Of a stretch of DNA of 64,000 nucleotides, positions 1 through 64,000 are shown piece by piece. The notes below the pieces were generated by a model. The model saw nothing but the letters and a program-made list of their open reading frames with translations, was not told where the DNA came from and did no database searches. How positions within the stretch are numbered: the first letter of the stretch is position 1; the number at the start of each line of letters is the position of its first letter. Origin of the DNA: Bacteroidia bacterium (GTDB taxonomy: Bacteria; Bacteroidota; Bacteroidia; Bacteroidales; GWA2-32-17); contig JACREQ010000079.1 of assembly GCA_016218155.1 (NCBI GenBank), positions 1 to 64,000 on the forward strand, written 5' to 3'. A program made the position numbers and the translations under genes.

Positions 1-3000
1 ACAACTGAGTTTGTAATAAAGCAGATGGATTAATAAATGCAGTGTCTGTCCAGTTAAAAGTATAGTAATTTGTCTGAGCTCCATTTGCAGTACTTAGCAA
101 AATTTCTCCGTTACATTCCATACAATGTGCATTTGTTAAATCATACGAAGGATTAAATGGTGCAGGCTCTACTACCTGATTGGTAACAATACCGCTACGA
201 CAACCCCAGGTATTAGTTGTTATAAGTGTAACATTATGTTGTTCACCTGTTGACCAGCTTACATAAATTGTATCCGAAACAGTTGTATTCAATATAACTG
301 GTGATAAACTACCGTTTGTATATACCCATTCGTAATTTGTTATCATATAATCAACGTGACCAGGTAGCGGCCATGTGTTTGCTATTATCATAGAACTATC
401 ATGACGACATGCTGGCATTGTTGTAGTAAATGTACCACTTGGATGTGGAGCAAAATACAATCTTAAAGTATCACTGTTTACGCAACCTTCATGATTTTCC
501 TGCCATATAAATTCTCTGTATTTTGGACCAGTTGCATTAAACACTGTATAACTTGTTCCTGTAATATACAAGCTATCGTTATATATTGTAGTTTGTTGTG
601 GTCCGGTAGAATTATGGAAATGCACATTTGTAGGATCAAGCGAATACCAGTGTCCATCTCCTATTGAAGGAACAGCACCCATTTCGTAATTCAATCCGCA
701 AACTGTATCTGTTTTTATGCGATGATTGTTACCAAATAATCCCGACCAGTAATTTGGTCCTGCATTGGCAACAGGCATTTCAATAAATTTAACAGGAACC
801 ACTTCAGAAGTATCACGACAAATACCATTTACTGTAATCCAGTAAAAATGATGATATCCGTAATAATCAACACCACCGGTATCGATTGATGCAATCGGAC
901 TTGGGTTTGTAGGTGATGGCGTAAACGTTGTTAACATAACTGTATCCATCCAATAACCACTGCCGTATGCAGGTTGTTGTGCGTTTAACAATGTATACAC
1001 TGGTCCGCAAACTACCGAATCAGCAGGATCTACCAAGTGTTCAGCTGTCTGAATACTGCTAAAATAAACATTAACAGAATCGTATCCTGTACATACACCG
1101 TTATTCTCAAACCAATACATTGTTATGGTGTCATTTTCAGAAGGCCAGCGAATCCAAGAATTAGCAGAGTCCTGATAAGCTGGTGTGTATGTTCCATTAT
1201 CGCCATTATAATATGCTATTCCGGAAGGACCGCTCCATGTACCATTTGCTACACTTGTTGTTGCATGAATATTTGCAAATCTTCCGCATACAGAGAAGTC
1301 AAGACCAGCATCTGGCATTGGAACAATTTTAAATTCAACACTTACGGTGTCTCTATCAGAACAAACTGTATGTGCTGCATTAGATTCTTTCCATACAAAC
1401 TGATAAGTTCCGTATTCAGTAACTGTTACATCTGATAATGGATCGTTAGGTGATACAAAATTAGCAGAGCCACCTACAGGACCTGAGATAGTTGACCAGA
1501 TACCAACCGGATTATCAATACTCCAATTTGCTTCTAAATCATATGCCTTGCCACAAATTGAGGTGTCTTTTCCAGCATAAGTTACCGGAACATCATAATA
1601 AGTAATCCTTACAGTATCGCTACCTGAGCATCCGATTCCATTTTGAGCAATAAAAACCAAATAATACTCACCAACTGAAAAATGGTATGCAGAATTTCCC
1701 ATTAACGAAACATCAGCTGTTGCATTATATGGTGTTGGTGGAAGTCCGGCTGTAATAACAGGACCAGTTGGTAATGATGTCCAATATGCATTTACTATTC
1801 CGCTACCAATAGTATCCGGGTTCATTATTGCAATTGTACCGCAAACATCTTGAGGAGGTCCGGCCTCGGCATGAGGGGGGCGGGTAAATGTAACACTTAC
1901 AGGATCCGTATCGGTACAGTTTCCATTTAGTGCATGCCAGGTAAATGAGGTAGAATATGTTGTTCCCGAATAGCTTGGTATAACAATACCTGTTTCAGCA
2001 TGATCGAAACCATCAATGTATATAACACCCAATGGACCAGTCCAATATCCAGAGTAAGTACTATCTGCAGATAAAGTGTATCTGTTACCACATGCAGTAG
2101 CATCAGGTCCTGCATCTGCAACCGGAACCTGCATAAACTCTATGTTAATTGTGTCTTTACTAACACATCCTGTATTTGTTTCTGTCCAGATATATTGGAA
2201 TGTACCATATCCTGGAGCTATTACAGATGATCCGGGACTTGAAGGAGTTATTACACCTGCGCCAGCCCATGATCCTGTACCCGGAGTACTCATTTGTGCT
2301 ATCATTGTATAATTAAGTCCACATACAGCAGTATCTGTTCCGCCATGAGCAACCGGATCCTGAATAAATGTTAAAGTAACAACATCCAAAGAATCACAAG
2401 GTCCGTTAACCTCATTCCATTGATAGGTATATGTTCCGGGTTGTGTTACGTTTACTTCAGAATATGTAAGATGATTGTTTCCTCCTCCGTAAGTCGAAAT
2501 ACCTGGACCTGTTAATTGTGTCCATGTACCTGTATAACTTGGATTGTCGGGATCTACTGCCTGAAATTGACCTGAAAGACCGCAGAATGATAAATTTGGA
2601 CCAGCATCAGGTGTTGGAATAACGCAGCAATTGGGAGTTCCTGCACCTAGTACCTGTATAAACTGTTGTATTGTATCACCTGGGCATCCATTTGCAGCAA
2701 CTGTTTGCAAAGAGACCATATATGTTCCGGCAGCATACCAGGTAATTGTAAATGGACCAGCTGTTCCAGCAGTTCCAGATAAAATTGTTCCTCCGCCAAA
2801 ATTCCATGGGAAAACTGAACCACCAGTTCCAAGATAATTTATAGTTGCAGCTTCACCAGCACAAATTGGTGTAGAGAGTGTAAAATTAGAAGTTGGTGTT
2901 GCGTTTACCGTAATATTAATACCATCTGTCACGGTAGCTCCGCATGCGTCTGTTGCTGTAACAGTATATGAATGAGTTCCAACAGGTGGACTTATTGTAA

Positions 3001-4279
3001 TATTCGAATTGCTTGGTAAACCTCCACTCCATGCTAATGTTAATGGTGCAATACCTCCCGAGGCCGCGACACTAAAGTTTACTGGTTGCGCCCCATCGCA
3101 AATAGTCTGATCTGACGTGACTGTTGCCTGAACGGGAGTGTTATCAATAATATTTAATGTAATATCTTCGGTTCCACATGGTGATGTTTGAACATGAAGT
3201 ACTACAGTTTCAGTTCCCTCGGTTAATCCATCCATAATGGAATTAATAATAATTCCAACAGAATCTGAACCGGCAGGAATTGTCACTGAAGTTGGTATTG
3301 TAGTGTAATCAGTGCCAGGTATTGCAGTTCCGCCAATAGTATAGTTTACAACTATTGGAGTTGTTGCTGGATGATCTAGTGTAAAGCTAATAATTCCATC
3401 GGTACAACCTTCAATTGCACTTAAACCTAATGCAGGGTTTGTGTAATAAGCACCTAAACCAATTGCGTCTGCCTGAAAACTGTTTGCTTCAAGAAAAACT
3501 CCTGAGTCGTAAGCACCATCGCCAATGTCACTAATAGCAAGTTTTATATGGTATTGTTGACAAGGTACAACGTTTACTGTAGCTGTAAGAGGTGTTGTAA
3601 ATCCATCAAAGCAAATAGTAGATCCTGTATTGTTAACATAATACACGTTATATGAAAGTGAAGTACAGCCCGTAGTGGTTCCATAAGATCCGGGAAATCC
3701 ACTATTTACAGAGTTAATTGTTACAGGAAGTGTAGTTCCTGGTATTATAGCAATATTTTGATTTGTATAAGTTCCCCCTAACGGATTAGGACCTGAAACA
3801 AAAAATCCGAATGCATCATTAAAGTTTGAACAAACATATTCTGGGTATTCTTCAGAACCAAATACATATCTAAAATTTACAACATTTGAAAGAGGAATAA
3901 AATCGAATTCCAATACAACTGCATCATAAGAAGTAAAACCACCTGAAAGTGCAGCAAGCAAGGGGTCGCCTGCACCACTTAATGAGTTACTCAAAAAATA
4001 TCCGTTTGCATTAGGCACATTTGCAAATCCGCCTGTTGACATTATTACCCCACTTGTTAAACCTAAATTTGTAGTATTTCCATTAGAAAATGATCCTAAG
4101 CAGTTTGTAGGACCAGTTGCTGTAACATTTGTTACAGTAACTCCATTACCTACAAGCACAGTCTGAACAAGGTTATTAGGAGTCATACCTCCAGCAACTG
4201 CTAATTGTCCAAAACTTTGAACAGAGCAAAATAATGAACAAATAAGAGCTATTGAACAGAGCTTAATTATAGTTTTCAT
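1..4279 (-). CDS. Giant T9SS-type surface protein with choice-of-anchor-L and Ig/PKD-like repeats (3' end outside window)
   Basis: The frame is open from an ATG at 4279 to the window edge, giving at least 1426 residues; the C-terminus, presumably with a sorting domain, is not seen. An in-frame ATG at 4285 is an alternative start. A signal peptide ends near SFGQ. The next ~230 residues carry the choice-of-anchor-L hallmark (SGVIMSTGG, then YVFGSEEYPEYVC). A Calx-beta-like segment follows (GTDYTTIP, then EGTETVVLHV). From about residue 550 there are roughly eight modules of ~95 residues, each opening with a pattern like DAGPNLSFCG, DAGPDATACG or DAGLDFSVCG and ending in a strand before DTVSVEF-like text; these look like PKD/Ig-like domains. 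A large exported adhesin is likely. It lies 8 bases after a small secreted-protein gene and probably shares its transcript. Domain calls are by motif recognition; ligand and function are unknown. Confidence 0.85.
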   Translation of the reverse strand, partial: MKTIIKLCSIALICSLFCSVQSFGQLAVAGGMTPNNLVQTVLVGNGVTVTNVTATGPTNCLGSFSNGNTTNLGLTSGVIMSTGGFANVPNANGYFLSNSLSGAGDPLLAALSGGFTSYDAVVLEFDFIPLSNVVNFRYVFGSEEYPEYVCSNFNDAFGFFVSGPNPLGGTYTNQNIAIIPGTTLPVTINSVNSGFPGSYGTTTGCTSLSYNVYYVNNTGSTICFDGFTTPLTATVNVVPCQQYHIKLAISDIGDGAYDSGVFLEANSFQADAIGLGAYYTNPALGLSAIEGCTDGIISFTLDHPATTPIVVNYTIGGTAIPGTDYTTIPTSVTIPAGSDSVGIIINSIMDGLTEGTETVVLHVQTSPCGTEDITLNIIDNTPVQATVTSDQTICDGAQPVNFSVAASGGIAPLTLAWSGGLPSNSNITISPPVGTHSYTVTATDACGATVTDGINITVNATPTSNFTLSTPICAGEAATINYLGTGGSVFPWNFGGGTILSGTAGTAGPFTITWYAAGTYMVSLQTVAANGCPGDTIQQFIQVLGAGTPNCCVIPTPDAGPNLSFCGLSGQFQAVDPDNPSYTGTWTQLTGPGISTYGGGNNHLTYSEVNVTQPGTYTYQWNEVNGPCDSLDVVTLTFIQDPVAHGGTDTAVCGLNYTMIAQMSTPGTGSWAGAGVITPSSPGSSVIAPGYGTFQYIWTETNTGCVSKDTINIEFMQVPVADAGPDATACGNRYTLSADSTYSGYWTGPLGVIYIDGFDHAETGIVIPSYSGTTYSTSFTWHALNGNCTDTDPVSVTFTRPPHAEAGPPQDVCGTIAIMNPDTIGSGIVNAYWTSLPTGPVITAGLPPTPYNATADVSLMGNSAYHFSVGEYYLVFIAQNGIGCSGSDTVRITYYDVPVTYAGKDTSICGKAYDLEANWSIDNPVGIWSTISGPVGGSANFVSPNDPLSDVTVTEYGTYQFVWKESNAAHTVCSDRDTVSVEFKIVPMPDAGLDFSVCGRFANIHATTSVANGTWSGPSGIAYYNGDNGTYTPAYQDSANSWIRWPSENDTITMYWFENNGVCTGYDSVNVYFSSIQTAEHLVDPADSVVCGPVYTLLNAQQPAYGSGYWMDTVMLTTFTPSPTNPSPIASIDTGGVDYYGYHHFYWITVNGICRDTSEVVPVKFIEMPVANAGPNYWSGLFGNNHRIKTDTVCGLNYEMGAVPSIGDGHWYSLDPTNVHFHNSTGPQQTTIYNDSLYITGTSYTVFNATGPKYREFIWQENHEGCVNSDTLRLYFAPHPSGTFTTTMPACRHDSSMIIANTWPLPGHVDYMITNYEWVYTNGSLSPVILNTTVSDTIYVSWSTGEQHNVTLITTNTWGCRSGIVTNQVVEPAPFNPSYDLTNAHCMECNGEILLSTANGAQTNYYTFNWTDTAFINPSALLQTQL

Positions 4280-4287
4280 ATTCATTA

Positions 4288-4680
4288 TTAATTTAAATTA
4301 TCAACGTCGGAGTTAACGTTATCAATAACTAGCTGTGATACCTTCATTAGTTTAAACATATTTTTAAAATATGGGATATCTGAAAATTCATAAAAAATTC
4401 CACTAGCCTGCCAATTGCTGGTTCCTGCAATGGGGATCATGTTAAATTCCTCAACACCACGATAACCTCTTATGAATTTAATCAGATTATCAGCATGTTT
4501 TTGGTTTTCTATTCCCGAAATTTCAAAAGAAAGCAAATGTTTTCCGTTGTTGTTTGAAGTAAAAATACTGCCTTCAGTTTTTGATATTTTTGCAGTTAGT
4601 CCAATATTTTGGGCAATAATGCTATTTCCCGAAAAAAGAAACAATACTGCGATTGCAAAAAATAAAAATGGAGTTTTCAT
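4288..4680 (-). CDS. Small secreted protein upstream of the anchor-L adhesin
   Basis: A 130-residue protein if started at the ATG at 4680 (MKTPFLFF...), which places a clean signal peptide at the N-terminus ending near IIAQ. An upstream ATG at 4722 would add 14 residues that spoil the signal peptide, so I prefer the inner start. The mature part is about 105 residues with no cysteine and no motif I recognise for certain. The stretch KHADNLIKFIRGYRGVEEF is faintly like the helix-strand part of small ferredoxin-fold (HMA-like) domains, but no CxxC is present. The stop is 8 bases from the start of the giant adhesin, suggesting one transcript and perhaps a role in its export or display. Function unknown. 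Confidence 0.7.
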   Translation of the reverse strand: MKTPFLFFAIAVLFLFSGNSIIAQNIGLTAKISKTEGSIFTSNNNGKHLLSFEISGIENQKHADNLIKFIRGYRGVEEFNMIPIAGTSNWQASGIFYEFSDIPYFKNMFKLMKVSQLVIDNVNSDVDNLN

Positions 4681-4897
4681 ATTTAAGGTATTTATATTTT
4701 TGATTTTATATATATAAGTCAATTAACTAGTACATTTGGTTGCCTGCAAACTAAAAAAAAAGTCATTATTTTTAATGTTTTTTTTAATTGTCTGAGGACT
4801 AACAATTTTAAAAAATTTCCGAAATATACAAAATATCATAAATTTATGCAAAGTTTACGATATTTGAAGATTATTTTATTATTCAAAAAATAAACAT

Positions 4898-5509
4898 ATG
4901 AAACGACTACTTGTTTTATCACTTTTGATGCTTTTTTGTTCAACCTTATTTTCGCAGGAAGAAAATACTGAAGCTGAAGATAGTCTAGGACTTTCGGTTT
5001 TTCTTGCACCTTTTTTTGAAACAACATCAATGGTAAAGCAGACAAATTATATTGGTGGTATGGGTGGAGTATTTGTGTCTGAAAATGTAATCATTGGTGG
5101 ATTTGGAAAAGCGATGACATCCTTTTTTAGAGTTGATAGTGCATACAATGAAAAAACAAAACTGATGGAAAGAGATTTAGAGTTGGATCTTGGTGGTGGG
5201 GGATTGGTTTTTGGTTATATGTTTATGCCTTCAAAAAAAATTCATCCTGTTATTATGCTTTGGACAGGTGGTGGAAGCATCTCATTAAGCGATAAAACCA
5301 AAACAAGAATTAAAGATTTGTATGATGACTTTTTTCTTTTTAACGGTACTTTTGAAATTGATTATCGTCCGTTAAAATTTTTAAGTTTAGGCGTGGGCGT
5401 ACATTACCAAATGGTTTCAGGTTTAAAACTTTACGGGTATACAAATAATGATTTTAACGGAGCTGGTCTTTTTGTAAATTTAAAAATTGGCTCTTTTGAA
5501 AGGGATTAG
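4898..5509 (+). CDS. Predicted outer-membrane beta-barrel protein
   Basis: 203 residues. The N-terminal 20 form a signal peptide ending LFSQ, typical of Bacteroidota exported proteins. The rest alternates short amphipathic strands with Gly-rich turns (GGMGGVF, LGGGGLVFGYMF, GVGVHYQM) and ends in an aromatic-containing strand, as expected of a small 8-strand outer-membrane barrel of the PorT/OMP_b-brl type. No catalytic motif is seen. It is transcribed alone, divergent from the adhesin operon on its left and convergent with deoC on its right. Role unknown; the barrel call rests on pattern only. Confidence 0.65.
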   Translation: MKRLLVLSLLMLFCSTLFSQEENTEAEDSLGLSVFLAPFFETTSMVKQTNYIGGMGGVFVSENVIIGGFGKAMTSFFRVDSAYNEKTKLMERDLELDLGGGGLVFGYMFMPSKKIHPVIMLWTGGGSISLSDKTKTRIKDLYDDFFLFNGTFEIDYRPLKFLSLGVGVHYQMVSGLKLYGYTNNDFNGAGLFVNLKIGSFERD

Positions 5510-5590
5510 ATTAGGTGAAAAATTGCTGAATAATGCAATTATTTGTATTATCTTAAGTTGATGCTTGCTTCAATAGTTGAAAAGAACAGA

Positions 5591-6451
5591 TTAAAAATAA
5601 TTTATTTCTTTTTTATCACCTGTTTCAAATTCTTTAATTTTTGAAAGTAAATTATTGGCTAATCTGCTAGCACCTAATCTGAACCATTCAGGGGTTAGCC
5701 ATTTATCACCTAAAACTTCTTTTACAATTGCAAAATAAACAAGTGCTTGTTCTGGAGTTACTACTCCACCGGCAGGTTTTATCCCAACCATTCTTCCGGT
5801 TTTTTCAAAATAGTCTTTAATGGCAGTAACCATAACTAAAACTGCTTCTGGAGTTGCAGCAGGTTCCATTTTTCCAGTGGAAGTTTTAATAAAGTCTGCA
5901 CCAGCTTCCATTGACAACATACTTGCAAGATAAATTTCATCAAATGAGGAAAGTGCTCCGGTTTCAAGTATAACTTTTACGTGAGCTTTTCCGGCTGCTG
6001 CTTTTATTAATGTAACTTCGTTTGCAACTGATTGGTAATCTTTTTCTAAAAATTTTCCAACCGAAATTACCATATCTACTTCATCTGCACCTTTTTCAAC
6101 AGCAATGCTAGTTTCTGATAATTTTATTGAAATGAATGTTTGTGAAGAAGGGAATCCTCCAACAACCGATGCAATATTTACATTTTTTGCCTTAAGTGTT
6201 TTTCTAACAAGTCCAACAAAGGAAGGATAAATACAAATTGCTGCAACGTTCGGAAAATCAGAAAAATTTTCAGAAAAGTTATTTACTTTTTCACAAAAAT
6301 CGCGAACTTTTGCGTCGTTATCTGTTGTATTTAAAGTAGTAAGATCAATAAGGCTGAAAACGGTTTTTAAATTTCCAATATTTGATAATTTTTCAGATTC
6401 TTTTGCAATTCTTGCTGTTTCAGCTAATATAAATTCTTTTTGGAGTAACAT
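5591..6451 (-). CDS. deoC: Deoxyribose-phosphate aldolase
   Basis: 286 residues from the ATG at 6451. The frame stays open upstream to a TTG at 6472, but a Bacteroidota -7 box (TACTTTTG on the minus strand, 6477-6470) overlaps that TTG, so the ATG is the better start. The enzyme cleaves 2-deoxyribose-5-phosphate to glyceraldehyde-3-phosphate and acetaldehyde in deoxynucleoside catabolism, in the cytoplasm. The class I aldolase TIM-barrel motifs are present: VKVILETGAL, the Schiff-base lysine in FIKTSTGK (near residue 190) and the proton-relay lysine in GIKPAGGV. The protein is somewhat longer than the ~220-260 residues of many DeoC, with an extra N-terminal helix. No other deo gene is nearby. 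Confidence 0.93.
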   Translation of the reverse strand: MLLQKEFILAETARIAKESEKLSNIGNLKTVFSLIDLTTLNTTDNDAKVRDFCEKVNNFSENFSDFPNVAAICIYPSFVGLVRKTLKAKNVNIASVVGGFPSSQTFISIKLSETSIAVEKGADEVDMVISVGKFLEKDYQSVANEVTLIKAAAGKAHVKVILETGALSSFDEIYLASMLSMEAGADFIKTSTGKMEPAATPEAVLVMVTAIKDYFEKTGRMVGIKPAGGVVTPEQALVYFAIVKEVLGDKWLTPEWFRLGASRLANNLLSKIKEFETGDKKEINYF

Positions 6452-6469
6452 AATTTTATTTTTTATGCT

Positions 6470-6477
6470 CAAAAGTA
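6470..6477 (-). promoter_or_regulatory. -7 box of deoC promoter
   Basis: TACTTTTG on the minus strand matches the Bacteroidota -7 consensus TAnnTTTG. It lies about 18 bases upstream of the deoC ATG at 6451. A good -33 TTG at the usual spacing is not obvious, so the call depends on the -7 element alone. Confidence 0.45.
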
Positions 6478-6510
6478 CATGTTTTTGACTTAAAAAAATA
6501 AATGTAATAA

Positions 6511-6541
6511 TTGAAGTTTGATTTTTAATTTAATATATTTG
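6511..6541 (+). promoter_or_regulatory. Bacteroidota-type promoter for the T9SS esterase gene
   Basis: TTG at 6511-6513 and TATATTTG at 6534-6541 are separated by 20 bases, matching the -33/-7 architecture (TTG, 19-21 bases, TAnnTTTG) of the primary sigma factor in Bacteroidota. The gene starts 28 bases further on. Confidence 0.55.
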
Positions 6542-6569
6542 TATACTAAATCGATTAAACTATTTAATT

Positions 6570-7802
6570 ATGAAAACAATAATGCTATTTATTCTGTTTG
6601 CGGTTTTTGGTCTAACAACATATGCTCAATACAATTGTTATGGTACAAGATACAACGATAGTCTTTTTGATGTAACCGTTACATCAGATGTGCTTTATGG
6701 GAACAATTTACTTTATACAGGTGTTGCAACAGATTTGCATATGGATATTTATCAGCCTACAGGCGATACAGCATTAATGCGTCCATTAATAATTTTTGCA
6801 CCTAAAGGAAGCTTTTTACAGGAAGATAAAGCAGAGTGGACAATGCAGCAACTTTGTTTAAAATTTGCGCATATGGGTTATGTAACAGCTGCAATTGACT
6901 ATAGGGTTGGAATAAATTATACACTTGCTTTTCAAAATCCCAATAGAGAGTTTTCTTTAGCTGTAATGCGTGCTTATCATGATTACAAAGCAGCGATTAG
7001 GTTTTTTAGAAAAGATGCTGCAACAACTAACACATATAAAATTGATCCGAATATGATAATTGCAGGAGGAAGTTCAGCAGGTGCAATAACAGCTGTGCAC
7101 GTTGCTTATTTAGATCAGCTTTCAGAAATTCCGGCAGTTATTGACACAACGGGTTTAGGTGGAATTGAGGGACACAGCGGAAACTCAGGTTATTCAAGTC
7201 AGGTAAACTATGTTGTTAATCTTTGTGGGGCAATTGCAGATACATCATGGATTAATTCTGGTAATATTCCGTTAATAAGTATGCATGGTAATTTGGATAC
7301 TGAAGTTCCTTACGGCTCTGCAGTAATTTCTATGGTAATTCCAATAACTGAAGTTGATGGAAGTGCATCTATAAATCTAAGAACAAATACAGTTGGAATA
7401 GAGAACCCGTTTCATACTTTTTTAGGACAGGCACACATTCCTTATGATCCCAATGCAGGAGGCAGTTATCTTTTGTATATGGATACTGTTATTAATTATG
7501 TTAAGACTAACTTATATAACTGGATTTGTACTAGTACAGGTGTTACTGAAAATAATTTGTTGCCGTTTGTTCAGGTTTATCCAAACCCTATGCAAAATGA
7601 GCTTAATATTAATTTGAATAATAATATTTGTGATGGCGTCTCTGTTTATGTGTATGATGTTATGGGAAATATTTGTTTAGTAGAAGAATTACAAAATAAA
7701 GAAACCATTCTTAGTATTAACAATTTGCCTGAAGGGATATATCTGATTAAGATAAAAACTCAAACAAGTGTTAATACTTATAAGATAATAAAGTCTTTAT
7801 AA
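6570..7802 (+). CDS. Secreted alpha/beta hydrolase (carboxylesterase-like) with T9SS type A sorting domain
   Basis: 410 residues. A signal peptide ends at TYAQ. The middle (about 55-320) is an alpha/beta-hydrolase fold: a strand with LRPLIIFAPKG-like text, and the nucleophile elbow GGSSAG with the predicted catalytic serine at residue 169. SMHGNLDTEVPYG is the usual acid-bearing loop, and a late HTFLGQAHIP segment could supply the histidine. The last ~75 residues are a type A C-terminal sorting domain, recognisable by VYPNPMQNELNI and the ending GIYLIKIKTQTSVNTYKIIK, which directs export by T9SS and removal of the domain. It is thus an extracellular or surface esterase of unknown substrate. 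It is a single gene with its own promoter. Confidence 0.85.
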   Translation: MKTIMLFILFAVFGLTTYAQYNCYGTRYNDSLFDVTVTSDVLYGNNLLYTGVATDLHMDIYQPTGDTALMRPLIIFAPKGSFLQEDKAEWTMQQLCLKFAHMGYVTAAIDYRVGINYTLAFQNPNREFSLAVMRAYHDYKAAIRFFRKDAATTNTYKIDPNMIIAGGSSAGAITAVHVAYLDQLSEIPAVIDTTGLGGIEGHSGNSGYSSQVNYVVNLCGAIADTSWINSGNIPLISMHGNLDTEVPYGSAVISMVIPITEVDGSASINLRTNTVGIENPFHTFLGQAHIPYDPNAGGSYLLYMDTVINYVKTNLYNWICTSTGVTENNLLPFVQVYPNPMQNELNINLNNNICDGVSVYVYDVMGNICLVEELQNKETILSINNLPEGIYLIKIKTQTSVNTYKIIKSL

Positions 7803-7853
7803 ACGATACGCAATATAAATTTTACTAAAGCACTCATATTAGTTTAACAACAG

Positions 7854-7883
7854 TTTGGTATATTAGTTATTTTTATACCTTCG
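7854..7883 (+). promoter_or_regulatory. Putative promoter for the 229-residue envelope protein
   Basis: TTTG at 7854-7857 and TACCTTCG at 7876-7883, 18 bases apart. The -7 element deviates from TAnnTTTG by one base. The start codon follows 19 bases later. Confidence 0.35.
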
Positions 7884-7902
7884 CGTTGTTAAAACAAATT
7901 AT

Positions 7903-8592
7903 ATGAGATTAACTTTTACTTTGTTTTTAATTATTGGTATTGCCTTTTCATCATTTTCTCAGGATTATATTGTTAAGAGTACTGGCGATACAATATATTG
8001 TAATATTTCACAAATTAGTAAATATTATTTAAAGTATAAATTAGATAAAACAATTCACTTTCTGTCAACAGATAGTATTGCTGGTTATAAAGTTGAAATT
8101 TTTGATTATGTGGAAATTGACAATAAGGAGTTAGTAAATAGTATTATTGGCAATCCACCCAAAAAATACATTTTTGCTATTAGTCCAGGTATTGGTGAGA
8201 ATCATGGCATTGGTGGGTTAAAAGTACTTTTAGGTCAAAATGCATCTTCAGGTATTTTCGGTTGTGTGGGATACGGAATAATGTCAGTTTTTTGGAAGTT
8301 TGGCTTACAGGCAAATTATAAATGGTTTTATATGGCAGCATCTATTGGTACAATGAAATTTTATGAGATAGGTACTATGGTATATAAAACCAATGTTATT
8401 AACGGGTTAACTATTGAAACCGGACTCCTTATAAATTTAACAAAGAATAAAAGATTTTTTATTCAGCTTGGTGTTGGGTATAACATTCCGATTGAGGAGG
8501 TTAGACCTAATTCATCTTTTTATTTTGGTCCATTATACATGGTAGATTTTTCTGGCGTAAGACCTGACTTGGGAATAGGAGTAAGGTTCTGA
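7903..8592 (+). CDS. Predicted exported outer-membrane protein
   Basis: 229 residues with a signal peptide ending SSFSQ. The first mature part (DYIVKSTGDTIYCNISQI) resembles the short beta-rich N-terminal module common in Bacteroidota envelope proteins, where a sentence-like TGDTIYC motif recurs. From about residue 85 on, Gly/aromatic alternating strands (FAISPGIGENHG, GCVGYGIMSVFW, FIQLGVGYNIP) and a terminal GIGVRF strand suggest a small outer-membrane barrel. The gene ends 2 bases from the convergent DUF1905 gene. Function unknown. Confidence 0.65.
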   Translation: MRLTFTLFLIIGIAFSSFSQDYIVKSTGDTIYCNISQISKYYLKYKLDKTIHFLSTDSIAGYKVEIFDYVEIDNKELVNSIIGNPPKKYIFAISPGIGENHGIGGLKVLLGQNASSGIFGCVGYGIMSVFWKFGLQANYKWFYMAASIGTMKFYEIGTMVYKTNVINGLTIETGLLINLTKNKRFFIQLGVGYNIPIEEVRPNSSFYFGPLYMVDFSGVRPDLGIGVRF

Positions 8593-8594
8593 TT

Positions 8595-9047
8595 TTATTC
8601 CATTAACTTATCAATAATTTTTTGCAATCTTTTTAGTCTGGTTTCTTCTTTTTTTGCGTCGTTAAGCCACATTACCCATTCTTTTTTATGACTGTATGAC
8701 ATTTTGTTAAATTTTTCCTCAGCTAAAGGAAATTCTTTCAGTAAAAGAATAAGATCATTAGGAATATCAACCGTTCTTTTGTCTTTATCTTCTTCTATAA
8801 CAACGTTTATAATATCTCCCGGGTTTTTGTTTATAGCTTTTCTTACCTCCTTATTTAGCCCGATTAAATGACAATGATGACCCATCTTAACAAGTGAACC
8901 GCGATATAAAAATCCGTCAAACCAGGCTTTAACTTTTACTTGTCCTTTTTTTCCAAACTCTTTTTCTGTATCATAGGGAAATTCAATAAAACCTGAATCT
9001 AATTGTTTGTGCTTAATAATTAAAGCTTCAAATTTGTATTGTTTCAT
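8595..9047 (-). CDS. DUF1905 / YdeI (OmpD-associated)-like protein
   Basis: 150 residues. The N-terminal ~90 residues match the DUF1905 pattern: a small beta-barrel with GFIEFPYD, VKVKAWFDG, YRGSLVKMG, GLNKEVRKAI and PGDIINVVIEED. The C-terminal ~55 residues match the YdeI/OmdA helical tail (PNDLILLLKEFP, then SHKKEWVMWLNDAKKEETR). Such proteins are usually annotated as OmdA/bacteriocin-protection-like, with no firm biochemical function. It lies 6 bases downstream of the glycosyltransferase gene and probably shares its transcript. Confidence in family is good; in role, low. Confidence 0.8.
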   Translation of the reverse strand: MKQYKFEALIIKHKQLDSGFIEFPYDTEKEFGKKGQVKVKAWFDGFLYRGSLVKMGHHCHLIGLNKEVRKAINKNPGDIINVVIEEDKDKRTVDIPNDLILLLKEFPLAEEKFNKMSYSHKKEWVMWLNDAKKEETRLKRLQKIIDKLME

Positions 9048-9053
9048 ATGTTG

Positions 9054-10166
9054 TTATTTACAATTTCTGTCTTTCCAGTTATATTTAACGACTATTGAAA
9101 GTATTGAGATTAGTGAAGTATACATATAATAAATCATCTGTAATGGCACAAAAAACCATAGTAAATATTTTTGCCTGTAAAAACTAGCAGCAAGGAAAAG
9201 TATAGCAAAATCGATAATTGACTTTACTGCTAAAAGAAAAATAAAAGCGTAAATTATATGGTGGTTAAAAGCAGAATAAATGAGTAAACACGTCAATAAA
9301 ATATTTATTGATAAAACAGAGAATGAAGTTATTACTGATGTGCTATTTTTATAACCTTTTGCTTTTGATGCCCACCTAATTCTTTGATTAAAAAATGCAA
9401 TAATTCCCGATGGAGGAGATGTAGAAACAATAGCATCTTCAGAAAAAATAAAACGAATTTTATCTTTAGGTAAAATATTTATGGCATTGTGAAGAAAAAA
9501 AACATCATCGCCCGAAGCATATTTTTTTCCAGTTTCTTCGGAAATATTAATCCATGTTTTTTTTGAAAATGCGAGATTAGCTCCATTACAAAGAAAAGGA
9601 TTGTTCATCTCTGCCGCCCCGGCTCCGACTGCCTGTAAACTTAGAAAATCCAGCGAAAAGATTTGCTGAAAAATGTTTTTTGATGCAATTTGTTTTACTG
9701 GTCCGATAATAAAATCTGCATGTTCAGAATTATAAAAAGAAACAATTGTTTCTACCCATTTTACTTCCGGAATACAATCTGCATCAGTGGCAAGTATCAA
9801 ATCACCTTTTGAAAGGTTAACTGCAGTAGCAATGGCAACTTTTTTACCAATTTCATTTTTATTTAATGTAAAAAGTGAACAATTAATAAATTTATTTTCC
9901 CGAATTATTTCTGCAGTTTTATCAGTAGAATGATCGTCAATAATTATTATTTCAAAATTGCGATATGTTTGTAACGATAAAGCTTTAAGTAGATTTAGGA
10001 TATTTTTTTCTTCGTTTCTGGCAGCTATTATTATAGAAACAAAAGGTTTTAAATCAGCAGTTTGATTTTTATATGTTTTATACTTAATCCAGCCTATACA
10101 AAAATAGCCAATAACTAAAGTATAAAGCAGAGAAATAACAATAACTATAATCCAAATGAAAGTCAT
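9054..10166 (-). CDS. Membrane-anchored family 2 glycosyltransferase
   Basis: 370 residues. One N-terminal membrane helix (about 3-25) is followed by a GT-A domain: FVSIIIAARNEEKNI binds the nucleotide, IIIDDHSTDKT follows, ATDADC is the DxD-type metal site, and NQRIRWASK is the QxxRW motif seen in processive GT2 enzymes. Three or four hydrophobic helices close the protein (about 265-360). This is the architecture of inner-membrane polysaccharide or glycolipid glycosyltransferases that act on a lipid or growing chain. No polysaccharide cluster surrounds it, so acceptor and sugar are unknown. The next gene downstream is the DUF1905 gene; upstream it is divergent from the flavodiiron gene. Confidence 0.85.
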   Translation of the reverse strand: MTFIWIIVIVISLLYTLVIGYFCIGWIKYKTYKNQTADLKPFVSIIIAARNEEKNILNLLKALSLQTYRNFEIIIIDDHSTDKTAEIIRENKFINCSLFTLNKNEIGKKVAIATAVNLSKGDLILATDADCIPEVKWVETIVSFYNSEHADFIIGPVKQIASKNIFQQIFSLDFLSLQAVGAGAAEMNNPFLCNGANLAFSKKTWINISEETGKKYASGDDVFFLHNAINILPKDKIRFIFSEDAIVSTSPPSGIIAFFNQRIRWASKAKGYKNSTSVITSFSVLSINILLTCLLIYSAFNHHIIYAFIFLLAVKSIIDFAILFLAASFYRQKYLLWFFVPLQMIYYMYTSLISILSIVVKYNWKDRNCK

Positions 10167-10267
10167 TTTAACTAATGCGTAAAAATGTTTAAATTTACAC
10201 CAATAAATTAAATTAGATTTAGGATTTAAAATAAATCAGAAATCAGCTAAAATTCAATATTATAGTT

Positions 10268-11500
10268 ATGAAAGATGATAAAATTCTTGATGTAAGTAAC
10301 GATGTAAAGTGGATTGGAATTCTAGATAAAGACCTTGTTACTTTTGATGTAGTGATGGAAACCAAATTTGGTACAACTTATAATTCATATTTTATTAATG
10401 CTGATAAAAAAGTAATTGTTGAGACTGCCAAAGAAAAATATTTTGATACTTATCTCGAAAAACTAAAGAAAGTGGTTGCCCCTGAAAGTATTGATTATAT
10501 TGTGATGAATCATACCGAACCCGATCATTCTGGTTGTTTAAGGCATCTTTTGCAGATTGCACCTCAGGCAACGGTTGTTGGTAGTGGAAACGCAATTCGT
10601 TACTTACAGGATATTATTGGTGTCCCTTTTAAATCCTTACAAGTAAAAGATGGTGATACTTTAAGTCTTGGAAATAAAACTCTACGTTTTATGTCAACTC
10701 CGAATTTACATTGGCCCGATACAATGTTTACATATCTGGAAGAAGACAAACTTTTATTTACATGTGATTCATTTGGTGCACATTTTTGCGATCAGCAAAT
10801 GTTTGACGATCTTGTTCCAAATTACGATGAGGCATTCGAATATTATTTTGACGTTATAATTAAACCTTATAGCAGATTTATGCTTAAGGCAATCGATAAA
10901 ATTAAGCCTCTTGACATAAAAACAATATGTACAGGACATGGTCCTATTCTCCGTTCACACTGGAAAAAATATGTTGATTATGCTGCAGAATTATCATCAA
11001 AATATTTGGATTCAATAAAGGGCGATGAGAAAAATGTGTTAATTGCTTTTGTTTCTGCATATGGTTATACGCGCGAGATGGCAGAAGCTTTTGCCGAAGG
11101 AATAAGGAAAACAAATTGCACTATTACTGTTGACCTGGCTGATGTTGAAAGTATGTCGTTAGGCGAGATTGATGCTAAATTAACAAAATGTAATGGATTA
11201 ATTGTTGGTTCACCAACTCTTAACCAAAATATTATGTTGCCTGTTTACAAAGTTTTTTCGATGATAAATCCTATTCGTGAACGTGGTAAGCCTGCCATGT
11301 CTTTTGGTTCATACGGATGGAGTGGCGAAGCTGTGAAAATTATTGATGCCTCTTTAAAAAGTTTAAAGCTTAATGTTATTCGTGATGGAATTGCAATAAA
11401 GTTTTTTCCTTTTGGCGAAACAAGAAATATACTTGTAGAGGAAGGTCGAAAATTTGCAAAAGCTGTAATTACTCAACCCGAACAGGTTAATTGCGACTAG
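10268..11500 (+). CDS. FprA-family A-type flavoprotein (flavodiiron protein)
   Basis: 410 residues, the usual size. The N-terminal metallo-beta-lactamase-like domain carries the diiron site: HTEPDH supplies H82, E84, D86 and H87, with further ligands in FTCDSFGAHFCD and in CTGHGPILR. The C-terminal ~150 residues are a flavodoxin domain (VLIAFVSAYGYTREMAEAF from about residue 257) that binds FMN. These cytoplasmic enzymes reduce O2 to water or NO to N2O and protect anaerobes from oxygen or nitrosative stress. No rubredoxin partner is adjacent. The stop is 4 bases from the start of meaB, so the two are probably co-transcribed, an unusual pairing. Confidence 0.93.
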   Translation: MKDDKILDVSNDVKWIGILDKDLVTFDVVMETKFGTTYNSYFINADKKVIVETAKEKYFDTYLEKLKKVVAPESIDYIVMNHTEPDHSGCLRHLLQIAPQATVVGSGNAIRYLQDIIGVPFKSLQVKDGDTLSLGNKTLRFMSTPNLHWPDTMFTYLEEDKLLFTCDSFGAHFCDQQMFDDLVPNYDEAFEYYFDVIIKPYSRFMLKAIDKIKPLDIKTICTGHGPILRSHWKKYVDYAAELSSKYLDSIKGDEKNVLIAFVSAYGYTREMAEAFAEGIRKTNCTITVDLADVESMSLGEIDAKLTKCNGLIVGSPTLNQNIMLPVYKVFSMINPIRERGKPAMSFGSYGWSGEAVKIIDASLKSLKLNVIRDGIAIKFFPFGETRNILVEEGRKFAKAVITQPEQVNCD

Positions 11501-11504
11501 TAAA

Positions 11505-12581
11505 ATGAAAGAATCTCAACGCAAAAGTGCATTGCATGTAAACTCAGGTATAGAACAACCTTCGAGTGTTAATGCTGAAAGCGTAAAGAATATTCGTGAA
11601 AAAAGAAAAAATAAATTATTAGCAAAAGATTATACAAATGAAATTCTAAATGGAAACAGAACTGTTTTAAGCCAGGCAATTACTCTGGTAGAAAGCACTC
11701 TGCCTGAACATCAGGATTTGTCAAGAGAAATTGTTGAAAGCTGTTTGCTGCATTCAGGAAAATCAATTAGAATAGGTATTTCCGGAGTGCCAGGTGTTGG
11801 TAAAAGTACTTTTATTGAAGCTTTCGGAAAACAACTTACAAAACAAGGATTTAAACTTGCTGTTTTAGCAATCGACCCAAGTAGCGAAAGATCAAAAGGA
11901 AGTATATTGGGTGATAAAACCCGAATGGAAGATCTGGCAAATGACCCAAATGCATTTATTCGCCCAAGTCCTTCTTCGGGGACACTTGGTGGTGTTGCAC
12001 GAAAAACACGCGAAGCAATAATTTTATGCGAGGCTGCTGGTTTCGATGTTGTATTTGTTGAAACCGTAGGTGTAGGACAATCAGAAACTGTTGTTAATTA
12101 TATGGTAGATATGTTTTTGTTGCTTATGCTTGCAGGTGCAGGCGACGAATTACAGGGAATAAAACGGGGTATAATGGAAATGGCGGATATTATTGCAATA
12201 AACAAAGCCGACGGAACAAATATTAAAAAAGCAGAACTTGCCGTAAGCGAATATAGAAATGCATTACATTTATTTCCTGCAAAAGACTCGGGTTGGATGC
12301 CACAGGTGGTTACATGTTCTTCTATAACAAATCACGGGATATATGAGTTGTGGGATTTAACAAAACAATATTTTGATAAGGTAAAGGAGTCAGATCATTT
12401 TAAAATAAGAAGAAATTTTCAGTCAAAATACTGGATGTACGAAGTTATTTTTGAAAGGCTTAAAGAGAATTTTTTAAACCAGCCCGAGGTTAAATTGAAA
12501 TTAAACGAGATGGAACAAAAAGTTTTATCTGGAGAAATATCTTCTGTTGCAGCTGCAAATATTATTATTGGAAAAAAATAA
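11505..12581 (+). CDS. meaB: Methylmalonyl-CoA mutase-associated GTPase MeaB (ArgK family)
   Basis: 358 residues, a G3E-family GTPase. The P-loop is GVPGVGKST (residues 94-102), AIDPSSERSKG and a switch segment follow, FVETVGVGQSE contains the Walker B region, and INKADG is the base-recognition NKxD. The protein chaperones adenosylcobalamin loading and protects methylmalonyl-CoA mutase. The mutase genes are not in this window, so it is physically separated from its client. It starts 4 bases after the flavodiiron gene. The N-terminal ~60 residues are basic and charged, as in other Bacteroidota members. Family assignment is secure; the partner is inferred. Confidence 0.93.
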   Translation: MKESQRKSALHVNSGIEQPSSVNAESVKNIREKRKNKLLAKDYTNEILNGNRTVLSQAITLVESTLPEHQDLSREIVESCLLHSGKSIRIGISGVPGVGKSTFIEAFGKQLTKQGFKLAVLAIDPSSERSKGSILGDKTRMEDLANDPNAFIRPSPSSGTLGGVARKTREAIILCEAAGFDVVFVETVGVGQSETVVNYMVDMFLLLMLAGAGDELQGIKRGIMEMADIIAINKADGTNIKKAELAVSEYRNALHLFPAKDSGWMPQVVTCSSITNHGIYELWDLTKQYFDKVKESDHFKIRRNFQSKYWMYEVIFERLKENFLNQPEVKLKLNEMEQKVLSGEISSVAAANIIIGKK

Positions 12582-12665
12582 TTGTTACTCTGACAATATT
12601 TGAGTGGTAGGTAATTGCTTTTTTGGTATTTAAAATACATATTTTAACCCAACCATATATCATTT

Positions 12666-12695
12666 TTGTTTTTAACTAAAAAATCTATAAGTTTG
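12666..12695 (+). promoter_or_regulatory. Promoter of the APC permease pair
   Basis: TTG at 12666-12668, a 19-base spacer and TAAGTTTG at 12688-12695 fit the Bacteroidota promoter consensus well. An imperfect dyad, TTTGAG (12692-12697) with CTCAAA (12706-12711), overlaps the -7 box and the likely start of transcription and could be an operator, though six-base arms may be chance. Confidence 0.55.
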
Positions 12696-12718
12696 AGTTT
12701 TAAACCTCAAATAATCTT

Positions 12719-14218
12719 ATGGCATCAAAAATTTTCAAAAGGAAACCTATAGGCGAACTGCTCAAAGAGACCGAAAGTGAGAATAGCCTTAAAAAAACAC
12801 TTACAGCAACAGCTCTTATTGCACTTGGTGTGGGAGCCATTATTGGTGCTGGGTTATTTGTAAGAACAGCCTCGGCAGCTGCAAATAATGCAGGCCCTGC
12901 AGTTACAATTGGATTTATTATAGCCGGCATTGGTTGTCTTTTAGCTGGACTTTGTTATGCAGAATTTGCATCCATGATTCCTGTTGCTGGTAGTGCATAT
13001 ACATACTCATATACAACAATGGGTGAAATGGTTGCATGGATTATCGGTTGGGATTTAGTTCTCGAATACGCACTAGGAGCAGCAACTGTAAGTATTGCAT
13101 GGAGCGAATATTTAAACAAATTACTTGGCTACTTTGATATGCGAGTCCCATATGAATGGAGCCATTCTCCATTTGAAATAAGCACATTGGGGACTCATGG
13201 AATAATGAATATTCCCGCTCTGTTAATTGTGTTTTTACTTACAGTTTTATTAATAAGAGGGGTAAGGGAATCGTCATTTGTTAATGCAATAATTGTTATA
13301 GTAAAAGTCGCCATAGTTGTTTTGTTTATCGGCTTCGGTTGGTCTTATATTAACCCAATTAATCATACTCCTTTTATTCCTGAAGCTACATTGTATACCG
13401 ATTCTCAGGGAATATCTCATAACTTTGGTGGATTTTTAGGAATTTTAGGTGCTGCAGGTGTAGTGTTTTTTGCTTTTATAGGCTTTGATGCTGTTTCGAC
13501 AGCAGCACAGGAAACAAAAAATCCCAAACGCGATATGCCAATAGGAATTCTTGGTTCATTAGCTATTTGTACAGTTCTTTATATTTTATTTGCATATGTT
13601 CTTACTGGTGTAGCAAGTGTTGAGGATTTTAGAACAGTAGGAAAAGAGGCTTCGGTTACATTTGCTGTTCAGACTTATATGCCTGGATTTAGTTGGCTTG
13701 CAACTTTAATAACAGTTGCAATTTTAGCTGGATTTTCTTCAGTAATTTTAGTAATGTTATACGGTCAGTCACGTGTCTTTTATTCTATGAGTAAAGATGG
13801 ATTAGTGCCAAAAATATTTTCTGATGTACATAAAAAGTACAAAACACCATATAAATCAAATTGGTTGTTTTTAATTTTTGTTGGATTATTTGCCTCTTTT
13901 GTTCCACAAGATATTGTAGGAGATATGACAAGTATAGGAACTCTGTTTGCCTTTATATTAGTTTGCTTAGGTATATGGATTTTAAGAATAACTAATCCCG
14001 AAATTCCAAGAAAATTTAAAACTCCTGGGATATTTTATCTAAAAATTAAACAAGCCAAAATAATAATTCCAATAGTCCCAATTCTTGGTGTATTAGCCTG
14101 TGGAGCTATGATATTTGGATTAGGTCCTGCTAATTGGTATAGGTTATTGGCATGGATGGCTATTGGATTAATTATTTATTTTGCATACGGAATCAGAAAA
14201 AGTAAATTAAGAAAGTAA
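12719..14218 (+). CDS. APC-superfamily amino acid permease (cationic amino acid transporter-like)
   Basis: 499 residues with about 12-13 hydrophobic helices. The first helix carries the unwound substrate-binding motif GAIIGAGLFV; FAFIGFDAVSTAAQETKNP is the conserved helix 6 and following loop of the CAT/YfnA branch. A typical loop QSRVFYSMSKDGLVPKIF follows helix 8. This points to a proton-coupled amino acid uptake system of the APC family in the inner membrane. The exact substrate cannot be read from the sequence. It is 9 bases upstream of a second, different APC permease and has a good promoter in front. Confidence 0.9.
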   Translation: MASKIFKRKPIGELLKETESENSLKKTLTATALIALGVGAIIGAGLFVRTASAAANNAGPAVTIGFIIAGIGCLLAGLCYAEFASMIPVAGSAYTYSYTTMGEMVAWIIGWDLVLEYALGAATVSIAWSEYLNKLLGYFDMRVPYEWSHSPFEISTLGTHGIMNIPALLIVFLLTVLLIRGVRESSFVNAIIVIVKVAIVVLFIGFGWSYINPINHTPFIPEATLYTDSQGISHNFGGFLGILGAAGVVFFAFIGFDAVSTAAQETKNPKRDMPIGILGSLAICTVLYILFAYVLTGVASVEDFRTVGKEASVTFAVQTYMPGFSWLATLITVAILAGFSSVILVMLYGQSRVFYSMSKDGLVPKIFSDVHKKYKTPYKSNWLFLIFVGLFASFVPQDIVGDMTSIGTLFAFILVCLGIWILRITNPEIPRKFKTPGIFYLKIKQAKIIIPIVPILGVLACGAMIFGLGPANWYRLLAWMAIGLIIYFAYGIRKSKLRK

Positions 14219-14227
14219 TTTTATCGT

Positions 14228-15673
14228 ATGGGCAAAGACGCAAATGTAGGCTTTCGTAAGAGTCTTAATTTATTCGACTCTACTGCAATAGTTATCGGGT
14301 CAATGATTGGCTCAGGAATTTTTATTGTAAGTTGTGATGTTGCCCGTACTTTAGGTTCACCTGGCTGGTTAATGATTACATGGCTTATAACAGGTGTTAT
14401 GACAATTATTGCTGCACTTAGTTATGGAGAACTTGCTGGAATGATGCCAAGAGCAGGTGGACAATATGTTTATTTGCGTGAAGCATATAATCCGTTATTC
14501 GGATTTTTATATGGATGGACACTCTTTCTTGTAATTCAAACAGGTACTATTGCTGCTGTTGCAATGGCATTTGCAAAATATTCAGGTGTGCTTTTTCCCT
14601 GGATTTCTGAAAAAAATACCTGGTTAACGATTGGATCATTAAAATTTAACACTGTTCATATTATTGCTATTTCATCTATCGCAATACTTACATGGATAAA
14701 TATGCGTGGTGTTAAACAAGGTAAAATATTACAAAATTTTTTCACCTCTACTAAAGTTATAGTAATTTTAGTGCTTATTGTTTTTGGATTTCTTCTAATG
14801 GGCAACAGCTCAGCTGCCAGCGTTAATAGCGGATATTTCTGGGATGCAATGTCAAACAAGAATGGAGTTGAAACTCCACTAACAGGTTTATTGCTTTTAA
14901 CTGCTATTGGAACTGCAATGGTTGGTACTATTTTCACCTCTGACGCATGGAATAATGTAACATTTACCGGAAGTGAAATTATTAATCCGAAAAGAAATAT
15001 TCCTCTTAGTTTATTTTTAGGGACATTAATAGTAACCTGTATATATATGCTAATGAATTATATTTACATTCAACTATTACCATTAAGAGGAACTCCCGAA
15101 GGATTAACAGTATTTGAAAAAGGTATACAGTTTGCAACAAATGACAGATTAGGTTCTTCGGTTTTAAGTATTCCACTTGGTGAAATTGGGGCTGTTGTTA
15201 TGGCTGCATTTATTATGATTTCAACTTTTGGTTGCAATAATGGATTAATACTTTCCGGTTCACGCGTTTATTACAGTATGGCTCAGGATGATTTATTTTT
15301 CAAAAAAACTGGCAAACTAAATTCAAAAGGTGTTCCGGCTGCCGCTCTTGTAATACAAGGCATTTGGGCATCGCTACTTTGCCTCTCGGGAAGCTACGGA
15401 CAACTATTGGATTATGTTGTTTTTGCTGTACTTATATTTTATGTTCTTACAATTGTTGGAATTTATATTTTGCGAAAAAAACAACCAAATGCTGAAAGAC
15501 CATACAAAGCTTTTGGATATCCAATTCTTCCTGCTGTTTATATTATTGCCGCAATTGCCTTAATGGTAGATTTGCTAATCTACAAACCTGAATTTACATG
15601 GCCAGGACTAGGAATAGTTTGTATGGGAATTCCAGTATATTTTATCTGGAAAATCTTTAAAAAGAAAAAATAA
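14228..15673 (+). CDS. APC-superfamily amino acid permease (LAT-like branch)
   Basis: 481 residues with about 12 hydrophobic helices. The substrate motif in helix 1 is GSMIGSGIFI. AGGQYVYLREAYNPLFGFLYGW is split over helix 3 as in LAT-type exchangers, SDAWNNVTFTGSEI marks helix 6, and SGSRVYYSMAQDDLFF the loop after helix 8. The C-terminus is basic. It is probably an amino acid transporter or exchanger of the inner membrane. It follows the first permease by 9 bases and is probably in the same transcript. The two differ clearly in sequence, so this is not a recent duplication. Confidence 0.9.
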   Translation: MGKDANVGFRKSLNLFDSTAIVIGSMIGSGIFIVSCDVARTLGSPGWLMITWLITGVMTIIAALSYGELAGMMPRAGGQYVYLREAYNPLFGFLYGWTLFLVIQTGTIAAVAMAFAKYSGVLFPWISEKNTWLTIGSLKFNTVHIIAISSIAILTWINMRGVKQGKILQNFFTSTKVIVILVLIVFGFLLMGNSSAASVNSGYFWDAMSNKNGVETPLTGLLLLTAIGTAMVGTIFTSDAWNNVTFTGSEIINPKRNIPLSLFLGTLIVTCIYMLMNYIYIQLLPLRGTPEGLTVFEKGIQFATNDRLGSSVLSIPLGEIGAVVMAAFIMISTFGCNNGLILSGSRVYYSMAQDDLFFKKTGKLNSKGVPAAALVIQGIWASLLCLSGSYGQLLDYVVFAVLIFYVLTIVGIYILRKKQPNAERPYKAFGYPILPAVYIIAAIALMVDLLIYKPEFTWPGLGIVCMGIPVYFIWKIFKKKK

Positions 15674-15738
15674 TTATTACTTATTATTTGTTATAATACT
15701 TTACTCTAATATATTTTATTTACTAACCCATCAATATC

Positions 15739-16917
15739 ATGAACGAAAATAATATAAAATTATTCATTGCATTTTTAATTGAAAGCATTGAAAACAATAG
15801 CTTTGTTAAACTGGCGTTAATGAATAAACGGGTTAAAACAAATGACTTAAATACCGTTACTGCTAAACTTGTAAAAATTAAAGATGAATATAAATTATCA
15901 TTTATATATAGATATCCTACAAAAGATATTACAAAGAATTATTCTGTTTTTGAAAGCCGAAATATTATTGAACAACTTTTAGAAACGTATTTTTTTCAGG
16001 CAGATATTTACACATTAAAAAGTGACTGGTTTTTATCAGTTAATAAAAACAATATTGTTTCAATAAGAAAAAAGGCACCAACAAGTATTGAGCAGCCAAA
16101 GCTAACTCACGATGAAATTAAAAATCGCATAATTGTAGCAGAAAATAATATATACTTAAGGGAGCTTGGCGTAACAACTGCTGATTGGCAGGTTAAAACA
16201 AGCATGCAGGATAAATTCAGGCAGATAAATAAGTATGTTGAAATTATTGATGGAATTTTAAGAAATGCAAATCTGGATAAATCTTTAAGTGTAGTTGATA
16301 TGGGAGCTGGTAAGGGTTACCTTACATTTGCATTGTATGATTATTTGCTTAATACTTTAAATAAATCTCCTGAAATTATTGGCGTTGAGCTAAGGGAAGA
16401 GTTGGTTGATGATTGCAATGTTATTGCAAAAAAGGCTGAGTTTAACAATTTGCATTTTAAATCGGGAACTATAAAAGAAATTGAATTAAGCAAAGTCGAT
16501 TTATTAATTGCGCTTCATGCCTGTGATACTGCTACTGATGATGCTATTTTCAGAGGAATTAAATCAAATGCTAAAATAATTATTTGTGCACCTTGTTGTC
16601 ATAAACAGGTTAGAAAACAAATGAATCCGACAGATGGTTTAAAATTAATTAGTCAGTATGGTATTTTAAAAGAAAGACAGGCAGAAATAATAACTGATGC
16701 AATACGAGCTTTAATACTGGAGGCATATGGATATAAAACTAAGGTTTTTGAATTTATTTCTACAGAACATACTCCAAAAAATGTTTTAATAGTTGGTGTA
16801 AAGCAAAGCGAAAAAAGCATTCCTGATAATGAAATGTTAAAACAAATAGAAAGAATTAAGAATATTCATGGAGTTGAATTTCATTATCTTGAGAAGTTGC
16901 TTTCTACAACTATTTAA
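15739..16917 (+). CDS. SAM-dependent methyltransferase (Methyltransf_32-like)
   Basis: 392 residues. The first ~110 residues form a lysine/asparagine-rich N-terminal domain I do not recognise. The Rossmann methyltransferase follows: VVDMGAGKGYLTFALYD is motif I (around residue 190), IIGVELREELVDDC holds the acidic residue that binds the ribose, and LLIALHACDTATDDAI is motif IV. IICAPCCHKQVRKQM is the CCH(K/Q) segment typical of the Methyltransf_32/GSTCD-like group. Members are presumed RNA methyltransferases but most are unproven. It is a single gene; the 145 bases after it hold a hairpin. Family confident, substrate unknown. Confidence 0.82.
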   Translation: MNENNIKLFIAFLIESIENNSFVKLALMNKRVKTNDLNTVTAKLVKIKDEYKLSFIYRYPTKDITKNYSVFESRNIIEQLLETYFFQADIYTLKSDWFLSVNKNNIVSIRKKAPTSIEQPKLTHDEIKNRIIVAENNIYLRELGVTTADWQVKTSMQDKFRQINKYVEIIDGILRNANLDKSLSVVDMGAGKGYLTFALYDYLLNTLNKSPEIIGVELREELVDDCNVIAKKAEFNNLHFKSGTIKEIELSKVDLLIALHACDTATDDAIFRGIKSNAKIIICAPCCHKQVRKQMNPTDGLKLISQYGILKERQAEIITDAIRALILEAYGYKTKVFEFISTEHTPKNVLIVGVKQSEKSIPDNEMLKQIERIKNIHGVEFHYLEKLLSTTI

Positions 16918-16942
16918 TAATTTAATCAAATTGCAAACATTC

Positions 16943-16963
16943 ATCGGTATTTGTAATACCGAT
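16943..16963. other. Perfect 9-bp hairpin downstream of the methyltransferase gene
   Basis: ATCGGTATT and AATACCGAT pair around a 3-base loop. No strong T-run follows on either side, so it may be a weak terminator or a stabilising 3' hairpin between two convergent genes. A second weaker dyad, ACTCAC (16973-16978) and GTGAGT (16992-16997), lies just after it. Confidence 0.4.
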
Positions 16964-17063
16964 TTATTGTGTACTCACTCTCATCTTGCTGGTGAGTTAT
17001 TATAAAATAATTTAGCAATTTGTTTTTTCGCACAGGTTGAAAGTCCTGACAGTATTTAGGATT

Positions 17064-17849
17064 TTACCAACCCATTGCCATAACAATAAGCTCGGCAATG
17101 TCGTAATTAAAAATTTCTTCTTCTTTGTTTTTATATTTCAGACCATCTGTAAGCATTACCATGCAAAACGGACATGAGGTTGCAATTATATTCGCACCTG
17201 TTGCTAAAACATCTTCGGTTCTTTCAATAAAAACTTCTTTATTTCCCTTTTCAGCTTCTTTAAACATTTGTCCGCCACCAGCACCACAGCAAAGAGCAAA
17301 GCTTTTATTTCTTTTCATTTCAACTTTAGTAGATGGTATAGCTTCAAGTACTTTTCTTGGAGCAGTGTATTCTCCGTTTGCTCTTCCTAAATAACAAGGA
17401 TCATGAAATGTAATGGATTTTTCGGCAAATTTATCAGAAGTTATTTTTAGTGTTCCGTTTTCAATAAATGCTTGTAAAAACTGAGTGTAATTAATTACTT
17501 CGTAATTTCCTCCCAAATCAGGGTAGTCATTTTTAAAAATATTATAACAATGTGGACAAATAGTAATAATCTTTTTTACATTGTATCTTGTAAATGTACC
17601 GATATTGGTTAACGCTTGCATTTGGTAAAGCATTTCATTTCCTGCACGACGGGCAGGATCACCTGTACATGTTTCCTCTTTTCCAAGTACAGCATAACTT
17701 ACATTTAAGTTATGTAATATTTTTGTAAAAGCTCTGGATACTTTTTTATATCTGTCGTCAAATGCACCGGCACAGCCAACCCAAAACAAATATTCTGGTT
17801 GTTGTCCTTTTGCAGTTACATCTGCCATTACTGGAATTTCTATATTCAT
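17064..17849 (-). CDS. (Fe-S)-binding CCG-domain protein, HdrB/GlpC-like
   Basis: 261 residues with two CCG-type cysteine modules. The first spans about 20-120 (WVGCAG, ETCTGDPARR, ICPHCYN) and the second about 150-250 (HDPCYLGR, FALCCGAGGGQMF, ATSCPFCMVM). Such domains hold a non-cubane or 4Fe-4S cluster and are found in HdrB/HdrD, GlpC, LutA and relatives, where they pass electrons to or from thiols or quinones. The preceding gene encodes the membrane plus ferredoxin part, 28 bases upstream. Together they resemble a split HdrD/HdrE-like module of the inner membrane. The electron donor and acceptor are not known. Confidence 0.88.
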   Translation of the reverse strand: MNIEIPVMADVTAKGQQPEYLFWVGCAGAFDDRYKKVSRAFTKILHNLNVSYAVLGKEETCTGDPARRAGNEMLYQMQALTNIGTFTRYNVKKIITICPHCYNIFKNDYPDLGGNYEVINYTQFLQAFIENGTLKITSDKFAEKSITFHDPCYLGRANGEYTAPRKVLEAIPSTKVEMKRNKSFALCCGAGGGQMFKEAEKGNKEVFIERTEDVLATGANIIATSCPFCMVMLTDGLKYKNKEEEIFNYDIAELIVMAMGW

Positions 17850-17877
17850 TTCTTATATTATATTAAATTCTAATAAA

Positions 17878-19182
17878 CTAATTTGTTGTTAAATCATTTG
17901 CCCATAACAATCTGTCTTCTGGTGAAAATGGCCAAGGAGCTCCATTGTTTTCAATATTGGTAAACATAACATTAAGTCCTGTAGGAGCGGCAGATTCTTC
18001 CATTACGAGGAATCGTCTCATAAAAACAATCATTTCAGGATGATTAATATTTACAGGACATTCCTGTGCGCATGAATTACAGGTAGTACAAGCCCAAAGC
18101 TCTTCAGTTGTAATATAGTCGCGAAGTAAAGATTTGTTATCGTTATAATTTTTTCCTTCTTTTAAAATATGGGGTGCTTTTTCATTCATTCTTTTTCTTA
18201 AATCAATCATGATTTTTCTTGGAGAAAGCATTTTTCCTGTAATATTAGCAGGGCATGAAGCAGTACATCTTCCGCATTGTGTACATGCTAGCGAATCTAA
18301 ATAATTTTTCCAGGTTACATCTTCAACATCTTTTACTCCGAATCTTTCTATTTCGCTTACTGGCTCGGTTGGTGCTGCAAATGCTAAGTTTGGATCCATC
18401 ATTAATTTTACTTCCTTTGTTATATTATCCATATTTGGCAATTTTCCTAATGGTTCAATTCTACTGAAAAACACATTAGGGATAGACATAAACACATGAA
18501 AATGCTTGGAATAAGGCAAAATATTCATAAAAAGAAATATTACCCCTATATGAGTCCACCAGTTAATTTCATATGCTCTTAATAATATAGTATGGTCTAA
18601 GGATGTGAAAAACTGCCCGAATAATGCGTTAATAGGATAAAGTGTTCTGCTTTCTTCAAGATTCATTGCCGAATAAAGAATATTCATCCAGATTAATGTT
18701 ACCATTAACACAAAAATCAAGGACAATGCAAAATTTGCATCAGAATGCGATCTGCGCTTCATTTCTATTCCTTCAAATCTTGTTACGGTTAAAAATACTC
18801 TTCTAACAAAGAATACGCACACTGCAATTAAAATTATCCATGAAAAAACATCACCCGAGATAGAAATAATCTGATAAATAAAGTCAAAAGATGAAAGTGA
18901 TTTTTCTATGCCGGTAAAGCCGTCAATAATTATCTCAACACTTCCAAAAAGAATTACAATAAATCCCCAGAAAACAAGAGCATGAAGTAAGCCAATAACC
19001 GGTCGTCTTAAAATTTTTGTTTGGAAAATTGCCACAGTAATTGTTTTGTAAAGTCTTTTTCCTAATGGACCTTTTTTATGGTTTTTAGTAAGCTTTAAAA
19101 AAGAATAAATTCGAAGTAACGAATAACCTAAAATTCCAAATGAAATTATAGTAGCAGTAATGAAAACAATTTGCTTTATCAT
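17878..19182 (-). CDS. Membrane 4Fe-4S dicluster protein (NarI-like cytochrome b plus ferredoxin)
   Basis: 434 residues. The N-terminal ~270 residues have about five or six membrane helices with histidines placed as in nitrate-reductase gamma/HdrE-type haem b subunits (for example LLHALVFWGF and SLDHTILLRAYEINWWTHIG). The C-terminal part is a 2x[4Fe-4S] domain with CTQCGRCTASCPA and CTTCNSCAQECPV. It probably moves electrons between the quinone pool and a soluble partner. The CCG protein 28 bases downstream completes an Hdr/GlpC-type complex. In Bacteroidota similar pairs often serve an electron-transfer flavoprotein, but no etf gene is present here. Architecture sure, partner inferred. Confidence 0.87.
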   Translation of the reverse strand: MIKQIVFITATIISFGILGYSLLRIYSFLKLTKNHKKGPLGKRLYKTITVAIFQTKILRRPVIGLLHALVFWGFIVILFGSVEIIIDGFTGIEKSLSSFDFIYQIISISGDVFSWIILIAVCVFFVRRVFLTVTRFEGIEMKRRSHSDANFALSLIFVLMVTLIWMNILYSAMNLEESRTLYPINALFGQFFTSLDHTILLRAYEINWWTHIGVIFLFMNILPYSKHFHVFMSIPNVFFSRIEPLGKLPNMDNITKEVKLMMDPNLAFAAPTEPVSEIERFGVKDVEDVTWKNYLDSLACTQCGRCTASCPANITGKMLSPRKIMIDLRKRMNEKAPHILKEGKNYNDNKSLLRDYITTEELWACTTCNSCAQECPVNINHPEMIVFMRRFLVMEESAAPTGLNVMFTNIENNGAPWPFSPEDRLLWANDLTTN

Positions 19183-19226
19183 AAGATTATATGGTTAAAC
19201 CATGATTAAAGGCAGAACTTATATGT

Positions 19227-19245
19227 TAAATTTGTAATAATTTTG
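19227..19245 (+). promoter_or_regulatory. Candidate -7 boxes of the butyrate kinase promoter
   Basis: Two overlapping possibilities match TAnnTTTG: TAAATTTG at 19227-19234 and TAATTTTG at 19238-19245. Neither has a clear TTG at the normal upstream distance, so the choice is open. The start codon of the butyrate kinase gene is at 19269. Confidence 0.35.
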
Positions 19246-19268
19246 TAATATTAATTATTATTAAAGTC

Positions 19269-20345
19269 ATGAGCAAAAAAATTATTCTAACAATTAATCC
19301 AGGTTCTACTTCAACAAAAATTGCTTTGTATAGTTCGAATGATGTTGTGTTTTTAAAAAACATCAAACACACTAGTGAAGAGCTAGATAAGTTTGAAAGA
19401 ATTTGTGACCAGTATGAATTCAGAAAAGATATTATTGTTAAAGAACTAATTTTTGCACATATTGATATTAATTCAATTCAGGCAATTGTAGCACGTGGTG
19501 GACTGGTAAAACCCATTCCATCTGGAGTATATGAGGTAAATGAAAGATTAAAAGAAGATTTAAAAGCCGGTATTCAAGGTCAACATGCTAGTAATTTAGG
19601 AGGATTAATTGCCGACGACTTGATAAAGCAAATACCTGGTTGCAAGGCGTTTATTGCAGATCCTGTAGTTGTAGATGAACTTGAACCAATTGCAAGAATT
19701 TCAGGTCATCCGCAATTTCAAAGATTCTCGATCTTTCATGCATTAAACCAGAAAGCTATTGCCAGAATGCATGCTTTAGCAATTGGAAGAATTTATGAAG
19801 AAATGAATTTAATCGTTGTACACCTTGGTGGAGGAGTTAGTATTGGTGCGCATAAAAACGGACGAGTAATAGATGTAAATCAGGCACTTGATGGTGAAGG
19901 TCCTTTCTCTCCTGAAAGAAGTGGAACATTACCAGCCGGAGATTTAGTTAAACTTTGCTTTAGTGGTCAATATAAGGAAAAAGAGATTCTAAAAATGATT
20001 ACAGGTAAAGGTGGTTTTGTTGCTTATCTTGGAACTAACAGCGCTTATGAAGTTGAACAAAAAGCAAATGCCGGTGATACAGATGCAATTATGATACAGG
20101 AAGCAATGGCTTATCAGGTTTCAAAAGAAATTGGAGCAATGTGCGCTGTATTAGAAGGAAAAGTTGATGCAATCTTACTTACCGGTGGAATAGCTTATAA
20201 CAGAACATTTGTTAATTACGTAAAATCAAAAGTTGGACATATTGCAACAGTTGGCGTATATCCCGGTGAAGACGAAATGCGTTCTTTAGCTATGAATGGC
20301 TTAAGAGTATTAGAAGGAGAAACAGAATTAAAAGTTTATGAATAA
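19269..20345 (+). CDS. buk: Butyrate kinase
   Basis: 358 residues, the expected length. It belongs to the ASKHA acetate/butyrate kinase family: NPGSTSTKIALY near the N-terminus is the phosphate-1 motif, VVHLGGGVSIGAHKNGRVID is phosphate-2, and LLTGGIAYN the adenosine site. ARGGLVKPIPSGVY is typical of butyrate rather than acetate kinase. It converts butyryl phosphate and ADP to butyrate and ATP, or may act on branched-chain acyl phosphates. The usual partner, phosphate butyryltransferase, is not adjacent. It ends 10 bases from the convergent pyrophosphatase gene. Confidence 0.92.
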   Translation: MSKKIILTINPGSTSTKIALYSSNDVVFLKNIKHTSEELDKFERICDQYEFRKDIIVKELIFAHIDINSIQAIVARGGLVKPIPSGVYEVNERLKEDLKAGIQGQHASNLGGLIADDLIKQIPGCKAFIADPVVVDELEPIARISGHPQFQRFSIFHALNQKAIARMHALAIGRIYEEMNLIVVHLGGGVSIGAHKNGRVIDVNQALDGEGPFSPERSGTLPAGDLVKLCFSGQYKEKEILKMITGKGGFVAYLGTNSAYEVEQKANAGDTDAIMIQEAMAYQVSKEIGAMCAVLEGKVDAILLTGGIAYNRTFVNYVKSKVGHIATVGVYPGEDEMRSLAMNGLRVLEGETELKVYE

Positions 20346-20355
20346 ACTTTTTTGT

Positions 20356-21027
20356 TTAAACTTCTCTTAATAATAGTTCAAGATTCTCAAATCTTTTTCT
20401 GTAATCGTCACAAGATCTTTTAATTATTTCGTGTGCTTCTTTAACTCCAAATGTGTGGGTTATTTCAACTTTTACTTCTTGCCCGGGTAAATCTTTATAA
20501 GTTAAAAAATAGTGTTTTAAACGATTAAGAACCAGTTCAGGGCAGTCTGTTATATCTTTATAGTCACCATAAACAGCATCGTTTCTTAATACACAAATAA
20601 TTTTATCATCAGATTCATTTCCGTCTATCATTCTAAATCCACCAATTGGAATTGCTTGTACTAAAATATCTCCGTGAGTAATAGTTTTTTCGGTTAGTAC
20701 GCAAACGTCTATTGGGTCGCCATCTCCTTTAATTCCTTTTTTACCCGATTTTTCCATACAGAATTCAGCTACTGACTTTCCGCTATAAGTTTGAGGAAGA
20801 AATCCATATAAAGCAGGAACTACATTTGAGTATTTTTGCGGACGATTAATAGTAAGATATCCACTGGTTTTGTCTACTTCATATTTTACCGTATCTGTAG
20901 AAACCATTTCAATAAAACAAGTAACACATTCAGGAGATTTCTCACCAATTTCAACACCGTGCCAAGGATGCGATTTATATCTTAGACCCATTAATTTTCC
21001 AATAGGATCCATTATTTTATTTGCCAT
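20356..21027 (-). CDS. ppa: Inorganic pyrophosphatase (family I)
   Basis: 223 residues. It hydrolyses pyrophosphate to phosphate in the cytoplasm and pulls biosynthetic reactions forward. The family I signature DGDPIDVCVL gives the metal-binding aspartates; YGFLPQTYSG, IGGFRMID and NDAVYGDYKDI are other active-site blocks. It is larger than the ~175-residue E. coli enzyme, with an N-terminal extension (KIMDPIGKLMGLRYKSHPWHG in part) seen in Bacteroidota and other relatives. It is convergent with buk and lies 47 bases downstream of the glutamine synthetase gene on the same strand. Confidence 0.93.
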   Translation of the reverse strand: MANKIMDPIGKLMGLRYKSHPWHGVEIGEKSPECVTCFIEMVSTDTVKYEVDKTSGYLTINRPQKYSNVVPALYGFLPQTYSGKSVAEFCMEKSGKKGIKGDGDPIDVCVLTEKTITHGDILVQAIPIGGFRMIDGNESDDKIICVLRNDAVYGDYKDITDCPELVLNRLKHYFLTYKDLPGQEVKVEITHTFGVKEAHEIIKRSCDDYRKRFENLELLLREV

Positions 21028-21074
21028 AATTTATAGGTATTTTGCTAATTATTATTTTACAAAATTAATAATTG

Positions 21075-23267
21075 CTATTTAATAAAAAGCAATTCTCTGT
21101 ATTTAGGTAATGGCCATAATTCATCGTCAATAAGAGTTTCAAGTTTATCTGCGTGGTAGCGAATGGTTTCAAAGTACGGTTTTACCTTATCACAATACAA
21201 CATTGATTTCTTGTCAATTTCTTCAATTTGATTTACTTTTTTTCGTTCTTCAATCATTTTGCTAACATCTGACTGAATTCCGTTTATATGATCAGAAATT
21301 TCTTTAATTAATTCTAATTGATAATATGCTTTCTTTTTAAATTCTTGCTCTGTGAGTACTTCTTTAAGTCCCCTAACATTTTCTAATAAAAGATTCTGAT
21401 ATTTAATTGCAGTTGGAATTATATGGTTTAGTGCTAAGTCGCCCATTACACGAGCTTCAATCTGGATGATTTTAGTGTACATCTCGTGTTTAATGTGATA
21501 ACGTGCTTCAAGTTCGCGCATTGAAAAAACACCTGTTTTTGCAAATAAATCTTTTGATTTTTTAGATAAATATGCACTTAATGCTTTTGGTGTTTCTTTT
21601 AAATTTGACAAACCGCGCTTTTCGGCTTCTTTAACCCATTCATCACTGTATCCGTTTCCTTCAAAAAGAATATTTTTTGATGAAATAATATAATTTCTCA
21701 AAACTTTAATAATGGCTTCATCTTTCTGGTCGTCATTTCCATGCATCATTTTTTCAACATCTGCTTTAAAAATGATAAGTTGATTTGCAACAATTGTATT
21801 TAGTACTATCATTGATGGAGAACAATTTGCAGATGATCCCACTGCTCTGAATTCAAACTTGTCGCCGGTAAATGCAAATGGCGAAGTACGGTTTCTGTCC
21901 GTATTATCCATTATTATTTGCGGAATTTTGCAAATATTTAATTTTAACACTGTTTTTTCGTCAGGTGTCATTTTATCTTCTTTCACCTTATTAACAATAT
22001 CATTAAACACCTTAGTAAGATGCTCACCTATGAAAATTGAAATTATTGCAGGTGGAGCTTCGTTCGCACCAAGCCTGTGGTCGTTTCCGGCTGTTGCAAT
22101 AGCAGCTCGTAACAAATCAGCATGATCATATACTGCTTTTATAACATTAATAAAAATGGCTAAAAACATCATATTGTTTTTAGGAGTTTTGCCCGGACTC
22201 AATAAGTTTTTTCCGGTATTAGTAGCTAACGACCAGTTATTATGTTTTCCCGAACCATTTACACCTGCAAAAGGTTTTTCGTGAAGCAGAATTCTGAAAT
22301 GATGTTTACGTGCAATTCTTGCCATTAAGTCCATAATTAATTGATTGTGATCAATTGCAATATTTACTTCTTCGTATACAGGGGCAAGTTCAAACTGATT
22401 AGGTGCAACTTCATTATGCCTTGTTTTTACTGGAATTCCCAGTTTCCATGCTTCAATTTCAAAATCTTTCATGTAAGCAGTAACTCTTTCAGGAATAGAG
22501 CCGAAATAATGATCTTCGAGTTGTTGATCTTTTGCTGCTGCATGTCCAAAAAGGCTTCTACCAGTTAAAACTAAATCGGGACGGGCAAAAAATAAAGCTT
22601 CATCAATTAAAAAATACTCCTGTTCCCATCCAAGAGTTGGAAAAACTTTTGTAATGTTTTTATCAAAATATTGGCAAACATCAACAGCGGCTTTGTCTAA
22701 AAAATTTATTGCTCTTAATAGTGGTGTTTTGTAATCTAAGGATTCGCCTGTATATGAAATAAAAACAGTTGGAATACAAAGTGTACCACTTATAATAAAT
22801 GCAGGCGATGTGGGATCCCAGGCAGAATATCCGCGTGCTTCAAATGTGTTTCTAATTCCACCACTCGGAAAACTTGAAGCATCTGGTTCCTGCTGAACGA
22901 GATTTTTTCCTTCGAATCTTTCTATTGACCTACTTCCTTCTGAAGGAGAGAAGAAAGCATCATGTTTTTCTGCAGTTGCTCCATTTAAAGGTTGAAACCA
23001 GTGTGTGTAGTGTGTTGCACCTTTATTCATTGCCCATGTTTTCATTGCAGAAGCAACCTGATCGGCTATTTTTCTGTCGATTATCTGACCAGATTCTATG
23101 GTAAGTTGAATTTTTTCGAATGTTTCATGTGGCAATTGCTCACGCAATGCATCCATCCCAAACACTTCACTTCCGAAAATTTCTGAGATCTTTGAAGTGA
23201 TTTGTGGATTTAAATCAGTATTTCTTGTTAATGCATTTTTTAATGCTTCGTTTCTGAAAATAGTCAT
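21075..23267 (-). CDS. glnA: Glutamine synthetase type III
   Basis: 730 residues, the length of the large GSIII form (type I is ~470). It makes glutamine from glutamate, ammonia and ATP. Signatures are TRHNEVAPNQFELAPVYE, the GSGKHNNWS loop and the block DRNRTSPFAFTGDKFEFRAV, all characteristic of GSIII, with the catalytic acidic and arginine residues in place. The C-terminal ~150 residues are helical, as in the family. GSIII is common in Bacteroidota and cyanobacteria and forms dodecamers. It has its own -7 box and is separated from ppa by 47 bases. No PII gene is adjacent. Confidence 0.96.
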   Translation of the reverse strand: MTIFRNEALKNALTRNTDLNPQITSKISEIFGSEVFGMDALREQLPHETFEKIQLTIESGQIIDRKIADQVASAMKTWAMNKGATHYTHWFQPLNGATAEKHDAFFSPSEGSRSIERFEGKNLVQQEPDASSFPSGGIRNTFEARGYSAWDPTSPAFIISGTLCIPTVFISYTGESLDYKTPLLRAINFLDKAAVDVCQYFDKNITKVFPTLGWEQEYFLIDEALFFARPDLVLTGRSLFGHAAAKDQQLEDHYFGSIPERVTAYMKDFEIEAWKLGIPVKTRHNEVAPNQFELAPVYEEVNIAIDHNQLIMDLMARIARKHHFRILLHEKPFAGVNGSGKHNNWSLATNTGKNLLSPGKTPKNNMMFLAIFINVIKAVYDHADLLRAAIATAGNDHRLGANEAPPAIISIFIGEHLTKVFNDIVNKVKEDKMTPDEKTVLKLNICKIPQIIMDNTDRNRTSPFAFTGDKFEFRAVGSSANCSPSMIVLNTIVANQLIIFKADVEKMMHGNDDQKDEAIIKVLRNYIISSKNILFEGNGYSDEWVKEAEKRGLSNLKETPKALSAYLSKKSKDLFAKTGVFSMRELEARYHIKHEMYTKIIQIEARVMGDLALNHIIPTAIKYQNLLLENVRGLKEVLTEQEFKKKAYYQLELIKEISDHINGIQSDVSKMIEERKKVNQIEEIDKKSMLYCDKVKPYFETIRYHADKLETLIDDELWPLPKYRELLFIK

Positions 23268-23284
23268 AATTGTAATATTTTTTG

Positions 23285-23292
23285 CAAAACTA
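23285..23292 (-). promoter_or_regulatory. -7 box of the glutamine synthetase promoter
   Basis: TAGTTTTG on the minus strand fits TAnnTTTG and lies about 17 bases upstream of the ATG at 23267. The upstream region is a long A/T-run in which no clear -33 TTG stands out. Confidence 0.4.
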
Positions 23293-23477
23293 TAAAAAAT
23301 ATTGAGGTAAAAAATGAAAAAACATATAAAAAATATAAACTACCCCCTAAAAATCATCACATGTTTTAAAAAATATAGAAAAATAATAAATTTAAAAAAA
23401 TAAAAGATTTTTTATAAAAGCAAAAATAAATATAACCGTAATGCATATCTTGCGTACAAAAAAACAAAGACAAAAAA

Positions 23478-23975
23478 ATGATAAAATTGTTATACTTAAT
23501 AACGCTTTCCTTTGTCAAATCTCGTTTTGCTCTTTTTTGCTTTTTTGTTTTTTTTCTTTTGATTTCTTCAAATTTATTTTCTCAGAACACATCCAAAACA
23601 ATATCTGCTCCTGAAAGAGAATGGGAATTATTAAAAGAAGCAAATGGTGTTCAGGTGTTTACTCAGAATGATGAATGCCATGATTTTAAAAACGGAACTC
23701 ATTACGAGTATATAATACTGAAATTTGTAAATACTACTGTTGATAATAAAAAGATAATGTGGTCTGAAAATTTATTTTATAATGGCATTTGTAGTACTTG
23801 TGATGGCAATAGCGATAAAACGGTTTTTGAATTAGAATTAACATCTAAACAAACAAAGCAAGGAGATTGCGGGGTTGACAATAATGATATACTAAGAATT
23901 TTTAATCGTTTTTTAAATTATAATGATAAGCCTGTTTTAACAAAGTACGAAATAGTTAACTTTGAAGTAAAATGA
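23478..23975 (+). CDS. Small secreted protein upstream of the SprB-repeat adhesin
   Basis: 165 residues. A long hydrophobic signal peptide ends at NLFSQ (about residue 36). The mature part is ~130 residues with a beta-rich look: WELLKEANGVQVFTQ, YEYIILKFVNTT, IMWSENLFYNG and FELELTSKQTKQGDC. There are four cysteines (C in ECHDF, CSTCDG, GDCG) that could form disulphides. I do not know a named family. It lies 24 bases before the giant adhesin in the same direction and so probably shares its mRNA, the same arrangement as the small gene before the anchor-L adhesin. A role as export or surface partner is only inferred from position. Confidence 0.7.
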   Translation: MIKLLYLITLSFVKSRFALFCFFVFFLLISSNLFSQNTSKTISAPEREWELLKEANGVQVFTQNDECHDFKNGTHYEYIILKFVNTTVDNKKIMWSENLFYNGICSTCDGNSDKTVFELELTSKQTKQGDCGVDNNDILRIFNRFLNYNDKPVLTKYEIVNFEVK

Positions 23976-23999
23976 TGGTAAACTACAAAACATGAAGTA

Positions 24000-26900
24000 G
24001 TGAAAAAGCTTTTTATCAATATTATATTGATTTGCACAACAATAGTACTTTTTGTTGGATTCTCAAATAACGCTTTTTCTCAATGTAACATCATTGCTAC
24101 AGCCGATAATCAGATTGCAGATACAGTTTATATTTGCGAAGGAGAGCATGTAAAATTACATTCATGGGGTAACTGTGATGATTATTTAATGGATAATAAT
24201 TTTAATAATGGTTCAATTGGTGCTGGCTGGTCTACAAATGCATCGCCGATGTTTAACAATCCTTGTGTTTCGGGTCCGGATGGGTCAACATGTTTATGGA
24301 TAGGTCCGGCAACAAATTTTCCTAGAGAATTAGTTACTCTTCCTTTTAATGTAACAACTTCCTGTACTATTTGTTTTGATATGATATATTCTGTGCAAGG
24401 TGTTAGCTCTCCTTGCGAAGGGCCGGATTTACCTACTGAAGGCGTTCACTTACAATGGTCAAATAACGGAGGTACTACATGGACTGATATTCAATACTGG
24501 TCGCCAAATGGTGGTCACGATCCGGCACTTACCAACTGGCATAATTACTGTTGTAATGTTCCTGTTGCCGGTAACAACGTTCAATTCAGATGGTACCAAT
24601 CAAATACATCGGGTAATAATTACGATCATTGGGGCATTGATAACGTTGTTATTACTTGTCCTCAGACATCAAATGTTTGGTGGACTGGTCCTGGTGGCTT
24701 TACATATAATAACTATCATCCGCCTTCATTTGCACCTACTCAAAATGGATGGTATGTTGTGCATTTAACTGATGGTGTATATATAGGAACTGATTCTATT
24801 TACGTTTTAATACATCCACAGTTATATGCAACAATTACTCCTGTAAATCCTACACTTTGTTTTGGACAAACCAGTACTGTAATTTCTGGCATTCCATCAG
24901 GAGGAACACCTCCTTATACGTATTTATGGAATACTGGTGCAACAACACAGAGTATAAATGGAGGTCCGGGAACTTATACTTTGTTAGTAAACGATGCTTC
25001 AGGATGTACTCCTGTTTCAGTAATGGTTACAATTACATCTTATCCTGTAGCGGTTTCTGCTAATGCAGGTGCTAATCAAATATTATGTAACACAAATACT
25101 ATTGTTAGTTTAACAGGTACAGTAACAGCGGCAACAGGTGGAATCTGGTCGGGCGGAACAGGTGTTTTTTTACCATCAAATACCTCCTTAAATTGTACTT
25201 ACACTCCAACCCCTGCTGAAGTTATTGCGGGTAATGTAATTCTTACATTAACTACAACCGGAAATGGAACTTGTCCTGCAGATACTGATAATGTATTGGT
25301 TAATTTTGTTTCATTTTCAGAAAACATAACATTTTCAACCAATAATGTTAATTGTTATAACGGAACAAACGGAACTGCTACAGTAAATATTACATCAGGA
25401 GTTCCGCCATATACTTATCTTTGGAATACAACACCACAACAAACAGGACAAACTGCTACCGGTCTTACTCAGGGAACTTATTTTGTGACAGTAACAAATG
25501 GCAATGGATGTACGAAAATTGCTTCAATAGCGATAACACAGCCACAGCCTCTTACAGCTGTTATTAATTCTACTGATGTTTCATGTTTTGGATTGTCTAA
25601 TGGAAGTCTTCTGGTGTCTGCCTTTGGTGGCACGCCAGGATATTCTTATAATTGGTCAAATGGATATAATGGATTAAATTTAACAGGAGTAACTGCAGGG
25701 AATTATACTGTTACGGTTACAGATGCGAAAGGGTGTACAACGACTGTAACTTCATCTGTAGGTTCGCCGGCATTGTTAACTGTAAATATCAGTAATTCTG
25801 TTAATGTTTTTTGTTCTGGTGAAAGTAATGGATCTGCTCAGTTAGCTGTTAATGGCGGAACTCCTGGGTATACTTATTTTTGGTCTTCTGGTGCAGGAAC
25901 CTCACAAACTGCTTCGGGGCTTATAGCCGGAACTTATTTTGTAACGGTTACTGATTTTAACGGTTGTCAGGCGAATACATCTGTTGTGATTACTCAACCA
26001 GATGCGCTAGCAATAGTTCTTTCAACAAGTAATGTTTCTTGTTATGGAGGTAATAACGGAACTGCTTCTGTAATAGTTTCTGGTGGTACACCGAATTATA
26101 TGTATTCGTGGTCGCCCAATGGTGGGAATACAGCAAATGCAACAGGATTACTTGCAGGAAATTATACTATTACTGTTACTGATAGTAAAGGTTGTCAACA
26201 AACAACTGTCGCAGTAATAAGTCAACCGCCACCATTAAGTGTAATGTTAAATAATGTAGCAAATGTTTTGTGTTTTAGTGGCAATAATGGTTCTGCCAGT
26301 ATATCTGTAAATGGAGGAACACCAGGATATACTTATCAATGGCTTCCAACTGGTGGAAGTTCACCTATTGCAACCGGATTGCCTGCAGGAAATTATATGG
26401 TTTCTGTTACAGATGCAAATTTCTGTGTTTCGCAGTTAAATGTATTTGTTTCTCAGCCAAGCTCGGCTTTAACATCAACTTATTCTCAGTCAAATGTAAG
26501 TTGTTTCGGTGGACAAACAGGAAGTATTACTGCTAACACAATTGGTGGTACCGGTCCTTATAGTTACTTTTGGCAACCATCCGGGAGTACTACCCAGACT
26601 TTGTCAAATATTGGAGCGGGTACATATTTTGTAACAATTTCAGATGCTAATGGGTGTTCATTAACAAATTCTATTAATATAACACAACCAGGGGGGATCT
26701 TATTAACAACTAGTACAACGCAGTCAACGTGCGGTTCTTCTAATGGAACAGCAACAGTAACGCCGATTGGTGGAACTCCGCCATTTTCATATTTATGGCA
26801 ACCGGGAGCTGTAACAACGTCTACAATTAATAATATTTCTTCAGGATTATATAGTGTTACAGTTACTGATTTTTCCGGATGTAGCCAGATTGCGAATGTA

Positions 26901-29900
26901 GCATTAAATGATGTGTCAGGACCAGTAGTAGCAATGGCAGCAATTCAAAATGTTTCATGCTTTGGTGGACATGATGGAACGGCTACTGTTAATGTTAGTG
27001 GTGGTTTGGCTCCATATACCTATTCATGGTCGCCATATGGAGGGAATGGGTCAACGGGAACTGGTCTAGGAGCTGGAACTTTTGTTGTTTTGGTTAATGA
27101 TGCGAACGGATGTCAGGGAATTGCTGTAACAAATCCCGAAATAACTCAGCCTCCTGCAATTTCAATTTCTTCAACTCAAATTAATATTACATGTACAGGT
27201 GCTAATAATGGTTCTGTTAATTTATCTGTAAATGGCGGAACTGCACCATATACATATTTGTGGTCAAACGGACCAACAATTCCAAATCTTACAGGGCTAT
27301 CTCCGGCTGTATATCAGGTAACAGTTACTGATTCTCATAATTGTCAGGATTTTTACTTTGTAACATTTGTTGAGCCAACTCCATTAAGTGTTTCAATTAA
27401 CACTTTTCAAAATGTAAGCTGTTTTGGTGGTTTTGATGGTTCAGCAACGGCGTCTGTTTCTGGCGGAACCCCACCTTATAATTTCTCGTGGTCACCAGGT
27501 GGAGCAACTTCTCAAACAGCATCTGGATTATCAGCAGGAACGCATACTGTTTATGTAACTGACTCCAGAGGGTGTTCTGGAAGTGCTTCAATTTTCTTGT
27601 CACAACCTTCATATTTGTCAATTTTATCAGGTTTTACAAATCCTGAATGCCATAATGGCAATGATGGTTTTGCTTGGGTTTTGGCCGCTGGAGGTACACC
27701 ACCATATAATTATAATTGGTCACCAATTGGAGGAACCAATGATACAGCATCAAATCTTCAGGCAGGAATTTATTACGTGACAGTAACTGACCAACATTCT
27801 TGTCAAAGTTTTGTTCCCGTAATAATTTCACAACCATCTTCAGTGGATATTTCTATTACTAATTATTCAGATGTAAGTTGTTACGGAGGTAGTGATGGTA
27901 ATGCACTAGCTTCGGTAAGTGGCGGGGTTCCGGCATATACTTATAATTGGTCAACAGGAAGTAATTCACCTGGAATTACAGGCTTAACTCCTAACACATA
28001 CTTTGTTACAGTTACTGACTCAAAGGGATGTTTTGATACTTCTTCTGTTGTAATTCACGCTCCATTATTAGGTTTATCCGTTAACGCTACTGCACAGAAC
28101 ATTTCCTGTTATGGTATGTCTGATGGCACAGCAACTGCTGTTGCTTCAGGTGGGACTTCACCTTATTCATATGTTTGGGTTCCGGCAAGCCAGTTTACAG
28201 CAACAGCTTCTAACTTAATATCTGGAACATATACTATTTCTGTAACTGATATAAATGGTTGTCAGATTACTACAAGTATTTCGTTATCACAGCCTCAACC
28301 ATTAGTTGTAACTGCAAATGAGGATTTGTCTGTAAGTTGTTATAGTACAAATACAGGTGCTGCATCTGCAATTGTGTCGGGTGGAACCCCACCATATAAT
28401 TATAATTGGAATACTATACCGGCTCAAACAACTTCAAATGTTACCGATATTTATTCAGGCAACTATAATGTTTCAATAACTGATGCAAACGGATGTACAT
28501 CTTCATCATCAATTATTGTTTCTGAACCAACTGCACTTACTGCAGTATTGGTATCGCATTCAGATGTTTCTTGTCATGATGGTTCAAATGGAATTGCTAC
28601 TGTAGGTGCTACAGGTGGAACTCCGCCTTATAATATTACATGGGGAACAACTCCTCAGCAATCAGGACAAACTGCAACCGGACTGGTTTCTGGCTCATAT
28701 TCAGTAACAGTTACTGATAATAATGGATGTTTATCAACTATTGTTACAACAATTAGCAACCCAACACAGGTTAATGCTAATGCAACAGGTCAGAATGTTA
28801 TTTGTTTAGGTGAATCTACTACATTAACAGCGGTTGGTTCAGGTGGTGCTGGTAATTATTTATATTACTGGAATCATGGATTAGGGTTAGGAAATACTAA
28901 AACGGTATCGCCTGTTACTGAAACTACATATATAGTTAATGCATATGATCAGAATGGTTGTCCGGGAATAGGTGATACAATTACTGTATTTGTTAAAACA
29001 TTATTTCCACAAGATGTTGATATACTCGTAAATTCTCCTGTTTGTGCAGGTACTCAAACTACAGTTTATTCAACTTCTACAGTAGGAATGTTTGATACTT
29101 TAACATATGCTTGGAATAATGGATTAGGACCTGGCGAAGGGCCATTTATAGTTGCGCCACAACAGGAAACAACGTACATAATAACTGTTACAAATACTTG
29201 TGGTTTTTCTGTAATTGACTCTGTTCATCTTTATTTTGCACCACCACCTACAATATATTTTAATGCAGATGCCACTCAGGGTTGTGAGCCACTTACAATT
29301 AATTTCACAGATAGTTCGTTTACAACTTTTGATGATATAAGTTCATGGACATGGCATTTTAGTGATGGAACATCATCAACCCTTCAACACCCTACTCATA
29401 CATTTGCTACATCTGATACATTTTATGTTTCACTTGATCTTGAAACTCAGGGAGGGTGTGTTTCAAGTTCAGCTACCTATCCTTTGGAAGTTTATGTTTT
29501 TCCAAATCCATCAGCATCTTTTACTGTAAATGCAACAACTCTTTACTTGCCTAACGATCCCGTTGTTTGTACAAATACTTCAATTGGTGGGGTGGGTTAT
29601 CTTTGGAATTTTGGTGATGGAAATACTTCAGTACAGGATAATCCAACACATAATTATATGAATCTGGGGCAATTTACTATTAGTCTCGTAACAGTTAACA
29701 CATATGGATGTACTGATACTTCTTCAATATTGGTAAATGCTACAGGAGATATTATTTTCCCGAATGCATTTACTCCTGATCCTAACCATGCATCTGGTGG
29801 TACGTATGATCCGACTGATTTAACAAATCATGTTTTCTTTCCATTTGCGACAGGAATAACTGAATTTAAAATGCTTATTTTTAACAGGTGGGGTGAATTA

Positions 29901-30050
29901 ATATATGAAACAAATGATGTAAATATTGGCTGGGATGGTTATTACAGAGGACAACTATGTCAGGAAGATGTTTATGTTTTTAAAGCTTCTGCTTCTTTTA
30001 TTGATGGCAGAAAAGTAGATAAAGTAGGAGATATATTGTTATTAAGATGA
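24000..30050 (+). CDS. Giant SprB-repeat adhesin with PKD domains and T9SS type B (gliding-motility-associated) C-terminal domain
   Basis: 2016 residues from a GTG start at 24000, giving a clean signal peptide ending NAFSQ. Residues ~60-215 form a cysteine-rich N-terminal beta domain. A degenerate repeat and an Ig-like domain follow, then 15 consecutive SprB repeats of ~77 residues (about 440-1590). Each has a Cys-Gly segment (VSCFGG), GGTPPYTYxW, GxYxVTVTD and GC. Two Ig-like modules and two PKD domains (WHFSDGTSS, WNFGDGNTS) precede the CHU_C/type B sorting domain: IIFPNAFTPDPN, FNRWGELIYET, GWDGYYRG, VYVFK. The type B domain predicts export and surface attachment through T9SS with a PorP/SprF helper, and that helper is the next gene, overlapping by 4 bases. 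SprB itself mediates gliding in Flavobacterium; here adhesion or gliding is inferred. Confidence 0.93.
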   Translation: MKKLFINIILICTTIVLFVGFSNNAFSQCNIIATADNQIADTVYICEGEHVKLHSWGNCDDYLMDNNFNNGSIGAGWSTNASPMFNNPCVSGPDGSTCLWIGPATNFPRELVTLPFNVTTSCTICFDMIYSVQGVSSPCEGPDLPTEGVHLQWSNNGGTTWTDIQYWSPNGGHDPALTNWHNYCCNVPVAGNNVQFRWYQSNTSGNNYDHWGIDNVVITCPQTSNVWWTGPGGFTYNNYHPPSFAPTQNGWYVVHLTDGVYIGTDSIYVLIHPQLYATITPVNPTLCFGQTSTVISGIPSGGTPPYTYLWNTGATTQSINGGPGTYTLLVNDASGCTPVSVMVTITSYPVAVSANAGANQILCNTNTIVSLTGTVTAATGGIWSGGTGVFLPSNTSLNCTYTPTPAEVIAGNVILTLTTTGNGTCPADTDNVLVNFVSFSENITFSTNNVNCYNGTNGTATVNITSGVPPYTYLWNTTPQQTGQTATGLTQGTYFVTVTNGNGCTKIASIAITQPQPLTAVINSTDVSCFGLSNGSLLVSAFGGTPGYSYNWSNGYNGLNLTGVTAGNYTVTVTDAKGCTTTVTSSVGSPALLTVNISNSVNVFCSGESNGSAQLAVNGGTPGYTYFWSSGAGTSQTASGLIAGTYFVTVTDFNGCQANTSVVITQPDALAIVLSTSNVSCYGGNNGTASVIVSGGTPNYMYSWSPNGGNTANATGLLAGNYTITVTDSKGCQQTTVAVISQPPPLSVMLNNVANVLCFSGNNGSASISVNGGTPGYTYQWLPTGGSSPIATGLPAGNYMVSVTDANFCVSQLNVFVSQPSSALTSTYSQSNVSCFGGQTGSITANTIGGTGPYSYFWQPSGSTTQTLSNIGAGTYFVTISDANGCSLTNSINITQPGGILLTTSTTQSTCGSSNGTATVTPIGGTPPFSYLWQPGAVTTSTINNISSGLYSVTVTDFSGCSQIANVALNDVSGPVVAMAAIQNVSCFGGHDGTATVNVSGGLAPYTYSWSPYGGNGSTGTGLGAGTFVVLVNDANGCQGIAVTNPEITQPPAISISSTQINITCTGANNGSVNLSVNGGTAPYTYLWSNGPTIPNLTGLSPAVYQVTVTDSHNCQDFYFVTFVEPTPLSVSINTFQNVSCFGGFDGSATASVSGGTPPYNFSWSPGGATSQTASGLSAGTHTVYVTDSRGCSGSASIFLSQPSYLSILSGFTNPECHNGNDGFAWVLAAGGTPPYNYNWSPIGGTNDTASNLQAGIYYVTVTDQHSCQSFVPVIISQPSSVDISITNYSDVSCYGGSDGNALASVSGGVPAYTYNWSTGSNSPGITGLTPNTYFVTVTDSKGCFDTSSVVIHAPLLGLSVNATAQNISCYGMSDGTATAVASGGTSPYSYVWVPASQFTATASNLISGTYTISVTDINGCQITTSISLSQPQPLVVTANEDLSVSCYSTNTGAASAIVSGGTPPYNYNWNTIPAQTTSNVTDIYSGNYNVSITDANGCTSSSSIIVSEPTALTAVLVSHSDVSCHDGSNGIATVGATGGTPPYNITWGTTPQQSGQTATGLVSGSYSVTVTDNNGCLSTIVTTISNPTQVNANATGQNVICLGESTTLTAVGSGGAGNYLYYWNHGLGLGNTKTVSPVTETTYIVNAYDQNGCPGIGDTITVFVKTLFPQDVDILVNSPVCAGTQTTVYSTSTVGMFDTLTYAWNNGLGPGEGPFIVAPQQETTYIITVTNTCGFSVIDSVHLYFAPPPTIYFNADATQGCEPLTINFTDSSFTTFDDISSWTWHFSDGTSSTLQHPTHTFATSDTFYVSLDLETQGGCVSSSATYPLEVYVFPNPSASFTVNATTLYLPNDPVVCTNTSIGGVGYLWNFGDGNTSVQDNPTHNYMNLGQFTISLVTVNTYGCTDTSSILVNATGDIIFPNAFTPDPNHASGGTYDPTDLTNHVFFPFATGITEFKMLIFNRWGELIYETNDVNIGWDGYYRGQLCQEDVYVFKASASFIDGRKVDKVGDILLLR
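25317..28769 (+). repeat. Fifteen tandem SprB repeats within the adhesin gene
   Basis: About 3.45 kb of coding DNA made of 15 units of ~230 bases (76-78 codons). Protein landmarks recur in each: a cysteine about 12 residues in, a GGTPPY-like turn, a conserved tryptophan, a GTYxVTVTD strand and a GC pair. DNA identity between units is moderate, so the repeats are old and should assemble without collapse. Confidence 0.88.
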
Positions 30051-31054
30051 TGCGAAAAATTATTATATTATTGTTTGTTTTATTGATACAGTTTTCCGTG
30101 TCATTTGCACAGGATTTACAATTAACTCAATTTTATGCTTCTCCAATTTATTTAAACCCTGCTTTTGCAGGTGCTAATGCCGATTCACGTTTGGCAACAA
30201 CATACAGAAATCAATGGGCTTCTTTGCCCGGAGCATTTAATTCTTTCCTATTGTCTTATGATTATTATTTAAGTAATTTCAGAAGTGGAGTTGGAGTATT
30301 ATTGACAAGTGATAAGGCTGGTTCTGCAGGTTTTGGCAATAATACTGTAGGCTTGAATTATGCTTACGATTATAAGTTTACTCGAGTATGGACTGCATCA
30401 TTAGGTATTAGAGCAACATATGGTTATCGTTCGTTAGATTTTAACAGATTGGTTTTTGGAGATCAGATTTCAAGGGGAGCATCAACTTCTATTCAGGCAC
30501 CAACTCCTGAGAAAGTTCATTATATGGATTTTTCAACTGGAGCATTAGTGTTTTCAAAAAATCAATGGGTAGGAATAACATTTAATCATATAAACAGACC
30601 AAACGAATCTTTTTTAAGTAAAAAAGCGCCGTTGCCTGTAAAAGGATCTTTACACGGAGGGGTAAATTTCTTGCTTGAAAACCATGGTGGTGAGGGTCGT
30701 AAAAACGAAAAGCCAACTATTACAGTTGCATTTCAATATCGTTTTCAAAAAGAATTTGATCAGGCAGATGTTGGAGTATATTATAAAAGACAATATTACT
30801 TTCTTGGAGTATGGTATAGAGGAATTCCTGGTTTTAAAGCTTATAAGCCAGGTTATTCTAATCACGATGCTGTTGCATTAATGATAGGTGGTGTTTATAA
30901 AGATTTAATAATCGGTTATAGCTATGATATAACAATATCTAAACTAACAATGGCTTCTGGTGGTTCGCATGAGATTTCTTTAAATTACCAATTTATTAAT
31001 CCTAAAAAACCTAAGCATCATAGGACTAAAATAATTCCTTGTCCGAAATTTTAG
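30047..31054 (+). CDS. PorP/SprF-family type IX secretion membrane protein
   Basis: 335 residues. A signal peptide ends SFAQ; the mature start DLQLTQFYASPIYLNPAFAG is the hallmark of the PorP/SprF family. NSFLLSYDYYL, GVGVLLTSDKAG and GFGNNTVGLNYAY continue the family pattern of an outer-membrane barrel. The C-terminus is basic (KKPKHHRTK). Members pair with type B CTD adhesins and are needed for their secretion or anchoring, as SprF is for SprB. The ATG overlaps the last codons of the adhesin gene by 4 bases, so translation is probably coupled. Pairing with this adhesin is a strong inference from position. Confidence 0.93.
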   Translation: MMRKIIILLFVLLIQFSVSFAQDLQLTQFYASPIYLNPAFAGANADSRLATTYRNQWASLPGAFNSFLLSYDYYLSNFRSGVGVLLTSDKAGSAGFGNNTVGLNYAYDYKFTRVWTASLGIRATYGYRSLDFNRLVFGDQISRGASTSIQAPTPEKVHYMDFSTGALVFSKNQWVGITFNHINRPNESFLSKKAPLPVKGSLHGGVNFLLENHGGEGRKNEKPTITVAFQYRFQKEFDQADVGVYYKRQYYFLGVWYRGIPGFKAYKPGYSNHDAVALMIGGVYKDLIIGYSYDITISKLTMASGGSHEISLNYQFINPKKPKHHRTKIIPCPKF

Positions 31055-31058
31055 AAAA

Positions 31059-31760
31059 CTATTTGCCTGTTGTTATAACCTTAAATTCTATACGACGATT
31101 CATTGCACGACCCTCTTCATCTTTATTAAAGCCAATGGGACGGGTTTGTCCGAATCCTTTAACTGTTAATCTTTCTGCTTTTATTCCTTTTGAGATACAA
31201 TAATCAGCAACTGCCTGGGCTTGTTTTTCTGAGAGTGTCATGTTTTCTGCAGGTTCTCCTTTATTATCTGTATGCCCTTGAATTTCTATTGTTATTTTTT
31301 TGTTTACTTTTAAAAATTCAACAAAGCGATTAAGTTCAGGATACGATTCTTTTTCAAATTCTGCAGATTTCTTTTTAAAGAATAAGTTATTAATTCTAAC
31401 TACCTGTGATTCCATAACAGGTGCCATAAATAAATTTTGTTCTTCAATTTCGGTATATTCTTTAAGGTCGGTTACGTCAAGATTTTTTGTTACAGAGTAA
31501 AAACCTTCAGCCATTGCCATATATCCATATTTTTTACCGAAAGGAAGTATTATTTTATATTCTCCGTTTGAAGGGTCAGTACGGGCAATGCCAGCTTCGG
31601 TTCCATCTGGTAATAGCTCCCAAATTACTCTGGCTTCAAGTGGCTCCATACTTCTTTCGTTTACTACTTTACCAGAAATGAGAACAACAGGTTGGCTTCC
31701 TTGCGAAAATGCAAGGATTGAAAAAAAACAGAGCATTGCTAGAAGGTATATTGTTTTCAT
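31059..31760 (-). CDS. OmpA-family outer membrane lipid/peptidoglycan-binding protein
   Basis: 233 residues. A signal peptide ends LAFSQ. The middle (~25-110) is a beta-sandwich resembling a carboxypeptidase-regulatory/CNA-B-like domain (VVLISGKVVNERSMEPLEA and onwards). The C-terminal ~110 residues are an OmpA/MotB domain: IEIQGHTDNKGEPAENMTLS, KQAQAVADYCISKGI, and GFGQTRPIGFNKDEEGRAMN followed by RRIEF. It should bind peptidoglycan from the periplasm. It is convergent with the PorP/SprF gene (4 bases apart). OmpA proteins often accompany SprF-type genes, but the opposite strand argues against a shared operon here. Confidence 0.88.
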   Translation of the reverse strand: MKTIYLLAMLCFFSILAFSQGSQPVVLISGKVVNERSMEPLEARVIWELLPDGTEAGIARTDPSNGEYKIILPFGKKYGYMAMAEGFYSVTKNLDVTDLKEYTEIEEQNLFMAPVMESQVVRINNLFFKKKSAEFEKESYPELNRFVEFLKVNKKITIEIQGHTDNKGEPAENMTLSEKQAQAVADYCISKGIKAERLTVKGFGQTRPIGFNKDEEGRAMNRRIEFKVITTGK

Positions 31761-31840
31761 TTTTGCAATTTAATGGCTTAAAATTAAAATTAAGTTTGAA
31801 AATAAAAAAGTATAATCTAAAAAGTTTAGCTTGAATTAAT

Positions 31841-33382
31841 TTAACCAGCCCATCCTTCCCTGTCAAGGCTTCTGTATTGAATAGCTTCAGCAAGGTGATG
31901 TGTTTTTATATTTATTTCGTTTTCTAAATCAGCAATTGTTCTTGAAACTTTTAATATTCTATCATAGGCACGAGCCGATAATCCTAGTCGAGTCATAGCA
32001 TTTTTTAGTAATTCGGTTCCTGCTGTATCTATTTTGCAGTATTGATGAAATAATTTGGAGTTCATTTGTGAATTACTATGAATTCCGGATATATCTTTAA
32101 AACGATCTTCCTGAATTTTACGCGCTGTTATAACACGTTCCCGAACAGAAGCACTTGTTTCACTTTTTTGTTGTTCTGAAGTTAATTTTTCAAATGGTAC
32201 AGGTACAACTTCTAAATGAATATCTATCCTGTCTAAAAGCGGACCAGAAATTCTGCTTAAATATTTTTGCACAACACCAGGCGAACAAACACATTCTTTT
32301 TCAGGGTGATTGTAAAATCCACACGGACAAGGATTCATTGAAGAAACAAGCATAAAACTTGCAGGATATTCAACTGTGAATTTTGCACGGCTTATTGTTA
32401 CAACCCTGTCTTCAAGTGGCTGACGCATTACTTCAAGTACAGTTCTTTTAAATTCTGGTAATTCATCTAAAAATAAAACACCGTTATGTGCTAACGAAAT
32501 TTCCCCTGGTTGTGGAAAAGTACCTCCACCAACGAGGGCTACATCCGAAATTGTGTGGTGTGGTGAACGAAAAGGTCTTCTTGTCATTAGAGAAGTATCT
32601 TTCTCTATTTTTCCTGCAACAGAATGAATTTTTGTGGTTTCTAAAGCTTCTTGTAAAGTAAGTGGTGGAAGTATTGTTGGAATTCTTTTAGCTAGCATTG
32701 TTTTGCCAGCACCCGGAGGTCCTATCATTATAATGTTATGACCACCTGCAGCTGCAATCTCCAAAGCACGTTTCACAGATTCCTGACCTTTCACATCTGC
32801 AAAATCGAAATCATATTTATCGTAATTATTATAAAATTCTTCACGAGTATTTACAATAACAGGTTTTAACTCACTTTTATCTTCAAAAAAATCAATAACT
32901 TCTTTAAGATTATTTACACCATAAACTTCTAAACCGTTAACTACAGCAGCTTCACGAGCATTTGTTTCGGGTAAAATAAATCCTTTAAATCCTTCTTCTT
33001 TTGCTTGAATAGATATGGGTAAAGCTCCTTTTATTGGTTGTAAACTTCCATCCAAAGAAAGTTCGCCCATAATAACGTAATCTTTTAGCTTATCGCCATT
33101 AATTTGTCCAGATGCTGCTAGAATTCCAATTGCTAGAGGTAAGTCATATGCAGAACCTTCTTTACGTAAATCTGCAGGAGCTAAATTTATTATAAGTTTT
33201 TGTCCAGGTCTTCTATAGCCATTAGTTTTTAATGCCGATTCAATTCTTTGTAAGCTTTCTTTAACTGCATTATCAGGAAGCCCGACTAAATAATATTTCA
33301 TTCCTTGAGTTGCATTCACCTCAACAGTAATGGTAGTGGCATTTATGCCATGAACAGCACTTGCATAAGCTTTAACAAGCAT
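31841..33382 (-). CDS. comM: YifB/ComM-family Mg-chelatase-like AAA+ ATPase
   Basis: 513 residues, standard length. An N-terminal Lon-like S5 fold (about 1-170) begins [11 protein letters not shown]. The AAA+ core has Walker [11 protein letters not shown], Walker [11 protein letters not shown] and the sensor region [18 protein letters not shown], with the cysteine cluster typical of the family. The C-terminal Mg-chelatase lid ([20 protein letters not shown]) follows. ComM is a hexameric helicase that promotes branch migration in natural transformation, so competence-related recombination is the likely role. It has a good minus-strand promoter at 33402-33432. Naming rests on family membership. 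Confidence 0.92.
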
Positions 33383-33401
33383 GAAAATTTATTTTTTTTT
33401 G

Positions 33402-33432
33402 TAAACCTATATTAATTTTAAAACTTAAGCAA
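33402..33432 (-). promoter_or_regulatory. Promoter of the comM/yifB gene
   Basis: On the minus strand TTG (33432-33430), a 20-base spacer and TAGGTTTA (33409-33402) match the Bacteroidota pattern with one mismatch in the -7 box. The ATG at 33382 follows about 20 bases later. Confidence 0.45.
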
Positions 33433-33454
33433 GAAACCATTTTGTAAAAGTTAA

Positions 33455-34141
33455 TTATTGAAAAAGAAGCTTATATTTCATTTCAGCAACTTTCCAATCT
33501 TCAAGGGTGTCAATGTCGTGAGCTTCCAGTTCTGATAATACAATTGCTCCAGAATTATCAGAAAACAGCTTTTTTTGAATGTTAAATGCATCCGTTTTCA
33601 TCCAGTAAAACTGACCACTATCATGATAGGAAGGAGATAAATCTTGTGATCTTTTATTTAAATTTTCAGGCCAAATCATACTAATTTTTCCGTTTTCGAT
33701 TTTAAGTGAACGTTGAATGGGATAGCTATACTGCAGAACCGGAAATACAGAATCAAATTTACCATTGTTTAATAATTCAAAACCTTCAAGAAGCCTACCT
33801 TGGTTTGTAAATGGTGCGGTAGGAAAAATAACACAAAAAACATCAAATTCTTTGCCTGCTTGTTTGTATGTTGTTAGAACTTCATCAACTACTTCAGCAA
33901 TATGTGCAGTATCATTTGCAGTTTTATGGCTTCTTAAAAAAGGAACAACAGCTCCTGCATTTACTGAGATTTCAGAGATCTCAATATCGTCAGTTGAAAC
34001 CATTATTTCATTGAATAAGTTTGATTTTATAGCTGTTTCAATGGAGTATTGTATTATAGGTTTTCCTAAAAATGGAATAATGTTTTTTCTTGGAATTCGT
34101 TTACTACCACCACGTGCCGGTATAATTGCTAATGTTCTCAT
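33455..34141 (-). CDS. pseF: Pseudaminic acid (acylneuraminate-type) cytidylyltransferase
   Basis: 228 residues. The CMP-nonulosonate synthetase motif IPARGGSKRIPRKNI is at the N-terminus, followed by GKPIIQYSIETA, MVSTDDIEIS and VPFLRSHKTANDTAH, which is closer to PseF than to NeuA. The C-terminal LEAHDIDTLEDWKVAE is also typical. It would couple CTP to pseudaminic acid for glycosylation of surface proteins or polysaccharides. None of pseB, pseC, pseG, pseH or pseI is in the window, so the gene stands apart from its pathway. CMP-legionaminate or CMP-Kdn synthesis cannot be excluded. Confidence 0.85.
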   Translation of the reverse strand: MRTLAIIPARGGSKRIPRKNIIPFLGKPIIQYSIETAIKSNLFNEIMVSTDDIEISEISVNAGAVVPFLRSHKTANDTAHIAEVVDEVLTTYKQAGKEFDVFCVIFPTAPFTNQGRLLEGFELLNNGKFDSVFPVLQYSYPIQRSLKIENGKISMIWPENLNKRSQDLSPSYHDSGQFYWMKTDAFNIQKKLFSDNSGAIVLSELEAHDIDTLEDWKVAEMKYKLLFQ

Positions 34142-34312
34142 GTTAAGAATACGTTATTCTTATTTTTATTTATAAAAAAACTGAGGTTAAATTGTCTATT
34201 ACAAAACTATGTAAAATTTATAGAATTCATTAAAAAAAGGCTTTAAATATTATAAAGCCAATATCATCAGTTTAAATAATAATAGTCTTTAGTCAATTAT
34301 GTAAAATACCCT

Positions 34313-34320
34313 TACTTTTG
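34313..34320 (+). promoter_or_regulatory. -7 box of the TPR-HTH regulator gene
   Basis: TACTTTTG matches TAnnTTTG and lies 26 bases before the ATG at 34347. The expected -33 TTG is degenerate (TTTAG about 20 bases upstream). Confidence 0.4.
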
Positions 34321-34346
34321 TAAATAAAAAGATCTGTTTAAAATTT

Positions 34347-36233
34347 ATGCGATTTATTTTCTTACTTTTTTTACTGTTTCCTGTTTTTATTTATTCCTGT
34401 CAGAATAAAGAGAAAGCATCAAATGATGGGATAAAATTTAATAAAGATACTAATGATGTTATTGAGTTATTAAAGCTAGTAAATCAATATTCTATTTCAA
34501 ATCCAAAACTTGCTAAAGAAAAAGGAAATGAGGCAATTACTTTATCACAATCTATAGATTATAAAAAGGGATATGTAAACTCATTATTAAATTTGGGTCA
34601 GGTTTATATGAAAGGTAATGAATATGTAATGGCTAAGCGATATTTTATGTCGGCATTAATGTATTCAAAAGAAAATGAATTGATTTTGCTTGAGCCCAAA
34701 TGCCTTGGAAGTCTTGGAATAGTGTCCGAGAAATTATGCAATTATCCAGAGAGTATTGATTATTATGAAAATTGCAGAAAGGCATTTGAAAAAACAAATG
34801 ATACTGTTGGTATAATTAAAGCTCTTATAAATATAGGAAATGTATATAAAGCAATAGGAGATGATTCAAAGTCAGCAAATGTTTTGCTTGAAGCAATAAA
34901 AATGGCGGAAAGAAATAATAATGAGAGCATAAAAGGAGTTGCCTTAAATAATCTTAGTATTTTATATCAGGAAAGAGGAAAAAATGAGGAAGCTTTAAAA
35001 TCCTTCTTTCAGATTTCTGAAATTAATATAAAAACTGGTGATAGCTCTGGTCTTTCTGATTCATATAATAATATTGGTATTACTTATCAGAGTTTAAAAA
35101 ATAATGATTTGGCACTTAAATATTATTTAAAGTCAGCAGAAATAAGGCAAAGAATGAATGATAAAACTGGTTTGGCAATCTCATTTAATAACATAGGGTC
35201 TTTAAGGTATGATGCAAAGGATTATAAATCGGCACTTGATTATTTTAAAAAAGCATATGAAATAACACAAGAGACTCAGGATTTGTTACCATCCAGTAAA
35301 TATTTAAAGAATATTAGTGATGCATATAGTAAACTTGGAAAATTTAATGAAGCAATAGATTGCTTAAATAAAAGTTTAGATATAGCAAACAGAATTGGCG
35401 CTAGTTCTGAAAAATCAACAACTTTAAATGCATTATCAGAAGTATACATTCAAATTAATGATTATAAATCAGCATATAATTATTTTAAAGCATTTAGTTT
35501 ATATAATGATTCAATAAAAATTCATGAAAATAACAAAGCGATTGAAGAAATGAAAGGGCTTTATGAGTCCGAAAAAAAAGAACAGCAAATATATAAACTG
35601 GAAACAGAGAAAAAATCGGCAAAGCTCACAAATATATTGCTTTATGGTTTAGCATTTTTGTTAATAGTTATTGGAGTTCTAACATTCTTGTGGCAAAGAA
35701 ATAAAAACATAAAAAACCGACAAAATGCTGAGTATAGCCACTCCTTAATGGAAGAAAAGCTAACAGTTGCAAAACTTGAACAGCAGAACCTTAAACAGGA
35801 ATTGGAATATAAAGAAAAGGAATTGGTAAATATGGCTTTATATATAATTCAGAAAATAGAATTTATTGAATTGTTAAATAATGAATTAAAAGCTCTTCAA
35901 AAGGATTCAAAAGGTGAAAAAAACGAAATTGTAAATAAGCTTTCACAACTAATTTCTGCAAATGTAAAGCTTGACAAGGAAAGGTTGGATTTTCAATTAC
36001 ATGTAGAGAATGTAAACCAATCATTTTTTATAAAACTCAAAGAAAAATTTCCAACTATCACCGAGAACGAGAAAAAATTATCTGCATTATTGAGAATTAA
36101 TTTGACATCAAAAGATATTGCTTCTATATATAATATTTCACCGTCAAGTGTTGATATGAATCGTTACAGATTAAGAAAAAAACTAAACTTAAATTCTGAC
36201 GAAAATCTAGGTGAATTTTTGAATAATATATAA
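34347..36233 (+). CDS. TPR-repeat membrane regulator with LuxR-like C-terminal HTH
   Basis: 628 residues. The N-terminus is a signal sequence with a cysteine at residue 18 (FIYSCQNK) that may be a lipobox. Residues ~40-400 hold seven or eight tetratricopeptide repeats (for example YVNSLLNLGQVYMKGNEY, GLSDSYNNIGITYQSLKNND). A single membrane helix lies near 432-452 (ILLYGLAFLLIVIGVLTF), followed by a coiled coil and a C-terminal helix-turn-helix (LTSKDIASIYNISPSSVDMN, then RYRLRKKL) of the LuxR type. The layout puts the TPRs outside the inner membrane and the DNA-binding part inside, so it could signal envelope state directly to DNA. Such genes are common in Bacteroidota; targets are unknown. 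Single-gene unit. Confidence 0.85.
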   Translation: MRFIFLLFLLFPVFIYSCQNKEKASNDGIKFNKDTNDVIELLKLVNQYSISNPKLAKEKGNEAITLSQSIDYKKGYVNSLLNLGQVYMKGNEYVMAKRYFMSALMYSKENELILLEPKCLGSLGIVSEKLCNYPESIDYYENCRKAFEKTNDTVGIIKALINIGNVYKAIGDDSKSANVLLEAIKMAERNNNESIKGVALNNLSILYQERGKNEEALKSFFQISEINIKTGDSSGLSDSYNNIGITYQSLKNNDLALKYYLKSAEIRQRMNDKTGLAISFNNIGSLRYDAKDYKSALDYFKKAYEITQETQDLLPSSKYLKNISDAYSKLGKFNEAIDCLNKSLDIANRIGASSEKSTTLNALSEVYIQINDYKSAYNYFKAFSLYNDSIKIHENNKAIEEMKGLYESEKKEQQIYKLETEKKSAKLTNILLYGLAFLLIVIGVLTFLWQRNKNIKNRQNAEYSHSLMEEKLTVAKLEQQNLKQELEYKEKELVNMALYIIQKIEFIELLNNELKALQKDSKGEKNEIVNKLSQLISANVKLDKERLDFQLHVENVNQSFFIKLKEKFPTITENEKKLSALLRINLTSKDIASIYNISPSSVDMNRYRLRKKLNLNSDENLGEFLNNI

Positions 36234-36361
36234 ATTTTAAAAACATCATTTTTCTATTTGTAAGAACCAAAGCAACATAGATTGTTTGGTGTATGGATAT
36301 TTTATTGCATTGTATAGATAGTATATAGGTATAAAAAAGCGATTGTTGTTTTATTCAGACG

Positions 36362-36369
36362 TACTTTTG
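36362..36369 (+). promoter_or_regulatory. -7 box upstream of the Ig-like lipoprotein gene
   Basis: TACTTTTG matches TAnnTTTG, 28 bases before the ATG at 36398. TTG triplets at 36343-36348 are nearer than the usual 19-21 bases, so only the -7 element is convincing. Confidence 0.4.
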
Positions 36370-36397
36370 TCCTAGAAATTTTTCAAAAAAATTAATT

Positions 36398-37891
36398 ATG
36401 AAAACAAAGCTTAAAATTTTTGCATTAGGATTACTTTCTTTCACTGCAGTATTTTTTAACTCATGTAAGAAAGACAAAACAGAAGAAACAACTGATACTA
36501 CTAAAAAGTATGTGTTGGTTATAGAAAATGGCGCACAAACAATGTCACCTGATGGGCATATTACTTATACCGCTGTTTTAGTTGATGTTAATGGCGCTGT
36601 GTCACCTGCAACAGGGATTACTTGGACCTCTTCAAGTACAACTATTGCAACAATTAATACTGCAGGTGTTGTGACAGCAGTTTCTACTGGCGAAGTAAAA
36701 ATTACTGGTTCAGTTACTAAAGATAATGTTACATATTCAGCATCTGTTCCATTAGGAATAAGTATTCCATCTGCTTTTGCAGTTGCACCATCTGCAATTG
36801 TTTGGAATAAAGGAGATAATCTTCAGTTAGAATCTGTTTATATGTCTACAACTGGTGTTACAAATCCAACTTGTACTTACGAATCAAGTAATACTGCAAT
36901 TGCAACAGTTTCTTCAACCGGATTGGTTACTTTTGTTGAAGTTGGTGAGTGTCACATAACTGTTACAGCAACAAGTATTCAGGGTAATCCTGTTGTAACT
37001 GTACCTGTTCTCGTTATTGGTATTCCGGAAGTTGCAATTCCGATTATCAGAATTGAAGTTAATCCTCCTTCAAAAGATTTATTTAAAAATGAAACTCAGC
37101 AGTTGGCAGCTAAAGCATTTAAAGGTGATGGTACTGAAGCAACCGGAATCTCATTTACATGGAATTCTACAGATCCAGCAATTGCAAGTGTTAGCAGTAC
37201 AGGATTGGTAACACCGTTAAAAACAGGAACAACTTATATTCAGGCAAAAGCTGATGGAATTATTGGTCAGGCAGAAATTACTGTTAACTCAGATACATTG
37301 GTTGTTGTAACTCCATTTTACACATCTATACCTGCAGGCGGAACAAAACAATTTACAGTACAGGCATATCATATTACAAGAACCTCTTCTGCACCTTATA
37401 CCGGAATTACATTTGATTGGCAAATTCCTACTTATGGTTTTCCTATGTTTGACATTGCAACAGTAAATGCTACAGGACTTGTAACATTAAAATCAAATGC
37501 TTTTGCAGGAATGTCAACTTTTGTAATGGCTTACGATCATAATAATCCATGGGTTGGAAGCGTAGGTACAATAATGGTTGGAATTGCCGATGACTGTGAT
37601 TGTGGCTCTGGAAATTCATCTGTAAATAGCATTCAGGTGGCTAATGGAAGCACAATAAATATGACAATGATTTCTGGGGTTCCTGTTCAGCTTAATGTTA
37701 CAGCACTGGATGCAGTTGGTGGAACTGTTGCTAGTCCAAATTTAGTATATTGTTCGGATAATATTTTGGTTGCCAGTGTTGATGCGAACGGTCAGATTAT
37801 TGCTGCAGGTGAAGGCGATGCAGTTATTAAAATTTGCTCAGGCACATATGCAGAAACAACTGTAAATGTTCATGTAACATTAATGAAATAA
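36398..37891 (+). CDS. Lipoprotein with five Big_2-type Ig-like domains
   Basis: 497 residues. A lipoprotein signal peptide ends NSCKKDK, with the lipidated cysteine near residue 23. The rest is about five bacterial Ig-like (Big_2) domains of 75-95 residues, each with the signature I-A-T/S-V/I-x-x-x-G-x-V: ATINTAGVVTAVSTGEVKIT, ATVSSTGLVTFVEVGECHIT, ASVSSTGLVTPLKTGTTYIQ, ATVNATGLVTL and ASVDANGQIIAAGEGDAVI. Cysteines occur only in the later domains (CDCGSG). It is probably a surface or periplasmic lipoprotein; no enzymatic domain is present. A strong bidirectional terminator follows. Function unknown. Confidence 0.85.
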   Translation: MKTKLKIFALGLLSFTAVFFNSCKKDKTEETTDTTKKYVLVIENGAQTMSPDGHITYTAVLVDVNGAVSPATGITWTSSSTTIATINTAGVVTAVSTGEVKITGSVTKDNVTYSASVPLGISIPSAFAVAPSAIVWNKGDNLQLESVYMSTTGVTNPTCTYESSNTAIATVSSTGLVTFVEVGECHITVTATSIQGNPVVTVPVLVIGIPEVAIPIIRIEVNPPSKDLFKNETQQLAAKAFKGDGTEATGISFTWNSTDPAIASVSSTGLVTPLKTGTTYIQAKADGIIGQAEITVNSDTLVVVTPFYTSIPAGGTKQFTVQAYHITRTSSAPYTGITFDWQIPTYGFPMFDIATVNATGLVTLKSNAFAGMSTFVMAYDHNNPWVGSVGTIMVGIADDCDCGSGNSSVNSIQVANGSTINMTMISGVPVQLNVTALDAVGGTVASPNLVYCSDNILVASVDANGQIIAAGEGDAVIKICSGTYAETTVNVHVTLMK

Positions 37892-37907
37892 TATGTTATT
37901 TTTAATC

Positions 37908-37942
37908 AAAAAAGGGAAGAAAATTAATTTCTTCCCTTTTTT
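37908..37942. terminator. Bidirectional intrinsic terminator
   Basis: A perfect 15-bp stem (AAAAAAGGGAAGAAA with its complement) around the 5-base loop ATTAA. It gives a T-run after the stem on both strands, and lies between the convergent Ig-like lipoprotein and symporter genes. Confidence 0.85.
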
Positions 37943-37970
37943 GTTTCTTTATTAATGTTATTTGCTTTTA

Positions 37971-39428
37971 CTAAATTTTCTTTTTCATAAACCCGCTTAG
38001 CCACAAAAAAATAAATGTAAATAACCCGTTTATTATAAGCAGTTCATAACCCAGTTCATATCCGTTAAAAAGTTGCTTAGAGTAAGTGCTTAGAAAAAAG
38101 CAAATTACAGGAGAAAGAATAGCAATAACTGGAACAATTTTATCTGAAACAGGTCTTTTGGTAAATAAACCAAAGCTGTATAACCCCAAAAGTGGACCAT
38201 AAGTATAACCTGCAACAGTGAGAAGTTTGCCGATAACTGCCTGGTCGTTAATTGCCCTGAAAACTACAATTATAATTAATAAGAGCAAAGCAAATGAAAG
38301 ATGAACTTTGTATCTTGTGTTACGGATTTGTTTTTCTTCCAGCTTTCTTTTATTTAATCCTAAAAAATCGACACTAAAAGAAGTTGTAAGAGAGGTTAAA
38401 GCACCGTCGGCACTTGGGAAAGCTGCAGAAATTAATCCAATCAGAAATATTATTCCAACAGCCGGACTAAAATATTTTAGTGCTAACAAAGGGTAAAGAT
38501 CATCTGTTGTTTTTGGAACAGTAATATTGTTTGCACCGGCATACATATAAAGTATTGCTCCTAAAAATAAAAACATAAATATTACAAACACCATAATTAT
38601 TGAAAATGTAAACATGTTTTTTTGTGCATCACGTAAACTTTTACAACTTAAATTTTTCTGCATCATCTCCTGATCAAGTCCAGTCATTGTAATGGTAATA
38701 AACATTCCGGCAAAAAATTGTTTTAAAAAATGTCGTTTGTCGTTCCAGTCATCTGCAAAAAACATATCTGACATATTTGATAATCTTACATTATCGATAA
38801 GTTGTGGGAAGCTTATATTCATTTCTGATGAAATAAAAACAATAGTTAAAACTACTGCTGTAAGCATGCCTACAGTTTGTAAAGAATCTGTCCAGACCAG
38901 TGTTTTTACTCCGCCCTGATAAGTATATAAAATTACTAAAACTATAAAAATTAAAACTGTTACCCAGAATGGAACATTCCATGCATCAAAAACAAAAATT
39001 TGTAATACGTTAATTACAATATACATTCTGAACGAAGCACCTAAACTTCTTGAAATAATAAAGAAAAATGCACCTGTTTTATAAGACCAGAAACCAAATC
39101 TGGTCTCAAGATATGAGTAAATAGAAGTTAGATTTAATTTATAATATAAAGGTAACAAAACAGTTGCTATAACAATATATCCAAATAAATATCCAAAAGC
39201 CATCATCATGTACGAAAACTGTGTAGAACCAACCCAACCGGGAACAGACATAAATGTAACACCAGACAGTGAAGTGCCAATCATTCCGAATGCAACAACA
39301 AACCATGGTGATTTTTTGTTTGCGTTAAAAAATGTATGTGAAGTAGCTCCTTTTGATGTAAAATATGCAATTGCCATTAAAACAACAAAATATACTGCGA
39401 TTATGGAAAAAACTAATATTGAACTCAT
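37971..39428 (-). CDS. Sodium:solute symporter family protein
   Basis: 485 residues with about 13 hydrophobic helices. SSS-family features are the early FNANKKSPWFVVAFGMIGTS segment (helix 2), MSVPGWVGSTQFSY, YLETRFGFWSYKTGAFFFII (helix 4) and YQGGVKTLVWTDSLQT (helix 5/6), and AAFPSADGALTSLTTSFSVD at helix 8 with the Na2-site serine/threonines. It should import a solute with Na+ across the inner membrane. The substrate cannot be told. It is divergent from recR and convergent with the lipoprotein gene, so transcribed alone. Confidence 0.9.
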   Translation of the reverse strand: MSSILVFSIIAVYFVVLMAIAYFTSKGATSHTFFNANKKSPWFVVAFGMIGTSLSGVTFMSVPGWVGSTQFSYMMMAFGYLFGYIVIATVLLPLYYKLNLTSIYSYLETRFGFWSYKTGAFFFIISRSLGASFRMYIVINVLQIFVFDAWNVPFWVTVLIFIVLVILYTYQGGVKTLVWTDSLQTVGMLTAVVLTIVFISSEMNISFPQLIDNVRLSNMSDMFFADDWNDKRHFLKQFFAGMFITITMTGLDQEMMQKNLSCKSLRDAQKNMFTFSIIMVFVIFMFLFLGAILYMYAGANNITVPKTTDDLYPLLALKYFSPAVGIIFLIGLISAAFPSADGALTSLTTSFSVDFLGLNKRKLEEKQIRNTRYKVHLSFALLLLIIIVVFRAINDQAVIGKLLTVAGYTYGPLLGLYSFGLFTKRPVSDKIVPVIAILSPVICFFLSTYSKQLFNGYELGYELLIINGLFTFIFLWLSGFMKKKI

Positions 39429-39542
39429 GCTAAACTATTTACAATTTATAATTATTGTTTTATTTTTCACCATCTATAATTACAATTATACATATTTGAA
39501 GTCTATTTCTTATTACATTTGCATTAAATTATCCCCAATTTT

Positions 39543-40169
39543 ATGAACCCTTCAGGTTATCCCTCTAAACTACTTGAAAAAGCAGTAAATGAATTCTCAA
39601 AGCTTCCCGGTATTGGACAAAAAACCGCTTTTCGTCTTGTAATGCATTTATTAAAACAGGGCAAACTTCCAGTTTTTGAATTTGCAACATCGTTAACAAC
39701 TCTTGCTGACGAAATTAAATATTGTAAATCTTGCCATAATATTTCCGATAATGATATTTGTGAAATTTGTAGTGATGGTCGTAGAGATAATGGTTTACTC
39801 TGTGTTGTTGAGTCGGTTAAAGATGTAATGGCTATTGAAAATACTCATCAGTTTAAGGGTGTTTATCATGTTCTTGGAGGTTTAATTTCGCCAATGGATG
39901 GTGTTGGACCATCTGATTTAAATATTTCTACGTTGGAAGAAAAAGCTGCTTCTGGTAATTTTCGGGAAATAATTCTTGCGCTAAGTACTACTATGGAAGG
40001 AGATACTACAAATTATTATGTGTATAAAAAACTTAGTCGTTTTGAAGTTGAGATAACAACTATCGCACGCGGTGTTGCAATCGGAGACGAGTTGGAATAT
40101 GCTGATGAGGTAACTTTAGGTAAATCAATTACAAACCGAGTACATTTTGAGATGACAGTTAAAGGTTAA
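39543..40169 (+). CDS. recR: Recombination mediator protein RecR
   Basis: 208 residues, about the expected 200. An HhH motif ([16 protein letters not shown]) at the N-terminus is followed by a four-cysteine zinc finger ([16 protein letters not shown]) and a Toprim domain beginning [15 protein letters not shown] with [16 protein letters not shown]. With RecF/RecO it loads RecA onto gapped DNA. A C-terminal Walker-B-like segment ([18 protein letters not shown]) completes the family pattern. No dnaX is upstream, unlike in many other bacteria. High confidence. Confidence 0.96.
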
Positions 40170-40222
40170 CTGTATTTAATTCCTATTCATTTTAAACAAA
40201 GTTAAATCTTAAGTGAACCTAA

Positions 40223-40251
40223 TTGTATTAAATTCAAAAATGATACTTTTG
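40223..40251 (+). promoter_or_regulatory. Promoter of the 200-residue envelope protein
   Basis: TTG at 40223-40225 and TACTTTTG at 40244-40251 with an 18-base spacer. It sits inside the longer possible reading frame beginning at 40213, and so supports the start at 40270 rather than 40213. Confidence 0.5.
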
Positions 40252-40269
40252 CAAAAAAAAATAAAAATC

Positions 40270-40872
40270 ATGAAAAAAACATTTTTTATTATACTTGTTT
40301 TAATATCAGGTATATCAATTAATATTAAATCTCAGGAAATGAAAAAAGGGACTAACTTTTTAAGTCTGGGTGTTGGTCCAAGTCTTAATTATTATCATTT
40401 TTCTGCTGTTGGAACCTTTGGAGGAACTCCGGCTGTTAGAGTTTCATTTGATCATGGGTTTAAAAAAATTGGTCCGGGAACATTAGCTTTTGGTGGATTA
40501 GTTGGTTCATTTGCAAAAACATATAAGGGAATATATACTGATGGAATTTGGCCTGTAGTAAACACATACAATTATACTCAACACTACGTATATTTAGTTG
40601 TTGCCTTCAGAGCTGCATATTACTATAACTTTGGTAAGCTAATTAATACTCCTGAATTAAATGCATATGCAGGATTTGCAACAGGTGTTAGACAAAGATT
40701 TTATAGTTATTCGGGTCCTGCTGCATATAAGCCATCTTACCAGGGTGGAGCTGATTTTCATACTGCAGCATTTGCAGGAGCAAATTATTTTGTAACTAAA
40801 AAGATTGCATTTTTTACAGAGTTTGGTTATGATATTAGCTATTTTACTGCTGGAGTAACATTTCATTTATAA
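40270..40872 (+). CDS. Predicted outer-membrane beta-barrel protein
   Basis: 200 residues starting at the ATG at 40270, where a signal peptide (MKKTFFIILVLISG...) ends near SINIKSQ. An upstream ATG at 40213 is in frame, but the promoter lies between the two. The mature part has Gly/aromatic alternating strands (FLSLGVGPSLNYYHFS, TLAFGGLVGSFAKTYKG, LNAYAGFATGVRQRFY) and ends FTAGVTFHL with the terminal aromatic residue of outer-membrane barrels. It is probably a small barrel of unknown role. It follows recR by 100 bases but has its own promoter. Confidence 0.7.
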   Translation: MKKTFFIILVLISGISINIKSQEMKKGTNFLSLGVGPSLNYYHFSAVGTFGGTPAVRVSFDHGFKKIGPGTLAFGGLVGSFAKTYKGIYTDGIWPVVNTYNYTQHYVYLVVAFRAAYYYNFGKLINTPELNAYAGFATGVRQRFYSYSGPAAYKPSYQGGADFHTAAFAGANYFVTKKIAFFTEFGYDISYFTAGVTFHL

Positions 40873-40954
40873 TTATTTTTATTTTTGTTCGTTTGATACA
40901 ACAATCAAACTTTCATGTTAATTGTATATTTTTACCCGTTGATATTTTAACTGG

Positions 40955-42916
40955 TTGAAACTTTCCGTAATCATAGTAAACTATAATGTAAAGCACTTTT
41001 TAGAGCAGTGCTTACATGCTGTCATAAAGGCTGCAAAAAGCATTGAAACAGAAATATTTGTTATAGATAACCGTTCTGTGGATGGATCCTGTGCAATGGT
41101 TAAGGAAAAATTCCCTAATGTTATTTTAATTGAGAATACCGAAAACTTAGGGTTTTCAAAAGCAAATAACCAGGCAATTAATAAATCTAAAGGGGAATAT
41201 GTTTTATTGCTAAATCCCGATACTGTTGTTGAAGAAGATACTTTTGTTAAAGTTGTTGAATTTATGGATTTGCATCCTGAGGCCGGTGGTCTTGGAGTAA
41301 AAATGATCGATGGAAAAGGGAATTTTTTGCCCGAATCAAAACGAGGATTGCCAACGCCTTCAGTAGCTTTTTATAAAATATTTGGATTGTCAAAATTGTT
41401 TCCAAAATCAAAAACATTTAGCAAATATCACTTAGGAAATTTAAGTAAGGACGAAAATCACGAAATAGAAATTCTATCTGGCGCATTTATGCTTATGCGA
41501 AAAGAAGCACTCGATAAAACTGGTTTACTTGATGAGTGTTTTTTTATGTATGGCGAAGATATAGATCTTTCGTATAGACTGATATTAGCCGGTTACAAGA
41601 ATTATTATTTTTCAAAAACTACAATTATTCATTATAAAGGTGAGAGCACAAAAAAAGGAAGCATAAATTATGTTCGAATGTTTTATAATGCAATGTCAAT
41701 ATTTGCAAGAAAACATTTTTCAAAAGGAAATGCTAATATATTTTCTGTTTTAATTTCGATTGCAATATGGTTTAGGGCAGCATTAGCATTGGCAACACAG
41801 TTTTTTAAAAGCATGGCAACTCCTGTTTTTGATGGAGCTGTTATTTATTCTGGGTTCTATGTGATAACAAAATACTGGGAAGAATATAAATATCATGGTG
41901 ATGGAAGTTATCCTCTGATGTTTTTAAAATATGTTGTGCCGGTATATATTTTACTATGGGTGTTTTCGATTTTTTATTTGGGTGGATATTCCAGACCGGT
42001 TAAGATTAAAAATGTATTTAAAGGAATTGGATTTGGAATATTGTTAGTATTAGTTTTTTATGCATTGTTGAGTGAAACAATGCGATTCTCAAGAGCTATT
42101 TTATTAATAGGAATGCTTTGGACCGTTATTGCAGTTCCTGCATTTCGGTTTTTACTCCATTTTTCAGGAATCTCTGTTTTTAAACTACACAAATACAGAA
42201 AGAAACGAATTGTCTTAGCGGGAAGTATAGAAGAATGTACGCGTGTTGAGCAGCTTTTAAAAAATACAGGATTGCAATTTGATTTAATAGGATTTGTTAC
42301 AACAAATGGCCTAATTGCAAATGACAAGTTTATTGGAGGTTTGGATGAGTTAACAGAGATTGCTCAGATAAACCGTATTGATGAAATTGTTTTTTGTTCT
42401 CGCGATATTCCTTCTGCAAATGTAATAAGAAGCATGGTAAATCTTTCGGCATTTAATATTGATTATAAAATTGCCGGTCCCGAGAGTATTGCTATAATCG
42501 GTAGTAATTCAATCGACACAGCAGGTGATTTGTATGAAGTGCATTTTAATTCAATTGCAAGCGAACTTAATCGTCGCAATAAACGACTTATTGATATTAC
42601 ATTTTCAATTTTACTTTTGGTTTTTCTACCCGTTGTATTATTTTTTGTAAAGAATCCGTTTGGGATGTTCAAAAATATTGCCTTGGTTTTAGCGGGGTTA
42701 AAAACATGGGTTGGTTATATTAATAATCAAAGAAATAATATGCTGCCTAAACTTAAACCGAGTATATTAAATCCGGAACCTAAAAATCAGAGTATCGAAA
42801 TAAATTCTGATATTATTGCCCAAATGAACTTATTATATGCAAAAGATTACAAAGTAACTATTGACATTGCATGTATGTTTAAGAAATTCAGAGAAATTGG
42901 AAATTTAAATAAATAA
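40955..42916 (+). CDS. GT2 glycosyltransferase fused to a glycosylphosphotransferase-like membrane/Rossmann module
   Basis: 653 residues from a TTG start at 40955, where the conserved GT2 beginning MKLSVIIVNYNVKHFLEQCL fits exactly. Residues ~1-250 are a rhamnosyltransferase-like GT-A domain (NTENLGFSKANNQA, LLNPDTVVEED, FMYGEDIDLSYRL). About five membrane helices follow (~265-400), then a nucleotide-binding Rossmann segment (KRIVLAGSIEECTRVEQLL, DEIVFCSRDIP) like the CoA-binding-like domain of polyprenyl glycosylphosphotransferases. The last helix region (RLIDITFSILLLVFLPVVLF) resembles the start of a bacterial sugar transferase domain, but the catalytic part is missing. The protein ends ~100 residues later. 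It probably acts in polysaccharide synthesis at the inner membrane. metF follows 37 bases later. Confidence 0.82.
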   Translation: MKLSVIIVNYNVKHFLEQCLHAVIKAAKSIETEIFVIDNRSVDGSCAMVKEKFPNVILIENTENLGFSKANNQAINKSKGEYVLLLNPDTVVEEDTFVKVVEFMDLHPEAGGLGVKMIDGKGNFLPESKRGLPTPSVAFYKIFGLSKLFPKSKTFSKYHLGNLSKDENHEIEILSGAFMLMRKEALDKTGLLDECFFMYGEDIDLSYRLILAGYKNYYFSKTTIIHYKGESTKKGSINYVRMFYNAMSIFARKHFSKGNANIFSVLISIAIWFRAALALATQFFKSMATPVFDGAVIYSGFYVITKYWEEYKYHGDGSYPLMFLKYVVPVYILLWVFSIFYLGGYSRPVKIKNVFKGIGFGILLVLVFYALLSETMRFSRAILLIGMLWTVIAVPAFRFLLHFSGISVFKLHKYRKKRIVLAGSIEECTRVEQLLKNTGLQFDLIGFVTTNGLIANDKFIGGLDELTEIAQINRIDEIVFCSRDIPSANVIRSMVNLSAFNIDYKIAGPESIAIIGSNSIDTAGDLYEVHFNSIASELNRRNKRLIDITFSILLLVFLPVVLFFVKNPFGMFKNIALVLAGLKTWVGYINNQRNNMLPKLKPSILNPEPKNQSIEINSDIIAQMNLLYAKDYKVTIDIACMFKKFREIGNLNK

Positions 42917-42953
42917 TAGCAACAAAATACAAATAACAAGTAACACGAAGAAA

Positions 42954-43907
42954 ATGAAAGTTGCAGAAATTCTAAGAAACACAAAAAAAACACTTATCTC
43001 TTTTGAAATATTACCTCCACTTAAGGGTGATAGCATTGAGGGAATTTATCGTACAATAGAACCATTGCTTGAATTTAAGCCTCCTTATCTTAATGTAACA
43101 TATCACCGTGAAGAAGTAGTTTATAAAAAACATGAATCCGGTTTATTGGAACGTAGAATAGTTCGTAAACGTCCTGGTACTGTTGCTATCTCAGCAGCGC
43201 TTCATTATAAATATGGAATAGAAGTAGTTCCACATATTATCTGTGGTGGTTTTTCGCGCGAGGAGACTGAAAATGCTTTACTTGAACTACATTTTCTAGG
43301 AATCAGAAATGTGTTAATTGTTAGGGGTGATCCTGATAAATCTACTAAAACATTTGTACCAGAGGAAAATGGAAATAATTATGCGATTGATTTAGTTAAA
43401 CAGGTAATGGATTTAAATCAGGGCAAATATCTTGACGATGATTTAATGAATAGTACAAAAACTTGCTTTTCTGTTGGTGTAGCTGGTTATCCCGAAAAAC
43501 ATCCCGAAGCACCAAATATGAGAAGCGATTTAGCTTATTTAAAAGAAAAGATAGATGCTGGTGCTGAGTATGTTGTTACACAATTATTTTACGACAATCA
43601 GAAATTTTTTAATTTTGTTGATGAGTGTCGCAAAGCCGGAATAACAGTACCAATTGTACCTGGATTAAAACCGATATCTGTTTTAAGTCACTTAAATATT
43701 CTGCCAAAAACATTTTACATAGAAATTCCAGAGGCACTTGAAAAAGAAGCTAAAAAATGTAAAACAAATGATGAAATTAAACAAGTTGGAATTGAGTGGG
43801 CTATAATGCAGTCAAAGGAATTAGTCGCTGCTGGAGTTCCTGTAGTGCACTATTATACAATGGGAAAATCTGACAATACCAGAAAAATTGTTGAAGCAGT
43901 TTTTTAA
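42954..43907 (+). CDS. metF: 5,10-Methylenetetrahydrofolate reductase
   Basis: 317 residues, a TIM-barrel flavoprotein. It reduces 5,10-methylene-THF to 5-methyl-THF for methionine synthesis. The catalytic glutamate lies in LISFEILPP, the flavin/folate block NVLIVRGDPDKS is present, and VGVAGYPEKHPEAPN and GAEYVVTQLFYDN are family hallmarks. The end (WAIMQSKELVAAGVPVVHYY) is complete. It follows the fused glycosyltransferase by 37 bases on the same strand, so they may be co-transcribed although unrelated in function. No metH is in the window. Confidence 0.95.
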   Translation: MKVAEILRNTKKTLISFEILPPLKGDSIEGIYRTIEPLLEFKPPYLNVTYHREEVVYKKHESGLLERRIVRKRPGTVAISAALHYKYGIEVVPHIICGGFSREETENALLELHFLGIRNVLIVRGDPDKSTKTFVPEENGNNYAIDLVKQVMDLNQGKYLDDDLMNSTKTCFSVGVAGYPEKHPEAPNMRSDLAYLKEKIDAGAEYVVTQLFYDNQKFFNFVDECRKAGITVPIVPGLKPISVLSHLNILPKTFYIEIPEALEKEAKKCKTNDEIKQVGIEWAIMQSKELVAAGVPVVHYYTMGKSDNTRKIVEAVF

Positions 43908-44001
43908 ATAACCCAATTTTTATAGTGTTTTTGCAATAATGAATAATAAATATTTAACAATGTTCACCGGTAATTGAATTTACAGTAAAACAATAATTCT
44001 T

Positions 44002-44631
44002 TCAACCAAAAAACACAAAGCCAAAAACCACTGCGATACCTAAAAATAATCCCGCTAATATTTGTAATGGGGTGTGTGCATTTAATCTTAATCTTGCTGT
44101 TGAAACTATTCCGGCAATTAATATGCTGCCAATAATATAATATTGTAAATTAGTTTCCATTCTAATAGATAGAGCAATTAAGGCACCAATAATTCCACCA
44201 AGTCCCATCATGTGATAACTTATTTTCCACCATATTGTTATTAATAATGCAAATGATGCCATTGCCACTATTGATGTAATAAATCCTGTTATAACTGTTG
44301 GTATTGGCAATTTGTTAAGCATATAATATCCAAGAAAATAAAAAACAAGAGTGAAAACAGCCGGCATAATTCTTTCGCTACGACTGTCCATATTTATATT
44401 CTTAATTACTCTTCTGTAGATAAATAATGGCAATGATAGTAGTGGTAAAACACAAGTACAGAATCCAAGAATTATATATAAAAAACTTTTTGCATCATCA
44501 TTCATTGTTTCTAAATATGTGCCTGAATGAAAAAACAGGAATAGCCCCACAGTTGGCATTAGCAAAGGATGAAAAATATACGAGATAATTATTGCTGTGA
44601 TTTTTTCAGCTTTTGTTATTTCCTCTGTCAT
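44002..44631 (-). CDS. PAP2-like integral membrane protein
   Basis: 209 residues with six hydrophobic helices. The segment RSERIMPAVF, the histidine in KISYHMMGLGG, and ARLRLNAHTPLQILAG resemble the spaced Arg/His motifs of PAP2 (type 2 phosphatidic acid phosphatase) proteins, in a form common in Bacteroidota. The classical KxxxxxxRP is not intact (RRVIKNINMDSRSERIMP), so activity on lipid phosphates is uncertain. It lies 10 bases after rpoN on the same strand and may be translated from the same mRNA. Undecaprenyl-pyrophosphate recycling is one possible role; this is inference. Confidence 0.68.
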   Translation of the reverse strand: MTEEITKAEKITAIIISYIFHPLLMPTVGLFLFFHSGTYLETMNDDAKSFLYIILGFCTCVLPLLSLPLFIYRRVIKNINMDSRSERIMPAVFTLVFYFLGYYMLNKLPIPTVITGFITSIVAMASFALLITIWWKISYHMMGLGGIIGALIALSIRMETNLQYYIIGSILIAGIVSTARLRLNAHTPLQILAGLFLGIAVVFGFVFFG

Positions 44632-44641
44632 TTTATAAAAT

Positions 44642-46138
44642 CTAAAGCTCTTTTCTTAGTCTGCCAACCGGAATATTAAGTTGTTCTCTGTATTTAGCAA
44701 TTGTACGACGGGCAATCGGATAACCACGCTGTAGAAGAACTTCAGCAAGTTCTTCATCTGTTAATGGGTTGTGTTTATCTTCTTTTTCTATTTCGTCTTG
44801 TAAAATTTTCTTAATTTCGCGAGTAGAAACTTCTTCGCCTGCATCGTTTTGCATTGATTCAGAGAAAAAGAATTTTAACGAAAATATTCCAAACTGAGTT
44901 TGTACATATTTACTATTTGCAACTCTTGAAATTGTGCTGATATCCAAGCCGGTGACGTCGGCAATATCTTTAAGTATCATCGGTTTCATCATAGTTTCGT
45001 CGCCTTCTCTGAAAAAATCCTGCTGATAACTTACTATTGCGTTCATTGTTATTAACAACGTGTTTTGTCTTTGCTCTAATGCATCAATAAACCATTTTGC
45101 CGAATCAACTTTCTGACGTGCAAAATTAATTGCTTCTTTATCGCGTTTGCCTTTTTTGTTTTTGTTTGCCTGAAAAGTCTGAATCATATTTAAGTAAGTC
45201 TGGCTTACTCTAAGCTCTGGAGCATTACGGGAGTTGAGCGAAACATATAGTTTTCCGTCACTATTGTCAACTACAAAGTCTGGTGTTATTTGGTGAAGAC
45301 TCTTGTTTTGCGGATCTGAAAAAGAATTTCCGGGACGTGGGCTTAAATGAATAATTTCATCAACAGCATTTTTTAATTGGTCTTCGGTTATTGATAATTT
45401 CTTTAAAATTTTATCAAAATGTTTTTTTGTAAACTCTTCAAAACAATCATTAAGAATGGAGATGGCATTTCTGATTGCTGGGTTGCGATGATCTTTTCTG
45501 GTTATCTGTAACAACAGACATTCTTGAAGTGATCTTGCTGCAACCCCGGGTGGATCAAGTTGCTGAACAATTTCAAGAATCTCTAATAATTCATTTTCTG
45601 TAGTAGTTTCGTTTTGTAAAAAAGCTAAATCATCAACAATTGCAGAAATTTCGCGACGTAAGTAACCGTCCTCATCTAAATTTCCAATTAAGTATTCTGC
45701 AAGTTTTGTCTGTTGAGGTGTTAAAAATCTTAGCCCGATCTGCGATGTTAAACTTTCATGAAATGTAGAGCCAGTAGAGTAAATGAATTCTTTTCTGTCA
45801 TCGTCTTTAGAGTAATTGTTTACATTTAAATTGTAATAAGGAGTGTCGTCGTCTTCATCTTCAATGTAATCTTCCAAAGAAAATTCTTCATCTTTTTTGG
45901 GCTCATCTATTTCTTCTTCAAAATCTTCATCTATATTTTCTTCATCCAGACTTAAATCATCATCTACATTGTCAATTTCTTCTTCTGCTTCACCTTCTTC
46001 AAGAGCAGGATTTTCTTCCATCTCTTTTTTAATACGTTGCTCAAGTTCCATTGTAGGAATTTCGAGTAGCTTTATAAGCTGTATCTGTTGTGGCGAAAGC
46101 TTTTGCAAAAGCTTTTGCTGAAGTCTTTGATCTAACAT
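44642..46138 (-). CDS. rpoN: RNA polymerase sigma-54 factor
   Basis: 498 residues. Region I is the glutamine-rich start (LQQKLLQKLSPQQIQLIKLL) that binds core polymerase and enhancer proteins. Region II is strongly acidic (EEIDEPKKDEEFSLEDYIED). Region III holds the core-binding part and the helix-turn-helix, and the RpoN box ARRTIAKYREQLNIP lies near the C-terminus for -24 recognition. It needs AAA+ activators, none of which is in this window. It lies between asnS (62 bases upstream) and the PAP2-like gene, so transcription from the asnS promoter is plausible. Confidence 0.96.
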   Translation of the reverse strand: MLDQRLQQKLLQKLSPQQIQLIKLLEIPTMELEQRIKKEMEENPALEEGEAEEEIDNVDDDLSLDEENIDEDFEEEIDEPKKDEEFSLEDYIEDEDDDTPYYNLNVNNYSKDDDRKEFIYSTGSTFHESLTSQIGLRFLTPQQTKLAEYLIGNLDEDGYLRREISAIVDDLAFLQNETTTENELLEILEIVQQLDPPGVAARSLQECLLLQITRKDHRNPAIRNAISILNDCFEEFTKKHFDKILKKLSITEDQLKNAVDEIIHLSPRPGNSFSDPQNKSLHQITPDFVVDNSDGKLYVSLNSRNAPELRVSQTYLNMIQTFQANKNKKGKRDKEAINFARQKVDSAKWFIDALEQRQNTLLITMNAIVSYQQDFFREGDETMMKPMILKDIADVTGLDISTISRVANSKYVQTQFGIFSLKFFFSESMQNDAGEEVSTREIKKILQDEIEKEDKHNPLTDEELAEVLLQRGYPIARRTIAKYREQLNIPVGRLRKEL

Positions 46139-46200
46139 ATTGCTTTGTTTTCCTTATAAAGACGTAAACGAAAAGATTATTTTAAAGTTTCAAAGATGTT

Positions 46201-47589
46201 TTAAAACTCAGCATTTTTAGGTGTTCTGGGGAAAGGAATTACATCGCGAATATTTGCCATTCCCGTAACAAATAATATTAATCTTTCAAAACCTAATCCA
46301 AAACCACTATGAGGAGCTGTTCCAAATTTTCGGGTTTCTAAATACCACCACATATCTTTTGATGGGATATGAAGCTCGTTTATTCTTGTTTCGAGTTTTT
46401 CTAAATTTTCTTCACGCTGCGAGCCACCAATTATTTCTCCAATTTTTGGAAACAAAACATCCATTGCTCTTACTGTTTTTCCATCGGGATTTTGTTTCAT
46501 GTAAAATGCCTTGATTTCTTTTGGATAATCAATTAAAATAACAGGCTTCTTAAAATGTTTTTCTACTAAATAGCGTTCATGTTCTGATTGTAAATCGGTA
46601 CCCCAGGAAACCGGGAATTCAAATTTTTCTCCAGATTTCATAAGAATTTCAACAGCCTCTGTATAAGTTAACCTCTTAAAGTCATTGTTAACAACAAATT
46701 CCAGACGGGAAATTAATTCTTTGTCATACATTTCGTTTAAGAAATTCAAATCATCTTTGCAATTTTCTAAAGCATAACGAACAAGATATTGAACAAAATC
46801 CTGAGCCAGTGTCATGTTATCTTCAAGGTCATAAAATGCCATTTCGGGTTCAATCATCCAGAATTCTGCAAGATGGCGTGGAGTATTGGAGTTTTCAGCT
46901 CTAAATGTTGGGCCAAAAGTATATACCTCTGAAAGAGCCATTGCTCCGAGTTCACCCTCAAGTTGACCTGAAACTGTAAGATTTGTTTCTTTGCCGAAAA
47001 AGTCCTGTGAAAAATCTATGTTTCCTTCCGGAGTTTTCGGTAAATTATGCGGATCAAGTGTTGATACTCTGAACATTTGACCAGCGCCTTCGGCATCAGA
47101 ACCTGTAATTATAGGAGTATGGATATAATAAAATCCTTTGTCGTTAAAATATTTGTGAATTGCAAATGCCATGTTATGACGAATTCTTAAAACAGCTCCA
47201 AAAGTATTTGTGCGTGGTCTTAAATGTGCAATGCTTCTTAAAAATTCCAGAGTGTGACCTTTCTTTTGTAAAGGATAAGTTTCTGGATCACATGTTCCGT
47301 AAACCTGAATCTCTTTTGCCTGCATTTCAACAGGTTGTCCTTGTCCTTGGGATTGAACCAATATTCCTTTTACTCTTATACAAGCTCCTGTAGTAATATT
47401 TTTTAATGCCTCTTCTCCAAATACAGGTATGTCAACAACAACTTGCATGCTATGAATTATAGAACCATCATTAATTGCAATAAAACTCACGTTTTTATTT
47501 CCTCTTCTGGTTCTAACCCAACCTTCTACAACAACTTCTTTTCCAAAATCTTTGGATAGTAATAACTCTTTAATTTTAATGCGTTTCAT
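46201..47589 (-). CDS. asnS: Asparaginyl-tRNA synthetase
   Basis: 462 residues, typical size. An N-terminal OB-fold anticodon-binding domain ([18 protein letters not shown]) is followed by a class II catalytic core: motif 2 is [20 protein letters not shown] and motif 3 [25 protein letters not shown] and the ending [13 protein letters not shown] are typical of AsnRS rather than AspRS. It charges tRNA-Asn directly. It has a good promoter and leads the asnS-rpoN-PAP2 group. Confidence 0.96.
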
Positions 47590-47964
47590 ATTATTATTTT
47601 TGAACTACAAACCTAATATGATTTTTACTGCTCTCCAAACATTTCAAAAGATCAGGAATAAAATTTATCAAAAATTGAAGTTTAGTTAAATTATAGACCA
47701 ATAAAATGTTTATTCTTGTCCCGTTTAAATTTTAAAATTGCACTTAATATGACAATACATGTTGTTAGGAGACTTAGTTGTTTTGTTAAAAAGTTTAATG
47801 TTGTATTTTAGAATTTCAAATTGTAGTTTTATACCATTATTATTCATTTTAAAAGTCAAAAAAGACAGTAATGATTATTTCTCTTTTTTGATATATAATT
47901 TTTGCATATCTTGTGCATTTATTTTTAAAATGTGAGTATTAAATTAACTTGAAAAAATAATCAT
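47590..47964. other. Intergenic region with divergent promoters (375 bases)
   Basis: The asnS side holds a clear minus-strand promoter (47608-47638). The rest is very AT-rich, with no reading frame, hairpin or repeat that I can support. Near the propeller gene there are weak plus-strand promoter-like elements: TTG at 47888-47890 and TATCTTGT at 47907-47914, at a sub-optimal 16-base spacing. Confidence 0.5.
47608..47638 (-). promoter_or_regulatory. Promoter of asnS
   Basis: On the minus strand TTG (47638-47636), a 20-base spacer and TAGGTTTG (47615-47608), a full match to TTG-N19-21-TAnnTTTG. The asnS ATG is 19 bases downstream. Confidence 0.6.
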
Positions 47965-50910
47965 ATGAGAACCAAGCGTTTATTTTTATCTTTTACATTA
48001 TTATTAGCTGCAGGTGTTGCTTTTACTTTTTTAACATCAATGTCAAATAATGCTGATGTAATATTGAAAAGCAAGAATTCAATTAAGAACTTCTTAAAGA
48101 ATCACAGCACAATCAGTGAGATCTTTTTTGATATTGAAGCCCCTAAAGATGGTAATGGAAAAGTTAATACAACTTCTGGACATAAAGTTAAAAAAAGTCC
48201 TGCTACTCAAATGAATTGGACAGAAATGGGTCCAAGTAATGTTGGTGGAAGAACCAGAGCTGTTGTGATTGATAAAGACAATCAGAACCTTATTATTGCT
48301 GGTTCTGTTGGTGGAGGAATCTGGAAATCTACTACAGGTGGGCTTTCATGGGTTAAAATTGCAGGAAATGATTTATTGGATAATATGATTATCAGCTCTA
48401 TGTGTCAGGCTTCAAACGGAGATATTTACGCAGGAACAGGTGAATATTTTAATTTAAATAATAAATTAGGATTTAGAGGTCAGGGAATTTGGAAATCTAC
48501 AGATCATGGAGAAACATGGACACATTTAACTTCAACTTGGAATTCATCAGATGATTCGAAGAATATTTTTTATTACGTAAGTAAAATTGCAATTCACCCA
48601 ACAAATACAAATAAAATATATGCAGCAACAGCAAAAGGTTTAATGCTTTCTACAGATGGTGGAACTACATGGGCAAATACAATTGCCGGAGATGCAAATG
48701 CAGATTCAGTTTGTACCGATGTTCAGGTAAGTAAAGATGGTTTGGTTGTTATAGCAGCATTAGCACGTAAAGCTTATGTTTGCAATACTGGCGACGATTC
48801 CTTTAAAAACATCTCAGATAAAGTAACTCCTGTGGACTCTATTCCAACTGATGTTAGACGTATTGAGTTTGCTATCGCTCCTTCAAATTCTAATTATATA
48901 TATTGTTTAGCAGCTGATAACGCAGGAGCATTGAAAAATGTATACCAGTCAACAGATAAGGGGAATACATTTACAAAAATGTTGGCTAGTATAAATTCTC
49001 AATTTTTACCATTTGGCGAAGATAAATATGGACGTTATAATAATGTTATAGCTGTTTTTCCAGATGATCCCGAACATTTATTATTAGGTGGATATGACTT
49101 ATTTGAATATACAACAGCAAATCCTTGGCAACAGGTTTCTACTGGTTTGCTTAATTTCACTAATCAAAAATATGTTCATTCAGGAATACATACAATAGTG
49201 TTTGCTCCTAATTATTCTGCAACTAATAAAGTAATTTATTTAGGAACAGATGGTGGTGTATTTAGTTCTGCAGATGCTGCACTTACATGGAGCCAAAAGA
49301 ATAAAAATTATAATACTACAATTTTTAATTCAGTAAGTTATTCTATCAATGGTATGGTTATAGGCGGTACTCAAAATAATGGAACTGAAATAATACCACT
49401 TACCGGAACTCATGTAACTGATGCATTTAAAATATATGGTGGTAATGGAGGCCATTGTGAGTTTTCACAGTTAAATCCTTACATGATTTTTGCTACAACA
49501 AGCTTTGGAAAATTAATAAGATCAAATGATGGTGGTGGTACATTTGAAACAGATAATACTAAGCTTATAAGTAAAAATATTACTGATGCAAATACTAATA
49601 TAGGAACCTCAACCCATCCTTTTGTAACTCCAATCAGATTGTGGGAAACGTTTTATGATCCAGGCAGTTGGCTGTATTGGTTAGCTAAGGCTCCTGAAAC
49701 ACTTTATCTTGGCGATACTCTTAGTATTTTTTCTCAGTGTGGAAGGGAATTAAAACATATTATTAATTTGACCGATTTAAATGGTAGGGATTCATTAAGA
49801 AAATCAGATACTGTGGTTGTTCAAGATACCTATCAGTCAGTTTTAGCTATTGGATATAGTGGTAATAATGCAACAAGCCCAAATGGGTCAATTTGGATTA
49901 CTCGCTTCAGCCTTCTTCAATCAATGTCGCCTCCAATTTGGTATAGAATTTCAAAATTAACTACAGTAAAAGAAATTCAAAATATTGAATTTTCTAAGGA
50001 TGGAGATCATTTATTTTTCTCAGATTATAATGCAACAACTGGTGTAAGTAAAATTTATCGTTGTTCTAATATTAATTCTGCAAAAGATAGTGCAACTTGT
50101 GCATCAAATTCATCGCAGCAAGTTATTACTACAACTGAAATCGGTAATTTTGACCATAAAATTACAGGTATTGCAATTGATCCTCAGAATGCAAATAATG
50201 TTGTACTTACTTTAGGTGGCTATACAAGTACAGATTATATTTATTATTCATTTAATGCAGCAACTACAACATCATCAGTAACTGCAGATAATTTTGCCTC
50301 AAGGCAAAGTTCTTCTTTACCGGCAATGCCGATTTATAGCGCAATTGTAAACTGGAATAATTCGCTTGTAGTAATAATCGGAACAGAATCCGGAGTTTAT
50401 ACTACAGATGATATTACAGTTGCAAGTCCAACTTGGGAAAAACAAACAGCTTTTCCAAATGTTCCTGTAATCCAGTTACGTCAGCAAATTCATCCAAACG
50501 GATGGTATGTACTTCCAGTTGTTGATGGTGGTTTTAATTCAAACATTGAAAACCATGGTGTTATTTATGCAGCAACAGCAGGTCGTGGGATATATCGTTG
50601 CGAAGATTTTAGAGGTCCGGTTAGTGTGCCAGAAATTGTTGAAAATAAATCAAATTCTTTGCAAATTGTTGTATATCCTAATCCTGTAAAAGATCAGGCA
50701 AGCGTTTCTTTTAACCTAAACAAAAGAAGTGATGTTATTTTTAAAATATATGATTTGTCCGGAAATGTTGTAAAAACAATTTCAAGTAAAAATCAGGATG
50801 CCGGTAATCACAGTTTAGAATTTGATACATATGGATTATCAGCAGGTACATATATTGCATCTATGGAATCAAACGGCACAAAGAGTACCACTAAATTTGT
50901 AGTTTATTAA
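47965..50910 (+). CDS. Secreted beta-propeller (BNR/VPS10-like) protein with T9SS type A sorting domain
   Basis: 981 residues. A signal peptide or N-terminal anchor (about 1-30) is followed by a large propeller region. BNR/Asp-box-like motifs recur: SVGGGIWKSTTGGLSWVKI, GQGIWKSTDHGETWTHL, MLSTDGGTTWAN, YQSTDKGNTFTKM, GGVFSSADAALTWSQ, LIRSNDGGGTFET. Glycosidase catalytic residues are not evident. The last ~80 residues are a type A CTD (VYPNPVKDQASVSFNL, IYDLSGNVVKTI, LSAGTYIASM, KFVVY) for T9SS export. It is probably a surface or extracellular binding protein, or a glycan-active enzyme of unknown type. A strong terminator follows the gene. Confidence 0.88.
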   Translation: MRTKRLFLSFTLLLAAGVAFTFLTSMSNNADVILKSKNSIKNFLKNHSTISEIFFDIEAPKDGNGKVNTTSGHKVKKSPATQMNWTEMGPSNVGGRTRAVVIDKDNQNLIIAGSVGGGIWKSTTGGLSWVKIAGNDLLDNMIISSMCQASNGDIYAGTGEYFNLNNKLGFRGQGIWKSTDHGETWTHLTSTWNSSDDSKNIFYYVSKIAIHPTNTNKIYAATAKGLMLSTDGGTTWANTIAGDANADSVCTDVQVSKDGLVVIAALARKAYVCNTGDDSFKNISDKVTPVDSIPTDVRRIEFAIAPSNSNYIYCLAADNAGALKNVYQSTDKGNTFTKMLASINSQFLPFGEDKYGRYNNVIAVFPDDPEHLLLGGYDLFEYTTANPWQQVSTGLLNFTNQKYVHSGIHTIVFAPNYSATNKVIYLGTDGGVFSSADAALTWSQKNKNYNTTIFNSVSYSINGMVIGGTQNNGTEIIPLTGTHVTDAFKIYGGNGGHCEFSQLNPYMIFATTSFGKLIRSNDGGGTFETDNTKLISKNITDANTNIGTSTHPFVTPIRLWETFYDPGSWLYWLAKAPETLYLGDTLSIFSQCGRELKHIINLTDLNGRDSLRKSDTVVVQDTYQSVLAIGYSGNNATSPNGSIWITRFSLLQSMSPPIWYRISKLTTVKEIQNIEFSKDGDHLFFSDYNATTGVSKIYRCSNINSAKDSATCASNSSQQVITTTEIGNFDHKITGIAIDPQNANNVVLTLGGYTSTDYIYYSFNAATTTSSVTADNFASRQSSSLPAMPIYSAIVNWNNSLVVIIGTESGVYTTDDITVASPTWEKQTAFPNVPVIQLRQQIHPNGWYVLPVVDGGFNSNIENHGVIYAATAGRGIYRCEDFRGPVSVPEIVENKSNSLQIVVYPNPVKDQASVSFNLNKRSDVIFKIYDLSGNVVKTISSKNQDAGNHSLEFDTYGLSAGTYIASMESNGTKSTTKFVVY

Positions 50911-50933
50911 TTTCTCATAGCTTACATTAAAAG

Positions 50934-50958
50934 CCCTGTCGAGAGACAGGGTTTTTTT
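50934..50958 (+). terminator. Intrinsic terminator of the propeller-protein gene
   Basis: CCCTGTC and GACAGGG pair around a GAGA tetraloop and are followed by seven T. It lies 24 bases past the stop. Confidence 0.88.
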
Positions 50959-50982
50959 ATTTATAAAGGTGATAAAGGTTTT

Positions 50983-51012
50983 TTGTGTTTAAACTTATAA
51001 TCATTAATTTTG
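50983..51012 (+). promoter_or_regulatory. Promoter of gap
   Basis: TTG at 50983-50985, a 19-base spacer and TAATTTTG at 51005-51012 match the Bacteroidota consensus. Transcription would start near 51019, upstream of both possible start codons (51027 and 51054). Confidence 0.55.
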
Positions 51013-51053
51013 ACTTTTAATAATTAGTGTTAATTGACTTAATTTTATTGAAT

Positions 51054-52061
51054 ATGACAAAGATAAAAGTTGCAATCAACGGATTTGGAAGGATTGGAAG
51101 AAACGTTTTTAAAATTGCATTAAAACGTTCAGATATAGAAATTGTAGGAATCAACGACCTTACAGATACGCAAACTCTGGCTCATTTATTAAAATATGAT
51201 TCTACTCAGGGAAAGTTTGAAGGAACAGTTGCTTTTGATAATGAGAATCTTATTGTTAATGGAGTTAAAATAAAAGTAACCGCAGAAAGAAGTCCGGCAA
51301 GTATTAAATGGAGTAACACCCCTGATGTGGTAATCGAGTCTACTGGTAAATTTGTTAGCAAAGAAAGCGAAAAAGGAGGTTATGGTGACCATTTAAAAAC
51401 TGGGGCAAAAAAAGTTATACTTACAGTACCATCAAAAGATACAATTGACAGAATGATTGTAATGGGCGTAAACGATAACGATTTACTGTCTACTGATCAA
51501 TGTGTGTCAAATGCAAGTTGTACAACAAACTGTCTTGCTCCTGTTGTAAAAGTTTTAAATGATGCATTTGGTGTTGAAACCGGCTTTATGACAACCATTC
51601 ATGCATATACTAACGATCAGATGATACTTGACTCACCACATAAAGATTTAAGAAGAGCAAGGTCATGTGCAGTTTCTCAGATTCCTACAACCACAGGTGC
51701 TGCAAAAGCAGTAGGCAAAGTAATTCCTGAATTAAAAGGTAAACTAGATGGGTTGGCTATTCGCGTACCAACCCCAACAGGTTCATTAGTAGATTTTGTT
51801 GTAAATTTAAAAACAGAAGCCACAAAAGAGCAGATTAATGCTGCTATGAAAAAAGCTGCAGATGGTCCGATGAAAGGAATTTTAGAATATACCGAAGATC
51901 CTATTGTTTCAGTTGATATAATTCATAACCCGCATTCAAGTATTTTTGATGCTTTAAGTACTATGGTAATTGGTAAAACAGTTAAAGTACTTTCATGGTA
52001 TGATAATGAATGGGGATATTCAAACAGAGTAGTAGATTTAATTCCTCTACTATTTAAATAA
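51054..52061 (+). CDS. gap: Glyceraldehyde-3-phosphate dehydrogenase
   Basis: 335 residues from the ATG at 51054 (MTKIKVAINGFGRIGRN...), the family start; an in-frame ATG at 51027 adds nine hydrophobic residues without precedent. The NAD-binding GFGRIGRN opens the Rossmann fold. SNASCTTNCLAP holds the catalytic cysteine (C156), with the partner histidine in MTTIHAYTNDQ. SWYDNEWGYSNR is the C-terminal family block. It oxidises glyceraldehyde-3-phosphate in glycolysis. It is transcribed alone from a good promoter, with its own terminator. Confidence 0.96.
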   Translation: MTKIKVAINGFGRIGRNVFKIALKRSDIEIVGINDLTDTQTLAHLLKYDSTQGKFEGTVAFDNENLIVNGVKIKVTAERSPASIKWSNTPDVVIESTGKFVSKESEKGGYGDHLKTGAKKVILTVPSKDTIDRMIVMGVNDNDLLSTDQCVSNASCTTNCLAPVVKVLNDAFGVETGFMTTIHAYTNDQMILDSPHKDLRRARSCAVSQIPTTTGAAKAVGKVIPELKGKLDGLAIRVPTPTGSLVDFVVNLKTEATKEQINAAMKKAADGPMKGILEYTEDPIVSVDIIHNPHSSIFDALSTMVIGKTVKVLSWYDNEWGYSNRVVDLIPLLFK

Positions 52062-52067
52062 AATATT

Positions 52068-52087
52068 AAACCGGCAAATGCCGGTTT
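52068..52087 (+). terminator. Intrinsic terminator of gap
   Basis: AAACCGGCA and TGCCGGTTT form a 9-bp stem around two bases and merge into a T-run. It begins 7 bases after the gap stop and isolates gap from the LuxE-like gene. Confidence 0.85.
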
Positions 52088-52109
52088 TTTATTATAAAAA
52101 AAAACAAAA

Positions 52110-53078
52110 GTGAATTTGTTAGAAAGTCATACTGATTTCGAATTTGAAAATTCTGCTATTGAAACATTTTGTTATCAAGCCCAGAATAATCTTGTGTATA
52201 AGCAATATTTAAAATTATTGCACATTGTTCCTGATAAAATTAAAACTATTAATGAGATTCCATTTTTACCTGTTTCATTTTTTAAAACTCACAAGATAAC
52301 AACTTCAGAATTTTCAGAAATTATATTTACAAGTAGTGGTACTACAGGTGATGAGGTGTCAAAACATTATGTAAAGGAGTTGTCCTTATATAAGAATAGT
52401 TTTAAAAAATGTTTTGATTTGTTTTATCAGAATCCCACAGACTACTGTATTTTAGCACTTTTGCCTTCATATCTTGAAAGAGAAGGTTCTTCATTAGTTT
52501 ATATGGTTAATGAACTAATAAAATTAAGCAATAATAAAGATTCCGGTTTTTTTCTTGATAACTTTTCTGACTTAAATAACATTATAAAAAAGTATTTAGA
52601 TTCAACACAAAAGGTTCTTTTATTGGGAGTAAGTTTTGCATTATTGGACTTAGTAGAAAAGTTTCCGCAACAATTGTCATATAATTTTATTGTGATGGAA
52701 ACGGGTGGAATGAAAGGACGAAAGAAAGAGATTACACGAAGGGAATTACACGAGAAATTAAGTGCTGGATTTGGAGTTAGTAATATTCATAGTGAGTATG
52801 GTATGACCGAGTTATTATCTCAGGCATATTCAAAAGGAAATGGCAAATATAATTGCCCACCGTGGATGAAGGTATTAATTCGAGACACTTCTGATCCGTT
52901 TCAATTAATAGAAAATGGAAAAACCGGTGGAATAAATATTATTGATCTTGCAAACAGATATTCTTGCTCATTTATTGAAACACAGGATCTGGGGAAATGT
53001 TATAATGATGGAAGTTTTGAGGTGCTAGGAAGATTTGATTACAGCCAGGTAAGGGGTTGTAATTTACTCTTGGGATAA
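52110..53078 (+). CDS. LuxE-like acyl-protein synthetase domain protein
   Basis: 322 residues from a GTG start (an AUG start would lose conserved sequence). It matches the LuxE/acyl-protein synthetase family of adenylating enzymes: IPFLPVSFFKTHKI near the N-terminus, the phosphate loop FTSSGTTGD, LALLPSYLEREGSSLVYM, a METGGMKGRKKEITR block and the late SEYGMTELLSQAYS that equates to the adenylate-forming A5 motif. LuxE activates fatty acids for the luminescence reductase, but no luxC, luxD or luxAB is present. Stand-alone forms occur in Bacteroidota and may activate other acyl groups. It begins 23 bases after the gap terminator. Confidence 0.82.
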   Translation: MNLLESHTDFEFENSAIETFCYQAQNNLVYKQYLKLLHIVPDKIKTINEIPFLPVSFFKTHKITTSEFSEIIFTSSGTTGDEVSKHYVKELSLYKNSFKKCFDLFYQNPTDYCILALLPSYLEREGSSLVYMVNELIKLSNNKDSGFFLDNFSDLNNIIKKYLDSTQKVLLLGVSFALLDLVEKFPQQLSYNFIVMETGGMKGRKKEITRRELHEKLSAGFGVSNIHSEYGMTELLSQAYSKGNGKYNCPPWMKVLIRDTSDPFQLIENGKTGGINIIDLANRYSCSFIETQDLGKCYNDGSFEVLGRFDYSQVRGCNLLLG

Positions 53079-53080
53079 TG

Positions 53081-53530
53081 TTATGGCAATTCGCCAAGAT
53101 CTTTTATAAACAACCCACATTTATTTTTATATAATTCTTTTCCTTGTGGTAAACCATAAAGTGCAGCTTTTTTTACATCCATACACGAACCTTTTGTGAA
53201 TGCGAATCTTGCTTTTGCAATACCCCTGTTATAATATGCTTCAGCAAGAGTGGAATCAATTTTAATAGCCTTGTTATAATCGCTAATTGCATCAGGATAA
53301 AGTCCCATGTACGCATATTGTACCCCTCTGTTTACATATAATGGTGCATTTTCAGGATTTGTGTGTATCTGCTGTGAGTATTGGAAAATATTTTCTTTTA
53401 TTCTAATTCTGTCTGCATCAGTTAAAGTCCTGTTAAAATATATTTCAAGATTCAAAGGTTTTTTTTCCTGTGAAAATAATGCTTGAAAAAATAAGCAAAT
53501 AAACAGTGAAAAAACAAACAACAGTTTCAT
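53081..53530 (-). CDS. Small exported TPR protein
   Basis: 149 residues with a signal peptide ending ALFSQ. About two tetratricopeptide repeats (APLYVNRGVQYAYMGLYPDA, AEAYYNRGIAKARFAFTKG) are followed by a cysteine-containing tail (GSCMDVKKAALYG, NKCG). This tail is common in Bacteroidota TPR proteins. The start codon overlaps the stop of the upstream 813-residue gene by one base (TAATG), so translation is coupled and the two proteins probably act together in the envelope. Function unknown. Confidence 0.78.
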   Translation of the reverse strand: MKLLFVFSLFICLFFQALFSQEKKPLNLEIYFNRTLTDADRIRIKENIFQYSQQIHTNPENAPLYVNRGVQYAYMGLYPDAISDYNKAIKIDSTLAEAYYNRGIAKARFAFTKGSCMDVKKAALYGLPQGKELYKNKCGLFIKDLGELP

Positions 53531-55971
53531 TATTTACCGCATGTTTTGCAATAAAGTTCTTTTACCTTAGTGTTTTCTAAAGCCTGAATAGTTAATTTAT
53601 CTTTCTTAAAAAGTTTGCAGTACCTGTCCTTATCCAGTTCTTTTGCTTTATTCATTGCAAGTACAAATCTTGGGGAACCGAATTTATAAGGTAAATGACT
53701 GCAAATTGAAATATAAGAGAAAATTAATTCATCAAAAGGATTATTGCTAATTATATAAGGCTCTAATAGTTTTGCTGCAAATTCGTAGTCTTTCTGGCTT
53801 ACAAAAATGTATGCAAGTTTAAGAGAATTTTGCCAGTTTGCTTCTGTAAGTTTTGATATTGCACGAATAGTGTCCAAACTAGCTAATAATAGTGGAGGTG
53901 GCTCGTCAAGTGTGTCTAAATACTGAATAACTTTAAACTGGTATTCCATATTTAGTAAATCAACAGTTTTCTTTTTTAATCCGGTTGAGTATAATCCACT
54001 AATTTCTTTTTGAAAGTCAACAATACTCTTGTCGCCGGTTAATTCCTGATGTAAGATTCTGCAATAATACCAGTTATATGTAATGTAGAAATTTTCTGGT
54101 GCCATATTATGAAGGTTTGTGATTTTATCGCAATACTCTTCACTTATTTCCTCGTTGTTAATATATTTCTCTAACCATAGCTTATTCATTAATAAACCTG
54201 ATAACCATAGTTTATTTAACAATAAACCTGCAAATTCTGGTGTTTCGGGAATCTCTTGTCCAGTAACGGCTTCAGCGGTATATTCTTTTTTCGGAACTTT
54301 TCTGAAAATAAATTTTTGTATAGAAAGTGCACGGGTTAAATTATTTTCTTTAAGGCTTTTATTAAATCTGCTTAACACAAAAGCCTGTTCCTTTTTACCT
54401 GCAATATCATAGGTGATATTCATGGTTAGCTTGCCATAACGATGTTTTTGTAAGATTGGCTCAAGTTTTTTAATGAGATTGTTTTTTCTGATATAATCCT
54501 GAGCTTCAGGAACTGTCATGGTTGCCATATTTGAGAATTCGGTTCCCTGCACATCCCGTTTAAAATCTTCCATGTTATCGCCCATTGTTATATTAGAAAC
54601 AACTTTATCTTTTTGTCTCGATTTTAGAGCGTCAACAATACTTTCTGCACGATTTTTCTGAAGAACCTTATTTGATTCATCATTGCCTTCAATTGAAGAG
54701 TAGGCTTGAATGGCAAGATCTTTAATAATAAAATCAGGTTCTTTAAGCTTTTTAATAAGAGGTTCGATATCTTCGGGTTTGTAGGTGGATTTATTTCTTT
54801 CAAACGGTATAACAAATTCCAGTGTTGAGTTTTCGGCAGTTGGAATATAATCAGATTCCCCAATAACTACAGTGTCTGCAAGCAGTTCTATAACATTTGA
54901 ATATTCAACGCCGGCATCTTCGTTAAATGAAGGAGAAATAGTTTTACAAACTTTTTTTCCAATAACAACGAGTAAGTTTAATTCATATTCGCCTGTAAGG
55001 TCTTTTGGTAGAGGTCCAATAAGAACTTCAACTTTTTTCTTTTTTTCTTTAGGATCTGTTACGAGGTTCTTCTTTTCAAATTTGGAAGCCTTGTACCTTT
55101 TTACCATTACACCTTTGTTTACAAGGCTGTTATTTATTATGTTTTCACCTTCGCAAGGATATTGTGCACGTTGTATAACATCGATAACCAACCCGTCAGT
55201 TGGGTCTTTTAATAGTTTCTTAAGTGCCTTGTAATCGTCATATTTAAAATAAAGATTATTATCTTTAATGTAAATTGCTTTTTGTAAATCTTCTATATTT
55301 CTAAATTTATCACAACGTTTACAAATTTTATCATCGAATTTTTTAAGACCGTATTTTTTAGTTGTAAATGGGGTTGCAAGCTCATCTCTACGGGTACTTC
55401 CGGCATTAAATGAACTGTAATTTCCAAACACAACAGAAACGTAAACTTTTTTATGATCAGCATCAAGGGCAGAGCCAATTCCAAAAAACATATAAGTTGG
55501 ATCATTTAAAACAACTATCCCTTTTTTATCTGATAGCCATTTAAACATAATGTCATCAACAACTTTGCCGTATGTATATAGTTCATTTCCTTTTTTGATG
55601 GGCATTTTAACAACTAGTTCATTTCCGTTATTCGATCCACCATAAAATGCTATTCTTTTTCCTGTTGTACTTTTTTTTCCGCCTTGTTCGTATGTGGCAT
55701 TATTTGTTTCGGCCATGAAAGTTGCCTGATCGTCAGCAGCACTTTTTAGTAAAGTTTCAAAAGTTAATGTATCTGATTTTTGTTTTAAGCGGTATTTATT
55801 AATAGCATTCTTAATAAGGTCGTTTAATAAGTCTGCATTATAATCCTCAGAATCTAAAATTCTTGAATAATTTGATGTGTCCGAGGATAAATTTCCCGTT
55901 TGAGCTTTTGATATATTATATGATAAACAGCCTGTTATCGTTAAAAATAAAATTAATAATTGTAATTTCAT
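53530..55971 (-). CDS. Exported CAP-like / OmpA-like / TPR-containing protein
   Basis: 813 residues with a signal peptide ending ISKAQ. Residues ~35-185 resemble a CAP/SCP domain: LLNDLIKNAINKYRLKQ, FETLLKSAADDQATFMAE, GKVVDDIMFKWLSDKKG, YMFFGIGSALD and VYVSVVFG. Residues ~215-350 are charged and unassigned, with CKRCDK at the start. Residues ~385-520 are OmpA-like (LEFVIPFERNKSTYKPEDIE, IKDLAIQAYSSIEG, NRAESIVDALKSRQ), with the spacing of peptidoglycan-binding OmpA. The C-terminal part is helical and TPR-like, ending LYCKTCGK. A 30-base tandem duplication lies inside (54173-54232). The combination is not a named architecture to me. Confidence 0.68.
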   Translation of the reverse strand: MKLQLLILFLTITGCLSYNISKAQTGNLSSDTSNYSRILDSEDYNADLLNDLIKNAINKYRLKQKSDTLTFETLLKSAADDQATFMAETNNATYEQGGKKSTTGKRIAFYGGSNNGNELVVKMPIKKGNELYTYGKVVDDIMFKWLSDKKGIVVLNDPTYMFFGIGSALDADHKKVYVSVVFGNYSSFNAGSTRRDELATPFTTKKYGLKKFDDKICKRCDKFRNIEDLQKAIYIKDNNLYFKYDDYKALKKLLKDPTDGLVIDVIQRAQYPCEGENIINNSLVNKGVMVKRYKASKFEKKNLVTDPKEKKKKVEVLIGPLPKDLTGEYELNLLVVIGKKVCKTISPSFNEDAGVEYSNVIELLADTVVIGESDYIPTAENSTLEFVIPFERNKSTYKPEDIEPLIKKLKEPDFIIKDLAIQAYSSIEGNDESNKVLQKNRAESIVDALKSRQKDKVVSNITMGDNMEDFKRDVQGTEFSNMATMTVPEAQDYIRKNNLIKKLEPILQKHRYGKLTMNITYDIAGKKEQAFVLSRFNKSLKENNLTRALSIQKFIFRKVPKKEYTAEAVTGQEIPETPEFAGLLLNKLWLSGLLMNKLWLEKYINNEEISEEYCDKITNLHNMAPENFYITYNWYYCRILHQELTGDKSIVDFQKEISGLYSTGLKKKTVDLLNMEYQFKVIQYLDTLDEPPPLLLASLDTIRAISKLTEANWQNSLKLAYIFVSQKDYEFAAKLLEPYIISNNPFDELIFSYISICSHLPYKFGSPRFVLAMNKAKELDKDRYCKLFKKDKLTIQALENTKVKELYCKTCGK
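54173..54232 (-). repeat. Two-copy 30-bp tandem repeat inside the 813-residue gene
   Basis: Copies at 54173-54202 and 54203-54232 differ at a few bases and encode near-identical ten-residue units (GLLLNKLWLS and GLLMNKLWLE). The repeat keeps the frame and probably arose by a recent slip duplication. Confidence 0.75.
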
Positions 55972-56089
55972 GTGGTTAGGTTAAATTATTAAATGTCCAA
56001 ATTACTAATTTTTATACTATTTAAAATTGTTTTATAAAGCTATTTACAAGTACTTTATTAACATAATCCATGTAGTTTATTTTTAAGTT

Positions 56090-56119
56090 TATATTTGTTG
56101 AATCCCCTATATTTGTTGA
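56090..56119 (+). promoter_or_regulatory. Tandem 12-bp direct repeats with -7-like boxes upstream of the DUF4924 gene
   Basis: TATATTTGTTGA occurs at 56090-56101 and again at 56108-56119, an 18-base period. Each copy contains TATATTTG, a full match to TAnnTTTG. They may be alternative promoters or repeated regulator sites, about 80-110 bases before the ATG at 56201. Confidence 0.4.
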
Positions 56120-56200
56120 TAAATTTCTAAATTAATAATGAGATTTTGGAAGAGTCTGTACTTAAAATTACATTTACAAAAAGATTGAAAACAATATTAT

Positions 56201-56743
56201 ATGTTAATTGCAAAAGAACTTAAAAAGACGAATATTTCTGAATATTTGATATATATGTTTCAGCTTGAGGATTTAATAAGAAGCAATGATTGTGATTTTG
56301 AAAAACTAGAGAGAACTCTGATTTCACAATTCAAGCAATCTGAGCAGGAAATGTATGAGATTCGTAAATGGTATCAGGCGCTTTGCCGTATGATGAACGA
56401 AGAGAGATTGCAAAAAAGTGGTCACTTGCAATTTGTAGCAAATCAGGTAAAAGAATTAACAGATTTTCATTATCGATTGTTAGAATTAACCGACGATAAT
56501 AACTATAAGGAACTATTTAATACTGCAGGTCAGGATATAGAACATTTTAGACAAAAGCTTCCTACAAAACCCGATTCAGATATTGAAGTTTGCCTTTATG
56601 CATTGTATTCTTTATTGTTAATGCGACTTAAGAAAGTTAGCTTAAATGTTGAAACTTTAGAGGCAATGACTAATTTTAGTAATCTTATGGCATATTTGTC
56701 TAAAAAATATAAAGAGTACGAAAAAGGAGAATTGGAGATTTAA
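56201..56743 (+). CDS. DUF4924 family protein
   Basis: 180 residues, cytoplasmic and mainly helical, without signal peptide. The start MLIAKELKKTNISEYLIYMFQLEDLIR and QSEQEMYEIRKWYQALCRMM (in part), together with SGHLQFVANQVKELTDFHYRLL, match the DUF4924 family, which is confined largely to Bacteroidota. The family has no known function. It is a single gene, convergent with the sigma-factor cluster, with a GC-rich intergenic motif between them. Family assignment is from remembered sequence pattern. Confidence 0.8.
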   Translation: MLIAKELKKTNISEYLIYMFQLEDLIRSNDCDFEKLERTLISQFKQSEQEMYEIRKWYQALCRMMNEERLQKSGHLQFVANQVKELTDFHYRLLELTDDNNYKELFNTAGQDIEHFRQKLPTKPDSDIEVCLYALYSLLLMRLKKVSLNVETLEAMTNFSNLMAYLSKKYKEYEKGELEI

Positions 56744-56756
56744 AAAAAATAGAGTG

Positions 56757-56813
56757 TCTAAAGCATTGCCTTCCTTCGACTCCGCTCAGGATGACGGCAG
56801 TCTGGTGCTTAGA
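56757..56813. repeat. GC-rich intergenic repeat-like element with imperfect dyad
   Basis: The core CCTTCGACTCCGCTCAGG (56773-56790) continues ATGACGG to 56797. It is much richer in GC than its surroundings and matches a motif (reverse strand CCTGAGCGGAGTCGAAGG) that I recall in intergenic spaces of many bacterial genomes. It is bracketed by TCTAAAGCA (56757-56765) and TGCTTAGA (56806-56813), an imperfect inverted pair. Only one copy is seen in this window. Confidence 0.5.
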
Positions 56814-56828
56814 GCTATTGAAAAATGG

Positions 56829-57470
56829 TTACAAATTTTCTAAAAGTATTTCAAAGTTCATTGTATCTACTGGTGAAATGTTGATATTATAATCATCATC
56901 TTGAATATCTTCTTTCCCTATATTTAGTAAATATTCTGTTATTTCATCGTTGGAAGTTTCGGCTATAGCATTGTTTATTATTTGTTGAATTATTTCGTCG
57001 TCGCTTAATTGATTTTTATTTACAGAACTAATGTTTTCTTTAATGTTAATATTTATAATTGGCAAGTTGTTATGAACTGAGTATATAGTATCTTTTTTAG
57101 ATTGTTTTACAAATGATTTGATTTCATTATGCTTGAAGTTATTTGAAAGATGTTTATTATTATCCCTTATACTAAAAATATAAAGAGTCACAATCAATAA
57201 GCATGCAGCCGCTAATGAGGAAGAAATATAAATTATTCTTTTTAAACTTGTTTTTGAATGTGAAGATAATGTTTCCGGCATACTCTCATTTTCATTGAAA
57301 GCCATAAGCTCATCTTTAAAATGATTTACATAATCTGAAACAACTTTTTGTTTAAGCTTATATTCTTTTTCAGATGAAACCGAAAGAATATTTTTCTTTT
57401 CGTCTGGTGTTAAGTCATCCCAGGGTTTTGTGAAATCATTTAATTCTGACTTATTGCTTTGTGTGTTCAT
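56829..57470 (-). CDS. Single-pass membrane protein, putative anti-sigma factor partner
   Basis: 213 residues. The N-terminal ~70 residues are cytoplasmic and charged. One membrane helix lies near 75-97 (IYISSSLAAACLLIVTLYIF), and the ~110-residue C-terminal part is acidic and extracytoplasmic, ending without cysteine. It overlaps the 3' end of the ECF sigma gene by 20 bases, the usual place and topology of an anti-sigma factor. The zinc-binding HxxxCxxC of ZAS proteins is absent, so the anti-sigma role is inferred from context only. Confidence 0.65.
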   Translation of the reverse strand: MNTQSNKSELNDFTKPWDDLTPDEKKNILSVSSEKEYKLKQKVVSDYVNHFKDELMAFNENESMPETLSSHSKTSLKRIIYISSSLAAACLLIVTLYIFSIRDNNKHLSNNFKHNEIKSFVKQSKKDTIYSVHNNLPIININIKENISSVNKNQLSDDEIIQQIINNAIAETSNDEITEYLLNIGKEDIQDDDYNINISPVDTMNFEILLENL

Positions 57471-58056
57471 AAATCATAGTGTGTTTGAACGTTGTTAACT
57501 TTTTAGCGAGTGCTTCAATTGCATAAAAAATTCTTGATTTTACTGTTCCTTCAGGACATTCAAGAATTTCTGCAATTTCTTTTACCGAAAGCTCTTCCTG
57601 ATACCTTAGAATAAAAACTATTCTTTTTGATTCTTCAAGTTCTTCAAGTGCTATATCTAATTTTTTTTTATAATAAGGCAGATCAATATCGTCCAATAAG
57701 TTTTTATTATTCGAGATATATTCATCGGGAAGTAATTGCTCATTATATTTATTTACTGTTTTTTCTTTTCGTAACTCATTCTTAAACATGTTTAAAGCTA
57801 TAGTGTATACCCAGGTGGAGAATATGTGCGAATTGTTAAATAATGTGCGTTTTTCAATTAGCTTAATAAAAAGATCATGAGTAAAATCTTTAGCCTTTTC
57901 TTTGTCTTTATTTAATATTCTGAAAAAGAAAAATTGTAATTTGTTATTATACCTTTTATATAATTCTTCAAATGCTTTATTATTTTGTTTACAAACAAGT
58001 TTCATCAATTCTTCATCGGAATATGATTTAAAATTGTTTGTTTTTAAAAATGACAT
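57451..58056 (-). CDS. ECF-type RNA polymerase sigma factor
   Basis: 201 residues of sigma-70 family group 4. Region 2 (about 20-95) reads LYKRYNNKLQFFFFRILNKD, then DFTHDLFIKLIEKR and FSTWVYTIALNMFKNELRKE for core binding and -10 melting. Region 4 (about 130-190) has LEELEESKRIVFILRYQEEL and the helix-turn-helix SVKEIAEILECPEGTVKSRI. Regions 1 and 3 are absent. It is preceded by two exported-protein genes and followed by an overlapping membrane protein, so it probably belongs to an envelope-sensing regulon that includes its own operon. Confidence 0.92.
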   Translation of the reverse strand: MSFLKTNNFKSYSDEELMKLVCKQNNKAFEELYKRYNNKLQFFFFRILNKDKEKAKDFTHDLFIKLIEKRTLFNNSHIFSTWVYTIALNMFKNELRKEKTVNKYNEQLLPDEYISNNKNLLDDIDLPYYKKKLDIALEELEESKRIVFILRYQEELSVKEIAEILECPEGTVKSRIFYAIEALAKKLTTFKHTMIYEHTKQ

Positions 58057-58083
58057 TCTTTATTACTTTTTAGGTAATTGAAA

Positions 58084-58680
58084 TTATTTCCATTTTTTGT
58101 ATGTGCAAATATTTCTAAAACCTGTGACTGTACTAATAGTTGAATCAATTAATTGGTATTCCGGGTAATATAATAAGTATGGACTAGGTTTAATGTTATA
58201 ATATTTTCCCGAAAAATATTTTTCAATGGTAAAGATTGAATCTTTAGGTGCGTTGTTATTCATTTTAATAATCCCATATTTAACAAGTGTCCATTCCATA
58301 ACCCTGTCTGAACGCCATTTTGAATATTGCTTTGCTTGGTTTATAGATACTCCCATAACAGGTGAGTCTTGAAATTTTGGATGTCTAAAGTAATTGTCAC
58401 CTAAAACAGAGTTAATATTATTTGATTTATTTAATAGAGTTGTGTCAGGAACTACAGAAATATATTCTTGAGAATTTCCACCATATATTCTATTTATCCA
58501 ATATAAAAATTCTCTATAACTTACATTACTTATATTGTTTTTATCTAAATATACATTTTCAGTAATTTGTTCTGTACCCGGTGGATTGCCAAGTTTTTCA
58601 ATACTAATTTCTGAGGTAAGCTTTGTAGTAGAACAAGAAATAAGAAAACTTACAAGAATTAACAATACATAATTTTTCAT
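58084..58680 (-). CDS. Short FGE-sulfatase/GldK-like lipoprotein
   Basis: 198 residues. A lipoprotein signal ends LISCSTT with cysteine near residue 16. The mature part has remnants of the formylglycine-generating-enzyme/SUMF1 fold: NISNVSYREFLYWINRIYG, YFRHPKFQDSPVMGVSINQA, KQYSKWRSDRVMEW and the final TGFRNICTYKKW. The usual central catalytic segment (RLPTEAEWEYA and following) is missing, and the protein is shorter than the ~250-300 residues of active enzymes. So it is likely a structural relative like GldJ/GldK, not an oxidase. It stands between a secreted CBM-like protein (17 bases) and the sigma gene (27 bases). Confidence 0.68.
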   Translation of the reverse strand: MKNYVLLILVSFLISCSTTKLTSEISIEKLGNPPGTEQITENVYLDKNNISNVSYREFLYWINRIYGGNSQEYISVVPDTTLLNKSNNINSVLGDNYFRHPKFQDSPVMGVSINQAKQYSKWRSDRVMEWTLVKYGIIKMNNNAPKDSIFTIEKYFSGKYYNIKPSPYLLYYPEYQLIDSTISTVTGFRNICTYKKWK

Positions 58681-58697
58681 ATTGTTTATTATATAAT

Positions 58698-59759
58698 TTA
58701 AAAAGTTAAATTTATTGGTTCGTCCGGTATTTTGCTTTTATCTGTACCTTCAATTACTTCAAAAGTAAAGTCATCCACCCAAAGCTTACCATTACCATTT
58801 AAAAATACCCCAAATGTAATCGGCTTTGATGTACTTGGAACATCTGCTATTATTTCATATTTTTTCCAATCATTTGTTCCTTTAATCTTTTTACTTAATG
58901 TGTTTCTATTGTTAGATTTTAAACAATATAGTATTAAATGTGCTTCGTTTTCAACGTTTTCTGATTTAACATAGGCAGTTATCTTTATTTTAGTATTGCG
59001 GTAATTGCGGCTTTTTATAGTTTGTGTAATAAAGCCTAACGAAGTTTCTTTTATCTGAGATGATTCTATTAGTAAAACATTCCCATTTTTTATAGAATCT
59101 TTGACAATTGATATATTATGACTTTTATTCTTGTTATAAAAATTCCATCGATATGATACTTCATGATTTTCTTGAGAAGGAATTTCAAAACTAAGATTCT
59201 GTGGTAAAACAGGTGTTTGTTTATATGTTTTTCCAGTTAATGCTATTGAAGAATCTACAACTTCAAATTTAATTTCATCTATCCATCCCGTTCCTTTGCC
59301 TGATATTAAAAAACCAAACAATATTTTATCAGTATATAATGGAATGTCTGTAACTGATTCATATTTTTTCCAATTATTGGTTCCTTTAATTTGTCTATCA
59401 GCCATGTTGTCAAAACTAATTGTTCTGCCATCATCATCGTCAGTTCTGAGCCAAAGCCCTGCCCACTCTTCAATATTTGAGGTTTTAACAAGAGCACTGA
59501 ACTTAACCCTTTTTCCTAAATATTTTGTTGCATTAAAACTTTGAGCAATAGTTCCAAAGTCCATTTCTTTATATACTTCAGCAGTTGATTTTAAGAAAGC
59601 AACTTTTTTATTTAATAAAGAGTCTTTTTCAGTTCCAGCAATATATTCTTTTGAATTACCTGCTAATTTCCACCCTTCTGGCAACTTATTTAATGTATCT
59701 TGAGAATAAGCTAAAATAAAAAAGCAATTAAAAAGAAAAGTAATTATAATAGTTTTCAT
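58698..59759 (-). CDS. Secreted protein with two jelly-roll (CBM-like) domains
   Basis: 353 residues with a signal peptide ending LAYSQ. Two homologous halves of ~150 residues are visible. The first has GKRVKFSALVKTSNIEEWAG, GTNNWKKYESVTDIPLYTD and GTGWIDEIKFEVVD; the second has NTKIKITAYVKSENVENEAH, GTNDWKKYEIIADVPSTSK and GKLWVDDFTFEVIE. The pattern is that of carbohydrate-binding-module-like beta-sandwich domains. It has no catalytic part and no sorting domain. As the first gene of the sigma-factor operon it may be the product whose secretion or binding is monitored. Ligand unknown. Confidence 0.75.
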   Translation of the reverse strand: MKTIIITFLFNCFFILAYSQDTLNKLPEGWKLAGNSKEYIAGTEKDSLLNKKVAFLKSTAEVYKEMDFGTIAQSFNATKYLGKRVKFSALVKTSNIEEWAGLWLRTDDDDGRTISFDNMADRQIKGTNNWKKYESVTDIPLYTDKILFGFLISGKGTGWIDEIKFEVVDSSIALTGKTYKQTPVLPQNLSFEIPSQENHEVSYRWNFYNKNKSHNISIVKDSIKNGNVLLIESSQIKETSLGFITQTIKSRNYRNTKIKITAYVKSENVENEAHLILYCLKSNNRNTLSKKIKGTNDWKKYEIIADVPSTSKPITFGVFLNGNGKLWVDDFTFEVIEGTDKSKIPDEPINLTF

Positions 59760-59875
59760 TTGGTAATTTTTCTATTAATACACTTAAGTGCGAAAAACGT
59801 TCATATAAAAGTAGTAAAATATAATATAGTTAATAAAATCTCATATCTAAATCTGTATATTAATAACTATTAAAC

Positions 59876-59883
59876 TATTTTTG
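59876..59883 (+). promoter_or_regulatory. -7 box of the carA promoter
   Basis: TATTTTTG fits TAnnTTTG; CTG at 59853-59855 is at a 20-base distance in place of TTG. The carA ATG at 59949 lies 65 bases downstream, leaving a leader with no obvious riboswitch or uracil-type attenuator. Confidence 0.4.
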
Positions 59884-59948
59884 TCATCCGGAACTACGTT
59901 TCTTATAACTGTTGTTATAAAATTATTAATTAAAATAATTACACGTAA

Positions 59949-61022
59949 ATGGAAAACCGGAATATCGATCTTATTCTTAAAGACGGTACAAAAATCACAG
60001 GAAAAAGTTTTGGGTTTAAAGGGTCAGCTTCTGGCGAAGTTGTATTTAATACTGCTATGACTGGTTATCCCGAAAGTCTTACAGATCCCTCGTATAAAGG
60101 ACAAATATTAGTACTTACTTATCCTTTAATTGGAAATTATGGTGTGCCTGATTATAAATCGGAAAATGGAATACTTAATTTTTTTGAGTCGGAAAAAATT
60201 CATATTTCAGGATTAGTAATTGCTGATTACTCTTGGGAAAACAGTCACTGGAATTCGCAAAAATCTTTATCAGAATGGCTGATTGAACATAAAATTCCTG
60301 GGATTTATGGTGTTGATACGCGAGCCATAACAAAGCACCTAAGAGAACTTGGTTCGATGCAAGGGAAAATTATTTGGAATAATGAGGAGCTGGATTTTTG
60401 TGATCCTAATTCTGAGAATCTTGCAGAGCAGGTTAGCACAAAAGAAATTATTGAATATGGTAATGGAAAATACAGAATAGTATTAGTTGATTGTGGAGTA
60501 AAATTTAATATTATAAGAAGATTGTTAAAACGTGATACTACTGTTGTTCGTGTTCCATGGAATTATGATTTTACAAATGAAAAATACGATGGGCTTTTTA
60601 TTTCTAATGGTCCGGGCGATCCAAAGAAGTGTGAAGTAACAATAAAACATATTGCAAAAGCATTTGCAAAAGATACTCCTATATTTGGTATTTGTTTAGG
60701 CAATCAGTTGATGAGTCTTGCATCAGGAGGTGATACCTATAAATTAAAATATGGTCATAGAAGTCATAACCAGCCAGTTTTACAAGTTGGCACTAATCGT
60801 TGTTATATAACTTCACAAAACCATGGATTTGCCACTGATGCAAATACTTTAGGAGAAGAATGGCAACAGTTATTTGTTAATGTAAATGATAATACAAACG
60901 AAGGAATTATTCACAAAACAAAACCTTTTTTCTCAACACAATTCCATCCCGAAGCAAGCAGTGGTCCAACAGATACGGATTTTTTGTTTGATAAATTTCT
61001 TGACCTTATAAAAAACAATTAA
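59949..61022 (+). CDS. carA: Carbamoyl-phosphate synthase small subunit
   Basis: 357 residues, normal length. The N-terminal domain holds VFNTAMTGYPESLTDPSYKG and YGVDTRAITKHLRE. The C-terminal class I glutamine amidotransferase has FISNGPGDPKKC, the nucleophile C249 in FGICLGNQLMSLASGG, and the histidine/glutamate pair in FHPEASSGPTDTDFLF. It supplies ammonia from glutamine to CarB for carbamoyl phosphate, used in pyrimidine and arginine synthesis. carB is 514 bases further on, separated by a four-helix-bundle gene. Confidence 0.95.
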   Translation: MENRNIDLILKDGTKITGKSFGFKGSASGEVVFNTAMTGYPESLTDPSYKGQILVLTYPLIGNYGVPDYKSENGILNFFESEKIHISGLVIADYSWENSHWNSQKSLSEWLIEHKIPGIYGVDTRAITKHLRELGSMQGKIIWNNEELDFCDPNSENLAEQVSTKEIIEYGNGKYRIVLVDCGVKFNIIRRLLKRDTTVVRVPWNYDFTNEKYDGLFISNGPGDPKKCEVTIKHIAKAFAKDTPIFGICLGNQLMSLASGGDTYKLKYGHRSHNQPVLQVGTNRCYITSQNHGFATDANTLGEEWQQLFVNVNDNTNEGIIHKTKPFFSTQFHPEASSGPTDTDFLFDKFLDLIKNN

Positions 61023-61024
61023 AT

Positions 61025-61051
61025 AATTTGGAAATGTTTCAATTTGAAAAT
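61025..61051 (+). repeat. Left inverted-repeat region of the inserted unit between carA and carB
   Basis: AATTTGGAAA (61025-61034) and AATTTGAAAAT (61041-61051) are repeated in inverse orientation at 61516-61525 (9 of 10) and 61507-61517 (11 of 11). They begin right after the carA stop and flank the four-helix-bundle gene. Confidence 0.6.
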
Positions 61052-61065
61052 TAAAATTTAAGCTT

Positions 61066-61422
61066 ATGCAGGGAAATAAAAAGAACATAATCGTTGAAAT
61101 GTCTTTTCAGTTTGCGCTTGGAATAATTCAATTTTGTGAAGAGTTAGAAACAAATAAAAAGTTTATTATTTCGAGACAGCTACTTAAATCAGGAACTTCA
61201 ATAGGAGCTAATATTAGAGAAGCACAGAATGCTGAAAGTAAAGCAGATTTTATTCATAAAATGAAAATTTCAGCAAAGGAAGTTGATGAAACTATTTATT
61301 GGCTTGAATTGTGCAAGTTTTCAAAAAGCTATCCGACTAATGAAGAATTGATTTTGCAAGTAAATAATATTCAAATGGTTTTGTCAAAAATAATAGGAAC
61401 TGCAAAAAGAAATAAAGAATAA
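61066..61422 (+). CDS. Four-helix-bundle protein (23S rRNA intervening-sequence type)
   Basis: 118 residues, nearly all helical. The family pattern is clear: VEMSFQFALGIIQFCEELET near the N-terminus, then LLKSGTSIGANIREAQNAES, KADFIHKMKISAKEVDETIY and WLELCKFSKS. These proteins were first seen in intervening sequences of spirochaete 23S rRNA and form pentameric four-helix bundles; their role is not established. The gene sits alone between carA and carB, surrounded by inverted repeats on both sides. It may therefore have been inserted as a unit into the car operon. Transcription through it would be needed to reach carB unless a promoter lies inside the unit. Confidence 0.88.
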   Translation: MQGNKKNIIVEMSFQFALGIIQFCEELETNKKFIISRQLLKSGTSIGANIREAQNAESKADFIHKMKISAKEVDETIYWLELCKFSKSYPTNEELILQVNNIQMVLSKIIGTAKRNKE

Positions 61423-61442
61423 AAATAATTTGAATATTAATC

Positions 61443-61525
61443 AATTTGGTAAGGGAGTAATTTTAAAGAAAATTAAAGTGAGGGGGTTTCATTACCAAAT
61501 TTATTCATTTTCAAATTACCAAATT
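61443..61525 (+). repeat. Right repeat region of the inserted unit between carA and carB
   Basis: AATTTGGTAA (61443-61452) has two inverse copies, TTACCAAATT at 61492-61501 and again at 61516-61525. ATTTTCAAATT (61507-61517) mirrors the left-side repeat at 61041-61051. carB starts 12 bases after this block. Confidence 0.6.
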
Positions 61526-61536
61526 AAAGATACATT

Positions 61537-64000
61537 ATGGATAAAAAAACAGAAAAGGTATTAGTAATAGGTTCAGGAGCATTAAAAATTGGCGAAGCCG
61601 GGGAGTTTGATTATTCTGGTTCGCAGGCTTTAAAAGCATTAAAGGAAGAAGGAATTTTTACCATTCTTATTAATCCGAATATTGCTACTGTTCAGACGTC
61701 TGAAGGTATTGCAGATAAAATTTATTTTTTACCAGTAACTCCCGATTTTGTTGAGCAAGTTATTATTAAAGAAAAACCCGAAGGGATACTTCTTGCATTT
61801 GGAGGCCAAACTGCACTAAACTGTGGAGTAGAGTTATATAAATCAGGAATACTTGAAAAGTATAATGTTAAAGTTTTAGGAACTCCTGTACAGTCAATAA
61901 TTGATACTGAAGATCGTGAGCTTTTTGTTAAAAAATTAGACCAGATTAATGTTGACACAATCAAAAGTCATGCTGTTACTACAATTGATGATGCGCTGAA
62001 AGCGGCTAAAGATTTGGGTTTTCCAATTATTGTAAGAGCAGCATTTGCACTTGGTGGACAAGGAAGTGGGTTTTGTAACAATGATGCAGAATTAATTACT
62101 TTAGGGAATAAAGCATTTTCGCATTCTAATCAAATTCTTGTTGAAAAATCACTTAAGGGCTGGAAAGAGATTGAATACGAAGTGGTACGCGATTGTTATG
62201 ATAATTGCATAACAGTTTGCAATATGGAAAACTTCGATCCACTTGGAATTCATACCGGAGAAAGTATTGTGGTAGCACCCTCGCAAACCCTTACAAACAG
62301 CGAATACCATAAGCTACGAGAAATTGCAATCAGAATTGTAAGACATATAGGAATTGTTGGAGAATGCAACGTGCAATATGCACTTTGCCCTGATTCGGAA
62401 GAATACCGTGTAATTGAAGTAAATGCAAGGCTTTCACGCTCAAGTGCACTTGCTTCAAAAGCAACAGGGTATCCTCTTGCATTTGTTGCTGCTAAATTAG
62501 GATTAGGTTATGGTTTACACGAATTAAAGAATTCTGTAACAAAAACCACAACTGCATGCTTTGAGCCTGCTTTAGACTATATTGTTGTAAAAATTCCGCG
62601 TTGGGATTTGGGCAAATTCAAAGGAGTTTCTAAGGAATTGGGAAGCAGTATGAAAAGTGTGGGTGAAGTTATGGCAATTGGGAGAACCTTTGAAGAAGCA
62701 ATACAGAAAGGGCTTCGAATGATAGGACAAGGGATGCATGGTTTTGTTGGAAACAAGGATATGGAATTTGAAGAGGTAGAACAAATTTCAAAAGAACTTG
62801 CAAACCCAACAGATATGAGAATCTTTGTTATTGCAATGGCTCTTCATAAAAATTATTCAGTAGAAGAGATTCACCAACATACCAGAATCGATAAGTGGTT
62901 TTTATATAAACTAAAAAATATTTATGATTTAAGAAATCAGATTTCAAGATATAACTCCATTGAAACACTTCCCTTAGAGATGCTTCATGATGCAAAGAAA
63001 CTGGGCTATACCGATTTTCAGATTGCTAAAATATTGTATAGTAATTTAGACGACGCATCTGACAAATCATTGCATATAAGAAATTATAGAAAAATTGCAG
63101 GTATTGTACCTTATGTTAAACAAATTGACACACTGGCTGCAGAGTATCCTGCCCAAACAAATTATTTGTATTTAACTTATAACGGTTCTGAGCATGATAT
63201 TAAATTTGAAAACGACAACCGTTCAGTTATTGTTTTAGGTTCTGGTGCCTACAGAATTGGTAGTAGTGTTGAGTTTGACTGGTGTAGCGTAAATTCATTG
63301 AACACTGTTAAGAAAAAAGGGTTGCGTTCTGTAATGATAAACTATAATCCTGAAACGGTAAGTACTGATTACGATATTTGCGACAGATTATATTTTGATG
63401 AGTTATCGTTTGAAAGAGTTATGGATATTATAGACAATGAAGTTCCTCAGGGAGTTATTGTATCAGTGGGTGGACAGATTCCAAATAATCTTGCAATGAG
63501 ACTTTATCAGAATAATGTTAATATTCTTGGCACATCTCCGCTTTCTATTGATAATGCTGAAGATCGTCATCGTTTTTCTTCTACATTAGATGAGCTTGGA
63601 GTTGATCAGCCAAGATGGAAAGAACTTGTTACAATTGAAGATATTTTTAATTTTGTTGATGAGGTTGGTTTTCCTGTTTTGGTAAGACCTTCATATGTTC
63701 TTTCGGGTGCTGCAATGAATGTTGTTTCGAACAGAGACGAGCTAGAGCATTTCCTAAATCTGGCTACAAATGTTTCAAAAAAATATCCGGTGGTTGTTTC
63801 TGAATTTATAGAAAATGCAAAGGAAATAGAGTTTGATGCTGTAGCCAAAAATGGTGAAGTAATTATTTATGCAATTTCAGAACATATAGAGTTTGCCGGA
63901 GTTCATTCAGGAGATGCTACTATTGTTTTTCCTGCACAAAAATTATATGTAGAAACAATTCGTAGAATAAAAAAGATATCCAAACAAATTGCAGAAGCTT
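61537..64000 (+). CDS. carB: Carbamoyl-phosphate synthase large subunit (3' end outside window)
   Basis: 821 codons from the ATG at 61537 are seen; the full protein would be ~1070. It joins ammonia, bicarbonate and ATP into carbamoyl phosphate. The first ATP-grasp half opens [20 protein letters not shown] and continues [22 protein letters not shown] and [20 protein letters not shown]. The oligomerisation part follows, and the second half begins [19 protein letters not shown] with [30 protein letters not shown] and [13 protein letters not shown] differ from the E. coli motifs (GPIIIGQACEFDYSG, GPNRIGQGIEFDY) and are of the Bacteroidota kind, with some likeness to eukaryotic CPS. The synthase and allosteric end lie beyond the window. 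Confidence 0.95.

Follow-up and report, generated by a model that had tools for sequence, protein, structure and literature searches.

The question raised by this locus is what has come to lie between carA and carB, and by what route. In the genome analysed here (G000) the two genes are separated by 514 nt, at positions 61023-61536 of the window, by which we mean the whole 64,000-nt stretch of contig C79 that was analysed. At 17 loci with both genes in the fetched stretch and no intervening gene of the 23S_rRNA_IVP/S23 family (IVP gene) between them, the gap, counted from the last aligned carA residue, measures 2-124 nt. We lean towards reading the spacer as a copy of a small mobile cassette that has no transposase and occupies operon junctions. 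The unit would consist of an iteron array, a four-helix-bundle (IVP/S23) gene and an inverted iteron array, lying co-directionally between two operon genes.

The element between carA and carB

The original prediction placed a single gene of the intervening-sequence (IVS) family in this spacer and inverted repeats at its flanks, and both are borne out by coordinates and profiles (Table 1). The IVP gene scores 76.7 bits with PF05635 (cut-off 33.8) and 90.4 bits with TIGR02436 (cut-off 24), it is intact, and it is the sole plus-strand ORF of at least 50 aa inside the spacer, so that no transposase is encoded there among ORFs of this size and strand. The profile search of the IVP gene returned no nuclease family, a homing-type site-specific endonuclease being absent. 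With 0 families matched at E≤0.01 among the PADLOC defence models, an anti-phage defence gene was rejected, and an Rfam scan of 59700-62500 left the spacer without a match and gave one sub-threshold match inside carB. The family is known from rRNA IVS (PMC4990558) and has been called functionally uncharacterized (PMC11270868); unlike the 23S rRNA IVS, the carA-carB element sits outside any rRNA gene.

Table 1. Features of the carA-carB region, in window coordinates
Feature	Position	Strand	Remarks
carA, upstream host gene	59949..61022	+	TIGR01368, 458 bits
5' iteron arm, AATTTG words	61017..61055	+	inverted partner of 61487-61525; p=0.011
four-helix-bundle (23S_rRNA_IVP / S23 family) gene, 118 aa	61066..61422	+	PF05635, TIGR02436
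inner AATTTG words directly 3' of IVP gene	61426..61452	+	local pairing with 61492-61518; inside 3' flank conserved to G001
3' iteron arm, inverted copy of 5' words	61487..61525	-	pairs with 61017-61055; 3' flank conserved to G001
carB, downstream host gene, continues past window end	61537..64000	+	TIGR01369, 1299 bits

The 5' arm, which shares a few bases with the final codons of carA, is complementary to the 3' arm over 39 nt (74%), and within these arms a 14-nt pair (61041-61054 with 61504-61517, 93%) holds the perfect 11-mer that had been predicted, while the inner words pair locally over 27 nt (89%). Terminal inverted repeats of the IVS kind are thus present in the window copy, with p=0.011 for the inverted flank score over 5000 dinucleotide shuffles. 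No clean tandem array is apparent, the tandem-repeat listing having no entry for either arm. Since this p value is modest for the window copy alone, the case rests on comparison.

Word arrays as a feature of the class

For this comparison 168 loci were assembled, namely 50 from the genus of the window, 80 from its subfamily (the best 80 of 589, all named), 30 from the phylum chosen by best scores only, and 8 from cyanobacterial plasmids (out of 30 records found); 156 were usable, and the other 12 were excluded on account of Ns, internal stops or flanks of insufficient length. At p≤0.01, inverted similarity between the flanks was found at 91 of the 156 loci, direct similarity at 24 and either at 102, leaving 54 with neither. 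Inverted or either kind of similarity occurred at 17 and 22 of 44 genus loci, 51 and 54 of 74 loci from the best 80 of the subfamily, 18 and 19 of the 30 best-scoring phylum loci, and 5 and 7 of the 8 plasmid loci. Windows of the same spacing elsewhere in the loci gave 2 (inverted) and 6 (either) of 296, and the flanks of carA gave 0 and 1 of 26. Repeats no commoner than chance, an outcome that would have spoken against the original prediction, did not occur, as the class lies far above these controls, although the window copy by itself reaches only p=0.011.

Autocorrelation over the 91 inverted loci gives, at the level of the class, flank periods of 8/16/24 and 7/14/21, and G exceeds C in the 5' flank of 76 of them. 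The flanks are therefore arrays of words of 7-8 bp, mostly inverted and G-rich on the 5' side, and the words vary between copies. Words at the plasmid loci include AGGGAAC, GGGAGTA and GGGTGTA, which are presumably cyanobacterial STRR words, STRR being, as we take it, the name for short tandem word repeats. In a Pseudanabaena galeata plasmid (L198) the family gene lies between direct AAAAGCT/AAAAGCC arrays, between cas6 and cas4, and the IVP domain appears in one paper among the entries of its list of CRISPR-linked domains. At L266, L304 and L311 pairs of inverted word arrays enclose a short geneless stretch and resemble non-autonomous forms, and the arms of L064 and L083 contain or adjoin the palindromic stretch CCGCC[AG]CGGCGG.

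The words follow the protein subfamily. Over 11,671 locus pairs for which no homologous neighbour was detected, mean word similarity climbs with protein identity from 0.05 (below 40%) through 0.07 (50-60%) and 0.09 (60-70%) to 0.25 (at least 70%; 20 pairs, which may include undetected same-site pairs), and the Mantel correlation between protein and word is r=0.23, the highest of 999 permutations being 0.073. ATKTG words, with two or more required in each flank, were found at 37 of 74 loci of the window's subfamily (from the best 80 of 589) versus 0 of 79 others, a count that excludes the window copy, L055 and L059. L059, which lies at another site in G001 and encodes a protein 60% identical to that of the window, also has ATKTG words. 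The family gene is under purifying selection, with median dN/dS values of 0.098 and 0.076.

The same junction within the genus

Five genomes of the genus contain 6 (G000), 9 (G001), 19 (G002), 18 (G003) and 7 (G004) family matches, some of them truncated copies or copies with stops. Four of the five other copies in G000 (L001, L002, L003 and L006) have, by eye, word arrays with different words in each, and L005 has none. At carA-carB itself, G001 carries an ortholog whose protein is 93% identical to that of the window and whose flanks are inverted (p=0.015), G004 carries a distant family member (35-37% identical) with inverted words of the CTAAAGTG type (p=0.0005), and the junction is empty in G002; carA was not found in G003, a genome that is 74% complete. 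Synonymous distances in carA put G001 and G004 nearest to each other (0.40), with G000 at 0.75-0.76 from both and G002 at more than 1.1, and carB agrees (0.61 vs 0.82 and 0.98). Since G000 and G001 share a cassette that G004 lacks, the cassette does not follow the host genes. The prediction of a mobile unit with paired flanks is supported, the gene being present, replaced or absent at this junction within one genus that has 6 to 19 copies per genome, and many other copies of the family having paired flanks of their own.

Between G000 and G001 the 3' flank is identical at 99 of 114 columns and the 5' flank at 45 of 67. As dS is 0.76 for carA and 0.945 for the IVP gene (with dN 0.040), the 3' flank is conserved. 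What had been named beforehand as contrary evidence, a gene carried by all relatives with unconserved flanks, is thus not what the genus presents, with G002 empty and the 3' flank retained. With regard to the idea that the words are copied from the target, the sequence AATTTGGAAATG occurs both at the empty site of G002, apparently in the last carA codons, and in the 5' arm of the window, and may be a scar, a target or a chance match.

Two features of individual assemblies deserve mention. L072 (G002 contig 31) is a cassette duplicated in situ, with two identical family genes and their flanks in tandem (gene-strand 1488-1868 and 1952-2332) and a third, decayed piece after them. At L009 and L037 (G001 contigs C213 and C161) the end of carA is present in two diverged versions, one of these contigs stopping just past the 5' arm, which probably reflects mixed strains in the assembly.

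Insertion sites and distribution

Of the 198 genomes sampled from the phylum, 157 have family members, and at 131 of 149 loci both of the longest neighbouring ORFs are co-directional. The junctions carA-carB, scoA-scoB, sufB-sufC and enoyl-CoA hydratase/3-hydroxyacyl-CoA dehydrogenase recur, and further sites lie upstream of cysN and upstream of nuoD; carA-carB copies are found in the window's genus and also in Chryseobacterium and Epilithonimonas (L148, L151, L162). On the subfamily protein tree, with site labels read from the flanks and checked with one locus per site, carA-carB changes 3 times (2 forced) and scoA-scoB 8 times (4 forced), while the sufB-sufC and dehydrogenase sites change once each, the dehydrogenase clade standing beside a scoA-scoB member. 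These counts are soft, as L142 is probably miscalled and L100 and L048 have long branches. The site changes indicate that the same few junctions have been reached more than once.

At L292 and L302 a family gene with TAGTAATTAG-type words lies upstream of a gene read as nadD. This is the neighbourhood of a family member in two strains of F. columnare, between guanylate kinase and nicotinate-nucleotide adenylyltransferase, which is annotated in the relevant part of that report without remark on mobility (PMC5524665).

A fixed site in a second genus

Exchange at a single site can be followed in genus g58, which we take to be Flavobacterium, at the junction upstream of a 352-aa gene that is present in 146 of 150 g58 genomes. 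Among the 70 loci fetched (the 30 best and 40 more), 42 have a family member at the site, including 28 of the 30 closest genomes; 5 of the 28 loci without one have no recognised downstream start. L242, L260 and L268 carry another subfamily with TTTAAAC words. Adding 3 earlier loci to the 42 and subtracting 7 that belong to the other subfamily or are truncated or broken gives 38 orthologs, whose words are of either CTRAG or CARAG type.

In 37 of the 38 the left and right arms, some 400 bp apart, have the same majority state (Spearman 0.94; L212 is tied on the left), an independent-pairs test of the two arms having 2 pairs only. On the protein tree the cassette types fall into two clades at 100/100, with 2 (left) or 1 (right) changes. 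A tree of the neighbouring host gene, built from the 30 of 38 rows with enough sequence, requires 10 changes for the same types, the shuffled mean being 10.3 and supported branches forcing at least 5. Linkage of cassette type to host SNPs was seen in no bin on either side among 28 rows, the lowest p being 0.10 (upstream 0-30 nt, 8 sites) and the bins next to the cassette holding only 6-11 SNPs. At a fixed site, then, the gene is exchanged along with both of its arms while no adjoining host DNA can be seen to move with them, and this same-site spread, discordant with host genes, is as expected of a homing-type element. At a further g58 junction two alternative cassettes can be recognised by eye (L287-L291 and L293 versus L295 and L296).

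Besides replacement, decay and loss occur at the g58 site, with broken copies at L234, L238, L246 and L260 and geneless arrays, judged by eye, at L249, L266 and L271. Apart from fragments next to the site copy, no copy at another site in 14 genomes exceeds 51% identity to it, which indicates that same-site exchange dominates and that jumps to new sites are rare.

Other sequences also occupy this junction. At the geneless L235, L243, L244, L251, L253, L256, L257 and L258 a hairpin of the type AAGAGCCAAGAT...ATCTTGGCTCTT is followed by T-rich sequence; it may be an older relic, or it may serve as a terminator. Repeats of the CTCTCC/GGAGAG type (CTCTCCTTTGGAGAGGG and similar sequences) occur at L232, L233, L240 and L245, and at L232 they stand at both spacer ends, inverted.

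A proposed homing-like cycle and its competitors

No enzyme that would move the cassette was found, and in a unit with neither transposase nor nuclease strand transfer is probably carried out by the host, through annealing or recombination over the words. TRAP is a protein that binds RNA repeats, and the IVP protein, a relative of solved pentamers, might similarly take several 7-8 nt words in a row, perhaps one word per subunit, and so mark the unit. On this reading the protein would recognise its own flanking words. Such binding would define the unit and would enable a newly arriving cassette to locate the resident cassette or take its place, the words serving as the short sequence that the two share for host annealing or recombination. 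The outcome would be a cycle like that of homing elements, in which a cassette invades a site, decays, is lost and later invades again.

A rival account, passive allele exchange, to which we assign an appreciable but minor probability, would have ordinary resident small genes whose alleles are moved by homologous recombination in conserved host genes, the words being slippage-prone flanks carried along. It fits the observation that swaps are same-site and intragenomic copies distant, and that the species trading types are closely related, where recombination is plausible. Against it, cassette type is unlinked to host SNPs even within 30 nt (at few sites), words agree between arms about 400 bp apart, and unrelated subfamilies replace each other at one site, as at L242, L260 and L268 and in G004 at carA-carB. 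The recurrence of junctions between partner genes (carA-carB, scoA-scoB, sufB-sufC), the purifying selection and the occupancy of the g58 site in 28 of the 30 closest genomes could also speak for a domesticated regulator that binds its words in the mRNA or the DNA of the operon and so fixes the proportion between the two host products. Patchy presence (42 of 70 g58 loci, the empty junction of G002), unrelated members as replacements and the four broken copies make such a role hard to credit.

It had also been predicted that the unit includes a structured RNA whose paired flanks could fold the whole gene into one large hairpin, and the arms might then pair in the car transcript and be cut by RNase III, as in the 23S rRNA IVS. 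The Coxiella IVS does have inverted repeats at its ends, and RNase III excises it (PMC4990558); co-direction with host genes and the conserved 3' flank with its local pair would suit this scheme. However, G-U mismatches between arms show no excess over A-C mismatches at any of three score limits (162/198, 147/164 at 101 loci, and 120/127), some loci have direct rather than inverted words, and the spacer folds like its shuffles (z -1.07; 15 of 100 as good). The repeats therefore show no sign of being kept as an RNA stem, a hairpin as conserved feature was rejected, and that part of the prediction is not supported; in their behaviour the flanks are words of DNA, which disfavours an RNA version, and an intervening sequence in the mRNA is improbable. 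Least credible of all is retro-mobility by means of a resident reverse transcriptase, for which the likeness of PF05635 to the diversity-generating retroelement (DGR) protein Avd (PMC10053308) and the one RVT_1 match of G000 can be cited. That match lies on contig C108, not on the window's C79, and dependence on such an enzyme is disfavoured by the 10 of 22 searched genomes that have no RVT_1 match, among them G183 and G250, which are single contigs and have 10 and 15 members of the family.

Relation to known systems

Homing elements of the group I intron or HEG type cycle through spread, decay, loss and reinvasion. The mobile cassette favoured here resembles them in same-site spread between species, decay, loss and reinvasion, but it has no nuclease and an occupied site can pass to another type. 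It shares its protein family with the 23S rRNA IVS that carries an S23p/IVP ORF; that of Coxiella burnetii measures about 430 nt, has terminal inverted repeats and is thought to be selfish, and how rRNA IVS move is described as unresolved (PMC4990558). The cassette differs in lying in an operon junction, in having arms that are short-word arrays following the protein, and in that RNA pairing is unsupported. It offers a direct handle on such movement, supplying a protein together with its candidate target, natural pairs of protein and word in large number, and sites at which two types are exchanged.

Among solved structures, 2GSC (XCC0516) and 2RLD match the profile with E values of 1.8e-27 and 1.4e-36 and have five chains each, and XCC0516 is a toroidal homopentamer (PMC4990558); in the portions of the literature covered for these two entries neither a nucleic-acid target nor a genetic context is described, in contrast to the cassette. 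Avd is related to the IVP in fold and family (PMC10053308), whereas the IVP gene has no adjoining reverse transcriptase. The literature covered, which comprised few subscription papers and no preprints, contains no link between this protein family and short-word arrays or mobility outside rRNA. It is conceivable, though we hold it only tentatively, that in Bacteroidota and Cyanobacteria IVP/S23 genes form the core of a large and still undescribed class of mobile cassettes without transposase, with a ring protein homing into operon junctions by way of its own 7-8 bp words, that the rRNA IVS are copies which landed in rRNA, and that some orphan short-word repeats are relics.

Short tandem repeats of words with a period of 7-8 bp, as in the cassette arms, include TAACTGA in Cyanobacteria and Bacteroidetes, for whose spread "no mechanism is evident" (PMC4679880), and heptamers in Nostoc and Xanthomonas (PMC4692102). 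At p≤0.01 such arrays flank or adjoin seven of the eight plasmid copies (8 of 30 records), and the cassettes provide a testable carrier, though most arrays checked are orphans. The exact word ATTTGAAA, repeated 2.75 times, was found in 1 of 345 genomes, below its reversed control (5 genomes), at a locus with no family member within 1.5 kb, which marks exact-word scans as a poor means of finding arrays. Threefold TAACTGA occurs in 15 of the 345 genomes and its reversed control word in 2. Sixteen of the 18 distinct TAACTGA arrays fetched have no family member within 1.5 kb, which weakens the idea of cassettes as the source of all heptamer repeats. The other 2 have one, where by our own arithmetic (about 5 copies per 4 Mb) fewer than 0.1 of 18 would be expected by chance, so that the arrays are enriched near family genes even though most stand alone.
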